47,856 bases of DNA, from positions 1-47,856 of the forward strand of contig JAGVBZ010000022.1 of the NCBI GenBank assembly GCA_020059465.1, in the 5' to 3' direction. Numbering within the stretch: position 1 is the first letter of the stretch; each line of letters opens with the position of its first letter. The notes beneath the pieces were generated by a model. It saw nothing but the letters and a program-made list of their open reading frames with translations. It did no database searches and was not told where the DNA came from. Source of the stretch: Brevinematales bacterium. GTDB lineage: Bacteria > Spirochaetota > Brevinematia > Brevinematales > GWF1-51-8. This document shows positions 1-47,856 of this stretch, piece by piece. The position numbers and the translations under genes are program-made.

Positions 1-2
1 TG

Positions 3-95
3 AAAAAAGAGACGATGAGCCTCCTTTTCGGGATGGCCTCGAAATTTAATCTCGCGACACACCGTTTTGAATACAGAGTTAAGCATAAAGTATAG
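3..95 (+). CDS. possible 3' end of a gene running in from the left edge
   Basis: Reading frame 3 is open from the window edge for 30 codons and stops with TAG at 93-95. Frame 2 is also open, for 15 codons to TAA at 47-49, and its acidic tail is equally protein-like, so the true frame cannot be decided. Only one of the two can be the end of a preceding gene, and it is possible that neither is. The tail is too short to assign to any family. Confidence 0.2.
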   Translation, partial: KKETMSLLFGMASKFNLATHRFEYRVKHKV

Positions 96-143
96 ATATC
101 ATTGATAAAACATTGTGTTTAATAAAATTTACTTTCCTATTTA

Positions 144-172
144 TTGACGATTCCCTGTAAATAAGTTACATT
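144..172 (+). promoter_or_regulatory. sigma-70-type promoter of the TPR gene
   Basis: TTGACG at 144-149 and TACATT at 167-172 are separated by 17 bases. Transcription would begin near 179, after the GTG and close to the first in-frame ATG of the long reading frame. This supports translation starting at the ATG at 207. Confidence 0.5.
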
Positions 173-206
173 ATTAGTGTACATGGAATTAATATGCGAG
201 GCGAAA

Positions 207-1334
207 ATGTCCGAATATGATGCGCGAATGGAAAACGCTGCCAATTTATTTAAATCAGAGAACTTTGAAGATGCTGAAAATATCTATCGTGAGATTTTAG
301 AATCTCTTGAAGACGATTCTGAAAACAATCCTGTTAAAACAAAGGCTTTCATAGGTTTAGCGGGTTGTCTGCGGGAACAGTTGTTCTTTGACGAGGCCAT
401 ACCCTATTATGAAGAAGCAATGAAAATTAATAAAAACGATAAAGACGCACTGATGGGTCTTGCCGATAGTTACCGCGGTCTCAAGCATTGGGACAAAGCG
501 ATGGATTACTGGAAAATGATCCTCACGCAGGAACCTCAGGATTACCTGGTTATGACGCGAATCGGCGACGCATACCGGAAGCGCGGCGATTTCGACAACG
601 CCGAGCGTTATTACCTGATGTCCCTCGAGGTCAATCCCCGCAATAAGTTCGCCCTCATGGGCATAGGCGACCTGTACTATAAAAATAAAAAATATAACCG
701 CGCCCTCGAGTTCTGGAAAAAACTCCTCGAAATCAATCCCCGATTTATTAATATTCTTACTATGGTCGGTAACGTATACCGCATATGGAAACAGTTCGAT
801 AAATCCATCGAATACTACCAGAAAGCGCTCGAGATCGACCGGAATAATTTTTACGCCCTCTACGGTATCGCCGATTCTCTCAGGGGCAAGGGTCGCTATA
901 AGGACTCGCTCAAGTATTGGAGGAAGATACTCCGCAACGAGCCGGAAAACGAACGTATCCTGACCCGTCTCGGCGACTGTCTGATCCGTATCGGAAAATA
1001 TCCCGAGGCCGAGGAAACCTACCGTCAGGTGCTCAAGGGTTCCTATAATAAATATGCTGTGATCGGCCTGATACGTATCAAACTCGAAGGAAAAGATTTC
1101 GATAACGCTATCGTACTCAGCCGGGAATACCTGACCCGGTTCCCCAACGACCAGCGCGTCGTGCTTCTGCTCGCGAAGATATATGAGGAATGGGGACAGG
1201 GCGATAAAGCTCTCGACGTATTCGAAACCTATAAATCGGTATTTAAGGACAAGAAGGAGTTTATATCCCGACTGGCCACGTCCACAATCGAACATTTTAA
1301 AAGTTCCATAGAAGAACTGGACGAAGGCGAATAG
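207..1334 (+). CDS. tetratricopeptide-repeat (TPR) protein
   Basis: This soluble 375-residue protein is built almost entirely of TPRs. An N-terminal helical pair is followed by about nine consecutive 34-residue units with the usual spacing (for example GLADSYR...A...Y at residues 85-115), giving a superhelical scaffold for protein binding. It has no signal peptide or membrane segment. The frame is open from a GTG at 177, but I prefer the ATG at 207: it has GAGG five bases upstream and lies downstream of the predicted transcription start. The next gene starts eight bases after the stop, so the two are probably co-transcribed. The family is clear, but TPR scaffolds give no specific function and the partner is unknown. 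Confidence 0.88.
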   Translation: MSEYDARMENAANLFKSENFEDAENIYREILESLEDDSENNPVKTKAFIGLAGCLREQLFFDEAIPYYEEAMKINKNDKDALMGLADSYRGLKHWDKAMDYWKMILTQEPQDYLVMTRIGDAYRKRGDFDNAERYYLMSLEVNPRNKFALMGIGDLYYKNKKYNRALEFWKKLLEINPRFINILTMVGNVYRIWKQFDKSIEYYQKALEIDRNNFYALYGIADSLRGKGRYKDSLKYWRKILRNEPENERILTRLGDCLIRIGKYPEAEETYRQVLKGSYNKYAVIGLIRIKLEGKDFDNAIVLSREYLTRFPNDQRVVLLLAKIYEEWGQGDKALDVFETYKSVFKDKKEFISRLATSTIEHFKSSIEELDEGE

Positions 1335-1342
1335 GTGCGGAT

Positions 1343-1912
1343 ATGAGAAAAAAACGCGCCGTTCTCATTATAGGTTTTCTCTTTTTACCCTTTATTCTCC
1401 TTTTCTCGATCAATCTGCCCAATAACGAAGTTATTCCCGTCTATCCGGGGTTTCAATTCTCGCTGACTTCCGATAAGAACAATACGATTAAGATTAAGAC
1501 GGCAATCGATCTCCCGGAAAACTTTGTCGACTATAAAAAATTCGACATGCTCTGGCAGGTCCGTCTGACTTATAATAATACCGAGTTTGAATGGATGCTC
1601 CGTTTCCGTGTCGAGCGGAACGGGGATATGTACCTTGAATCGATTTCCGACAGCTATACTACACGTGTAATTCCTTCATCGTTAGACCCGCTTTTTCCGA
1701 GAAATACAGTGCTGAACAAGCCTGTATCTCTAGGTAAAAATATCGCATGGGTGGTATCAAAGGTAATTCCGTCAATCCAACTCGGCGGTAAGACCTACAC
1801 CGATGTCTATCTCGGCGAACTTACCCTTTCGGAGAAGAAGATATTATTTTATCTTGCGAAGAAACGCGGGATTGTGGGTATACAGGTAGACGGTGAAACG
1901 TTCGCGCAGTAA
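1343..1912 (+). CDS. secreted protein of unknown function
   Basis: The 189-residue product starts with a basic stretch (MRKKR) and a hydrophobic segment to about residue 23, which is a signal peptide or N-terminal anchor. The rest is mostly beta-strand-like (alternating hydrophobic residues, few cysteines). I recognise no family. It lies between two TPR genes: the upstream TPR stop is eight bases before this start, and the downstream TPR gene starts 24 bases after its stop. This suggests one operon and perhaps one envelope-associated complex. There is a weak AGGTG ribosome site before the ATG. Confidence 0.75.
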   Translation: MRKKRAVLIIGFLFLPFILLFSINLPNNEVIPVYPGFQFSLTSDKNNTIKIKTAIDLPENFVDYKKFDMLWQVRLTYNNTEFEWMLRFRVERNGDMYLESISDSYTTRVIPSSLDPLFPRNTVLNKPVSLGKNIAWVVSKVIPSIQLGGKTYTDVYLGELTLSEKKILFYLAKKRGIVGIQVDGETFAQ

Positions 1913-1936
1913 TCGGAATCTTTGGGAGGGAAAGGG

Positions 1937-2647
1937 ATGAAAATTCCTTCCGAATTGGAGAAACGACTCCAACCGGTAGTCGACGTTTTTATTCAGAAAA
2001 AGAAATTCGAAGGCGCTATCGAGGCCTTGTTATCCGTAAAAAATAACTTCAGCGATTTCCATATCATCGATTATTATCTCGGAATCTGCTATATCAATCT
2101 GCTCGATTACGAACGGGGTATCCCGTATATGGACAGCATCAAACTTTCCAATCAGCTTTCCCCTGTCCAGATTGTTCAGGCAAATCTTATCCTCGGTTTA
2201 GTCTACTCTCAGCAGAAGGAATTGGACAAAGCCGAGACAGTGATCAAATACGCGATCACGCTGAACCCGCAAAGTTCGATGGGGCATTCCGCGTTGGGAT
2301 ATGTCTATTATCTCGCGAAACGATATCCCGACGCAATCCGCTTCTTCAAGCTCGCCATAGAGCTCGACCCGAATAACGCGGGGGCGCATAACAATCTCGG
2401 ATATACGTACGCGGAGATCGGCATCAATGTCAACGAATCGATTCGCGAGGCACGCAAAGCGGTCGCGCTCAACCGGAACTCGGCGGCATACCGCGACAGT
2501 CTGGGATGGGCGTACTACGCTGCGGGTCAGTATTCCGAGGCGGTAAAAGAGCTTCAGAAAGCGCTCGAACTGGATTCGGGCAATCCCGCAATCGGCCAGC
2601 ATCTTAAAGAAGCGATCCAGAAACGCGACCGCCATAAGAAAAAGTAA
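1937..2647 (+). CDS. TPR protein
   Basis: This is a 236-residue TPR protein with no signal peptide. At least four TPR units are visible, including SMGHSALGYVYYLAKRY (about residues 110-126) and AGAHNNLGYTYAEIG, followed by a shorter C-terminal pair and a basic KKRDRHKKK-type tail. The ATG at 1937 is chosen over an upstream TTG because GGGAGGG lies six bases before it. It is the third gene of the group that begins at 207. The product is probably a cytoplasmic scaffold, and nothing in the sequence names its partner. Confidence 0.85.
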   Translation: MKIPSELEKRLQPVVDVFIQKKKFEGAIEALLSVKNNFSDFHIIDYYLGICYINLLDYERGIPYMDSIKLSNQLSPVQIVQANLILGLVYSQQKELDKAETVIKYAITLNPQSSMGHSALGYVYYLAKRYPDAIRFFKLAIELDPNNAGAHNNLGYTYAEIGINVNESIREARKAVALNRNSAAYRDSLGWAYYAAGQYSEAVKELQKALELDSGNPAIGQHLKEAIQKRDRHKKK

Positions 2648-2685
2648 CTACCCCGGCTATCGCTTGCCTGAATGAACGGGAACTT

Positions 2686-2705
2686 ATCCACGAATAAACA
2701 CGAAT
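2686..2705 (+). repeat. interspersed repeat, left copy of an inverted pair
   Basis: The 20-base string ATCCACGAATAAACACGAAT occurs here. Its reverse complement occurs at 3822-3841 with one mismatch. The pair brackets the AT-rich orphan gene and its noncoding flank. Strings of this (CACGAAT)n type are common as degraded intergenic repeats in environmental bacterial genomes. Confidence 0.7.
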
Positions 2706-2714
2706 GGGCAGAAT

Positions 2715-3572
2715 TTAAATTTCTTGGCGGGGATTCGGACTATCTGTCTTTGCGTCAGTCTGATTCCCATCCGTTGTGTTCTTAGGAGGGTAATCAGTAT
2801 TTGATATTATTGGACCATCAATTTCAAGTTTTCTTAAATTCATACAATACTTAATTTTATATTCTTTTTTAATGCCATTACTTTCTTGAGGATAAATAAT
2901 TTGTAAAATTATATTAATATTTGATGCTTTCTCAATAAATTCTTGTTCTTTTTCAGACTTTTTTCTATCATCAATACTATTAAAAAGATTTACATAGCCC
3001 GATGATAATACAAGGCTTATTGTAAATAACTTGTTATCAATAAAATAATCCAGATATTCTTTTTTTAATATTTCTTTTAAATCTTTTGGATAAATACCAA
3101 TAATATAGTTTTTTTCTTCCTTCCATTCCTCTTTTGATACCAAACATGTAATAAGGCTTTCATCAAATATTGAATTTGAATAAATGTATCTTCTAAGATA
3201 TATCTTCTGAATTTCTCTTTTTCCAATATTTGTAATTTTTAATTCATACCTTAATATTAAGTAAAATTGATCACTATCTTTCATATCTTCAAGTTCAATA
3301 TTAATGAATTTAAAACCACTTAGAATAACTTCACCATGTTTCTCAGCTTGATGTCTTTCCTGCTCAATATCTGCTAACTTATTATTAACTTTGACCATTT
3401 CTTTTGTTATCATGTTTAATTCTTTTGATCTGTCCGCCAGCTTTTTTGAGAAATAGGCAGTGATTAATGCTGCTCCAAACGAAAGGATTCCTATTAATAT
3501 CTGACCAAATGATTTATCAATAAATTTCAATACAGCTATTGAAAAGTTAAATAATGTTTTTAGTTCATCCAT
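2715..3572 (-). CDS. AT-rich orphan gene, membrane-anchored hypothetical protein
   Basis: The product is 285 residues long. A hydrophobic segment at about residues 20-42 is followed by a short coiled-coil-like stretch (residues 45-75) and then a charged, lysine- and isoleucine-rich domain with no motif I recognise. The C-terminus is polar and proline-rich. Base composition is strikingly AT-rich compared with every neighbour (AAA, AAT, ATT and TTA codons dominate), which points to recent acquisition. No good ribosome site precedes the ATG. The gene sits alone between inverted copies of a 20-base repeat, oriented against its neighbours. Membrane-anchored orphans of this sort are common in defence and phage islands, but that role is only a guess. 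Confidence 0.65.
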   Translation of the reverse strand: MDELKTLFNFSIAVLKFIDKSFGQILIGILSFGAALITAYFSKKLADRSKELNMITKEMVKVNNKLADIEQERHQAEKHGEVILSGFKFINIELEDMKDSDQFYLILRYELKITNIGKREIQKIYLRRYIYSNSIFDESLITCLVSKEEWKEEKNYIIGIYPKDLKEILKKEYLDYFIDNKLFTISLVLSSGYVNLFNSIDDRKKSEKEQEFIEKASNINIILQIIYPQESNGIKKEYKIKYCMNLRKLEIDGPIISNTDYPPKNTTDGNQTDAKTDSPNPRQEI

Positions 3573-3637
3573 ATTAATATTCTACCGCATCGTGTCGATT
3601 TAATCAAGCTTCCGTCCAGTCCTGTTATCCGAGCTTA

Positions 3638-3668
3638 TCTGTGCGAATCCGTGAACAATTGGGGTAGA
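3638..3668 (+). repeat. degenerate interspersed repeat, copy 1
   Basis: The segment around GCGAATCCGTGAACAATTGG, running into GGGTAGA, is repeated in the same orientation at 4546-4575 with several mismatches. Both copies end in ATTGGGGTAGA. The spacing of about 0.9 kb brackets the HTH gene. Confidence 0.55.
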
Positions 3669-3821
3669 TAAAAGTCGTCTCGATACGCCATGACGTTGTC
3701 ATGTCCACTCGCGACCGGTTCTCGAATATCCCCACGGAGGGTTTAGAACTGGGAATAATCTCAGAACCCAATCGACCGTAAGTATACGAATACTGGATTT
3801 ATCCAGAAATTATTCGAATAC

Positions 3822-3841
3822 ATTCGTGTCTATTCGTGGAT
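3822..3841 (-). repeat. interspersed repeat, right copy of an inverted pair
   Basis: This is the reverse complement of 2686-2705 with 19 of 20 bases identical. The pair suggests insertion or inversion of the intervening 1.1 kb. Confidence 0.7.
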
Positions 3842-3946
3842 GAACTTCTTTCGCTGTTTTGCTTTTCCCGCCGCAATCACAAAAATACCGTAAAGCCACC
3901 CACCCTCTCGATTGCTTTATATATAGTACGAACATGGAGGTTTATG

Positions 3947-4639
3947 ATGGTAAACATTAACGCGCAATGGCATTCCGAAACGAAGGGAAGGAAGCCGTTG
4001 TACGGGAAGGCGCACCTTTTGGACATGATCATGCAGCATGCTTCCGGGGGATACAATCAGGCGCAGATCGCGCAGGCGATGGGAGTGCACCCAAACACGT
4101 TTACAAAATGGAAAAAGCGTTATCCCGAAATCGATCAAATTCTTTCGCAGGGTCGCGAGCTTCTGATAGGGCGGGTCGAGACCGCTCTCGTCAAACGCGC
4201 GCTGGGGTACCGGACAACGATCGAAAAACACAGCGTATCGTTTTACGGGTGCGAGAAGGAAGGGCGGAAACCCCGGCGTGTGGAACGGAATCATACAGTC
4301 GAAAAGGAAGTCGCGCCGGATTTGGCGGCGATAAAAACATTGCTGACCTATCTCGGTAAAAAGCTTGAGAAAACGAAGCGTGAGGAGATCGAGGACAGGA
4401 TCGGCTATTTCCTGCAGGGACTGCGGGAGAACGACGATGAGGACGACGCGCACGGAAGCGCTAGTGCCGCCGGTGCTACGGATGGCAGTGAGGCGGTGGA
4501 GGTTGATGGCGAGAATGAGGAAGAATCCGTGGGAATCCGCGCAGACTGGTGTAATCCGCGTGAAATTGGGGTAGAGCTGTGTACCGCACCGATAGGAAAT
4601 AACGAAATATCAGAAAAAGGTGGGAAAAACTATCCCTAG
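3947..4639 (+). CDS. phage-type helix-turn-helix protein, terminase-small-subunit-like
   Basis: The 230-residue product begins with an HTH region in which the motif AQIAQAMGVHPNTFTKWKKR is visible. Next comes a helical segment RVETALVKRALGY and then a stretch ending in EVAPDLAAIKTLL. This arrangement (HTH, then VE.AL.KRALGY, then VAPD..AI) is what I know from small terminase-like phage packaging proteins that recognise DNA. GGAGG lies six bases before the ATG at 3947; an ATG at 3944 is also possible. No large terminase or other phage gene is nearby, so it is an orphan or a remnant. The last 30 or so residues are read through a copy of an intergenic repeat (4546-4575) and are probably not ancestral. 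DNA binding is likely; the role is unknown. Confidence 0.65.
   Translation: MVNINAQWHSETKGRKPLYGKAHLLDMIMQHASGGYNQAQIAQAMGVHPNTFTKWKKRYPEIDQILSQGRELLIGRVETALVKRALGYRTTIEKHSVSFYGCEKEGRKPRRVERNHTVEKEVAPDLAAIKTLLTYLGKKLEKTKREEIEDRIGYFLQGLRENDDEDDAHGSASAAGATDGSEAVEVDGENEEESVGIRADWCNPREIGVELCTAPIGNNEISEKGGKNYP
4546..4575 (+). repeat. degenerate interspersed repeat, copy 2, inside the 3' end of the HTH gene
   Basis: This is the second copy of the repeat at 3638-3668. It is translated as part of the C-terminal tail of the HTH protein, implying that the repeat inserted into, or fused onto, the original end of the gene. Confidence 0.5.
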
Positions 4640-4690
4640 TATCCCTAATTTTAATAGTTTCCGGATAATGCGGGTAAATTAGCGGATAAC

Positions 4691-5731
4691 TTATTTCTGA
4701 AACTCGAAATATTCGCGGACTGCCTCGATCCCCATATTGACGATGTCGATAGGCGGTGATTCGAGCGGGTTTCCGCCGACCGCCAGTATATCGCATTTAT
4801 CCATCTCGAAAAACCCGCGTTCGAGTTTTTCTATCCGATTATCCCGCATGTAGAGTTCTTTCAGGGTTCTCAGCCCGATGATACTCAGCGGAGCTTTCTG
4901 TATCCTGTTTCCGCTGATATCCAGAACTTCGAGTTGTTTCATATTCGCGAATACTTCCGGCAGTGCCTCAATATTATTAGAACTAAGCCGGAGGGTTTTC
5001 AGCTTACTCAGTCTCTGGAAGCCCGACGGTATACTCTGAATCAGGTTGTTCCCCAGATCGAGTTCAACAAGTTCCGAAAGATTTTCGATCTCGGGGGGAA
5101 TCTCCTCAATCTCGTTGCCGGCAAGGCTAAGACTGCGAAGCTGCCGCATCTGAAGCGCCGCCCTCGGGAACTCAGTCAGTCGGTTAGACGACAGGTCGAG
5201 TTCGATCATCCTGTTCAATGCCTCAAATCCCTGCGGTAATTGTTGAATATGATTGCCGCTCAGGTCGAGTATCCGCAGCCCGCTCATCTGCGGCATTTCC
5301 TTCGGCAGTTGCGAGATTTCGTTATTCGCCGCATGAATACCTACAAGCGAGGATAATTTGTGAATATCGGGGGTGATGTGTGAAATACGGTTCGAGGATA
5401 TAAAAAGGATTCGCAGGTTAGTAAGGTTTCCGATCTCGCGCGGCAGGTCGGTCAAACGGTTGCGGGAAAGGTACAGGACGGCGAGATTTACCAGTCTGCC
5501 GATCTCGCCCGGAATTCTCCCGATCCGATTGTCGCCCGCGTACAGCTCCACAAGGCCGGTAAGCGACCCTATTTCGCGCGGAATATCAGTGAGCTCGTTC
5601 CGGTTGACATTCAAGTCGTTCAGCCCGGTCAGAGTAAAGATACTTCGATCCCAGTTTCGGAGATTCATCCCGCGCAGGTCGAGAGAAACCGCTCCATGTT
5701 TGACTTGTTCGATCTTTTCAGAAAGGTTCAT
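4691..5731 (-). CDS. leucine-rich-repeat protein
   Basis: This 346-residue protein holds about 13 leucine-rich repeats, nearly all exactly 23 residues long, with the pattern LxxLxLxxNxLxxLPxxIxxLxx. It ends in a cap containing GIEAVREYFEF, a tail I know from bacterial LRR proteins of this class. There is no signal peptide when started at the ATG at 5731. The frame continues upstream to 5932, but that part is rich in Phe and Lys, reads through the divergent promoter region and lacks an SD; the ATG at 5731 has a GGGG run before it. The concave LRR surface usually binds proteins, and the target is unknown. It converges on the HTH gene and diverges from cca. Confidence 0.87.
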   Translation of the reverse strand: MNLSEKIEQVKHGAVSLDLRGMNLRNWDRSIFTLTGLNDLNVNRNELTDIPREIGSLTGLVELYAGDNRIGRIPGEIGRLVNLAVLYLSRNRLTDLPREIGNLTNLRILFISSNRISHITPDIHKLSSLVGIHAANNEISQLPKEMPQMSGLRILDLSGNHIQQLPQGFEALNRMIELDLSSNRLTEFPRAALQMRQLRSLSLAGNEIEEIPPEIENLSELVELDLGNNLIQSIPSGFQRLSKLKTLRLSSNNIEALPEVFANMKQLEVLDISGNRIQKAPLSIIGLRTLKELYMRDNRIEKLERGFFEMDKCDILAVGGNPLESPPIDIVNMGIEAVREYFEFQK

Positions 5732-5814
5732 GATAACCCCGTAAATGGCTTTCCCTCTAATTTTTCGGAATTTTACCTTAAAACGTAAGAAAAGGATAAT
5801 AAATCCATTGTTTT

Positions 5815-5844
5815 TTGGAAGTATCAGTAAAAATAGGGTAAAAT
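5815..5844 (+). promoter_or_regulatory. putative sigma-70 promoter of the cca operon
   Basis: TTGGAA at 5815-5820 and TAAAAT at 5839-5844 are separated by 18 bases, with the cca ATG about 20 bases beyond the expected start point. It lies in the divergent region shared with the LRR gene. Confidence 0.4.
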
Positions 5845-5870
5845 AATAGACAAATTTTTTGGGATGGGAA

Positions 5871-7328
5871 ATGCACGATTCGAAAAGCTTTGCTTTATTC
5901 TCCTCGCCTCCGTCACCGGATTTAAAATTCATAGTCGAAACATTAAAAAACGCAGGCTACGAAACTTATCTTGTCGGCGGCGCTGTCAGGGATCTGGTTC
6001 ACAGACAGGTACATCATATCGAACACATTCCGGAGATGGATTTCGATTTTGCTACCAGCGCCGACCCGCAGAGTGTCATTGCGGTCTTCTCCGGTAAACG
6101 GATTTTTACTATACCGACCGGGCTTCAGCATGGGACGGTTACGGTAGTCCTCAACGGGAAGAACTACGAGATCACAACCTACCGAATCGACGGGACTTAC
6201 GCCGACGGGCGGCATCCGGAAAAGGTTCATTTTTCTTCATCGCTGCACGAAGACCTCGCGCGCCGCGACTTTACGGTCAACGCGATCGCATACGATATCC
6301 TCGAATCACAAATCATCGACCCGTTCGGCGGAATGGACGACATCGGCATGAAGATCATCCGTACGGTCGGAGATCCGGAAGCCCGGTTCTCCGAGGACGC
6401 GCTCCGTCTGATGCGCGCGTGCCGGATTGCCGCTTATATGGGTTATACGATCGAGGAACATACGCTAAACGCCGTCCGCGAATGCGCGCCCGGTATTAAG
6501 AAGGTCTCCCCGGAGCGGATTCAGGAGGAGCTGATTAAGCTTATGAAGGCCGATGTTCCCTCCATCGGGCTTGAGTACTTACGGGATACCGGGCTTCTCA
6601 AAATCATTCTTCCCGAACTTGCCGAGGGCGCTGACGTCGACCAGAACGAGTACCATTTATACGATGTATACCGTCATAATATATTTGCATGCGACGCCGT
6701 CCCGAAGGAAAAACCCTTACTGCGTATCGCCGCGCTTTTCCACGATATCGGTAAGCCGCGTTCCAAAGACTTTGCGATGCGGATCGGGAACGGCAATGTA
6801 TTCTACAACCATGAGATCATCGGCGCGAAAATGGCGCATCATGTCCTGAAACGGCTTCGTTTCTCCAACCATGCCTCGGCCTATATCACCGATATGGTAA
6901 AAAATCATATGTTCTATTATACCGAAGAATGGACGGACGGCGCGGTCAGGAGATTTTTACGCAAGATCAACGGAGACCCCGAACTTCTGAACGACCTTTT
7001 TCTGCTCAGGAAGGCAGACCGCACCGCAAGCGGGGTGCGGAAAGGTGATACGAGCATTCTGGATCGTTTCCGCCGCCGTATTGAAGAGATTATGCAGAAG
7101 GATAACGCGCTAAAAGTGACCGACCTTGCTGTGGACGGGTACGATATTATGGAGAATTTTAAGATCAAACCCGGAAAGATTATTGGCGAGATACTCAATC
7201 ATATGCTGGAAAAAGTGCTCGATAATCCCGAACTCAATACCCGCGAGGAACTGCTGAAAATCGGCGGGGAATATCTCGCCCATCCCCCTCAGGCCGCGTC
7301 ACACGATGATGTTGAAATACTTATATAG
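5871..7328 (+). CDS. cca: CCA-adding enzyme / tRNA nucleotidyltransferase with HD domain
   Basis: This cytoplasmic enzyme builds or repairs the 3' CCA end of tRNAs from CTP and ATP. The 485-residue protein shows the class II nucleotidyltransferase signature: YLVGGAVRDLV (about residues 31-41), the catalytic DFDFATSA, RRDFTVNAIAYD and the EDALRLMRA motif. A C-terminal HD phosphohydrolase domain follows (LLRIAALFHDIGKPRSKD). A related poly(A) polymerase cannot be excluded, since the two are hard to separate by eye, but a CCA role fits a single-copy housekeeping gene. A TTG at 5859 is in frame, but the ATG at 5871 has GGGATGGGAA just before it. A lipoprotein gene follows after eight bases. Confidence 0.9.
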   Translation: MHDSKSFALFSSPPSPDLKFIVETLKNAGYETYLVGGAVRDLVHRQVHHIEHIPEMDFDFATSADPQSVIAVFSGKRIFTIPTGLQHGTVTVVLNGKNYEITTYRIDGTYADGRHPEKVHFSSSLHEDLARRDFTVNAIAYDILESQIIDPFGGMDDIGMKIIRTVGDPEARFSEDALRLMRACRIAAYMGYTIEEHTLNAVRECAPGIKKVSPERIQEELIKLMKADVPSIGLEYLRDTGLLKIILPELAEGADVDQNEYHLYDVYRHNIFACDAVPKEKPLLRIAALFHDIGKPRSKDFAMRIGNGNVFYNHEIIGAKMAHHVLKRLRFSNHASAYITDMVKNHMFYYTEEWTDGAVRRFLRKINGDPELLNDLFLLRKADRTASGVRKGDTSILDRFRRRIEEIMQKDNALKVTDLAVDGYDIMENFKIKPGKIIGEILNHMLEKVLDNPELNTREELLKIGGEYLAHPPQAASHDDVEILI

Positions 7329-7336
7329 AGGATTAA

Positions 7337-7900
7337 ATGAAAATCAATGTACGAATTTTCACTCTGATAGCTGCGGCTTTTTTAGCAGGGTGTACGGTCG
7401 AGGAACCGAAATGGGTCGGATGGCTGCGGGATATGCAAGCGGCCATAGCCGAATACAGCGATATTGTCAACGCGAATCCCGGTGTACTGCTGCCAGGCAC
7501 TGCTTCGAGCGATACCGACGATATCCGGAAGAAACTGGATGAACTCCGAGGAAAGATTGAAAAGATGCTGTCGGAGTACGAGGAAATGATAAAAACTGTT
7601 CCTGCGGAACAGCAGGAACAGTTTAAGAACGGGTACGATCTGATGGCATTGAGCGCGGAGAATACGTTATACCCGTGGAACCGTTGGCTCCAATATTATA
7701 ATAAGATTACCTACGGGGTGGTCGCCACCGCGAAACATCCCGAGATCAAGGAGCAGTTTGACGCGGCATATCAGGAATGGAGATATCTGGAGGGGGTGAT
7801 TGCAGAAATAGAAAAAACTATTCCCGCAAAAGATAAGCCCTTCTTTATAGCATCCGTACAGTCCAACCGTGACGCAGTGAAAAATGCGCTGAAGAAATAA
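7337..7900 (+). CDS. lipoprotein of unknown function
   Basis: The 187-residue product starts with a lipoprotein signal peptide ending in the lipobox LAGC (Cys at residue 19), so it should be lipidated and membrane-tethered outside the cytoplasm. The mature part is helical and charged, with two heptad-like stretches (about residues 58-85 and 140-160). No family is recognised. It begins eight bases after cca with GAGG upstream, so it is probably co-transcribed with cca even though no functional link is apparent. Confidence 0.75.
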   Translation: MKINVRIFTLIAAAFLAGCTVEEPKWVGWLRDMQAAIAEYSDIVNANPGVLLPGTASSDTDDIRKKLDELRGKIEKMLSEYEEMIKTVPAEQQEQFKNGYDLMALSAENTLYPWNRWLQYYNKITYGVVATAKHPEIKEQFDAAYQEWRYLEGVIAEIEKTIPAKDKPFFIASVQSNRDAVKNALKK

Positions 7901-7908
7901 TATAATCA

Positions 7909-7937
7909 TTGCTTTTCTTTAAAAATGACGATATATT
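7909..7937 (+). promoter_or_regulatory. putative sigma-70 promoter of the TatT-like gene
   Basis: TTGCTT at 7909-7914 and TATATT at 7932-7937 are separated by 17 bases. The expected start near 7944 leaves a 15-base leader carrying GGAGG before the ATG at 7959. Confidence 0.4.
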
Positions 7938-7958
7938 AATATAACGAAGGAGGACGAG

Positions 7959-8726
7959 ATGCATAATCTTAAACTAATCGGAAAAATATTCATGATTCTC
8001 ACAGTTAGTATGGGAATACTCTATGCGGACGAATTAAAGAACATTACTGCAAACGACATGGCAAAGCAGCGGAATACATTGGAAGGTACGCTGGATTTAA
8101 TAAAAACCCTTCAGACCAAATATAAGGCCGATCCCAATTCCTACGATACAGCATGGCAATATGCCGCTATTTGTTACTTCTACGGAGATTACTACCTCAA
8201 AGAAAACGATAAAGAAACGAAGAAGAAATATTTCACCCTATGCAAGGATGCGGCCGAGAAAGCGGTCAAACTCAATCCCAAGGGGATTGACGGGCACTAC
8301 TGGCTCGGCATAGGACTGGGAATGTGGTCTGACGCGAACGGAATATTGGACAGCTTGTTCTTCGCAGACGATGTTGCCGAAGAAATGACAAAAGTGATCC
8401 AGATGGACCCAAGCTATTTCCGCGGTACCCCTTGGATGGTTCGCGCCTCGGTGTATGCGTTTGCTCCCGGATGGCCTTTGAGTGTCGGCGACACCGAAAA
8501 AGCATATGCCGATGTAAAGATGGCGTTTAAATACGGCAGCGATTATCGGGTTATCTATGTGCTTTATTGCAGAATACTGATACACAATTCAAAATGGAAA
8601 GAGGCGATGAATATTATAAACAAGGGTATGGCGCTCCCCTATGATAAGAATATCCCCGTCGAAGAGGACGCGGCTATCGCTAAGCTAAAGGAATATAAAA
8701 TAAAGGTAGAAAAAGAATTGAAATAA
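7959..8726 (+). CDS. exported TPR-like protein, TatT-like
   Basis: The 255-residue product has an N-terminal signal peptide (hydrophobic to about residue 22, then YADE) and a TPR-like helical body. Features include AAEKAVKLNPKGIDGHYWLG (about residues 87-106), a WSDANG loop, MDPSYFRGTPW, and then FAPGWPLSVGDTEKAYADVK followed by another TPR. The PGWPLSVGD..KA loop between TPRs is typical of periplasmic TatT-type proteins that accompany TRAP-like transporters in spirochaetes. No transporter gene is adjacent, so this is a fold-level call. GGAGG precedes the ATG, and the gene appears to have its own promoter. Confidence 0.75.
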   Translation: MHNLKLIGKIFMILTVSMGILYADELKNITANDMAKQRNTLEGTLDLIKTLQTKYKADPNSYDTAWQYAAICYFYGDYYLKENDKETKKKYFTLCKDAAEKAVKLNPKGIDGHYWLGIGLGMWSDANGILDSLFFADDVAEEMTKVIQMDPSYFRGTPWMVRASVYAFAPGWPLSVGDTEKAYADVKMAFKYGSDYRVIYVLYCRILIHNSKWKEAMNIINKGMALPYDKNIPVEEDAAIAKLKEYKIKVEKELK

Positions 8727-8738
8727 ATTTCCTCTTTC

Positions 8739-8767
8739 TTGCATAATCGGTTGTTTATTGCTACAAT
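8739..8767 (+). promoter_or_regulatory. putative sigma-70 promoter of the FlgM-like gene
   Basis: TTGCAT at 8739-8744 and TACAAT at 8762-8767 are separated by 17 bases. The -10 box is five of six; the -35 is weak. Confidence 0.35.
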
Positions 8768-8801
8768 ATTGGCGGGAGGAAATAATTAGGGTACAGGGTT
8801 T

Positions 8802-8957
8802 GTGGAAAAAAATAACAAAAACAGCGACCTAACGGAAGAAAAAATCCGTTTACTGCGTGAGCGTTTGACGGATCAGGATTATATAAATGGCGCTATCGAA
8901 AAGATAGCCGAGGATGTGAGTTCGGTAATTGTCCGTGAATCGAAAACCCAAAAATAA
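8802..8957 (+). CDS. 51-residue protein, possible FlgM-type anti-sigma-28 factor
   Basis: This short gene starts at GTG 8802 and stops with TAA at 8955-8957. The product is charged and helical. The segment EEKIRLLRERLTDQDY, followed by IEKIAEDV, resembles the C-terminal sigma-binding helices of FlgM (pattern ..V..L...I..G.Y..D..KIA..L), with one extra residue between the tyrosine and the IA pair. FlgM holds sigma-28 inactive until the flagellar hook is finished. FliS elsewhere in the window shows the organism makes flagella, so an anti-sigma factor is plausible. The ribosome site is weak (AGGG three bases from the GTG; a GGGAGG lies farther up). Reading as a gene is fairly likely; the FlgM call is tentative. 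Confidence 0.5.
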   Translation: MEKNNKNSDLTEEKIRLLRERLTDQDYINGAIEKIAEDVSSVIVRESKTQK

Positions 8958-8977
8958 ACCTTCTTGTATTCTTTCAA

Positions 8978-9004
8978 TCAACTAAACCTTATTTTTTCCG
9001 ATAA
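8978..9004 (+). promoter_or_regulatory. sigma-28-like promoter before the MscS-type gene
   Basis: TCAA at 8978-8981, 15 bases, then TCCGATAA at 8997-9004. The -10 contains an exact CCGATAA and the spacing fits the sigma-28 consensus TAAA-N15-GCCGATAA, but the -35 is only three of four. Confidence 0.3.
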
Positions 9005-9038
9005 TAAATATGTGTATCGCTATTAGGGGGCTAATGCG

Positions 9039-10109
9039 GTGGGGGAATTTTTTCAGGATTTTTCAATCTTTATGTACAAGCTTGATCTTCTGAACAATCC
9101 ATATTTTCAGTTCTTTTTAGTGATCGTTGTTGCCCTAATCGCAAGCAAAGTACTCGAGACTACCGTCTCTAAAAAGAAGGATGAAACCTACCCCCAGAAC
9201 CCTGTATTCAGGGAACTGGTCGGCGGGTATCTCACAAGAAACCTTTTGATAATATGGTTTTTGATCGGTCTCCTATTCGCTTTCGATCTGCTGCAGCTTG
9301 ATATTCGTTGGATGAACTCGGTTCAATCGGTTATCATCACATCGATACTCACGATTTGTTTCTTCCTCGCTAAGAAGCTCATCAAATCGATATCGATCAC
9401 CCTGCATGACAGTAAATCGAAGACCGCGAAGAAACTATTCCAGAATGAAAACATTATCAATCTATTCAAGCGGTTTTTAGAGGTGACCCTGTTTATACTT
9501 TTCGCGACTTTAATACTAGGAAGCTGGGGAATTCAGGTCGCGCCCATCCTTGCCGGTTTGGGAATTGTAGGTATCGCGGTAGGTTTCGCGGTGCAGGATT
9601 CGTTAGGCCATATTTTCGGTGGCATCTCTGTAATCCTTGATAATACCTACAGCGAGGGAGATTTTGTCGAACTGGAGAACGGAAATATCGGGACAATCTA
9701 CTCAATCGGGTACAGAAGTTCGAAGATTCTGACATTGAACAACGAGATCATCATTGTCCCCAACGGGCAATTCGCAAAAATGATGGTAAAAAATCTGTCT
9801 CGCCCTACCCGTTTATACCGTCTCAATTTAATAATAAATGTAGCCTACGGCAGCGATCCCGAGCATGTAAAAAGCGTTATATTGGAAACTGTCAAGAAAA
9901 TCGATGACGTGCTTTCCGAACCGCCGACTTTCGTGTATTTCGAAAAGATGGACAATTTTTCAATTAATTTCAGGCTTATCGTCTCAATCCAAAACCCGTT
10001 GGCGCGTCTGATTATGACGGATAAAATTCTTATCAGTCTTACCAAGGCGTTCAAACGGGAGAAAATCAAGATACCGTTCCCGACCACTACAGTTCTGTTA
10101 GAAAAATAA
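9039..10109 (+). CDS. MscS-family mechanosensitive channel
   Basis: The product is a small-conductance mechanosensitive channel of the inner membrane, which opens under tension to release solutes on osmotic downshock. The 356-residue protein has four hydrophobic segments near residues 15-37, 65-90, 95-115 and 148-170. The pore helix and beta domain signature follows: GLGIVGIAVGFAVQDSLGHI, then D.TYSEGDFVE, then VPNGQFAK.MVKNLSR. The rest matches the MscS cytoplasmic alpha-beta cage. The start is a GTG at 9039 with AGGGGG eight bases upstream. The next gene starts 16 bases after the stop. Confidence 0.9.
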   Translation: MGEFFQDFSIFMYKLDLLNNPYFQFFLVIVVALIASKVLETTVSKKKDETYPQNPVFRELVGGYLTRNLLIIWFLIGLLFAFDLLQLDIRWMNSVQSVIITSILTICFFLAKKLIKSISITLHDSKSKTAKKLFQNENIINLFKRFLEVTLFILFATLILGSWGIQVAPILAGLGIVGIAVGFAVQDSLGHIFGGISVILDNTYSEGDFVELENGNIGTIYSIGYRSSKILTLNNEIIIVPNGQFAKMMVKNLSRPTRLYRLNLIINVAYGSDPEHVKSVILETVKKIDDVLSEPPTFVYFEKMDNFSINFRLIVSIQNPLARLIMTDKILISLTKAFKREKIKIPFPTTTVLLEK

Positions 10110-10125
10110 AAGGGGATACAAATCT

Positions 10126-12213
10126 ATGCGTAAACTTTGGACCAAGCAGGTAATCATTAATCTTGCAATCGTTATTTCTGTTTTTATCGGTTTCGTTCTA
10201 TTAGATATCAATCTCAGTAAAGCGAGCACAACGCCGGTATCGGAAACTAATCTTCTTCCGGATTCTGTTCAGCCGGTTCCCGGATCGCCGGAGTATAATT
10301 ATAAAAATATTCCGCCCTTCGACTGGAATCCCAAGTACTATATCGATTACAATGTGCTGAATAATCAGACTAATTTCGAGAACGTGAGGGTGAATTCCAA
10401 CGAGACCAAGTCGCTTGCATTTTATTCTTACCGGAAGGCATACTACCGTTTCGAGGTCGAAAAGTTTATCTTAAAGGGAAAGGTCGATATCAAGCGTGTC
10501 TATGTAGTAGTGTACAAAGACGGCCAGATTGTTAAACCGTTTTTAGCCGCGCCCGAACTGCGTTTTTGGAAAGAAGGGAATGAAATGGCCGCTTACTGGT
10601 TTGCCGACTGGAAAACTCCTACGGGAAAATACGAGGCCGTCCTGCATTACGACGGGAAACCCGTACTGACTAAAGAATTTCAGGTCATCAGCCGCCCTCC
10701 TTATAAATTTAACCGGACGATGAATTTCCTGACACTTGAGTCGAATATCCCTATTTATAAATCCACTAAGTTTAACCATCTCAACGAAAAGGTTAATTTT
10801 AAGGAACTTGTGCTTGACTGGATGAACTACGGCGATCTTGACGGATTCCTGATCCTTTCCGGGGAAACTGCGGGTTTCGCAAACAGCGGGGTTACTCCGG
10901 AAAAACCGTGGGAAAAATCGCCCCTTCTCAACCTGAAGGAATTCGGGACAGCCGTGCACAACGACGGCAAACTGGTCGGGGCATATATCATGTGTTTTTA
11001 CACCCCGCAGGACGGGTTTAAGAAAGCCGGGTACGCCCCCGCGAAGGGAGTTACCTATGGCGCTAACGGTCAACTGATAGTACGGACATGGAAATTTACC
11101 TCTTTTAAGGACCCTAAGCGGTATGCAGATATTGTCGAACTTGCACGAAGTTTCAATTCCCTCCCTTATGTCGATATGATCGGTTTCGATTTTATCCGTT
11201 TTGGTGAAAACGTGGGATACGAAAACGCCGATGATTTTGTCAGGAAGATGAATATTCCCGTTCCGGAGGCTTGGGTTTATATGACCGAAGACCAGCAGGT
11301 ATTATGGCTGGGGGGAATGCTGAAAAAGAAAGGGAATATCAAAAAACAATGGAATCTTTATATTGCTCATAAAACCGCAGAATTTATTTATAAAGTCCGT
11401 ATCGAGGCAAAACTTACCAAACCGATATGGGCGTTTACGCTCGGATGGGAGCACGGTGTAGAGCATGGACAGGATCCCGCGCTGATGATGGACGCCGGTT
11501 TGATCGCGGATTTCCCTATGCTGTACGAGGCCACTCCCGATCAGTTTGCCGGGCTTACCGTTAGCTGGAAGGAATACCTGAAGAAAGAGATGCTGAATTA
11601 TATTCCGGGAAACCAGATCGACGCTGTGCTGATGAAATCGCTGAAAGGACTTAACCCCGTCGAGGAATATTACTACCGCCTTTCAACGGCCGTCGACTTC
11701 GCGGCCTATCAGTCGAAGGGGGTTTTTATTCACGATATTGCGCGAGCATTCTGGGGAAGGAAGGGCGGATACTCCTATCACGAATGGCTGAACGCCGGAT
11801 TGTCTGCGGCGAGCTATCTGAGATGGAAAAAAGATGAAATCCCGTTCATGATTACCGTCGATAAGAAAGATTTTCCCGGCGCTAAGAGTGCGGGCACTAT
11901 TTCTGTTCCTATCACAGTCCACTTTAAGCCGTCCAAAATGAACCAAATTATCGGAAAAAAGTTTTTACTTGGCGGGGCGGGAATTTCTTTTACTCAAAAA
12001 TTTGACATTACTTCTAAAACCAATGTAACATTATATATCAAAATTAATCCTAATCAATCAGGAGCATATTATTTCGCGGTAAAGGGTATGATTCAGGGGT
12101 ATCCTTCCTTCTTCACATTCCGGTATCTCAATTTTAACTCAGTTCCAGCGGCTCCGGCGCAAGTCGCCGTATCGAAACCGGATAATAAAACCGCGCCTAA
12201 GCAAAAGAAATAA
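10126..12213 (+). CDS. large membrane-anchored protein with a probable TIM-barrel, glycoside-hydrolase-like
   Basis: The 695-residue product has one N-terminal membrane segment (about residues 9-28) and an exported body. Residues 30-210 look beta-rich. Residues 215-560 resemble a TIM-barrel of the putative glycoside-hydrolase type, with YGDLDGFLILSGE, LVGAYIMCFYTP, VDMIGFDFIRFG and WAFTLGWEHG as candidate strand ends carrying acidic residues. Residues 590-680 look like an Ig-type beta domain. The carboxylates in DMIGFDFIRFGE would be catalytic candidates if the assignment holds. I cannot name a substrate; it could be cell-wall or exopolysaccharide. It follows the MscS gene by 16 bases with AGGGG upstream, which suggests an envelope-stress operon. 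Confidence 0.65.
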   Translation: MRKLWTKQVIINLAIVISVFIGFVLLDINLSKASTTPVSETNLLPDSVQPVPGSPEYNYKNIPPFDWNPKYYIDYNVLNNQTNFENVRVNSNETKSLAFYSYRKAYYRFEVEKFILKGKVDIKRVYVVVYKDGQIVKPFLAAPELRFWKEGNEMAAYWFADWKTPTGKYEAVLHYDGKPVLTKEFQVISRPPYKFNRTMNFLTLESNIPIYKSTKFNHLNEKVNFKELVLDWMNYGDLDGFLILSGETAGFANSGVTPEKPWEKSPLLNLKEFGTAVHNDGKLVGAYIMCFYTPQDGFKKAGYAPAKGVTYGANGQLIVRTWKFTSFKDPKRYADIVELARSFNSLPYVDMIGFDFIRFGENVGYENADDFVRKMNIPVPEAWVYMTEDQQVLWLGGMLKKKGNIKKQWNLYIAHKTAEFIYKVRIEAKLTKPIWAFTLGWEHGVEHGQDPALMMDAGLIADFPMLYEATPDQFAGLTVSWKEYLKKEMLNYIPGNQIDAVLMKSLKGLNPVEEYYYRLSTAVDFAAYQSKGVFIHDIARAFWGRKGGYSYHEWLNAGLSAASYLRWKKDEIPFMITVDKKDFPGAKSAGTISVPITVHFKPSKMNQIIGKKFLLGGAGISFTQKFDITSKTNVTLYIKINPNQSGAYYFAVKGMIQGYPSFFTFRYLNFNSVPAAPAQVAVSKPDNKTAPKQKK

Positions 12214-12390
12214 CACATTGCCCGATTTAGGGATGGTTTTTAGCGATGCCGCTCGCCTATGATTCGCTATACTGGATGCGAAAGGGGAAATCTATCCAAA
12301 GGGAAACTTCTTACCCGATATTATTTTCATTATGGATGTTATATAAAAGACGGATGGATTCCGTGCTGAAATATCAAATAGGAGCTATTT

Positions 12391-14010
12391 ATGCCGGTGG
12401 GCAAAAGAAAAGTAAAACTAAAATCGGATTCTGATTCTCTAAACGGGAACGGGTATTCCGAAAATAATTCCGAAAACGGCGGTGACGCACCCAAGCTGTT
12501 CGAGGAAACCCAGGGTCATTATAACCCTCCGGCGGAAAAAAATTCTGTTTCCGATGATGATGAAATGGACGATATTCCAAAAAACAAACCCAATCCCGAA
12601 GACGATGTTTATGTCGGTACTCCCGAAGACGAGATCGCGCTTAGCTCTCAGAAGAAGCCGCATCGGCATGAGACCCATATCCCCGGCTTACCCTCCGAAG
12701 CGGAAGCGAAGGAGATTATCGAAAAAGTTTTTCCCGGCGATAATAAACTATCTATCAACGAGCTGAAAAAACTCTCCATCGTAGGATTATCGATTGTCGC
12801 AATGCACCTGAAGCTCGATAATTACGAATCGATGCATACACAGGAACTGATATACAGTATCCTCCGCAAACATGCCGATAACGGCGGCGTGATCTACGGC
12901 GGAGGTACATTGCAGGTACTCGAAAACGGTTTCGGCTTCCTGCGCTCACAGCGTTATAACTATCTTTCCAGTCCAGACGATATTTACGTCTCCCCGTCGC
13001 AGATTTCATTGTTCCGTCTGCGTACGGGCGATCATGTCGAGGGGCAGATTCGTCCCCCGAAGAAGACCGAGGAGGAAAAGTTTTTCGCTCTCCTGCGTAT
13101 CGAACTTATCAACGACCTTTCCACCGACGAATCCCGAAAACGAACACTTTTCGATAACCTGACCCCCTTGTTCCCCGACGAGGCGATAAAACTTGAGTCC
13201 GAACCTGAAGAAGTCGCTATGCGGATGATGGACTTGTTTACCCCGATCGGACTCGGTCAACGCGGCCTGATCGTTTCGCCTCCGAAGGCCGGTAAAACAG
13301 TGCTCCTGAAAAAGATAGCAAACAGTATTACCCGCAATATGCCCGATGTCAAGCTGATTATCTTTCTTGTGGATGAGCGTCCCGAGGAAGTCACCGATAT
13401 GCAGCGTTCTGTGAAGGCCGAAGTCGTCAGTTCGACATTCGACGAACCGGCGGTCAAGCATGTCGCTGTCGCCAATATGGTGCATGAGAAGGCTAAACGT
13501 CTGGTAGAATGCGGATACGACGTCGTTATCCTGCTCGATTCGATCACCCGTCTTGCCCGCGCATATAATACCTGCGAACCCCCCAGCGGACGTGTTCTCT
13601 CCGGCGGGCTGGACGCCAACGCACTCCATAAGCCGAAAAAGTTTTTCGGCGCAGCGCGTAATATTGAAGAAGGCGGAAGCCTCACGATCATCGCGACAGC
13701 TCTTATCGACACGGGAAGCAAGATGGATGAAGTGATCTACGAGGAATTTAAAGGTACGGGTAATATGGAAATTCATCTCGACCGCAACCTTTCGAATATC
13801 CGTGTCTATCCCGCGCTCGACCTGAAGCTTTCCGGCACCCGCCGCGAGGATCTCCTCCAGTCGGTAGAAGTGCTCGAAAAGGCGCGTATGCTCCGCAGGA
13901 TATTCGCGGATATGTCCAACGAGGAAGTGATCGGGAAGCTCAAACAGGCGCTTACCAAGACCGCGACCAACCAGGAATTCCTGAGCAACATGCAATATTT
14001 TGCAAAATAG
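12391..14010 (+). CDS. rho: transcription termination factor Rho
   Basis: Rho is the hexameric RNA-dependent ATPase that terminates transcripts at unstructured C-rich sites. The 539-residue protein carries an acidic N-terminal extension (about residues 1-110), a Rho_N region ([16 protein letters not shown]), a cold-shock-like RNA-binding domain ([25 protein letters not shown]) and the ATPase core. Walker A is [12 protein letters not shown] near residue 295, and Walker B is [16 protein letters not shown] near residue 380. [20 protein letters not shown] and the R-loop follow. AGGAG lies six bases before the ATG. The N-terminal insertion is longer than in E. coli Rho (419 residues), as in several other phyla. 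maa follows after 17 bases. Confidence 0.96.
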
Positions 14011-14027
14011 TTTATTTCAAAACACTT

Positions 14028-14588
14028 ATGATGACAGAGAAAGAAAAGATGCTGGCGGGCGAGTTCTATAATGCCTCCGACCCCGGCTTGACGAGCGAAC
14101 GGTTGTCAGCACGACGATTGATGCATATTTTCAACTTATCCAGTCCCGACGAATCGCAAAAACACCGCGATATTCTTCGCCGAATCCTCGGCAGTATTGG
14201 GGACAATTTTAAAATCGAACCGCCCTTATCCTGCGATTACGGATACAACATTCATATCGGGGATTACTTTTACGCGAATTATAACTGCGTCATCCTCGAC
14301 GTCTGCCGTGTCGATATCGGGAATCATGTCCTATTCGGGCCGGGAGTGCAGATATATACCGCCGCGCATCCGCTCGATCCCGCTGTACGCCTATCCGGTG
14401 CGGAGTTCGGCAAACCCGTAAAAATCGGCGATAATGTATGGCTCGGCGGGGGAGTCATCGTTCTGCCCGGTGTCACTATCGGGAAAAACTCAGTTATCGG
14501 CGCGGGAAGCGTAGTCGATAGGGACATCCCGGAAAATGTCGTCGCTGCGGGAAACAGGTGCCGGGTGATAGGAAGTATAGGAGATTAA
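14028..14588 (+). CDS. maa: maltose O-acetyltransferase-type hexapeptide acetyltransferase
   Basis: The enzyme transfers acetyl from acetyl-CoA to a sugar hydroxyl. The 186-residue protein starts EKEKMLAGEFYNASDP like Maa. It then forms a left-handed beta-helix of hexapeptide repeats, with CDYGYNIHIGDYFYANYNCVI, HPLDP...RLSGAEFGKPVKIGDNVWLGGG and the catalytic His of YTAAHPLD. Length and motifs match Maa/LacA; substrate specificity cannot be read from sequence. It lies 17 bases after rho. Its TAA overlaps the oppositely oriented gltD stop in a shared TTAA. An ATG at 14031 is also possible. Confidence 0.87.
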   Translation: MMTEKEKMLAGEFYNASDPGLTSERLSARRLMHIFNLSSPDESQKHRDILRRILGSIGDNFKIEPPLSCDYGYNIHIGDYFYANYNCVILDVCRVDIGNHVLFGPGVQIYTAAHPLDPAVRLSGAEFGKPVKIGDNVWLGGGVIVLPGVTIGKNSVIGAGSVVDRDIPENVVAAGNRCRVIGSIGD

Positions 14589-16030
14589 AACCCGCTTTTC
14601 GGAAGGCTGGTCTGTCCCATCAGCGCCAGATCGATCTCGCGTGCGCAGTCCCGTCCTTCCATAATCGCCCATACGACTAACGATTGCCCTCGGTGCATAT
14701 CTCCCGCCGCGTAGACCTTATCCACCGATGTTTTATAATCGACTCCCGTCATGACATTTCCCCGCTTGTCGTACTCGACCCCAAGCGCGTCGAGAAGCCC
14801 GTTATGCACCGGGCTGAGGAATCCCATCGCAAGCACAACGATATCCGCATCGATGGTAAACTCGCTGTCATTAAGCTCGGCCATTTTCGGAGGTTTTCCG
14901 GGCGTCATTTCCCAATGCACGCGCGCGCAGTGGAGTTTTTTTACGACGCCGTCGCCGGTAAATTTCTTGGTGGTAACCTGCCATTCGCGGTTGCCGCCTT
15001 CCTCGTGGCTGGACGTCGTTTTAAAGAGACGAGGGTAGTACGGCCACGGTTCATGAGACGGACGCTGCTCCGGCTGTCTCGGCAGGAGTTCGAGCTGGAT
15101 GACTTTAGACGCGCCGAGGCGGTGCGAGACCCCGATACAGTCGCTCCCGGTGTCTCCGCCCCCGATTACAACAACGGTCTTTCCTCTGACATCTATCATT
15201 TCGTTCTCAGGAATTTTATCACCCATAACCTGATGATTGTACTGGATAAGGTAATCCATGGCGAAGTAGATGCCCTTGAGATTGCGGCCTTCTATCGGGA
15301 GATCGCGGGGTTCGCGCGAACCGCCTGTAAGTGCGATCGCGTCGAACGAACCGAGAAGCTCTTTGACCTTCAGATCGACGCCGACATTGACCCCGGCTTT
15401 AATATCGATTCCCTCCGCCGCTAATATATTAATCCGGCGGTCGAGGATTCTTTTTTCAAGCTTAAAGTCGGGTATACCGTAGCGGAGGATTCCCCCAAGG
15501 CGGTCGTCCTTCTCGAACAAGGTTACCGAATGACCGGCCTTATTCAACTGATCCGCGCATGCGATACCAGCCGGGCCGCTTCCCACTACGGCGACTTTCT
15601 TTCCGGTACGTACGGCGGGAGGATTAGGCTTGATATATCCCGTGGCGAAACCCTTTTCGACTATGGAAAGTTCGTTCTCGCGGATAGTGACCGAATCGTC
15701 GTTGATCGCGAGTACGCATGAGTATTCGCACGGCGCAGGGCAGACACGTCCGGTGATTTCAGGGAGATTGTTTCGTGCATGAAGGAGATCGAGCGCCTGC
15801 TTCCACTTCCCGCGGAAGACAAGGTCGTTCCATTCAGGAATGATATTCCCAATCGGGCATCCCCAATGGCAGAAAGGCGTCCCGCAGTCCATACATCTCG
15901 ACGCCTGCTCGGTCGTCTGAGAATCGCCCCGCAGAGGCGTGACCTCGCTCGAATCGCTCAGCCGTTCGCCGACCGGTCTATATTCTGTATCCTTGCGGGA
16001 TACTTTTAAAAATCCCATAGTATCACCCAT
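14585..16030 (-). CDS. gltD: glutamate synthase small (beta) subunit
   Basis: GltD takes electrons from NADPH through FAD and passes them to GltB, which makes two glutamates from glutamine and 2-oxoglutarate. The 481-residue protein has N-terminal cysteines for iron-sulfur clusters ([17 protein letters not shown], then CPAPCEYSC), the FAD site [18 protein letters not shown], the NADPH site [15 protein letters not shown] and the final AAGDM flavin motif. The ATG at 16030 is preferred to 16018 because GGAGG (in gltB) lies six bases upstream. The start overlaps the gltB stop by eight bases, so the two are translationally coupled. Confidence 0.95.
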
Positions 16031-19000
16031 CGAGCGCCTCCGCTAATCCAAGTTTTCTGGTCGTTTTTAACGCTTCCATCTTCACGCGTTTGTATTCAAT
16101 CGGCATGACTTTGATGAATTTTTTCAGTTCGTCCGTCAGGTTATCGAGGATATGCTTCGCCAGCGGACTGTTGGTATACTGGTAGTGGTTGCGTACCAGA
16201 CTGTTGATATTCTGCACATCCTCCTCGTCGAGTTCCTCGAGTTCCACCATTCCCATATTGCATTTACTCTTGAAGTCGCCGTTGATATCGCGGACATACG
16301 CGATACCGCCGGACATACCCGCCGCGAAATTCCGTCCGGTCGGGCCGAGGATTACCGCGATACCGCCGGTCATATATTCGCATCCATGGTCGCCTACTCC
16401 CTCTACGACTGCGAGAAGCCCGGAGTTGCGGATACAGAAACGTTCGCCCGCGCGGCCGCGAATATACGCCTCGCCGCGTACCGCGCCGTAAAACGACGTG
16501 TTCCCGATAATAATATTATCCTCGGCGACATAATCCGTATTCTTGTCGGGATATACAATAATCCTTCCCCCGAAAATCCCCTTGCCCACATAATCGTTCG
16601 TCATCCCTTCCACTTCGAATGTGATACCCTTGACAAGGAACGCGCCGAAGCTCTGTCCGGCGAAACCTTTAAACTTGATATGGATGGTCTCCTCCGGGAG
16701 ACAGCGTTCGCCGAATCGGCGGCAGACTTCCCCGGAGAGCATCGCGCCGACCGTTCGGTTCCTGTTCGAAATAGGCAGTTCCGCGCATATCGGTTTTTCC
16801 TCGAGTATCGCGGGCTGGCATATCTCTATCAGTTCGCGGTCGAGCACATTCCCGATCTTATGCACCTGATTCGTGGTCTTATACACACCCACCTCACGGG
16901 GCACATCCGGCCGGAAAAGTATCCGCGAGAAATCAATCTGACGGGTTTTATCGTCCAGTAATTCCTCGTTGACTTCCAGCATATCCGTCCGCCCGATCAT
17001 CTCGTTCAGCGTGCGGAAACCGAGTTCCGCCATAATCTCGCGCAATTCGTCCGCTACATAATTGAAATAATGCACCAGCCATTCGGGACGGCCTTTGAAA
17101 CGGTTTTGGAGTATTTCATTCTGGGTCGCCACACCGACCGAACAATTATTCAGGTGACAGTGCCTGAGCATAATGCATCCGAGGATAATCAGCGCGGCGG
17201 TACCGAACCCGTATTCTTCAGCTCCGAGCATGGCCGCGATTGCGACATCCCGCCCTGTACGTATCTGCCCGTCGGTCTGGAGGCGTACCCTGCTGCGGAT
17301 ATCGTTGAGTACCAGTGTCTGATGGGTCTCGGATATACCGAGTTCCCACGGCAGTCCGGCGTGCTTGATCGAGCTTACCGGCGACGCGCCAGTGCCTCCG
17401 TCCCCTCCGGATATCAGTATCATATCGGCATGACCTTTAGCGACACCCGCCGCGATAGTTCCTACCCCGACCTCTGATACCAGCTTTACGCTGATACGAG
17501 CTTTCGGGTTAGTACTTTTCAGGTCGAATATTAACTGCGCGAGGTCTTCGATCGAGTAGATATCGTGATGAGGCGGCGGTGAGATCAAAGTCACTCCCGG
17601 TGTGGTATAACGGGTCTTAGCGATCACCGCGCTGACCTTGTGCCCCGGAAGCTGTCCGCCCTCGCCGGGTTTCGCGCCCTGAGCAATCTTTATCTGCAAT
17701 TCTTCGGCGTTGATAAGATAGTTTGTGGTCACGCCGAAACGTCCCGATGCGACCTGCTTAATCTTCGAGCATCGCGAATCGCCGTTGGGGATAGGCGCAA
17801 ACCGTTCAGGGTCTTCTCCGCCCTCGCCCGTATTCGACATCCCTCCGATACGGTTCAGCGCGATCGCCATCGTCTCATGCGCGCCCCGGCTGATAGAGCC
17901 GAAACTCATCGCGCCCGTAACAAACCGTTTGAATATTTCCTCTTTCGGTTCTACTTCGTCGAGCGATATTTTTTTCCCTTTCTTAAATTTCAGCAAGCCC
18001 CGGAGGGTCGTCGGCTGATCGATCTGGTTATTGACATGCCCGGCGAAATCCCGGTACTTGCTCTGGTCGCCCGAACGTACGGCATCCTGCAGAAGCGCGA
18101 TAGTGACCGGGTTCCAAAGGTGAAACTCGCCGTCTTTCCGCCACTGATACAGACCGCCCGCCGGGAGAAACTCAGTCCATAATCCCGGTGTTTTCGGAAA
18201 ACCTTTATCGTGAAGCTCCATCACAGCTTTCTGGATATTTTCAAACTTCACCCCTCCGATACGGGTCGCAGTGTGGGTGAAACAGCGGTCGACCACTTCG
18301 TGATGCACACCGAGCGCTTCGAATATCTGCGCGCCTTTATAACTCTGCAGGGTGGAAATTCCCATCTTTGACATTACTTTATAAATACCGTGATTGATAG
18401 CGTCGATATAATTCAACTGCCCTTTCTTCCATTCGATATTCAGCGAACCCTCGTCTATCATAAAACGCAGGAGGTCGTAGATCATGTACGGGTTAATAGC
18501 GTCCACACCGAACCCGAACAGCACGCAGAAATGATGGACTTCCCGGGGTTCCGCGCTCTCGAGGACAATCCCTATCCGGGTGCGAAGCGCTTTGCGGATC
18601 AGGTGCTGATGAACCGCGCCCACCGCAGCGAGGGCGGGAAGCGCCGCCTGTTCCTGATTGACACCGCGGTCGCTCAGGATGACAAAGGTATATCCTTCCT
18701 CGATCGCCTTTTCCGATTCCTCGCATATCCTGTCAATCGTATTCATAAAAGCGTTAGAATCGTTCACATTGAATAGGAGCGAAACGGTCTTAGTTTTCAT
18801 CCCTTTCACGCTTATCGAACGGATTTTTTCAAGATCCTCGTTGGTCAGAACGGGCTCCTTGATATGCAGCCTGCGCGCCTGCTCCGGAGTTTGACCGAGT
18901 ATATTTCCCTCCGGGCCGGTTATCACCTGATAGCTCATCACCAGTTCTTCGCGTATCGGGTCGATAGGAGGGTTGGTAACCTGCGCGAATAACTGCTTGA

Positions 19001-20555
19001 AGTAGGTGTAGAGCAGATGCGGTTTTTTGGATAGTACGGCGTGCGGGGTATCGTTACCCATCGATCCGGTCGGTTCTTTCCCGGTCTCAGCCATCGGGCC
19101 GATCAGCACACGAAGGTCCTCGCGGGTATACCCGAACGCCTTCATCAGTGCAAGAACGCTTTCATTTTCTTTTCTATTTTCTGTCTTATTCTCAAGCTTA
19201 TCCAGTTCGACCAGATTATCGGCCAGCCATTTTCCGTAAGGAGCCTGCCCGGCCATGGTATCCTTGATCTCCTGATCGTCGACAATCCTTCCGGCTTCGG
19301 TGTCGATAAAGAATATCTTCCCGGGTTCGAGACGGCCTGATTTCAGGATGTTTTCCGGCTCGATATCGAGTACGCCGACTTCCGACGCCATAATCACACG
19401 GTCGTCCTTAGTGACAATATAACGAGACGGACGAAGCCCGTTCCGGTCGAGTACCGCGCCGATCTGAACGCCGTCGGTAAACGACATAGAGGCTGGGCCG
19501 TCCCACGGTTCACTCAGACAACTGTGATACTGATAGAAATCTTTATGCCTGGGATTCATCAGTTCATTCTGTTCCCAAGCGGCAGGTATCAACATCATCA
19601 TCGCGTGCGGCAGGGAACGCCCGCTCAGGACGAGGAGTTCGAATACTCTGTCGATGGTCGCCGAATCGCTTAATCCGTCGACAACGACAGGCTTGATCTT
19701 ATCCACATCTTTTCCCCATATGTCGCTGCTCAACAAACCCTCGCGTGCTCGTGTCCAGTTGATATTCCCGCGCAGGGTATTGATCTCCCCGTTGTGCGCA
19801 AGATAGCGGAAGGGCTGCGCTAAATCCCAGCTTGGGAATGTGTTTGTGCTGTAGCGGGAATGAACCATACAGATTGCGGATTCGATTAATTCATCATTCA
19901 GTTCGATGAAGAATTCGGAAATCTGCCCGGACATCGCCATTCCTTTGTATGAAAAAGTCCGTGAAGAAAGATTGGGTATATAGAACGCTTTCTTATGCTT
20001 CAATGTGGAGTTGGCAATCTCCCCTTCGATTCTTTTACGGATAATATACAGCTTTCGCTCGAATGCAAGCGCATCTTTTATATCGTTCGCTTTACCGATA
20101 AACACCTGCTCGAAATGTGGCATGGATTTACGCGCCGTCGCGCCGATAGCCGACGGATTCACCGGTATTTCACGCCATCCCAGAAGCATTTGTCCTTCTT
20201 CTTGGATAATACTTTCTATATTCGATTTACAGAATTTTTTTTCTATCTCGTTTGTAGGAAGAAAAACCATACCGGTACCGTACTCCCCCTCCGGGGGAAG
20301 TTTGATCTCGTTCTCGCCGCAGACTTTCTTGAAAAATTTATGCGGTATCTGTATAAGAATGCCTGCTCCGTCTCCGGTCTCAGGATCAGCGCCTACAGCG
20401 CCGCGGTGCTCCATACGGAATAATACCTGCAGTCCATCCTTTACTATCTGATTCGATTTACGTCCTTTTATATCGACCACAAATCCTACACCGCAGGAAT
20501 CGTGCTCAAAAGCGGGATCATATAATCCCATCTTCGGGATTCGTTCATTCCACAT
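16023..20555 (-). CDS. gltB: glutamate synthase large (alpha) subunit
   Basis: GltB is the catalytic subunit of NADPH-dependent GOGAT. The 1510-residue protein has an N-terminal class II amidotransferase domain whose nucleophile is Cys21 (HDSCGVGF); the first 20 residues are the expected cleaved propeptide. Central and FMN domains follow, with a 3Fe-4S cluster motif (CIMLRHCHLNNCSVGVATQ) and a C-terminal glycine-rich beta-helix (GGIAVILGPTGRNFAAGMSGG). The frame continues to 20642, but that part overlaps the promoter. The ATG at 20555 has GGAGG five bases before it and gives the standard N-terminus. It overlaps gltD downstream, and glnA lies upstream on the same strand, together forming the GS-GOGAT cycle. 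Confidence 0.96.
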   Translation of the reverse strand: MWNERIPKMGLYDPAFEHDSCGVGFVVDIKGRKSNQIVKDGLQVLFRMEHRGAVGADPETGDGAGILIQIPHKFFKKVCGENEIKLPPEGEYGTGMVFLPTNEIEKKFCKSNIESIIQEEGQMLLGWREIPVNPSAIGATARKSMPHFEQVFIGKANDIKDALAFERKLYIIRKRIEGEIANSTLKHKKAFYIPNLSSRTFSYKGMAMSGQISEFFIELNDELIESAICMVHSRYSTNTFPSWDLAQPFRYLAHNGEINTLRGNINWTRAREGLLSSDIWGKDVDKIKPVVVDGLSDSATIDRVFELLVLSGRSLPHAMMMLIPAAWEQNELMNPRHKDFYQYHSCLSEPWDGPASMSFTDGVQIGAVLDRNGLRPSRYIVTKDDRVIMASEVGVLDIEPENILKSGRLEPGKIFFIDTEAGRIVDDQEIKDTMAGQAPYGKWLADNLVELDKLENKTENRKENESVLALMKAFGYTREDLRVLIGPMAETGKEPTGSMGNDTPHAVLSKKPHLLYTYFKQLFAQVTNPPIDPIREELVMSYQVITGPEGNILGQTPEQARRLHIKEPVLTNEDLEKIRSISVKGMKTKTVSLLFNVNDSNAFMNTIDRICEESEKAIEEGYTFVILSDRGVNQEQAALPALAAVGAVHQHLIRKALRTRIGIVLESAEPREVHHFCVLFGFGVDAINPYMIYDLLRFMIDEGSLNIEWKKGQLNYIDAINHGIYKVMSKMGISTLQSYKGAQIFEALGVHHEVVDRCFTHTATRIGGVKFENIQKAVMELHDKGFPKTPGLWTEFLPAGGLYQWRKDGEFHLWNPVTIALLQDAVRSGDQSKYRDFAGHVNNQIDQPTTLRGLLKFKKGKKISLDEVEPKEEIFKRFVTGAMSFGSISRGAHETMAIALNRIGGMSNTGEGGEDPERFAPIPNGDSRCSKIKQVASGRFGVTTNYLINAEELQIKIAQGAKPGEGGQLPGHKVSAVIAKTRYTTPGVTLISPPPHHDIYSIEDLAQLIFDLKSTNPKARISVKLVSEVGVGTIAAGVAKGHADMILISGGDGGTGASPVSSIKHAGLPWELGISETHQTLVLNDIRSRVRLQTDGQIRTGRDVAIAAMLGAEEYGFGTAALIILGCIMLRHCHLNNCSVGVATQNEILQNRFKGRPEWLVHYFNYVADELREIMAELGFRTLNEMIGRTDMLEVNEELLDDKTRQIDFSRILFRPDVPREVGVYKTTNQVHKIGNVLDRELIEICQPAILEEKPICAELPISNRNRTVGAMLSGEVCRRFGERCLPEETIHIKFKGFAGQSFGAFLVKGITFEVEGMTNDYVGKGIFGGRIIVYPDKNTDYVAEDNIIIGNTSFYGAVRGEAYIRGRAGERFCIRNSGLLAVVEGVGDHGCEYMTGGIAVILGPTGRNFAAGMSGGIAYVRDINGDFKSKCNMGMVELEELDEEDVQNINSLVRNHYQYTNSPLAKHILDNLTDELKKFIKVMPIEYKRVKMEALKTTRKLGLAEALDG

Positions 20556-20613
20556 TCTTTCCTCCGATCTTTCTATCACATAATATTGCATATCTATCTT
20601 GATAAGGGGATAT

Positions 20614-20642
20614 ATTTTAGCATATCTAACCAATTCTTTCAA
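20614..20642 (-). promoter_or_regulatory. sigma-70 promoter of gltBD
   Basis: On the minus strand, TTGAAA (20642-20637) and TAAAAT (20619-20614) are separated by exactly 17 bases, each box five of six to consensus. Transcription should start near 20607, giving a leader of about 50 bases. Confidence 0.65.
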
Positions 20643-20704
20643 TAAAATATAATCCTAGAATTTTAATAGTGGGATTATACTTCTTATGCTATTCGAGACA
20701 AAAA

Positions 20705-20732
20705 GCAGGAGAAAGGATAGCCTTTCTCCTGC
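20705..20732 (-). terminator. rho-independent terminator of glnA
   Basis: A perfect 12-bp inverted repeat (GCAGGAGAAAGG with CCTTTCTCCTGC) closes a four-base loop 25 bases past the glnA stop. On the minus strand it is followed by TTTTGT. It separates glnA from the gltBD promoter. Confidence 0.75.
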
Positions 20733-20756
20733 CGATTATTCTGGTTTTCCGTTCGA

Positions 20757-22175
20757 TTACATATCGAAATACAGGAAGAATTCATAGGGATGCGGTCTGG
20801 AATCGATCGCGCGAACTTCTTCCTTGATCTTATAGTCAATCCATGTCTCGATCACGTCCTTTGTGAACACATCTCCCTTGAGAAGATACTGATGATCGTT
20901 TGCGAGATTGTTCAGCGCTTCCTCGAGAGAACCGGGAAGGTTTCTGACCTTCGCCTGCTCTTCGGGCGGCAGATCGTAGATGTTCTTATCGAGAGGCTCG
21001 CCGGGATCGATCTTGTTCTGGATACCGTCGAGACCCGCCATCAGCATAGCGGAAAACGCCAGATATGGGTTGGCGGTAGCGTCGGGGGTACGGAATTCGA
21101 TACGTTTCGCCTTCGGATTCTCGGAGTACACTGGGATACGTACAGCGGCGCTGCGGTTACGCGCGGAATATGCCAGCTTGATAGGCGCTTCGAAACCGGG
21201 CACGAGTCTCTTATACGAGTTCATGCTGGGGTTGGTCAACGCGACCAGCGAAGGCGCGTGCTTCAGGATACCGCCGATATACCACAGTCCTTCCTGGGAC
21301 ATTCCGGCGTATTTATCTCCGGCAAACAGGTTCTTTCCGGCTTTCCAGATTGACTGATGGACATGCATACCGGTACCGTTATCACCGTATATAGGCTTAG
21401 GCATAAAGGTAACCGTCTTTCCATTCTTGATGGCGGTATTTTTGAGCACATACTTATACATCAGAGTCCAATCGCCCATTTTTACGAGTTCACCGAAACG
21501 CATATCGATTTCAGCCTGTCCGGCGGTAGCGACCTCGTGATGGTGAGCTTCGATTTCAATCCCGACTTTCTGCAGGTATTCCACCATTTCGGAACGAAGA
21601 TCCATCTGGCTATCGGTCGGGGGTACCGGGAAATATCCCTCTTTGTGACGGACTTTATAACCCTTGTTCCCGCCTTCTTCGACACGCCCGGTGTTCCAGA
21701 CAGCTTCGTCGGAATCAAGATAGAAATATCCGCCGCTCGGGCCGTAACCATAACGAATGTCGTCGAACACGAAGAATTCCAATTCGGGGCCGAAAAATGC
21801 TGTATCTCCGATCCCTGTTGATTTCAGGTATTCGACGGATTTCTTTGCGATATGACGCGGGTCGCGTGTATACTTCGCCTTTGTTCCCGGTATCGCTATA
21901 TCCGCTATCATCACTAACGTAGGGTATTTGGCAAACGGATCGATAAATGCCGATGAAGGGTCAGGCATAAGAAGCATATCGGATTCGTTAATTGCCTGCC
22001 ATCCGCGGATCGAGGAACCGTCGAAGCCTAAACCGTCTTTGAAAATGCTTTCGTCCTGGAATTGTGACACGGGATATGTACAGTGCTGCCATAATCCCGG
22101 AAAATCCATAAAACGAATATCCACTTGGAATATTCCTTCTTTTTTGATTTTCTCGATTACTGTTTTAGCATCCAT
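20757..22175 (-). CDS. glnA: glutamine synthetase, type I
   Basis: The enzyme makes glutamine from glutamate, ammonia and ATP as a dodecamer in the cytoplasm. The 472-residue protein shows the type I signatures: [11 protein letters not shown] (about residues 49-59), [24 protein letters not shown], the ATP/metal motif [29 protein letters not shown] and [18 protein letters not shown] near residue 400 contains the tyrosine that is adenylylated in the GSI-beta type, so GlnE-type control is possible. GGAGG lies seven bases before the ATG. It is transcribed from a -24/-12 promoter, away from the divergent sigma-54 activator, and upstream of gltBD. Confidence 0.96.
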
Positions 22176-22205
22176 TCATGAACCTCCAACTTTTTTATAT
22201 TATTA

Positions 22206-22221
22206 TGCAATCTTCATACCA
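22206..22221 (-). promoter_or_regulatory. sigma-54 (-24/-12) promoter of glnA
   Basis: On the minus strand, TGGTATGAAGATTGCA has GG and GC separated by exactly ten bases, with an intact TTGCA -12 element. The predicted start near 22195 falls 20 bases before the glnA ATG and leaves GGAGG in the leader. The next gene, reading away, encodes a sigma-54 activator. Confidence 0.72.
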
Positions 22222-22306
22222 AAATGTAAAGTATATTTGTCTCTATCTAACTCTTTATATATTTATCAGTTATAATATTTTTTCACCAACCCTATTTTAT
22301 TAATAT

Positions 22307-22335
22307 TTGATTATATTTTATTCATAACGTATAAT
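22307..22335 (+). promoter_or_regulatory. sigma-70 promoter of the sigma-54 activator gene
   Basis: TTGATT at 22307-22312 and a perfect TATAAT at 22330-22335 are separated by 17 bases. The start near 22342 leaves a 30-base leader before the TTG codon. Confidence 0.6.
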
Positions 22336-22356
22336 AATGATTGATATTTAATCATT
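22336..22356. promoter_or_regulatory. palindrome, candidate activator site or operator
   Basis: AATGATT and AATCATT form a perfect 7-bp inverted repeat around a 7-bp spacer. It lies 115-135 bp upstream of the glnA -24 box and across the start point of the activator's own gene. This would suit both enhancer binding for glnA and autoregulation. Base composition here is AT-rich, so chance is a real alternative. Confidence 0.35.
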
Positions 22357-22371
22357 TGCAGGAGCATTACC

Positions 22372-24480
22372 TTGGATAAAAGAGAGACTGATATTCCGAA
22401 GGACACCGTATATATTCATAATCTTGAGAATCAGATAAAACGATTGAAGCTCATTCAATACCTTCTCGATACCATGAATTCTTCAAAAAATCCCAACGAA
22501 CTGCTGGAAAAACTTCTCGATCAATGCATCGCTATGACCGGAGCCTCCTCCGGGTCAATCATGCTGAAACAGCCAGATTCCGACGAACTGAAGATTGTGT
22601 TTCACCGGAATCTTGACGAGCGCATTCTTCAGAAAACCCTCATCATGATCGGAGAGGGAGTGACCGGATTTGTTGTACAGGAAGGTCTGCCCAAACTTGT
22701 AAACGACGTCGATCTCGAGCCTAAGTATATACCGGTCCGCGACGATATTAAATCGGAGTTGGCTGTTCCCCTGAACATTCAGGGCTCCGTCCGGGGGGTA
22801 CTGAACGTCGATTCCGATAAGAAGAACGCATTTACTGAAAGCGATATCGAACTGATGCAGACCGCAGCGCACCAAGCCGCGCAGATTCTCAGCCGTAATA
22901 TGATGACAAGGGAACTGGAAAATAAAATCCAACTCCAGCAGATACTTATCGATATTTCAAACGATGTGGAAAAAATCATCGAGCTTCGCGACGCATTTGA
23001 CTTAGTCATGAAAAGACTTGCCGATAACCTGAAAATTCACCGCGGCATGCTTGTCCTTTTCGATAACGCCGACATCAACCAGCTCTCGGTAGTTACGGCG
23101 TATAATCTTACCGAAGACGAGATGTCGCGCGGTGTGTATAAAGTCGGCGAAGGCATCATCGGAAAAGTAGTGGCAACACATACTCCTATCTCTCTGCCGG
23201 ATATAAATAAAAACAAGGACTTCCTCAACCGGATGCGCATCAAACGGGAAAAAAATATCGCCATTTCCTTTATCGCTATCCCGATCAATATTGACGGAAT
23301 GACGTCGGGCGTACTCGCTGTGGAGAAGGAATTCGACAGCATGAATACCCTGAATGACGAGACTAATTTTATCTACCTGATCGGGAAATTTATTGCCAAT
23401 AAGGTGCGCGCTTTCCAGAGACTGACCGAGGAACGCCAGACACTGATGGAAGAAAACCTTCAGCTGAAAAAGGAACTTTATAAAAATTACGGATTGAATA
23501 ATTTTATCGGGAAACATGATAAGATGGTGGAAGTTTTTGATATGGTAAAACTGGTGGCCGACAGTCAATCCTCCATCTTAGTACGCGGCGAGAGCGGAAC
23601 GGGAAAAGAACTGATCGCACGCGCCCTGCATTATAATAGTTCCCGCCGCGAGCAGCCGTTCATCAGCGTCAACTGCGCCGCGATCCCCGAAAATCTCCTT
23701 GAATCCGAATTGTTCGGTTATAAAAAGGGCGCGTTTACGGGCGCGGCCGCAGACCGAAAAGGAAAATTCGCGCTCGCCAATAACGGTACCATATTTCTCG
23801 ACGAGATCGGCGATATGCCCCTTCCGTTGCAGGGAAAGCTGCTTCGTGTCATACAGGAACGCGAGGTTGAACCGATCGGGAGCGAGACCAAAATCAAGAT
23901 CGATATCCGTATTCTATCCGCGACAAATAAAAACCTGCAGCTTCTGATTAAAGAAGGGAAATTCCGAGAAGATTTATACTACCGCCTGAATGTTATCGAA
24001 ATCGCCATCCCTCCGCTCCGGGAAAGAAAGGACGATATTCCGCTGCTGGTGAGTCATTTTAAAGCAAAGTATGCAAAACTGAATAACCGGAAAATCGATA
24101 CTGTCTCGCCAGAAGCTCTAAGAGTACTCCAATCCTATAACTGGCCTGGAAATGTGCGCGAGTTGGAAAATATCATCGAACGCGCCGTATTGTTATGCAA
24201 AACAGGGGTGATCGAGCCAATCAATCTGCCCTCATATATCGCCGAAACCGGCCACTCCCAGATTACCGATATCAGCATCGGAAAGTGGGTCGATTCCTAC
24301 ATAAAGAACATTTCCTACGAGGGAAAGGTCTACTCGACGGTGGTTGGATATATCGAAAAAGAACTTTTATCACGGGCGCTTCTTTTTAATAACCGGAATA
24401 AGGTGAAAACTGCTGATTTTCTCGGTATTAACCGGAATACGCTTCGTTTTAAAATGAGAGACTATGGGATCAAGCTTTAA
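22372..24480 (+). CDS. sigma-54-dependent activator, GAF-GAF-AAA+-Fis, NifA-like
   Basis: The protein remodels sigma-54 RNA polymerase after sensing a signal. Its 702 residues hold two GAF sensor domains (about 35-175 and 190-345), a linker helix and an AAA+ domain. Walker A is GESGTGKE near residue 405, the sigma-54 contact loop is GAFTGA near 453, and Walker B is TIFLDEIGDM. A C-terminal Fis-type HTH follows (FLGINRNTLRFKMRDYGI). It has no receiver domain, so it resembles NifA/NorR-type regulators that sense small molecules or partner proteins. The TTG start has GGAG seven bases upstream. It is divergent from glnA, which carries a -24/-12 promoter, making glnA the obvious target. Its TAA overlaps the stop of the diguanylate cyclase gene. 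Confidence 0.92.
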   Translation: MDKRETDIPKDTVYIHNLENQIKRLKLIQYLLDTMNSSKNPNELLEKLLDQCIAMTGASSGSIMLKQPDSDELKIVFHRNLDERILQKTLIMIGEGVTGFVVQEGLPKLVNDVDLEPKYIPVRDDIKSELAVPLNIQGSVRGVLNVDSDKKNAFTESDIELMQTAAHQAAQILSRNMMTRELENKIQLQQILIDISNDVEKIIELRDAFDLVMKRLADNLKIHRGMLVLFDNADINQLSVVTAYNLTEDEMSRGVYKVGEGIIGKVVATHTPISLPDINKNKDFLNRMRIKREKNIAISFIAIPINIDGMTSGVLAVEKEFDSMNTLNDETNFIYLIGKFIANKVRAFQRLTEERQTLMEENLQLKKELYKNYGLNNFIGKHDKMVEVFDMVKLVADSQSSILVRGESGTGKELIARALHYNSSRREQPFISVNCAAIPENLLESELFGYKKGAFTGAAADRKGKFALANNGTIFLDEIGDMPLPLQGKLLRVIQEREVEPIGSETKIKIDIRILSATNKNLQLLIKEGKFREDLYYRLNVIEIAIPPLRERKDDIPLLVSHFKAKYAKLNNRKIDTVSPEALRVLQSYNWPGNVRELENIIERAVLLCKTGVIEPINLPSYIAETGHSQITDISIGKWVDSYIKNISYEGKVYSTVVGYIEKELLSRALLFNNRNKVKTADFLGINRNTLRFKMRDYGIKL

Positions 24481-25505
24481 TTCTTCCGGTCTTTTTGCGT
24501 CTTTTTCGCCCGCTTATCGGACAGCATCAATTCGTCGGAATGCTGGATCATGTCTTTTATATCGAGTGTATTATTTGCATCGTTCACCGCCACTCCGCAG
24601 CTTGCCGCGAGATTGTATTCTCTATTCGCTGAACGGTTATGATATTCCAGATTCTCGTAGAACCGTTTTCTGACCACCTCAGGAGTGAATTTCGCCGAGG
24701 GTATCAGAAATACCGCAAATTCATCCCCGCCCATACGGGCGACCACATCCATATTGCGGAACGTTTTTATCAGGATAAGCGCCATATCGCGGAGCGCGTT
24801 ATCTCCCTGATTATGACCCAGCGTATCGTTAATCCATTTCATGTTGTCTAGGTCGGTATAAAATACCATAGTGGGAATATCAGACTGACGGGCCTGATAT
24901 AACTTGTGTTCCGCGAGGATATCGAACCCCCGCCGGTTATACAGCCCCGTCAATTCGTCCCGGAGTACGAACTCGCTGAGCGCTTCCTCGACCTTATCCA
25001 GCGTCGTCATATCGCGGGTAATGCACCCCATCATATATCCTTTGCTTGTCTGAATGGGAAAGACCATCTCCTGTACGATACGGCGGCTCCCGTCGGGCCG
25101 TTTGATCTCATACTGTATGGGCTGGTTCTCTCCAGACAGCTTACCCTCCTCGAGATTGATCAGCAGGGTATCGCGTACCTTTTCGCCGACAGTTGTAGTA
25201 TAATCCTCGCTGGGCGATAGACTTTCGTGGATATTCCAATATTTTTGCCCGATGGCGTCGGATGCGGAAAGCCCGGTGATGTTTTCCTCGCCGGAATTCC
25301 ACTCGGTGACAACTCCTTCCTCGTCTACTATTACTATACCGTCCATAGCATTTTCGAAAAACGTACGGAACCGCGTGTATTCTTCCAGACGGGAAAGCTG
25401 GGATTTCTGTGTATTCAACGATGTGATATATAGAATAAGTATTATGATAAGCCCTATTCCGAGAACGATACTGAAACTAACAGCAAAAATCAGGCCGCCG
25501 TCCAT
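24477..25505 (-). CDS. membrane PAS-GGDEF diguanylate cyclase
   Basis: The enzyme makes cyclic di-GMP from GTP. The 342-residue protein has one N-terminal membrane helix (about residues 5-28), a PAS domain (about 45-165) and a GGDEF domain (about 175-335). The catalytic motif is intact (ARMGGDEFAVF, GGDEF near residues 256-260), and RNMD five residues before it is a complete inhibitory I-site, so product feedback is expected. The metal-binding FYTDLDNMKWIND motif is present. It is the last gene of the minus-strand run, 29 bases after amaP, and may be co-transcribed with the fatty-acid and envelope genes. Confidence 0.92.
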   Translation of the reverse strand: MDGGLIFAVSFSIVLGIGLIIILILYITSLNTQKSQLSRLEEYTRFRTFFENAMDGIVIVDEEGVVTEWNSGEENITGLSASDAIGQKYWNIHESLSPSEDYTTTVGEKVRDTLLINLEEGKLSGENQPIQYEIKRPDGSRRIVQEMVFPIQTSKGYMMGCITRDMTTLDKVEEALSEFVLRDELTGLYNRRGFDILAEHKLYQARQSDIPTMVFYTDLDNMKWINDTLGHNQGDNALRDMALILIKTFRNMDVVARMGGDEFAVFLIPSAKFTPEVVRKRFYENLEYHNRSANREYNLAASCGVAVNDANNTLDIKDMIQHSDELMLSDKRAKKTQKDRKN

Positions 25506-25534
25506 GCGACATCCTTTTAAACTCCCTGAGGGGA

Positions 25535-26113
25535 TTATTTGTATGTAACCTTTGCCCCTTTCGATTCGGAGAGAATATCTGTTGTTTCAAGGTAGAGATT
25601 GAAATACTTAATCTTGTCGATGCCGAAATTGAACTCAAGGTCCTGCAATACCCTCTGCTGAATTCGTTCGGAGAATCTTACGAAGTCGTTTTTTTCATCG
25701 GCGTCAATCCAAAGATTTATCCCTACCAGATTGTCTTTATAAACCTCTATCCGGGATTCGCAGTGATGAACCCCGCCCAATCCGGATACTGTATCCCGGA
25801 TAAACATTTCGACCGCACCGCGGCCGAGATAAATGTTTCCTTTTTCGCTGCGCACCCAGAGATATTCCGACGACAGCCGTGAGAAGACCCGGAACGCGAT
25901 GATTACAATCGGGATACATACCAATACTCCCGCCGAAATGCCGAGAAACGGGAATACGGGTATCCCTGTCTTTCCCGCGAATAACTCCTCCAGATTGGTG
26001 CCTGGATAATAACTCATGAATACCCGGTAGAGAAGTACGCCTATCACCACGGATATTCCGATGTAAAAGTAGAGAAATCCGACGCTAAACTTCTGCAGCA
26101 GCTTCTTTTTCAT
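25535..26113 (-). CDS. amaP: AmaP-like membrane anchor for Asp23
   Basis: The 192-residue product has two N-terminal membrane helices (about residues 11-33 and 55-78), followed by a soluble alpha-beta region resembling the Asp23 fold (EVYKDNLVGINLWIDADEKND, then a helix RFSERIQQRVLQDLEF). In Gram-positive bacteria AmaP anchors Asp23 to the membrane. Here it directly follows the Asp23-family gene and overlaps its end by 29 bases, which supports the same partnership. AGGA lies eight bases before the ATG. The call rests on architecture and neighbour; sequence identity cannot be measured by eye. Confidence 0.75.
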   Translation of the reverse strand: MKKKLLQKFSVGFLYFYIGISVVIGVLLYRVFMSYYPGTNLEELFAGKTGIPVFPFLGISAGVLVCIPIVIIAFRVFSRLSSEYLWVRSEKGNIYLGRGAVEMFIRDTVSGLGGVHHCESRIEVYKDNLVGINLWIDADEKNDFVRFSERIQQRVLQDLEFNFGIDKIKYFNLYLETTDILSESKGAKVTYK

Positions 26114-26417
26114 CGAAGATATCCTTTACATTCATTTCGAGCGATTTTACATTCACCTTCGTCATCTTGAGAAGGTAATCGCGGATCTCCTGCGAAACCT
26201 TCTCGACCGATTTGATTACATCCGTACCGAACCGCACATCCACATCCAGCACAATATCCACCGAGGACGAACCAGCATAGCTCATCCTGATCGGGGTGCT
26301 TTCGAAAAGAAAAAGCACCCGGTTTTCATGGAGACGTATATCCGGATTGTGCGAAACAGTATGCCGAACCAAGCTTTCCAATCCGTACTTTTCAACGTTT
26401 ATGCGGTTTCTCAACAA
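26085..26417 (-). CDS. Asp23/Gls24-family envelope stress protein
   Basis: This is a 110-residue Asp23-type protein, about the usual length of the short form, with the pattern SVDIVLDVDVRFGTDVIKSVEKVSQEIRDYL followed by VNVKSLEMNVKDI. Such proteins are small, abundant and cell-envelope-associated. In Bacillus the homologue yqhY follows accBC, as here. The start is a TTG at 26417, or the next TTG at 26414, which has the better spacing from AGGAG. It is 11 bases after accC and overlaps amaP. In Bacillus its loss disturbs fatty-acid synthesis, so a link to carboxylase control is a fair inference. Confidence 0.82.
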   Translation of the reverse strand: MLRNRINVEKYGLESLVRHTVSHNPDIRLHENRVLFLFESTPIRMSYAGSSSVDIVLDVDVRFGTDVIKSVEKVSQEIRDYLLKMTKVNVKSLEMNVKDIFDEKEAAAEV

Positions 26418-26427
26418 GTTCTCCTAA

Positions 26428-27762
26428 CTAAAACTTAAAATCTTCCAAAAATTTAGTCGTATACTCACCGCTTTTATACACTTTATTGTCCATTACTTTC
26501 TGGTGGAACGGAATGGTGGTTTTTATCCCTTCGATACGGAATTCGTCCAACGCCCGCTTCATACGCGCTATAGCCTCTTCACGGTCTTTCCCCCATGTCA
26601 GCAGCTTAGCAACAAGGGAGTCGTAGAACTTGGGAATTTCATATCCGGAATACACATGCGAGTCAATCCGTACGCCGGGCCCGCCCGGAAAATGCAGGGT
26701 CTGGATAACTCCCGGTGTGGGCATAAAGTTCATATGCGGGTCTTCCGCGTTGATACGGCACTCGATCGCGTGATTGCGGAAAACAACGTCTTCCTGCGTG
26801 AACGACAGCTTCTCCCCCATCGCGACTCTGAGTTGTTCCTTCAGGATATCCAAGCCGGTAGCAAGTTCGGTCACACAGTGTTCCACCTGAATACGGGTAT
26901 TGACTTCCATAAAATAAAACTTCCCGTTCTCGAACAGGAATTCCATAGTCCCCACCCCAGTATAACCTACGTGCCTAACACCCTTGACACAGGCCGCGCC
27001 GATTTCAGCGCGGGTCTTTGCGTCCAATATGGGACTTGGGGATTCTTCTATCAGTTTCTGGTGACGGCGCTGAATTGAACAATCGCGTTCGCCCAGATGA
27101 ACGACGTTGCCGAAGTTATCGGCAATAAACCGGATTTCGATATGGCGGGGATTCTCGAGATACTTCTCGACATACACGTCGGGGTTTCCGAATGCCGTCT
27201 TAGCCTCTCCCTGCGCGATAGGAATAATCTTACGCAGCTCATCGTGACTCCACGCGACCCGCATACCCTTTCCGCCTCCGCCGGCAGTTGCCTTCACGAT
27301 CACAGGGTAATTCACTTCTTTTGCGAAATTAACGGCAACCTCGACATCGGTAATAATTCCCGTACCGGGCGTAATCGGAACATTGACTTCCAGCATGGTC
27401 TTACGCGCTGTGGCTTTGTCGCCGAGAAGATCGATCACCTCGGGTTTGGGGCCGATAAACGTAATCTTATGTTCCGCGCATATCCGCGCGAATTTAGAGT
27501 TTTCAGCGAGGAATCCGTATCCGGGATGGATAGCGTCTGCTCCGCTGATCTCGGCCGCACTGATAATCGACGGTATCTTCAGATAAGATTCCGGCGAAGG
27601 CGCCGGCCCGATGCAGATATCCTGATCGGCGAGCTTGGTGTGCAGCGACGTTTCATCCGCTTCGGAATGAATAGCGACCGTTGGTATTTCCAGTTCTTTT
27701 GCGGCACGGATAACACGTACCGCGATCTCGCCTCTGTTGGCAATTAATATTTTACGAAACAT
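26428..27762 (-). CDS. accC: biotin carboxylase subunit of acetyl-CoA carboxylase
   Basis: The enzyme carboxylates the biotin of the carrier protein with bicarbonate and ATP, the first step of fatty-acid synthesis. The 444-residue protein is complete: KILIANRGEIAVRVIRAA at the N-terminus, HPGYGFLAEN, the glycine-rich ATP loop TAGGGGKGM near residue 165, ERDCSIQRRHQKLIEESP and the catalytic EVNTRIQVEHCVTE (Cys replaces the more usual Pro near the end). GGAGG lies four to six bases before the ATG. accB precedes it by nine bases and asp23 follows after ten. The active site looks intact even though the adjacent carrier gene lacks its lysine. Confidence 0.94.
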   Translation of the reverse strand: MFRKILIANRGEIAVRVIRAAKELEIPTVAIHSEADETSLHTKLADQDICIGPAPSPESYLKIPSIISAAEISGADAIHPGYGFLAENSKFARICAEHKITFIGPKPEVIDLLGDKATARKTMLEVNVPITPGTGIITDVEVAVNFAKEVNYPVIVKATAGGGGKGMRVAWSHDELRKIIPIAQGEAKTAFGNPDVYVEKYLENPRHIEIRFIADNFGNVVHLGERDCSIQRRHQKLIEESPSPILDAKTRAEIGAACVKGVRHVGYTGVGTMEFLFENGKFYFMEVNTRIQVEHCVTELATGLDILKEQLRVAMGEKLSFTQEDVVFRNHAIECRINAEDPHMNFMPTPGVIQTLHFPGGPGVRIDSHVYSGYEIPKFYDSLVAKLLTWGKDREEAIARMKRALDEFRIEGIKTTIPFHQKVMDNKVYKSGEYTTKFLEDFKF

Positions 27763-27771
27763 CGCGCCCTC

Positions 27772-28215
27772 CTATATCTCGAAACGCATGATCGGCTGAC
27801 CGTACTCGATCGGCTGACCTTCTTCGATTAAGATTTCTTTCACTTTCCCTTCTACATCCGACACAACATCCTGCATGACTCCCAATACACGGACATGCGC
27901 AAGAATATCTCCCTTTTTCACAGTATCGCGGAGCTTGATATAGTATTCTCCGGTTTTTGTGTTTAGGCGGGTAAAGAAACCCACCCATTTTGAACGCAGT
28001 TCGCTTTCGTTATCATACGGTTCCGCCGCCTTCGCAGCACCGTCTGATGCGGGACCCGATGAAACCGCTGCCGGAGCCGGAGCGGCATGGATAGGCGCGG
28101 GCTTGCCGCCCATCACCATACGCACACGCCCTTCCGTGGTCTCAATCTCGATTTCACCGACATCGGAGTTTTTAAATATATCCTGAATATCCTTCATGTC
28201 CTTTACGTTAAACAT
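27772..28215 (-). CDS. accB: biotin-carrier-type protein (AccB homologue) lacking the biotinyl lysine
   Basis: The 147-residue protein has the AccB layout: an N-terminal helix and strand (IQDIFKNSDVGEIEIETTEG), an Ala/Pro-rich linker (about residues 43-62) and a C-terminal carrier domain. The domain keeps VKKGDILAHV, then GKVKEILIEEGQPIEYGQPI as in BCCP. The attachment hairpin should read EAMK(L/M)M, with biotin on the lysine. Here it reads RVLGVM, with glycine 112 (codon GGA at 27880-27882) at the lysine position. All three preceding motif residues also differ, so a single-base sequencing error cannot explain it. It cannot be biotinylated at the normal site. Plant BADC proteins, lysine-less BCCP relatives, regulate carboxylase. 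GGAGGTGG lies before the ATG. Confidence 0.85.
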   Translation of the reverse strand: MFNVKDMKDIQDIFKNSDVGEIEIETTEGRVRMVMGGKPAPIHAAPAPAAVSSGPASDGAAKAAEPYDNESELRSKWVGFFTRLNTKTGEYYIKLRDTVKKGDILAHVRVLGVMQDVVSDVEGKVKEILIEEGQPIEYGQPIMRFEI

Positions 28216-28241
28216 AATCCACCTCCGGAATTATTATGCCG

Positions 28242-28802
28242 TTACTTAACACGCTCAATATAGCGGTCGTCACGGGTATCTACTTTGATTTTTTCACCTT
28301 TCTGGACAAAAAGCGGTACCAGCACAGTCGCGCCGGTCTCGAGAGTGGCGGGTTTAGTTCCGCCGGAGACCGTATCGCCTTTCAGACCGGGATCAGTCTC
28401 AGTGATCTCCAGTTCGACGAACATCGGAGCTTCGACCAGTATGACCTCACCGTCATAAATATGAAGCGTGCAGATCATCTCATCCTTCAGGTACTTCTGG
28501 TCTTCGCCTAATACTTCCGACGGAATATGGTGCTGGTCGAAAGATTCGTTATCCATAAATACAAAGCTATTGTCGCTTTCCTTGTAGAGAAGCTGTGCGC
28601 TTCTTTTCTCTACATACGCCTCCTCGAAAGAATCGCTCCCGCGGAATGTTTTTTCCATGACTGTACCGCGGATTATATTTTTCAGACGAGTACGCATCAC
28701 AGCACCGCCCTTTCCGGGCTTATGGTTCTGCGACCAAAGCACGAGGTACAGTTCCCCGTCCATTTTAATGACATTCCCTTTCCTGATATCCGTGTAAAAC
28801 AT
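28242..28802 (-). CDS. efp: translation elongation factor P
   Basis: EF-P rescues ribosomes stalled at polyproline sequences. The 186-residue protein is standard length and has three beta-barrel domains. The tip loop of domain I is KPGKGGA, with a lysine at the position that is modified in many bacteria. The C-terminal signature GDTVSGGTKPATLETGA is followed by VPLFV...KIKVDTR. GGAGG lies six bases before the ATG. It sits between pepP and accB, a position also seen in Bacillus. No modification enzyme is present in this window. Confidence 0.95.
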   Translation of the reverse strand: MFYTDIRKGNVIKMDGELYLVLWSQNHKPGKGGAVMRTRLKNIIRGTVMEKTFRGSDSFEEAYVEKRSAQLLYKESDNSFVFMDNESFDQHHIPSEVLGEDQKYLKDEMICTLHIYDGEVILVEAPMFVELEITETDPGLKGDTVSGGTKPATLETGATVLVPLFVQKGEKIKVDTRDDRYIERVK

Positions 28803-28819
28803 CTATTCCTCCTGATTAT

Positions 28820-29890
28820 TTACAAATCGTAGGACGTATTGGTCAGCACTTCAGCCCCGTCCGCCCTAACCGCGATAACATCCTCAAGCCGGATGCCGCC
28901 CCTACCGGGGAGATATATACCCGGCTCGACGGTAAACACCATTCCCTCGCGGAGCACCGTTTCGCAGTTTGTAGCGATACGAGGCGCTTCGTGCACCTCC
29001 ATCCCGACCCCATGTCCGGTCGAATGGGTGAAAAATGCGCCATATCCGGCTCTGTCGATCACATCGAAGGCGGCCATATGCACCAGCTTCGCGGGAATGC
29101 CCGGTCTCACCGCCCTCTGCGCGGCTTTTAACGCCTCGAGAACAATCCTGTGGATTTTATCAAATTCCGAGCCTAATATTTTACCAAAATATAAACATCT
29201 TGTAAAGTCCGAGCAGTATCCGTCTTTAAGAATCCCGAAATCGAACAATACAATCTCGTTTTTTTCGATCTTTTTCATACTTGCACGCCCATGCGGAAGC
29301 GCGGAACGCGAACCGGAAGCGCAAATCGTATCGAACGCCATCTTCTCGGCGCCCTGAATTCTCAGATAATGTTCAAGCTGGGCGGCGGTATCGATCTCAG
29401 TTTTTCCTTCCTCGACACTCCTGAGAGCATAATGATACCCGAGTTCGGTAATACGCAGGTTCCTGCGGATCGTCTCGATCTCGATCTCGTCCTTAATCAT
29501 CCGCATTTCACGGATGACTTCGCAGAACTTGAAGCGGACGCCGGGAATATCCCCTTCCATCTTCCGCATCAGCGAGACCTTTATATCGTCCGGGTTAAGA
29601 AGAAGATATTGGATGCTTCGGCCGGAAACCAATTCTGCAAGAATGTTTGTCAGCGAGTTCCCCGGCGATATCTCCATCAGGTAACCGTTAACCTGTGTTT
29701 CCTCACGATACTGTTGGGTAAAACGTCCGTCGGTAATAAAATACATTTCGTTAGCGGTAACCAGACAATAGGCGCTGTCACCGGTGAATCCGGTCAGGTA
29801 ACCGACATCCTCCGGTAATAACGCGAACAATGCTTCGTTCGCCTTCATCTGTTTCCGCACATTCTCCAATCGCAGTTCAAATCGATTCAT
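28820..29890 (-). CDS. M24 metallopeptidase, Xaa-Pro aminopeptidase type
   Basis: The enzyme removes an N-terminal residue preceding proline. The 356-residue cytoplasmic protein has a creatinase-type N-terminal domain (about residues 1-130) and a pita-bread catalytic domain. The five metal ligands are visible: two aspartates in VLFDFGILKDGYCSDFTR, a histidine in HSTGHGVGMEVHE, and glutamates in FTVEPGIY and GIRLEDVI. Length and order match YqhT/PepP of Bacillus, which is also next to efp. PepQ is the alternative name. It follows a long secreted-protein gene and precedes efp by 17 bases. Confidence 0.9.
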   Translation of the reverse strand: MNRFELRLENVRKQMKANEALFALLPEDVGYLTGFTGDSAYCLVTANEMYFITDGRFTQQYREETQVNGYLMEISPGNSLTNILAELVSGRSIQYLLLNPDDIKVSLMRKMEGDIPGVRFKFCEVIREMRMIKDEIEIETIRRNLRITELGYHYALRSVEEGKTEIDTAAQLEHYLRIQGAEKMAFDTICASGSRSALPHGRASMKKIEKNEIVLFDFGILKDGYCSDFTRCLYFGKILGSEFDKIHRIVLEALKAAQRAVRPGIPAKLVHMAAFDVIDRAGYGAFFTHSTGHGVGMEVHEAPRIATNCETVLREGMVFTVEPGIYLPGRGGIRLEDVIAVRADGAEVLTNTSYDL

Positions 29891-29905
29891 ATTTCGCCTT
29901 ACGCG

Positions 29906-31474
29906 TTATTTTTGTCCGGACAACGCGGACTTCTGATTGGACAGTTTCGTTTCCTCGTCCTGCAGAAGCGTCGAATAATAATTCAAGTCGTTGTCCAGCC
30001 CCGCGAGCGCCTGATTGGTAAGATAAGAGTTCCTATATATCTCAATCAGAACTTCATATTTTTTATTTATTTCCTCGAGCAGTCCGTCCAAGCCCTCGAT
30101 CTCCGCAATCAGGTCCAATTCCTGCTGAGATGGAATATACTCCTTGGGTACGGTTTTACCAGGCTGTTTAATAGGAGTAATCTGCTTATTAGTGAATATA
30201 TTATCCGCCGTCATGTTTGTATTAGTAGCGGCGGCAACTTTTTCTTCGATCTTTACCTCAAGCGCCTGCTCGACCGTTTTATCCGAAACGACCAGATTTT
30301 CGAGGTAATTCATTTTGAACGATTTCTGCGCAATGACTTCCTGAGAATTATTATTCACCATCCCTACAGCCTTTACGCTGACATTAAAATTACCCCCGAT
30401 ACTTCCGCATGTCAGGTGCCAAAGTCCTTTTTTCGATTCGCCCGCCCCGACTTTGACAAAATCGATCGTCTCTTTTTCCCCTTCCACCAAGCTGAAACCC
30501 TTCGGATAGGTGATCTGCAGGGTCAACTTATCCAGCGCGGTCTTGGAGGTATTCTTGATATCCACCGAAACAGATACCGGGGGAGCAGCCGGCTCTGCGG
30601 GGATGCTGATGCTTACCGCGAGGTCCTGCGACGAGAACAAGGTCGCGCCGTAGAGACCGTAGACGGTGGATATGTACATCATTTCATTCGGCCCCATCTC
30701 CACAGGTTCGTAATATAACGCGATCGCGCTGTCATAATGCCCTGTCCCGACCCGTTTGAACTCCTTAGTGGAGTCGATAACAAAATCCCAGAGATTATCG
30801 TAGAGTCTGTCCCATGATGAAAATACGACTTTATCCGGCGTGGTCACGCCGAATCCCTTCAGGATACCCTGTGTCTTTATCAACGGGTTATCGAACGAAT
30901 CGAACGAGTACCAATAGGCGGGGATGCTTTCACGGTAGAACTGCGCCTCATGTGAAATATCGCCGAGTTCGGGGAGACTGAACGCCGCGCCGTCCTTATC
31001 GCCGAGGTAGGTATCCAGCATGATACGCAGACCGACTTTCGACTTGATAGGATTTTCGTTTTTAACACGGTAGAGTATTCTCATACTGTCCATATTACCC
31101 GTGCTTGGGCCTTTTACGATCTCCACTTCCTGTATAAACACAATCCCTTTGATCGACCATTCGGTAATAATCTTATTGCCCACAACCTCGGCTCGCTTAC
31201 GGAAATACCCGTCGGGCGACCCGAAAATAAACGGCTCGTCATTGATATAAACAGTCGTCAAGCTGGTAGGCGGAACTTTTTCGTACAGCAATTGCACATT
31301 ATCGTCATTCGGATTCGCAGGGTCTCCCTTGAGCGTAGTCATTACATAACGCCCTGTATTATCGTCGATCCCTATTTTAACGAATTCGTTCTTTACTTCG
31401 AACACTTTCGCGTAAATTACGCTCCCGAAAAATATAAAAGCGGAAACTATATAAAAACGGAGTAATGTTTTCAT
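29906..31474 (-). CDS. secreted protein with beta domains and C-terminal coiled coil
   Basis: The 522-residue product has a signal peptide (to about residue 22, ending YAK). A beta-rich region follows (about 25-290; GKIGIDDNTGRYVMTTLKG-like strands), then an Ig-like domain (about 300-385), a linker and a C-terminal coiled coil (about 455-515, LLEEINKKYEVLIEIYRN). No family is recognised. It shares ATGA with the preceding TPR gene, so translation is coupled, and both proteins carry signal peptides and coiled coils. A structural or scaffolding role in the periplasm is plausible. It sits inside the aroQ-to-pepP interval and is absent from the corresponding Bacillus operon. Confidence 0.7.
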   Translation of the reverse strand: MKTLLRFYIVSAFIFFGSVIYAKVFEVKNEFVKIGIDDNTGRYVMTTLKGDPANPNDDNVQLLYEKVPPTSLTTVYINDEPFIFGSPDGYFRKRAEVVGNKIITEWSIKGIVFIQEVEIVKGPSTGNMDSMRILYRVKNENPIKSKVGLRIMLDTYLGDKDGAAFSLPELGDISHEAQFYRESIPAYWYSFDSFDNPLIKTQGILKGFGVTTPDKVVFSSWDRLYDNLWDFVIDSTKEFKRVGTGHYDSAIALYYEPVEMGPNEMMYISTVYGLYGATLFSSQDLAVSISIPAEPAAPPVSVSVDIKNTSKTALDKLTLQITYPKGFSLVEGEKETIDFVKVGAGESKKGLWHLTCGSIGGNFNVSVKAVGMVNNNSQEVIAQKSFKMNYLENLVVSDKTVEQALEVKIEEKVAAATNTNMTADNIFTNKQITPIKQPGKTVPKEYIPSQQELDLIAEIEGLDGLLEEINKKYEVLIEIYRNSYLTNQALAGLDNDLNYYSTLLQDEETKLSNQKSALSGQK

Positions 31475-32262
31475 TGCGCGCTCCTCTGCTCTTTTATCTG
31501 AACTAAGAGCGAAATCTTTTCCGCCTTAATCTCGAGCAGTCTTTGTTTTATCAGAAGAAGTTCGGAAATTTTTTCCAGCAGCTTTTTCTCCTGCGCGAGT
31601 TTCTGGTTCTTCTGTTTCAGCGTATCCACCTCTGAAATAATGGTCTCTACTTTCTTATTCTTTTCAGATTCTTCCATGATAATAGACTGGAGCTTATCAA
31701 TAAAACTGCGGATATCGTACGCGAGGGCAGTATCGGGATACTTATTCAGGATCAATTCCATCGTGTTCAGTGAAACATGGAAATCTTTCATTCCCATATA
31801 TCCCCGCGCGAGCCAGTAGAGCGCGTTATCGCCCAGATTATCCTTATCGCCGTATTTCGAGATATAATCGTTTAGGACGGTAATTCCCTCGCTGTATTTT
31901 TTATCCAGAACAAGCGTCCTGCCGAGTTTGTAGAGAGCCTTTGTATATATTTCCGAATCCTGAAAAGTCTGTACCACTATCCGGTAATTTTCTACCGCCT
32001 GAACATAATTTTTCTGCATAAAATATGAATCGCCGAGAAAATAATAACTCCTCGCCTGATAACGTTTTAGAGTACTTTTAGAATCCGCGGCAATCTCCGT
32101 GATGGAGATTATTGTCTTAAAACCGCTCATCGCCTCGGACAGATCGTTTTCAGCAAGCGCTTTTACCGCCTTCAGGTAGATATCCCGCACCTCCGTTATA
32201 CCGATAGGATAGGCCTGTACGGCAATTAGAAGAAACGCGAAGAGAATGATCAGCTTTTTCAT
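31471..32262 (-). CDS. exported TPR protein with C-terminal coiled coil
   Basis: The 263-residue product has a signal peptide (to about residue 18). TPR-like repeats follow (about 40-195, including YFLGDSYFMQKNYVQAVENY and ALYWLARGYMGMKDF), then a charged coiled coil (about 200-260, ISEVDTLKQKNQKLAQEKKL). The layout is that of YbgF/CpoB- or BamD-like periplasmic scaffolds, though the coiled coil here is at the C-terminus. The frame begins at a GTG at 32268, but the ATG at 32262 has GAGGTG upstream. It overlaps the following secreted protein gene by four bases. A partner role with that protein is the simplest reading. Confidence 0.75.
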   Translation of the reverse strand: MKKLIILFAFLLIAVQAYPIGITEVRDIYLKAVKALAENDLSEAMSGFKTIISITEIAADSKSTLKRYQARSYYFLGDSYFMQKNYVQAVENYRIVVQTFQDSEIYTKALYKLGRTLVLDKKYSEGITVLNDYISKYGDKDNLGDNALYWLARGYMGMKDFHVSLNTMELILNKYPDTALAYDIRSFIDKLQSIIMEESEKNKKVETIISEVDTLKQKNQKLAQEKKLLEKISELLLIKQRLLEIKAEKISLLVQIKEQRSAQ

Positions 32263-32303
32263 AAGCACCTCACCAAACTTTCAGGAATATTATAGTATTT
32301 ATA

Positions 32304-32756
32304 TTACTCTTTTTCAAGTATATTGATTAAAGCGCGCAAGCCCCATTCGTAAGAATCGGCCCCGAATCCTGCGATTACCCCTATCGCGATATCCGATAGA
32401 TACGAATGATGACGGAATTCCTCGCGCCGATAGATATTCGTCAGATGTACTTCGACAAACGGGATGCCCACAGCGAGTATGGAATCCCTGATTGCGATAG
32501 AAGTATGGGTATACGCGCCGGCGTTGATAATCATCCCGGAGGCGTCGATACCCTCGCGCTGAATAAAGCCTACTATTTCTCCTTCCGCATTGGACTGAAA
32601 GTGGATTACGGGATATCCTTTATCGGCGGATATTTTTTTTACACCGGCAATAATTTCTTCAAGGGTACGTGAGCCGTACTTTTCCGGTTCTCTCGTACCC
32701 AGCATATTTAAATTCGGCCCGTTAATTATCAGGATATTTCCATGTTTACCAGCCAT
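32304..32756 (-). CDS. aroQ: 3-dehydroquinate dehydratase, type II
   Basis: The enzyme catalyses step three of the shikimate pathway. The 150-residue protein matches the type II family in length. It shows INGPNLNMLGTREPEKYG (the catalytic Tyr lies in the flexible lid here), FQSNAEGEIVGFIQ, INAGAYTHTSIAIRDS and EVHLTNIYRREEFRHHSYLS, with the essential His. The start overlaps the preceding lipoprotein gene by 11 bases. In Bacillus the homologue yqhS sits upstream of pepP and efp; here two exported-protein genes lie between. Confidence 0.95.
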   Translation of the reverse strand: MAGKHGNILIINGPNLNMLGTREPEKYGSRTLEEIIAGVKKISADKGYPVIHFQSNAEGEIVGFIQREGIDASGMIINAGAYTHTSIAIRDSILAVGIPFVEVHLTNIYRREEFRHHSYLSDIAIGVIAGFGADSYEWGLRALINILEKE

Positions 32757-33732
32757 CGCTTTTTCCTACCTTCGGGGGACTCTGCCCCATATTGAGACTG
32801 TTTTCGATCACAAACCATCTATACCCCTCGACCGCCTCTGTTCCGGGAATACCGGTTTTCTTCAGAGTGAAAATTCCCTGTGTTTTCGAAAAATATGTCT
32901 GAGTGATCTTTGCGGTACTTTCCTGGGACAGATTGCCAATCACGATGAAGTTCTTATGGTTCGGCAGGTCGCTCATGAATTTCGCTATCCAGCCGTAGCC
33001 GTCATAATCGCGGGTAAGCACAATTATATGTGTATTTCTATACTCTATATAATAATATCCGTCTTTATCCGGCGAAATATTTTTCCCGTTATAATCGATC
33101 TTAAACGCGGGTATGATAATAGTCGAGGAGATCAGCGAAGAATTGGCATGGAAAACCTTTCCGAATTCCTCCGCGCTCATAGACGTCTTATCGGACATCA
33201 GTATCATGAAATTCGGCGCGCTCTGCGCTTCGATCTTTTGCCCGTTTAATTTGGATATCCCGAACGTAAATTGGAACACGTTCCCGTAGGGAAGCGTTTT
33301 AATCGATGAAACTTTCTGGAGTTTCTGGGAATCCGTGGCCAGTTCAAAACGGTAGACTGCGCTTTCCTCAAGCTGCTGGAACGCCATCTGGTGAAAAGCG
33401 CACAATGTATTATCATGCCTCACCCAGTCTATGTCCCCGACCATACTGAAGTAAACCACCGTTTTTTTAGGCACTGAAGTGAAATAATTCAGTGTTACCG
33501 ATTGCATATCGTTTCCCATCGGAAGAAAGAACGGACCGTACTCGAGAGGCAGTTTCGCATGATCCGGGGAGGGCGTGTCATATTCGGGGCTGATTTTGCC
33601 GTCATCCATCTGGACGGTACCGGCGCCCGTTTTATCGGCGATCACCCATCCGCTTTTAAGAATCGAGACGCTGTTTTGTCCGCATGATACCGCCAATATG
33701 ACAGGCAGAACAAATAACAGAACCTTTACCAT
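32746..33732 (-). CDS. lipoprotein of unknown function
   Basis: This is a 328-residue lipoprotein, with a signal peptide ending in the lipobox LAVSC at residues 13-17. The mature part is beta-rich and I recognise no family. The ATG at 33732 has GGAG six bases upstream; a TTG at 33744 is in frame but has no ribosome site. The end overlaps the aroQ start by 11 bases, so the two are coupled. It is the first gene of the long minus-strand run. Confidence 0.75.
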   Translation of the reverse strand: MVKVLLFVLPVILAVSCGQNSVSILKSGWVIADKTGAGTVQMDDGKISPEYDTPSPDHAKLPLEYGPFFLPMGNDMQSVTLNYFTSVPKKTVVYFSMVGDIDWVRHDNTLCAFHQMAFQQLEESAVYRFELATDSQKLQKVSSIKTLPYGNVFQFTFGISKLNGQKIEAQSAPNFMILMSDKTSMSAEEFGKVFHANSSLISSTIIIPAFKIDYNGKNISPDKDGYYYIEYRNTHIIVLTRDYDGYGWIAKFMSDLPNHKNFIVIGNLSQESTAKITQTYFSKTQGIFTLKKTGIPGTEAVEGYRWFVIENSLNMGQSPPKVGKSDGW

Positions 33733-33815
33733 ATGATTCTCCAAAAATGTATTTCTATATTAATATCGGTTCATCAGATAAAAAATTGAAAAATCGGGGA
33801 AAATACTTATTTCTA

Positions 33816-33844
33816 TTGACAAAAAATGAATTTATTCATAAAGT
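33816..33844 (+). promoter_or_regulatory. sigma-70 promoter of the HAMP protein gene
   Basis: A perfect TTGACA at 33816-33821 is followed after 17 bases by TAAAGT at 33839-33844. The start near 33851 gives a leader of about 60 bases. Confidence 0.5.
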
Positions 33845-33908
33845 ATTATTACAGTATTGGGGACAGTACTGCCGATAAATCCAAATAGCATATAACAGGA
33901 GGAGTTCT

Positions 33909-34736
33909 ATGGCCGCGGGTAAAAAAAGTTTCAGATGGAGATATTTTATCGATAAACCTTTCCAACTCCGGTTTATCGCGAGGTTTGCTATACTTATTTT
34001 GCTGGGTATGATTCTATCCCTCGCAATAATACTGATCACCAATCTGAACAAGTACACCAGTCCTGTTTTCTTCCAAGCTAAGAACACTGAAAATATGGAA
34101 AAAATTGTCGCCTCCGTTGACTCATTGAACTCGCTGCTTGCGAAGCTTCAAGCCGGGGATACCTCCGAGATGGTCATCGTACCGATGAACGAGGGCCCGA
34201 AGACCAACAAGATTAAAATCACCGATAAACTGAAAGAAGCGGTGGCCGGTCTTGCTTCAACTACCCTCGCGGGCATCAGCGGAAACGAGATTAAAACTAT
34301 CAATGAAAAAATCTCCCTTCTTGAGAGCAATCCTTCGGACGTGAACGCAATTACGGAGATTAAGAAAGCATTGGATGTAATGATGGGGCAAGGTATCTAC
34401 ACCGAAGCCTTCACATACGTTCAGGCGGTCAAGAGCGACCCGATCGGGGCGATCATCCTTTCGATCAATCTCGGAACCTCTTATAACCTGTTCGACCTGT
34501 ATCTTTTCCCGATCGTTGGTGTCAGCGTGGTTTATCTTGCCCTGATTATCTTTTTCGGTCTCTTCATATCACACAAAATGGCCGGGCCTGTGTTCCGTAT
34601 TAAAAAGACCCTGCAGGAAGCGGTCGACGGAAATGTCGATGTCAGCAAGATTCATTTCCGTCTGAGAAAAGGCGATGAACTGAAAGAACTGGTCGACGCG
34701 CTGAACGGATTTATCGGCAAGATCAATAAAAAATAG
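33909..34736 (+). CDS. two-helix membrane protein with HAMP domain and no output domain
   Basis: The 275-residue product is built like the front half of a chemoreceptor: a TM helix (about residues 22-45), a periplasmic helical domain (about 50-190), a second TM (about 195-215) and a HAMP domain (HKMAGPVFRIKKTLQEAVDG, then FRLRKGDELKELVDALNGFI). It stops right after the HAMP helix, so no kinase, cyclase or chemoreceptor signalling domain follows. AGGAGGAG precedes the ATG, and a strong terminator follows. It may regulate a partner through HAMP contact. Confidence 0.8.
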   Translation: MAAGKKSFRWRYFIDKPFQLRFIARFAILILLGMILSLAIILITNLNKYTSPVFFQAKNTENMEKIVASVDSLNSLLAKLQAGDTSEMVIVPMNEGPKTNKIKITDKLKEAVAGLASTTLAGISGNEIKTINEKISLLESNPSDVNAITEIKKALDVMMGQGIYTEAFTYVQAVKSDPIGAIILSINLGTSYNLFDLYLFPIVGVSVVYLALIIFFGLFISHKMAGPVFRIKKTLQEAVDGNVDVSKIHFRLRKGDELKELVDALNGFIGKINKK

Positions 34737-34753
34737 ACTGCCTTTCTGTATAC

Positions 34754-34784
34754 AAGGCTGTCCATCCGGGACAGCCTTTTTTTT
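34754..34784 (+). terminator. rho-independent terminator
   Basis: A perfect 10-bp stem (AAGGCTGTCC with GGACAGCCTT) and a 5-base loop are followed by eight T. It ends the HAMP gene and isolates rpoN, which has its own promoter. Confidence 0.9.
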
Positions 34785-34843
34785 ATCCGGAATACATCTG
34801 CCTTAAATTTACCCACTCAAACCGTAGGCAATCTTTTTCCGGG

Positions 34844-34871
34844 TTGACTTTTTTCAATTTTACATTATCAT
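34844..34871 (+). promoter_or_regulatory. sigma-70 promoter of rpoN
   Basis: TTGACT at 34844-34849 and TATCAT at 34866-34871 are separated by 16 bases, each box five of six. The start near 34878 leaves a leader of about 40 bases. Confidence 0.6.
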
Positions 34872-34919
34872 TTATTTGCACTTGGAAAGTTTCTTGCTAA
34901 AAGCGCACCGGAGTATAGA

Positions 34920-36281
34920 ATGCGGTTGGAGATTTCACAAACCCAGAAACAGATAATTTCTCCTGTAATCATGCAGACTCTCGAACTTCTTCAGATCCCC
35001 GCGATAGAATTGACGGAAAAACTGGAAGAAGAGGCTGAGGCGAATCCTATTCTCGAACTGGAATATCCCCAGGGGAAAGACACCGATTCGGCCGGGGTTG
35101 ACGAGGAGGTCGAGAATACCTTTCAGGATTCCAGCGATAACGGTTACGATGCGCCGTCTCCCAAGAAAAACGATTTCCGCGATTACAATAATAAATCATA
35201 CATTGAAAACATGTCCGTGGAAACCGTCAATATTTACGATCACCTGATGGAACAGGTTCAGTTTCTTATCTTCACCCCGTTGGAAATCGAGATCGCGGAG
35301 ATAATAATCACCAGCCTCGATGACCGGGGTTTTTTATCCATGCCGCCCGAGGCGCTTCTAATGCCCGAGAAATTTACAGCTGAGGAATTCGAGAGCGTCC
35401 GCCAGCGTTTGCTCCGTCTCGATCCTCTCGGTATCGCATCGAAGGACTTATTCGAATTCCTCCTGATACAGATAGAGGATCGATATGGAAAACGCAGCCT
35501 CGAATACCGTATTATGCTGAGGTATGTCGATCTGCTTGAAAAAAAGATGTATAGTAAAATCGCAAAAAAAATGAATATCAGATTCGACGATGTCGTAAAC
35601 GCGGTGGAAAATATCAAGAAGCTGAATGTTTCTCCCGCGCTGGAATTTTCACGTGATACCGTACGTTATGTTGTTCCGGATGCTCGCGTAGAGGTGAAGG
35701 AAAACAAGATTCAGGTGGTTCTGAACGACGAATATATCCCGAATATCAAGCTGAATAAGTACTACCTCGATATCTATACCAGCGCGAAAGACCGTACGAC
35801 CAAGGGTTTCCTGAAAGAAAATATCGACCGCGCCAAGATACTGATCGAGAACCTGAAATCCCGAAAGGAAATCATATTCAAGGTGATATTAAAAATCGTC
35901 GAAAAGCAGCGCGATTTTTTCCTGAAGGGCACACAGTATCAAGTTCCTTTAAAATTGAAAGATATTGCCGATGAATTAAATATCCATGAGTCCACGGTAA
36001 GCCGTGCGATCAAGGAAAAATATATACAGACCGACCGGGGTATCATCTGTCTTAAGCAATTTTTCTCGACCCAAGTCGGAAACGATGATGTTTCTTCAAA
36101 GAGTATCAAAGAGATACTGAAAAGGATAGTTGAGGCGGAAGACAAAAATTCTCCCCTCAGCGATGATAAAATCGTGAGATTATTAAAGAACCGCGGTATG
36201 AATCTATCACGGAGAACTGTAGCGAAATACCGTTCGGAATTGAATATCCCTGCCGCTTTTATGCGGCGCAACCCGTTATAA
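34920..36281 (+). CDS. rpoN: RNA polymerase sigma-54 factor
   Basis: Sigma-54 directs polymerase to -24/-12 promoters and needs an AAA+ activator. The 453-residue protein has the Gln/Leu-rich activator-interacting region (SQTQKQIISPVIMQTLELLQ), an acidic spacer (about 50-85), the core-binding domain and a C-terminal DNA-binding domain. The HTH is in LNIHESTVSRAIKEKY, and the RpoN box reads SRRTVAKYRSELNIP (usual ARRTVAKYRE). GGAG lies six bases before the ATG. fapA follows after ten bases. Confidence 0.95.
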   Translation: MRLEISQTQKQIISPVIMQTLELLQIPAIELTEKLEEEAEANPILELEYPQGKDTDSAGVDEEVENTFQDSSDNGYDAPSPKKNDFRDYNNKSYIENMSVETVNIYDHLMEQVQFLIFTPLEIEIAEIIITSLDDRGFLSMPPEALLMPEKFTAEEFESVRQRLLRLDPLGIASKDLFEFLLIQIEDRYGKRSLEYRIMLRYVDLLEKKMYSKIAKKMNIRFDDVVNAVENIKKLNVSPALEFSRDTVRYVVPDARVEVKENKIQVVLNDEYIPNIKLNKYYLDIYTSAKDRTTKGFLKENIDRAKILIENLKSRKEIIFKVILKIVEKQRDFFLKGTQYQVPLKLKDIADELNIHESTVSRAIKEKYIQTDRGIICLKQFFSTQVGNDDVSSKSIKEILKRIVEAEDKNSPLSDDKIVRLLKNRGMNLSRRTVAKYRSELNIPAAFMRRNPL

Positions 36282-36291
36282 GGGGGAATAA

Positions 36292-38271
36292 ATGGACCGG
36301 TTAAGAGAAATATTAGAAAACGATCAGGCGAATGAACTGGAACGAAACGCGCAAAACTCAATAGACGGCGATTTTGACAATGAAGTCGAAGTGTTCGCGT
36401 TTTCTATCGAACAAGCCTTACAGAACGCCTCCGAGGCGTTGGGAACCAGCATGGTCAATCTGGAATATGAGATATTGGAAAAGGGTACCGTCGGTATCTT
36501 CGGTTTCTTTAAAAAACCCTACCGTATTCTGGTGCGTAAAACTTCCTCTCTGGATACCTCTCATCTTATGGGCGGCCTGCAAACCGACTTCGATTCTCAC
36601 AATGTGGTTCTCCAGAATCTGGACGGTACGTTCAAAGTTCAGGTTCGCAAAGCGGGTGTCATGCTGAAAGTTACCGCTCCCAAAGGAGAGGGAAAACCGA
36701 TCGATGTGAACGCTATTTTCGCTCATCTTCAGCGCAGGGAAATAAACAATTTTGACCAAGGCGCTGTAAAGAAGACACTTTCCCGCGCTTCGGGGGATTG
36801 GGTACGTATCGGAGACTATGTGCCGTCGCCGAACGACAGCGCTATCCAGATGCAGATCGCCCCGGATGAAATGAAAGCTTTCGTAACTATGACCAAACCC
36901 GAGAAATTCGGCCGTGTCCCGGATACCGAAGAAATAGTATCCCTTCTCAAGGGCAAAAATGTTCATTACGGGTTTAAGGAAAATGTGATCAAGGATGCCA
37001 TTGAGAACGAACTTTTCAATATGCCCATCTTAGTGGCTGAAGGCGATATGCCTCTCGAGGGAAAGGACGCGGAAATCAGGTATCATTTTAAGACCGCGAC
37101 CGACGAAGTAAAATTCCAGGTAGCCGATGACGGAAGCGTCGACTTCCATAAATTGGACATCATCCAAAGCGTTGTTGTCGGGCAGGTACTTGCCACTAAA
37201 GTACCCGGTGAAAAAGGAAAGGCGGGACGTACAATTACCGGGAGAATTATTCCCTCCCGAGACGGACGGGATGTCAAACTGATACCCGGTACAAACACCC
37301 AGCTTTCGCAGGACAATATGCAGATCGTTTCCACTATTAACGGTCATGTTAATTTCAAAAACGGCCGCGTTAATGTTGAAGAAGTATGGGAAGTCACCGG
37401 TGATGTGGACATGACGACCGGGGATATCAATTACCCGGGGACTGTTATTATCTACGGGAATGTCAACGATACGTTTAAAGTTTATTCCGGCGGTAATATA
37501 GAGATCAAGGGTAACGTAGGTAAGGCGGAAGTGGTCGCCGAAGGAGATATTATTGTCCGTCAGGGTATACAGGGTAAGGATGAGGCGAAGATCACATGCG
37601 GCGGCGAACTATACGCCCGTTTTGTAGAACGCGCAAATATCAAAACCGAGGGAGATATTTTTATCACCGAGGTAATACTCCACTGTCATGTGGACTGTAA
37701 AAGCAATATCTATGTGTCCGGCGGTAAACGTTCCCAGATAGCTGGCGGACATGTACGCGCTCTTAAGGAAATAAATGCGAAGTACCTCGGCGCGGAATCC
37801 TACACGGAAACGCTTCTCGAAGCGGGAATTGATCCCGACGCGGAAGACAAACTTATAGAAGTGATCAGACGAAAGGATGAACTCAGTAAGGAACTGACTG
37901 AAATCGGGAAACAGCTGAACAATCTGTCGATGATGATGGCTTCCGGCCCGCTACCCCCGAATAAAGAAGAATCCTATCAGATGCTTTCCGTGAAGAACAT
38001 AGAATTCAAGGAAGAATTGAACGCTCTTTCCGAACAGTCTGAGGAATTGCAGAAATATCTGGAATCGCTGGGTAAGGACGCGAAGATCAGCGCATCGAAA
38101 ACCACCTACCCCGGTGTAAAAATAAAAATCAAGAGCCTCACTCTGCCTATCAAGAGCGAGTTTAAATTCGTCACATTCTATAAGGAAGGTGCCGACATCC
38201 GTTATGTACCCTATGAAAAACCCAAAGAAGTGGATGAAAAGCTTTTGGCTATGTCCAAAAGAAAGATTTGA
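36292..38271 (+). CDS. fapA: FapA (DUF342) protein with Jag_N-like N-terminal domain
   Basis: The 659-residue cytoplasmic protein starts with a Jag_N-like domain (about residues 33-85, EKGTVGIFGFFKKPYRILV). A FapA linker region follows (about 150-340), then a right-handed beta-helix (about 355-490; strands such as GGNIEIKGNVGKAEVVAEGD) and a C-terminal coiled coil (about 515-590). FapA proteins occur widely in flagellated and spore-forming bacteria and have been linked to flagellar assembly and polar protein positioning; their biochemistry is unsettled. AGGGGG precedes the ATG. The gene lies ten bases after rpoN. The Jag_N fusion suggests nucleic-acid or partner binding. Confidence 0.85.
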   Translation: MDRLREILENDQANELERNAQNSIDGDFDNEVEVFAFSIEQALQNASEALGTSMVNLEYEILEKGTVGIFGFFKKPYRILVRKTSSLDTSHLMGGLQTDFDSHNVVLQNLDGTFKVQVRKAGVMLKVTAPKGEGKPIDVNAIFAHLQRREINNFDQGAVKKTLSRASGDWVRIGDYVPSPNDSAIQMQIAPDEMKAFVTMTKPEKFGRVPDTEEIVSLLKGKNVHYGFKENVIKDAIENELFNMPILVAEGDMPLEGKDAEIRYHFKTATDEVKFQVADDGSVDFHKLDIIQSVVVGQVLATKVPGEKGKAGRTITGRIIPSRDGRDVKLIPGTNTQLSQDNMQIVSTINGHVNFKNGRVNVEEVWEVTGDVDMTTGDINYPGTVIIYGNVNDTFKVYSGGNIEIKGNVGKAEVVAEGDIIVRQGIQGKDEAKITCGGELYARFVERANIKTEGDIFITEVILHCHVDCKSNIYVSGGKRSQIAGGHVRALKEINAKYLGAESYTETLLEAGIDPDAEDKLIEVIRRKDELSKELTEIGKQLNNLSMMMASGPLPPNKEESYQMLSVKNIEFKEELNALSEQSEELQKYLESLGKDAKISASKTTYPGVKIKIKSLTLPIKSEFKFVTFYKEGADIRYVPYEKPKEVDEKLLAMSKRKI

Positions 38272-38339
38272 TTTATTTCCCTTTTTTTTATATTTAAGCT
38301 AAAATAAGATATGTTTATTGATAAGAGGGCGCTATAGGA

Positions 38340-39167
38340 ATGGAACCGGATGTTAAAGAACTTATTATCTCAGCAAGGGCTTACGTCGAAGAAAAACTGC
38401 TCCAGACTCGTAAGAAATTCGAATTAGTAGTAGCATCCTTAACAGATTCTAAAAAGAAAAGCGAACTTCTCGAAAGCATAAGGGAAGTCGAGCGTGATAT
38501 AAAAAAGCTGAACGCCGGACTTTTCAACGAAGGCGATTTAAAAAAGTACAAACTGGAAATTCAGGATTTAAAGAATAATATCTCCGGAGTCTCTATCGAA
38601 AAAGGCATCGGCGAGTATAAAATACTTCGGAATATTCCAATCGTCAATCTGAATCAGCATTCGTTCAATCAGGAAATTAACGCTCTGTGGAGTTACATGC
38701 AGTTTTTTGAGAAGGAATACCTGGGACTTCTCAGCGAACAGAACCTTCGTTTGGATTACGGGCATGCTTATCAGCGGGATAAGTTTTTTACCGTGTTTAA
38801 TGAGACGAACCGTTTTATTCAAAGGTACGGCGAACTTCTCGAACAGATTGAAGACGCCGCCATTCGCGGGAACAAGGATTATCGCGAGAGATTGATTTCC
38901 ATACAGGGGAAGCAGTACCGGGATGTGATACTTCGCGCCGGGAAGTTTCTTCATAGTTTGGATTCATTTATAGAGAGTATTTTCGAAGCCGAGGGACATG
39001 GGGAAAGGGTGTTATTGGAACCGGAAAAAACTGTTTTTATCAGCGGAAATCAGGCAAGTATCGAAGGATTGACTTCCAAAAATGCTTTGCTGGATCTGAA
39101 CCGTTTTGTTAAAGAGTTTATCGATTTTCTCAAGATACCCGAGATTAAAAAAATAGAGGAAGAATAA
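38340..39167 (+). CDS. helical/coiled-coil protein upstream of bactofilin
   Basis: This 275-residue protein is predicted to be almost all helical, with no signal peptide or membrane segment. Charged heptad-like regions cover about residues 5-85 and 150-215. No family is recognised. Its TAA overlaps the bactofilin ATG (TAATG), so the two are translationally coupled and probably act together, perhaps as a bactofilin-associated adaptor. Confidence 0.7.
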   Translation: MEPDVKELIISARAYVEEKLLQTRKKFELVVASLTDSKKKSELLESIREVERDIKKLNAGLFNEGDLKKYKLEIQDLKNNISGVSIEKGIGEYKILRNIPIVNLNQHSFNQEINALWSYMQFFEKEYLGLLSEQNLRLDYGHAYQRDKFFTVFNETNRFIQRYGELLEQIEDAAIRGNKDYRERLISIQGKQYRDVILRAGKFLHSLDSFIESIFEAEGHGERVLLEPEKTVFISGNQASIEGLTSKNALLDLNRFVKEFIDFLKIPEIKKIEEE

Positions 39168-39559
39168 TGGCAGCACCAAATACCCCGTCGCGAACAGTCA
39201 ACCTGATCGGCGAGAAGTCGTTTTTTGAAGGCCGTTTCCTGGTAAACGGGACAATTCAGATAAACGGAAAGTTTGAAGGACAAATCCTGAAGGTCGACAC
39301 TATTCAGGTCGGCCGCACCGGAAAATTAAAGACAGATATAGTCGCTTCGTCCATTGTGGTCGAAGGAGTGGTAGTCGGCAATATTCAGGCGCATACCCGC
39401 GTCATGCTGCTTCCGACCGCCCGTATGCTCGGCGATATTCATACACCCGAACTGATTATCCACAACGGGGTTATCCTCGAAGGGAAGTGCCATATCAGTA
39501 CGGATATGACCCAGCCGGCGCACGATACTATTCTCAAGCTTTACAATAGTGAAGAATAA
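39167..39559 (+). CDS. bactofilin
   Basis: Bactofilins polymerise into cytoskeletal filaments without nucleotides and influence cell shape, stalks or wall synthesis. The 130-residue protein has a short polar N-terminus and then the DUF583 beta-helix core: GEKSFFEGRFLVNGTIQINGKFEGQI, VGRTGKLKTDIVASSIVVEGVVVGNI and ARMLGDIHTPELIIHNGVILEG. This is a typical short bactofilin. It is coupled to the coiled-coil gene upstream and overlaps pdxA by 11 bases. Confidence 0.92.
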   Translation: MAAPNTPSRTVNLIGEKSFFEGRFLVNGTIQINGKFEGQILKVDTIQVGRTGKLKTDIVASSIVVEGVVVGNIQAHTRVMLLPTARMLGDIHTPELIIHNGVILEGKCHISTDMTQPAHDTILKLYNSEE

Positions 39560-40529
39560 GGTTGTACTGACACTCGGCGACCCGAACAGTATCTCCCCGG
39601 AAATCTGCGCAAAATCCCTCGCAAAACTCTTGCCCGAACGGTTAGCTCGATTCATAATAATCGGTGAAAAGAACACTATCGATCGTTATTTTCCCCCATC
39701 CCTCATCGTATCCTTAAAAATCGAAACAATCGACCCGGCCGCATCGGGCGTCGATTTTCATTTATCGCCCGGTACGCCCGATCCGTCGTCCGGAGCGATG
39801 TCGTTTGGATTCCTTCGTCGCGCGGTGGAAATCCTCAAGACCGGGGACGCCGGTTATCTCGTTACAGCGCCTGTTTCCAAGTCTCTGATCGTCAGTTCGG
39901 GACTCCCCGCCACGGAAAATTTCCGGGGCCACACCGATTATCTCGCCGATTCGTTCGGGATATCAGGATACAGCATGATGTTCTATTCGGAAAATCTGAA
40001 GGTTATCCTCGCAACCATCCATACGAGTTTAAAGGATGTCCCTGCTGAATTGACCGTTGAAAAAATAGATACCGCGTTGAAGAACGCGCTGCTTTATTTT
40101 GATATGATTGGAAAGTCGGATTTCCGTATTGCGGTGTGCGGGCTGAACCCCCATGCCGGAGAATCGGGGCTTCTGGGATCGGAGGACTCCTCTGTGATCG
40201 CGCCTGTTGTTGACAGGTACCGCGCAAGGGGATTTGATATCACGGGGCCGCTTCCCGCTGATACGGTGTTTTTTCATGCTTACCGCGGGAAATACGACAT
40301 GGTAATCGCTATGTATCATGACCAGGGCCTTGCGCCGTTTAAAATGCTTCATTTTATTGACGGGGTTAATATTACGCTGGGACTTCCATTTCTGCGTACC
40401 TCCCCCGATCACGGGACGGCCTTCGATATCGCGGGACGGAATATTGCGGACGAAACCAGTATGGATAATGCGCTCGATTTTATCCTAAACGCAGACGAAG
40501 AATGGAGTAAGAAAACCCGGCTTATCTAA
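39549..40529 (+). CDS. pdxA: 4-hydroxythreonine-4-phosphate dehydrogenase
   Basis: The enzyme oxidises 4-phosphohydroxy-L-threonine in DXP-dependent vitamin B6 synthesis. The 326-residue protein matches E. coli PdxA (329) in length. It shows LTLGDPNSISPE (usual GDPAGIGPE, so three positions are changed), TAPVSK, GHTDYLAD with a metal His, LNPHAGESGLLGSED, and MYHDQGLAPFKMLHF with another metal His. The GTG start at 39549 lies inside the bactofilin gene. The changes in the N-terminal loop are notable but do not touch known ligands. Confidence 0.88.
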   Translation: MKNKVVLTLGDPNSISPEICAKSLAKLLPERLARFIIIGEKNTIDRYFPPSLIVSLKIETIDPAASGVDFHLSPGTPDPSSGAMSFGFLRRAVEILKTGDAGYLVTAPVSKSLIVSSGLPATENFRGHTDYLADSFGISGYSMMFYSENLKVILATIHTSLKDVPAELTVEKIDTALKNALLYFDMIGKSDFRIAVCGLNPHAGESGLLGSEDSSVIAPVVDRYRARGFDITGPLPADTVFFHAYRGKYDMVIAMYHDQGLAPFKMLHFIDGVNITLGLPFLRTSPDHGTAFDIAGRNIADETSMDNALDFILNADEEWSKKTRLI

Positions 40530-40568
40530 ACCTGATTTTGCTATAACTCCTCTCAGGTAAATATGATT

Positions 40569-40591
40569 GATAAGTATTCCTCATACTTATC
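40569..40591. other. hairpin downstream of pdxA
   Basis: GATAAGTAT and ATACTTATC form a perfect 9-bp stem around a 5-base loop. No T tract follows, so it may stabilise or end the transcript rather than act as a classic terminator. Confidence 0.4.
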
Positions 40592-40701
40592 CCGCGGCAA
40601 TCAAGTAAATACGAGCTGCAAAACGGAGTTGATCGGCCTTTCAATAATCTCACATCTTAGAACAAAAAACCGCTTATAAAGGGCTTGTTTACGAACTGTT
40701 T

Positions 40702-40815
40702 TTGTCATTGCAAGACCTGAGCCGAAGCAATCTGTTGTACTGTCGTCAAAGGAATTAAACAGACTGCTTCTGCCGCGCTTTAAAAAGCTGGTGTAGCGCG
40801 GTATCGCAGTGACAA
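40702..40815. mobile_element. MITE/REP-like interspersed repeat
   Basis: The 114-bp element has imperfect terminal inverted repeats (TTGTCATTGC at 40702-40711 and GCAGTGACAA at 40806-40815). A second nested pair is AAGCAATCTGTT (40725-40736) with AACAGACTGCTT (40758-40769), and a short GC-rich stem lies at 40773-40801. It encodes nothing. Elements with GTCATTGC ends and an AAGCAATCT box recur in many bacterial genomes. Confidence 0.6.
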
Positions 40816-40972
40816 GAAGATAAGTGTTTTTCGTGTTTGTCATCAAGCCCTAAAGGGACAGTCTTTCATCAATTAATTTACTATTGAAATTCATATCCGG
40901 AAGAGTTGATTGATTCTCCCGAATCGTCAGGAACCTACACAAGTGTTGTAATAAAAACATTTCGATTCAAAT

Positions 40973-41000
40973 TTGACTAAAAAAACATTTAGGTTATAAT
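40973..41000 (+). promoter_or_regulatory. sigma-70 promoter of the slipin gene
   Basis: TTGACT at 40973-40978 and a perfect TATAAT at 40995-41000 are separated by 16 bases, with GGAGG just before the ATG at 41031. Confidence 0.7.
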
Positions 41001-41030
41001 ATATTTAAAAGTTAAGCTCAGGAGGAAAAC

Positions 41031-41768
41031 ATGGAATGGTTATTGATTACGTTAGGAGCAATTTTCCTGATTATTTTACTGTCCAGTCTGAAAATCGTTC
41101 GTGAATACGAGCGTCTCGTCGTATTTCGTTTCGGACGCTTTTTTAAGGTAAAGGGGCCGGGTTTTGTTGTTATCATACCGGGGGTCGATCAGGTTACAAA
41201 GATCGCTACCCGTACTGTGACAATGGATGTGCCGCCGCAGGATGTTATCACACGCGATAATATCTCGGTGACTGTAAACGCGGTCGTCTACTTCCGCGTA
41301 ATCTATCCTGAAAAGGCGATTATTGAAGTACAGGATTTTCAGTATGCTACGTCCCAGATGGCACAGACTATTCTGCGCAGTGTTGTGGGCGAATTTGATT
41401 TGGACGGACTTCTCTCCCAGCGCGAATCTATAAATGAAAAGCTCGAAACCCTCCTGGACCGCGCGACCGATCCTTGGGGCATCAAGGTATCCGCGGTGGA
41501 AATCAAGCATGTGGATCTGCCCGAAGAAATGAAGCGTGCCATGGCCCGTCAGGCTGAGGCCGAACGTGAAAGACGTGCGAAAATCATCGCCGCAAGCGGT
41601 GAATTGGAAGCGTCCCAGAAATTGCTCGAGGCCGCTCAGCGTATGGCTCAGGAACCTGTCACAATTCAACTCCGCTACCTTCAAACACTCAATGAAATAT
41701 CGGCGGAAAACGCTTCGACCATTGTTTTCCCGATTCCTATGGATATGTTCAAAATTTTCCAGAAATAA
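41031..41768 (+). CDS. slipin/stomatin-family SPFH membrane protein
   Basis: The 245-residue protein has one N-terminal membrane hairpin (about residues 3-22) and an SPFH domain ([23 protein letters not shown], then [29 protein letters not shown]). A helical C-terminus rich in Ala and Glu follows (about 170-215, [21 protein letters not shown]). Slipins oligomerise in membrane microdomains. They are usually paired with an NfeD protease-like gene; none is adjacent here. It has its own promoter and terminator, so it stands as a single-gene unit. Confidence 0.92.
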
Positions 41769-41777
41769 ATTTATATC

Positions 41778-41805
41778 GAAGGCAGGGTTTTGCCCTGCCT
41801 TCATT
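41778..41805 (+). terminator. rho-independent terminator of the slipin gene
   Basis: A perfect 10-bp stem (GAAGGCAGGG with CCCTGCCTTC) with a 5-base loop is followed by ATTT. The T tract is weak. Confidence 0.7.
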
Positions 41806-41854
41806 TAAAAAACATAGTAAAAAAAATATATTCATCTCAATGAGAACGTCCTCT

Positions 41855-41881
41855 TAAGGATACACCCATTTATGCCGATTT
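41855..41881 (+). promoter_or_regulatory. sigma-28-like promoter of the fliS operon
   Basis: TAAG at 41855-41858, exactly 15 bases, then GCCGATTT at 41874-41881, close to TAAA-N15-GCCGATAA. A TATAAT at 41882-41887 offers a sigma-70 alternative with a poor -35. A sigma-28 promoter suits a late flagellar chaperone gene. Confidence 0.45.
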
Positions 41882-41917
41882 TATAATAGTAATGATTTTT
41901 CAAGCGAGGGTTCTGCC

Positions 41918-42331
41918 ATGGAAGGGTATAAGAATTACAGGGAAATTGAGATTGAGACAGCGAGCGGTTTGAAGCTTGTCGTAATGTTATATGCCGGAGC
42001 AATCAAGTTTCTTAATCTCGCAATCGAGGGTATTTCCGATAGGAAGCTTGATATTGCCAATAATAATATTATCAAGGTTCAGGATATCATATCCGAACTG
42101 ATCACTTCCTTAAATTTTGAAGCCGGTGAAATAGCAAATAATCTCTACAGTCTCTATGTATATATCAATCGAAGGCTTCTGGAAGCCAATCTGCAGAAGA
42201 ACAATGAAATTTTGCGTGAAGTAATCCTTCTCATAACAACATTAAAAGATGCATGGGAAATTTTACTAAAAAATCAGAAACCTGACGGAGTGAGAACTGC
42301 GGTATCTTCCGGTTTAAATATCTCAGGCTGA
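41918..42331 (+). CDS. fliS: flagellar filament chaperone FliS
   Basis: FliS binds newly made flagellin and prevents premature polymerisation before export. The 137-residue helical protein matches the family: YREIEIETASGLKLVVMLYAGAIKFLNLA at the N-terminus, then IIKVQDIISELITSLNFEAGEIANNLYSLYVYINRRLLEANL. The length is normal. No flagellin or FliD gene is next to it. It leads the operon with the acidic repeat protein, 27 bases downstream. Confidence 0.92.
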   Translation: MEGYKNYREIEIETASGLKLVVMLYAGAIKFLNLAIEGISDRKLDIANNNIIKVQDIISELITSLNFEAGEIANNLYSLYVYINRRLLEANLQKNNEILREVILLITTLKDAWEILLKNQKPDGVRTAVSSGLNISG

Positions 42332-42358
42332 TTCTAAATATTCTTTTTGGGGAAAAAG

Positions 42359-45307
42359 ATGTCTTTGGAGAAAAATGAAATTTTCGACGATCTAGAAATC
42401 GATTTGAATATTGAGACAATTACCCTCGATGATATCGAATTGTCAGAGATTGAGGATGAGAATCTCAATAATTCAACCGATTTTACCAATGAAGAACTGA
42501 ACGAGGTCAAAGTTACCGAATTGAACGCTGGAGACCTCGATTCTCCCTTAGAGAATAGCGACATCTCACTCGAACCGGCGGTACCTGTACAAGCCGACAA
42601 AGCCCCTCAGATCACATTGGAGGAAACCCCTGTCGAGATTGACGAACCTGCTCCCCCGGCAAACCTCGGAGCTAATGAAACTTTAAATATCATACAGGTT
42701 ACTCCCGAGCCTGAAATACCTCAGGACGCACCCTTGCCAATACCCTCAGAGGACGACCGTTTATTTAACCAATCAAAGGCTCTGAAAGACGCCTATGTCA
42801 TCGAGGCAAGTACGGAGATTATTTCCATCAACGGAAACGACTTGGATCGTATCATTAATGACGGAAACGAAAGCCATCTAAAGGAAACGGCTTCAGGCGA
42901 CGAGGTGCCTGTTATCGACGAACCGTTGGTACTCGATACTCCTGATTTCGAGCCTGACGAGCCTCCTGTTCAGACTATTCCGGTATCGGAGGTCTCTCCC
43001 GAATTGGATTTGAACGAAATTAACGATGATAACTTCGAATTGAATATTGAAGAAAACGGTTCGGCTCAGGAGGAGGTCGTTTTCACAAACGAACCCACTG
43101 AAGAACTCCGGGAGCCGGAAATAGATGAAATTCCCGAACTCGACCTCGACCTTTCTGCAGTTACGGCGATTGACAACGATGATGATGACGGACCTATTGC
43201 GCTTTCGTTGGATGAACTGAATAATATAGAAGTGACCGAGGAACCCGAAGAGATGAGCGGGTCACCCATAGATGAATATCCTGCCTCAGGACCTGTTTCT
43301 ATTGTCGAAGAGGAACTTGTTGAGGTCAGCATAGGCGAGCCGTATGCAGAGGAACCGTCTATGATGGATGTAGGCCTCGAATTTGAATCTGATTTCCCGG
43401 AGACTGAAATCAGCGAAGATGAATATCCGGAACTCCAGTCCTCAGATGAGGATGTCGCTGTTTCTGATATTTCTCCGGTTACCCGTCTCGATGACGGCGA
43501 TATGGAACTCGAAATGATGATTGAGGAACCGCAGGACTTGACTGTCAACGAACTCCCTACTCAACCTGCATCCGAGGATGAGTTGCATCTCGAGGCCCCG
43601 GAAAAGTTCGACGCGATCGCTCTTGACGCCGGTTCCGAACCAGAATTGGAAGAGGTGTTTGCAGAGTCGCCCGCTGAGAGCGAACCGATCATTTTGGTCT
43701 CCGATGAAACCGAACTTTCACCTATTCCTTCGTCAACGGAAGAACCGTTTGTATTAGCGGAAGTCGATTCCCCCATCCTATCCGATGAATTAGAGACACC
43801 TGTTATGATAGATGAAGCGCCCGCCGAGCCGGTCGTATTAGTTTCCGAAGATATCGAACTTTCTCCCGTTCCTATTGAAACGGAAGAACCCCTGATTCTT
43901 GATGATGACGAATCTTCCTTTATTGTGGATGATTTTGAGACTCCTGTGATGATAGAGGAATCTGCAGACGAACCAATTGTTCTTGTTTCCGATGATGTTG
44001 AACTTACTCCTATTCCTGCCGAAACAGAACAACCGCTCATACTCGAAGAAGAGGAATCCCCTGCTATGGGTGACGTATTTGAGACGCCTGATATGATAGA
44101 AGATATTGAAACACCGTCTGCGCAGGAAGAAATGCCCGAGCAGTTTTCGATGGACGTTACGGAATCTCCTATCATGCATGAAGAACCTGAATTCGAGATG
44201 ATGGAAACCCCTATTCTTCCCGACGAACCCGTATTCGCACCTGAAACGGACATCACCATACCCGAAGAACTTCCAGCATCCGCGTCGGAATCACCGGTCG
44301 AGCCGGGTGTTCAGGAAGTACAGGAAATGCACGATATTATCGATATCGATACCGAAACAGAACCTTTATCTGCCGGGCCGATCTTAGAAGAGCCCGTACA
44401 GGCGTTGGAAGAACCGATACTTGAAACATTGGAATCCCCCACGGAAGAAATCATTTTTGATAGTTCTGAAATCAGCGCAGTCATGCCGACTACCTATGAT
44501 TTGAGCGAACAGCCTGTGATAGAAGAAACGCCTGTGGCAATAGAAGAGCCGTTGGAAACTCCGGCCGAGATGGAAATGGAGCCTTTCGGGTCGATTTCCG
44601 AGGTAGAGGACACCGCTCCTCAAGCCGCCGCTCCGGCCGCGCACCCTCACGAACTGGAAAAAACGCCTCAGCGCACTCTCGTATCTACCGACGAGCAGGA
44701 AAAAGCATCGCCCTCCGTGGAAATGGTGCCGCTTGAGGAAGAAATAGAGATGTCCCAGAATGATTTCGAGGAAATCGCAAAAATAGAAGAAGCTGAAGAA
44801 TTTGAGGGTATACAGGAGACGGAGTTCGATTCGGTCAATATCAGCGAACCCGAAGTTCCCGAAGAAATGCAATTTGAAACTTCCTCAATGGACTTCTCCG
44901 AACCCGAGCCCGAAATGGAACCCGAACCCGAAATGGAATTGGAGCCTGAACCCGACTTTGATTCTACCGAACATGTTGAGATCGCAGTCGATGAACTGAA
45001 CGAGATTCAATCAGGAATACAGGGCGAGGCTATTCTATCCGAGATACCTTACGAAATGGAATCCGCGCAGGAAACCGTAGTTTCACCCCATGATGAGCCC
45101 GGAATTCACCTGTCGCATGAGCGAAAAGCCCAGATAATCGATGAAAAAGTAGTCAGCCTGAGCGACGATACTAAAGTCGAAGTTAAAAAGATATTGAAAT
45201 ATCTCGATACCCTGCTCGAAGACCTGCCTGAGGATAAGATCAGGAAATTCTCCCAGTCGGAATACTATGACCTTTATGTAAAAATCCTTGATAAACTGGG
45301 TGTGTAA
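42359..45307 (+). CDS. very acidic, Glu/Pro-rich repeat protein
   Basis: The 982-residue protein is overwhelmingly acidic (Glu, Asp, Pro, Ser, Ile) and probably disordered through about residue 910. Residues 442-585 are three tandem 48-residue units built on EP.VLVS.D.ELSP.P.ETE.PLIL. A Pro-Glu-Pro run lies near residue 850-865. The C-terminal 65 residues (about 918-982) differ: they look folded and helical, with KAQIIDEKVVSLSDDTKVEV, then KKILKYLDTLLEDLP and a SEYYDLYVKILDKLGV tail. There is no signal peptide. GGGG lies six bases before the ATG; a TTG at 42347 is also in frame. It lies between fliS and the GAF protein, two bases from the latter. Function unknown; the C-terminal domain is probably the interaction module. 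Confidence 0.8.
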   Translation: MSLEKNEIFDDLEIDLNIETITLDDIELSEIEDENLNNSTDFTNEELNEVKVTELNAGDLDSPLENSDISLEPAVPVQADKAPQITLEETPVEIDEPAPPANLGANETLNIIQVTPEPEIPQDAPLPIPSEDDRLFNQSKALKDAYVIEASTEIISINGNDLDRIINDGNESHLKETASGDEVPVIDEPLVLDTPDFEPDEPPVQTIPVSEVSPELDLNEINDDNFELNIEENGSAQEEVVFTNEPTEELREPEIDEIPELDLDLSAVTAIDNDDDDGPIALSLDELNNIEVTEEPEEMSGSPIDEYPASGPVSIVEEELVEVSIGEPYAEEPSMMDVGLEFESDFPETEISEDEYPELQSSDEDVAVSDISPVTRLDDGDMELEMMIEEPQDLTVNELPTQPASEDELHLEAPEKFDAIALDAGSEPELEEVFAESPAESEPIILVSDETELSPIPSSTEEPFVLAEVDSPILSDELETPVMIDEAPAEPVVLVSEDIELSPVPIETEEPLILDDDESSFIVDDFETPVMIEESADEPIVLVSDDVELTPIPAETEQPLILEEEESPAMGDVFETPDMIEDIETPSAQEEMPEQFSMDVTESPIMHEEPEFEMMETPILPDEPVFAPETDITIPEELPASASESPVEPGVQEVQEMHDIIDIDTETEPLSAGPILEEPVQALEEPILETLESPTEEIIFDSSEISAVMPTTYDLSEQPVIEETPVAIEEPLETPAEMEMEPFGSISEVEDTAPQAAAPAAHPHELEKTPQRTLVSTDEQEKASPSVEMVPLEEEIEMSQNDFEEIAKIEEAEEFEGIQETEFDSVNISEPEVPEEMQFETSSMDFSEPEPEMEPEPEMELEPEPDFDSTEHVEIAVDELNEIQSGIQGEAILSEIPYEMESAQETVVSPHDEPGIHLSHERKAQIIDEKVVSLSDDTKVEVKKILKYLDTLLEDLPEDKIRKFSQSEYYDLYVKILDKLGV
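43682..44113 (+). repeat. three tandem 144-bp coding repeats
   Basis: Three diverged in-frame units begin at 43682, 43826 and 43970, exactly 144 bases apart, each encoding 48 residues. They lie inside the acidic protein gene. Confidence 0.8.
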
Positions 45308-45309
45308 AT

Positions 45310-46848
45310 ATGGGGCTTAGAGAAAAAGCGTCAAGATATCGAATCGGAAAAAGTGAAGACATCATTGAAAACTTTGAACTTCTTTTCGCGGGTAAAACAT
45401 TAACCCAGTCCGAACTTACTGATATAAAGCACGAAATAAAAAGCCGTATCTCGGAAATAACATCTATTCTTGACCGCAAACTGATTGATATGAATACCCT
45501 GTTCGAGATCGGAAAGGAATTGAACTCTACCCTTCATGTGGACGATCTGATGCAGATCGTGATATTTACCCTGATGGGGCAGTTCCAGATATTCGATGTC
45601 GCGATTTATTTTATCCGCGATTCACATACCGATCTTCATGCCCAGAAGGGTTTTACAGATCTGCCGGGATTCGAGTTTTCCGCTAAGTTTATCGATTTTA
45701 TCGGGTCAAAAGATAACGCGCTTGCGGTCGACGAACTTCTCGAATACCCCGACGAGTACACCCATTTATTCAATTCCGGCGCGACCCTAGTGATCCCCGT
45801 CAAGGGAAAGAACAGACTGATGGGGATGATTTTCCTCGGCGCGAAGATGAATAACGAAAAATTTGCCGACGAGGAAAAGGGTTTTTCATATACCCTCGCC
45901 TCTCTTGCGGGAATTGCCCTCGATAACGCGCGTTTGTACAGCGAGCTGGATAAGCGTTATCAGGAACTCTCTACCCTTTATAAAGTCAGTAACGTCATCA
46001 ACTCGTCGGACGATTACGACCTCGTTCTTGCGCTGATACTCGAGACGATTACCACCGGTTTCGGCGTTAAGAAAGCCCTCGTGCTTTCCCACGACGATAA
46101 CATATATCAGGTTGTCGAGACTGTCGGAATGGACTCTTCTTTGAAAACTATGGAGATCAATTTTACAAATACTGAAAATAAAATGATGGACGATAACGTC
46201 ACCGGGATTTTAGATATCAATCCGGACCTTTCCCAGTATGCGTCCGATTTCCTGCGATGTCTGTTTATTCCGTTGAGAAGCGTCGCCGCGAAAGTCGGTG
46301 CGATTATCATCTTCGAGTTCGATCAGTATACCGTACACCCTGAAAACACCGACCTGATCAATCTTTTCTCCATCATCGCTTCACAAATCGCGCCGCCTGT
46401 TTTTATGACAAAGCTGATCAAAATGGAGAAGGAAAAGATTCAGGACCCGTTCACCCCGTTATTGGAACTGATAAATAAGGAAATAGAGAAAGTTGAGAAT
46501 TTCGGGGTCGATATCACCTTTGCGATGCTTAAACTGACCAATTTCAATAAATACATCGAATTTTACGGCGGCGGCAAGGCGTTCCAGAAATTCGACGCTC
46601 TATCCGCTAAGATCAAGAAAGACTTGCCTCCCGAAGTGAAACCTGTCCGCTACGGATCGAATAGAATCCTTTTTATCATGCCGGCTATCGCGCAGACGGA
46701 TTTTGAGGACGTAAAAGATAGTATTCTTCTTACCTCCCAATCGTTTTTCAAGGACGATCAGGAAGTGGATATCGGCATAGATTTCCTCTCCGTCAAATAT
46801 CCTGACGACACCGAAGATAAATTCGCGATTCTCTCAAGAATAGAATAA
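45310..46848 (+). CDS. GAF-GAF protein with a degenerate GGDEF domain
   Basis: This 512-residue cytoplasmic protein has an N-terminal helical region, two GAF domains (about residues 55-205 and 220-365) and a C-terminal GGDEF-like domain (about 375-510). The fold signals remain (DPFTPLLELINKEIEK, then FAMLKLTNFNKYIEFYGG). The catalytic motif GG(D/E)EF is replaced by GSNRI (RYGSNRILFIMP near residue 447), so it should not synthesise c-di-GMP. It may bind ligand or act as a sensor-scaffold. It starts two bases after the acidic protein gene and ends nine bases before the FapA-like gene. Confidence 0.83.
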   Translation: MGLREKASRYRIGKSEDIIENFELLFAGKTLTQSELTDIKHEIKSRISEITSILDRKLIDMNTLFEIGKELNSTLHVDDLMQIVIFTLMGQFQIFDVAIYFIRDSHTDLHAQKGFTDLPGFEFSAKFIDFIGSKDNALAVDELLEYPDEYTHLFNSGATLVIPVKGKNRLMGMIFLGAKMNNEKFADEEKGFSYTLASLAGIALDNARLYSELDKRYQELSTLYKVSNVINSSDDYDLVLALILETITTGFGVKKALVLSHDDNIYQVVETVGMDSSLKTMEINFTNTENKMMDDNVTGILDINPDLSQYASDFLRCLFIPLRSVAAKVGAIIIFEFDQYTVHPENTDLINLFSIIASQIAPPVFMTKLIKMEKEKIQDPFTPLLELINKEIEKVENFGVDITFAMLKLTNFNKYIEFYGGGKAFQKFDALSAKIKKDLPPEVKPVRYGSNRILFIMPAIAQTDFEDVKDSILLTSQSFFKDDQEVDIGIDFLSVKYPDDTEDKFAILSRIE

Positions 46849-46857
46849 GGGGCGTTT

Positions 46858-47745
46858 ATGATCGAGAACCTTCGAGAAATCGCAGGAAATGTCAGCCCTG
46901 AAATGAAGAATATCGAGCATGACGGGCCGCTTGTTGTCCATGGAAATGTCGAGAGCGGCAGTTTCATTGTCGCTACAGGCGATATTATTATCCACGGTGA
47001 TGTCGAAAATTCTAAAATAAAATCCATCAAGGGGCATGTCGTTATCGACGGCGGTATCCGCGGGGTAAATTCCATTGTCTACGCCAACGGAGGCGATGTC
47101 AAGACCCGTTTTGTCTATAACGGGACGATAAAATCCGAGGGAGACGTAATTATTAAGGATAATGCGATCGACGCGCATATTATCGCAAAGCATTCGCTTT
47201 TCGTATTTGACGGCGAGGGAAAAATTGAGGGCGGCGAAACCGAGGCCGGCATCGATATTGTCGCTAACTTTATCGGGAACAACACTTCAGCGGCGACCGT
47301 CATCAAAATCTCCGATTTCAAACAGCGTGAACTGTTCGCGGTGCTCTCCCGTATTGATTTTCAGATAAAAGAAATTTCCGATCAGATGGGCAACCTTGAA
47401 AAATTCATCGAGGTAATCCGCCTTCTCGGTAACAAAGTCATCACGCTTCCGTTGGAAAAAAAACAGGATCTTGCCCTGAAGGTGAAAAAATATAACGAAC
47501 TGAAACTCCAGCTCGATAAATTCACCGGGGAAAAAAGCAAGATTGTCGTCGAGCAGAAGAAAGAAGACGAGCTTGAACGCGCGATCATTGTTAAGCGCAC
47601 CCTGTTTTCCGGCGTGTATGTTTATATGGACAAAGCCAAACTTCCTATCCAGCATTCCTATGCTAATGTGATCCTGTACAAACGAGGCATAATCATCATC
47701 GGCGATTACGACAAATTTATGTACCGGAAAAAATACGCATATTAA
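46858..47745 (+). CDS. short FapA-like beta-helix protein
   Basis: The 295-residue protein matches the C-terminal half of FapA. A beta-helix (about residues 20-150, with repeats like VHGNVESGSFIVATGDIIIHGDVENSKI) is followed by a coiled coil (about 165-240) and a small end domain. The Jag_N and linker domains of the 659-residue paralogue at 36292 are absent. AAGGGG lies before the ATG. It ends the fliS operon. A role as a partner of the dead GGDEF protein is inferred from operon order only. Confidence 0.82.
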   Translation: MIENLREIAGNVSPEMKNIEHDGPLVVHGNVESGSFIVATGDIIIHGDVENSKIKSIKGHVVIDGGIRGVNSIVYANGGDVKTRFVYNGTIKSEGDVIIKDNAIDAHIIAKHSLFVFDGEGKIEGGETEAGIDIVANFIGNNTSAATVIKISDFKQRELFAVLSRIDFQIKEISDQMGNLEKFIEVIRLLGNKVITLPLEKKQDLALKVKKYNELKLQLDKFTGEKSKIVVEQKKEDELERAIIVKRTLFSGVYVYMDKAKLPIQHSYANVILYKRGIIIIGDYDKFMYRKKYAY

Positions 47746-47856
47746 ACACCATTTTACTAAGGGGGAGTAGATAGTTTGTAAGGTGAACCGCATATAGTTT
47801 GCTCACAGGATTTATAGATATTGTAAAGAGTTAGATACAATAAATCAATAAATAAA
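47746..47856. other. terminal intergenic stretch
   Basis: No complete gene is visible after the FapA-like stop. A GGGGGAG run at 47761-47767 could be a ribosome site, but no good start codon with an open frame follows in the window. Confidence 0.4.

Follow-up and report, generated by a model that had tools for sequence, protein, structure and literature searches.

In many spirochaetes, the accB gene that adjoins accC probably encodes a structural or regulatory part of acetyl-CoA carboxylase (ACC), the enzyme that supplies fatty-acid synthesis with its committed precursor. We call its product, a lysine-less AccB-like protein, AccB*. With a probability of roughly 0.6, AccB* is a non-biotinylated ACC subunit that would bind AccC and build a mixed AccC/AccB*/AccB assembly. 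The case was met in a stretch of 47,856 nucleotides from a Brevinematales bacterium (GenBank assembly GCA_020059465.1, contig JAGVBZ010000022.1), which is here called the window. The features of the locus are compiled in the table.

Features of the accB* locus, with positions in the window and the basis of each assignment
Feature	Position	Strand	Basis
accB*, lysine-less AccB (BCCP) paralogue, 147 aa	27772..28215	-	ORF, Pfam, NCBIfam, AlphaFold2, orthologue alignment
N-terminal module of AccB*, residues 1-34 (helix 4-16, strands 21-26 and 29-34)	28114..28215	-	AlphaFold2 secondary structure
Residues 82-97 of AccB* (TRLNTKTGEYYIKLRD), where the canonical thumb would be	27925..27972	-	alignments
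Residues 109-114 of AccB*, RVLGVM replacing EAMK(M/L)M	27874..27891	-	sequence and alignment
Residues 136-141 of AccB*, IEYGQP, C-terminal V/I-E-[Y/F] motif	27793..27810	-	alignment of 117 carriers
efp, elongation factor P gene, preceding accB* in the run of genes	28242..28802	-	ORF, Pfam
accC, biotin carboxylase, 444 aa, sole AccC of the genome	26428..27762	-	NCBIfam match, genome search
Asp23-like protein, downstream of accC	26085..26417	-	marginal Pfam Asp23 match
192-aa protein, two hydrophobic segments near the N-terminus	25535..26113	-	ORF, Pfam, neighbourhoods

The open reading frame of accB* starts with ATG, stops with TAG and is free of frameshifts. Its product matches the Pfam family Biotin_lipoyl (PF00364) at 1.4e-10, and the NCBIfam BCCP model TIGR00531 recognises it at 1e-19, with 71.5 bits, which is under the curated equivalog cut-off of 115.2. 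In the AlphaFold2 model the carrier domain is confident (pLDDT about 89-94 for residues 71-147), the linker (37-67) is of low confidence, and the N-terminus consists of a helix and two strands. The best match of this model in the PDB, as seen by Foldseek, is the biotinyl domain of E. coli (1BDO; TM-score 0.90 on the target, rmsd 1.3 Å), and the BCCP chain of the E. coli BC-BCCP complex (4HR7) ranks third among the solved matches. According to the model, the carrier fold is kept on both sides of the hairpin. The hairpin itself reads AHVRVLGVMQDV. Gly112 (codon GGA, 27880-27882) occupies the column of the biotinyl-lysine, and the turn contains no lysine at all, which also rules out another modification at this site. 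A second element of the ordinary carrier, the thumb, is equally missing: its proline is absent, and R83, K87, K94, L95 and R96 are conserved in its place. The basic ones among them, R83, K87, K94 and R96, are absent from ordinary AccB.

A first, sequence-only reading had assigned the gene order efp-accB-accC-asp23 and the replacement of EAMK(L/M)M by RVLGVM. It was right in both respects, apart from the fact that the Asp23-like protein only just reaches the Pfam cut-off (28.0 bits, cut-off 28). The accC gene of the window is intact (709 bits, NCBIfam cut-off 626.5). Its product reads PRHIEIRFIAD where all other AccC rows covering the stretch have EIQ, EVQ, EFQ or ELQ, a single Q-to-R difference. 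Behind accC, the Asp23-like gene and the gene of the 192-residue protein are coinherited in the window's order. The latter protein is possibly an AmaP-like membrane anchor, and the pair may be of the Asp23/AmaP type.

The loss of the lysine is not a peculiarity of one genome. A search of 100 relatives, followed by a survey of 393 Spirochaetota genomes that contributed three more, yielded a total of 30 AccB* orthologues, found not only in the window's genus, order and class but also in numerous further families of spirochaetes. They belong to 17 family codes, with identities of 22-80%, and every one is lysine-free, with G in 23, H in three, N in three and Q in one of them. In most families the gene still immediately precedes accC, frequently with efp ahead of it. 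The other three members of the genus have RVLGIM, RVLGIM and RVLGVL at the hairpin. A base-calling error is therefore excluded. A resequenced copy with EAMKM, which had been named as the finding that would overturn the reading, has thus effectively been looked for in these congeners, and it did not turn up; the homologues in the operon position, whose alignment had been recommended, are without lysine phylum-wide. The loss is old, and the lysine-less protein has been conserved for as long as the families of the phylum have been apart. Outside the spirochaetes, no lysine-less carrier was seen among the 79 loci listed by a contig scan that was seeded on the C-terminal motif and cut at 80 loci, so that such carriers may well exist there.

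Nor is accB* decaying. Within the genus, its pN/pS ranges from 0.10 to 0.24 for the whole gene and from 0.05 to 0.15 for the last 75 residues; the corresponding values for the lysine-bearing copy are 0.11-0.18 and 0.03-0.18. Purifying selection on accB* is strong and resembles that on the lysine copy. That AccB* could be a sequencing error, an assembly error or a decaying pseudogene can practically be dismissed: the state recurs in independent genomes, the congeners and all 30 diverse orthologues alike, the frame is intact and pN/pS stays well below 1.

A lysine-bearing partner is at hand. The window's genome (3.19 Mb, 96.6% complete) contains three matches to the biotin/lipoyl domain: AccB*, the glycine cleavage H protein (GcvH) and a canonical carrier of 170 residues with EAMKVM (G000:C22:112475-112942). 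An aspartate aminotransferase-like gene immediately precedes the gene of this carrier, which passes TIGR00531 with 129.5 bits (cut-off 115.2). The suspicion that the real carrier is elsewhere was thus borne out by the genome search for a second accB. The complete ACC set comprises a single AccC, AccA, AccD, a BirA-type ligase and the one lysine-bearing carrier. One biotin carboxylase is thus served by one biotinylatable carrier, and AccB* is an extra component. A second AccC dedicated to the lysine-bearing carrier was looked for in the genome and not found. The possibility that this carrier serves another carboxylase could also be rejected, since AccA and AccD are the only carboxyltransferase-family matches and the two carriers plus GcvH the only biotin/lipoyl-domain ones.

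The partner is common in other AccB* genomes. It is present in sequence in 26 of the 30, in one of them only as a fragment at a contig edge; the remaining four genomes (G008, G030, G040, G058) are drafts that reach 80-86% completeness. The gene ahead of the partner encodes an aminotransferase in 14 cases. In unrelated families, the lysine-bearing accB is often immediately preceded by an aspartate aminotransferase-like gene (L172, L173, L180, L183, L185, L186, L188, L189, L190, L191, L197, L198, L207, L233). Spirochaetes with a single accB contributed 46 carriers; their genes nearly always adjoin accC and all of them encode the lysine. Nearly all of the AccB* genomes searched have just one AccC. 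A second, partial match occurs in G040; G041 and G051 show no AccC match at the strict threshold, and in G041 an AccC fragment adjoins AccB*.

Two families of the window's class deviate from this pattern. In f4, a sister family within the window's order, AccC and AccB* are both absent, which is consistent with a joint loss. The f4 genomes lacking both (G006, G009, G011, G012) are small and may no longer make fatty acids through ACC. In f5, AccB* is found away from accC, which is kept elsewhere, and beside a sensor kinase with PAS, HisKA and HATPase domains. The genomes concerned, G013-G017 (L165, L167, L169, L170, L171), have AccB* followed by a gene for a membrane-bound histidine kinase-like protein of this type, and a TerC-family gene comes next after the kinase in most of the loci. 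A signalling link of AccB* in f5 is possible. The f5 kinase and, in the window, the Asp23-like neighbour are no more than hints of regulation.

The elements of an ordinary carrier are distributed between the two copies. Three sites were scored on one alignment of 117 carriers. The lysine is present in none of 30 AccB*, in all 25 partners, in all 46 carriers of single-carrier spirochaetes and in all 16 from other phyla. The aromatic residue of the C-terminal V-E-[Y/F] motif, a column that was picked after viewing the alignments, behaves the other way round in the two copies: it is found in 30/30 AccB* and 0/25 partners, again with 46/46 in single-carrier spirochaetes and 16/16 in other phyla, the last count being biased because the underlying scan was seeded partly on this very motif. 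All 62 single-carrier proteins, 46 from spirochaetes and 16 from other phyla, thus keep lysine and aromatic together. The thumb goes with the lysine. Its tyrosine and its proline are each present in 25 of 25 partners, while in AccB* the tyrosine column holds Y in 5/30 and the proline column K in 23/30, with no proline among the residues listed. We read this as subfunctionalisation: in two-carrier genomes each copy appears to be without what the other one keeps.

Trees are in line with an old split. In a tree of 77 rows, a modestly supported branch (65/90) separates AccB* from the rest, and 21 of the 22 partners group together (100/98); the family groupings within the partners resemble those within AccB*. 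When the columns of hairpin, thumb and C-terminal motif were removed, a quick tree needed two changes; yet on the same trimmed alignment, holding AccB* as one clade gave a better likelihood and was not rejected (p-AU 0.83). A single old origin of AccB* is likely from these comparisons.

We infer the following order of events. Early in the history of the phylum, the ancestral accB of an efp-accB-accC operon would have been present as two copies, the lysine-bearing one being either a duplicate of the operon copy or an acquisition from outside. The one now outside the operon, often directly behind an aminotransferase gene, would have continued as the biotinylated carrier and retained lysine hairpin and thumb. 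The one beside accC, AccB*, would have lost both but retained fold, N-terminal module and V-E-[Y/F] motif. AccB* would then bind AccC, so that a mixed AccC/AccB*/AccB assembly could form, in which it may position the real carrier and set the number of biotins per complex. An effect of AccB* on the rate or the regulation of ACC is possible.

A possible basis for such binding comes from E. coli. In models of the E. coli proteins, the N-terminal domain of AccB attaches to AccC only, and thumb and lysine hairpin contact BirA, with AccA and AccC as further contacts of the thumb (PMC10863985). Residues 1-34 of AccB* are the counterpart of the region modelled as the exclusive AccC binder (PMC10863985). 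AccB* is thus devoid of the elements for biotinylation, retains those that AccC could use and is encoded beside accC, which together suggest an AccC-binding, non-biotinylated subunit. Since the thumb is reported to contact AccC as well (PMC10863985), its loss, however, cuts both ways. The loss of lysine, its conservation, the co-occurrence with AccC and carrier, the purifying selection and the division of motifs are observed facts on the side of the subunit. On the other side stands f5, where the place of AccB* away from accC and beside a sensor kinase is not what a pure scaffold role predicts. In a read-through model of an AccB*-AccC fusion, which suffers from an artificial tether and a shallow alignment, no sign of docking was seen, and the pLDDT of the AccB* N-terminus was 62-66 as compared to 73-77 for the protein alone, a result that is neutral as to binding.

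A more specific version of the subunit model is that the tasks of one AccB are shared by two homologous subunits, one with lysine and thumb and the other with V-E-[Y/F] beside AccC, and that ACC needs both. We hold this split carrier tentatively, at slightly less than even odds. The same facts could, of course, be read differently. AccB* might be a competitive brake that displaces biotinylated AccB from AccC; ACC activity would fall, and fatty-acid synthesis would be tuned by the amount of AccB* or by a signal. An AccB fold with an N-terminal module but no lysine would suit a competitor, linkage to accC would fix the ratio of brake to enzyme, a sensor kinase adjoins AccB* in f5, and an inhibitor model exists for plant BADC (PMC11926652). 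We nevertheless consider the brake unlikely: neither copy has the full set of features that an ordinary AccB shows, so that mutual dependence is a better fit than pure competition, and for plants the authors of PMC11926652 argue for a role as glue. The N-terminal module, the operon link with accC and the motif split speak at least as strongly for a structural or anchoring subunit as for a pure regulator.

Still less probable, in our view, is that AccB* has left ACC for another job, e.g., as a signalling adaptor working with the Asp23-like and membrane proteins or with the f5 kinase. Its linkage to the genes of these proteins in the window's order, the kinase linkage in f5 and the four conserved basic residues foreign to ordinary AccB would be explained that way. 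However, in nearly every other family accB* adjoins accC; it is found together with accC and is missing from the accC-less f4 genomes. The AccC-binding subunit remains our preferred reading.

Related phenomena are known. The BADC proteins of the plastid heteromeric ACC resemble AccB* in being BCCP-like without a biotinylation motif and in occurring beside a biotinylated BCCP and a separate biotin carboxylase; in the window's genome the biotinylated state of the partner is deduced from its EAMK motif. BADC has been described as unique to the plant enzyme; inhibition was proposed first, a glue role is now argued, and assembly versus inhibition is still debated for subunits of this type (PMC11926652). 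Unlike plant BADC, AccB* is bacterial, old in Spirochaetota and encoded next to accC, and its partner has reciprocally lost the C-terminal motif. We assume that AccB* originated separately from BADC1-3. The comparison with BADC drawn in the sequence-only reading is apt as an analogy, a lysine-less BCCP-like protein beside a lysine-bearing BCCP.

With the E. coli type of AccB, AccB* shares the N-terminal helix-strand-strand, a Pro/Ala-rich linker, the C-terminal biotinyl-type domain (1BDO, 4HR7) and the place before accC; it differs by the loss of lysine and thumb, a TIGR00531 score under the cut-off and a separate lysine-bearing AccB in the genome. Bacillota have a similar gene order, efp-accB-accC-yqhY(asp23), with an Asp23-family gene after accC, for which the window offers a marginal match; their accB is, as far as is known, canonical, that of the window lysine-less. 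In B. subtilis, YqhY reportedly takes part in lipid biosynthesis (PMC5437119). Non-catalytic "glue" subunits of bacterial acyl-CoA carboxylases are reported to put the holoenzyme together and to activate catalysis (PMC11926652). AccB* may be likened to them as a non-catalytic subunit. To our knowledge, these subunits are not BCCP paralogues, nor do we know of a description of reciprocal motif loss between carrier copies. A bacterial lysine-less AccB was not found described in the open-access literature.

For annotation, the consequence is a warning: in AccB* genomes, the accB beside accC is not the biotinylated carrier. A bacterial case that extends over 17 family-level groups of one phylum, with a clean reciprocal loss of motifs, offers a simple system for roles of carriers besides carrying biotin. 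The motif split predicts a function for V-E-[Y/F], which is kept by every single-carrier AccB examined. If the split carrier is true, spirochaetes would have a separately arisen counterpart of BADC and, with it, a natural dissection of the parts of BCCP.
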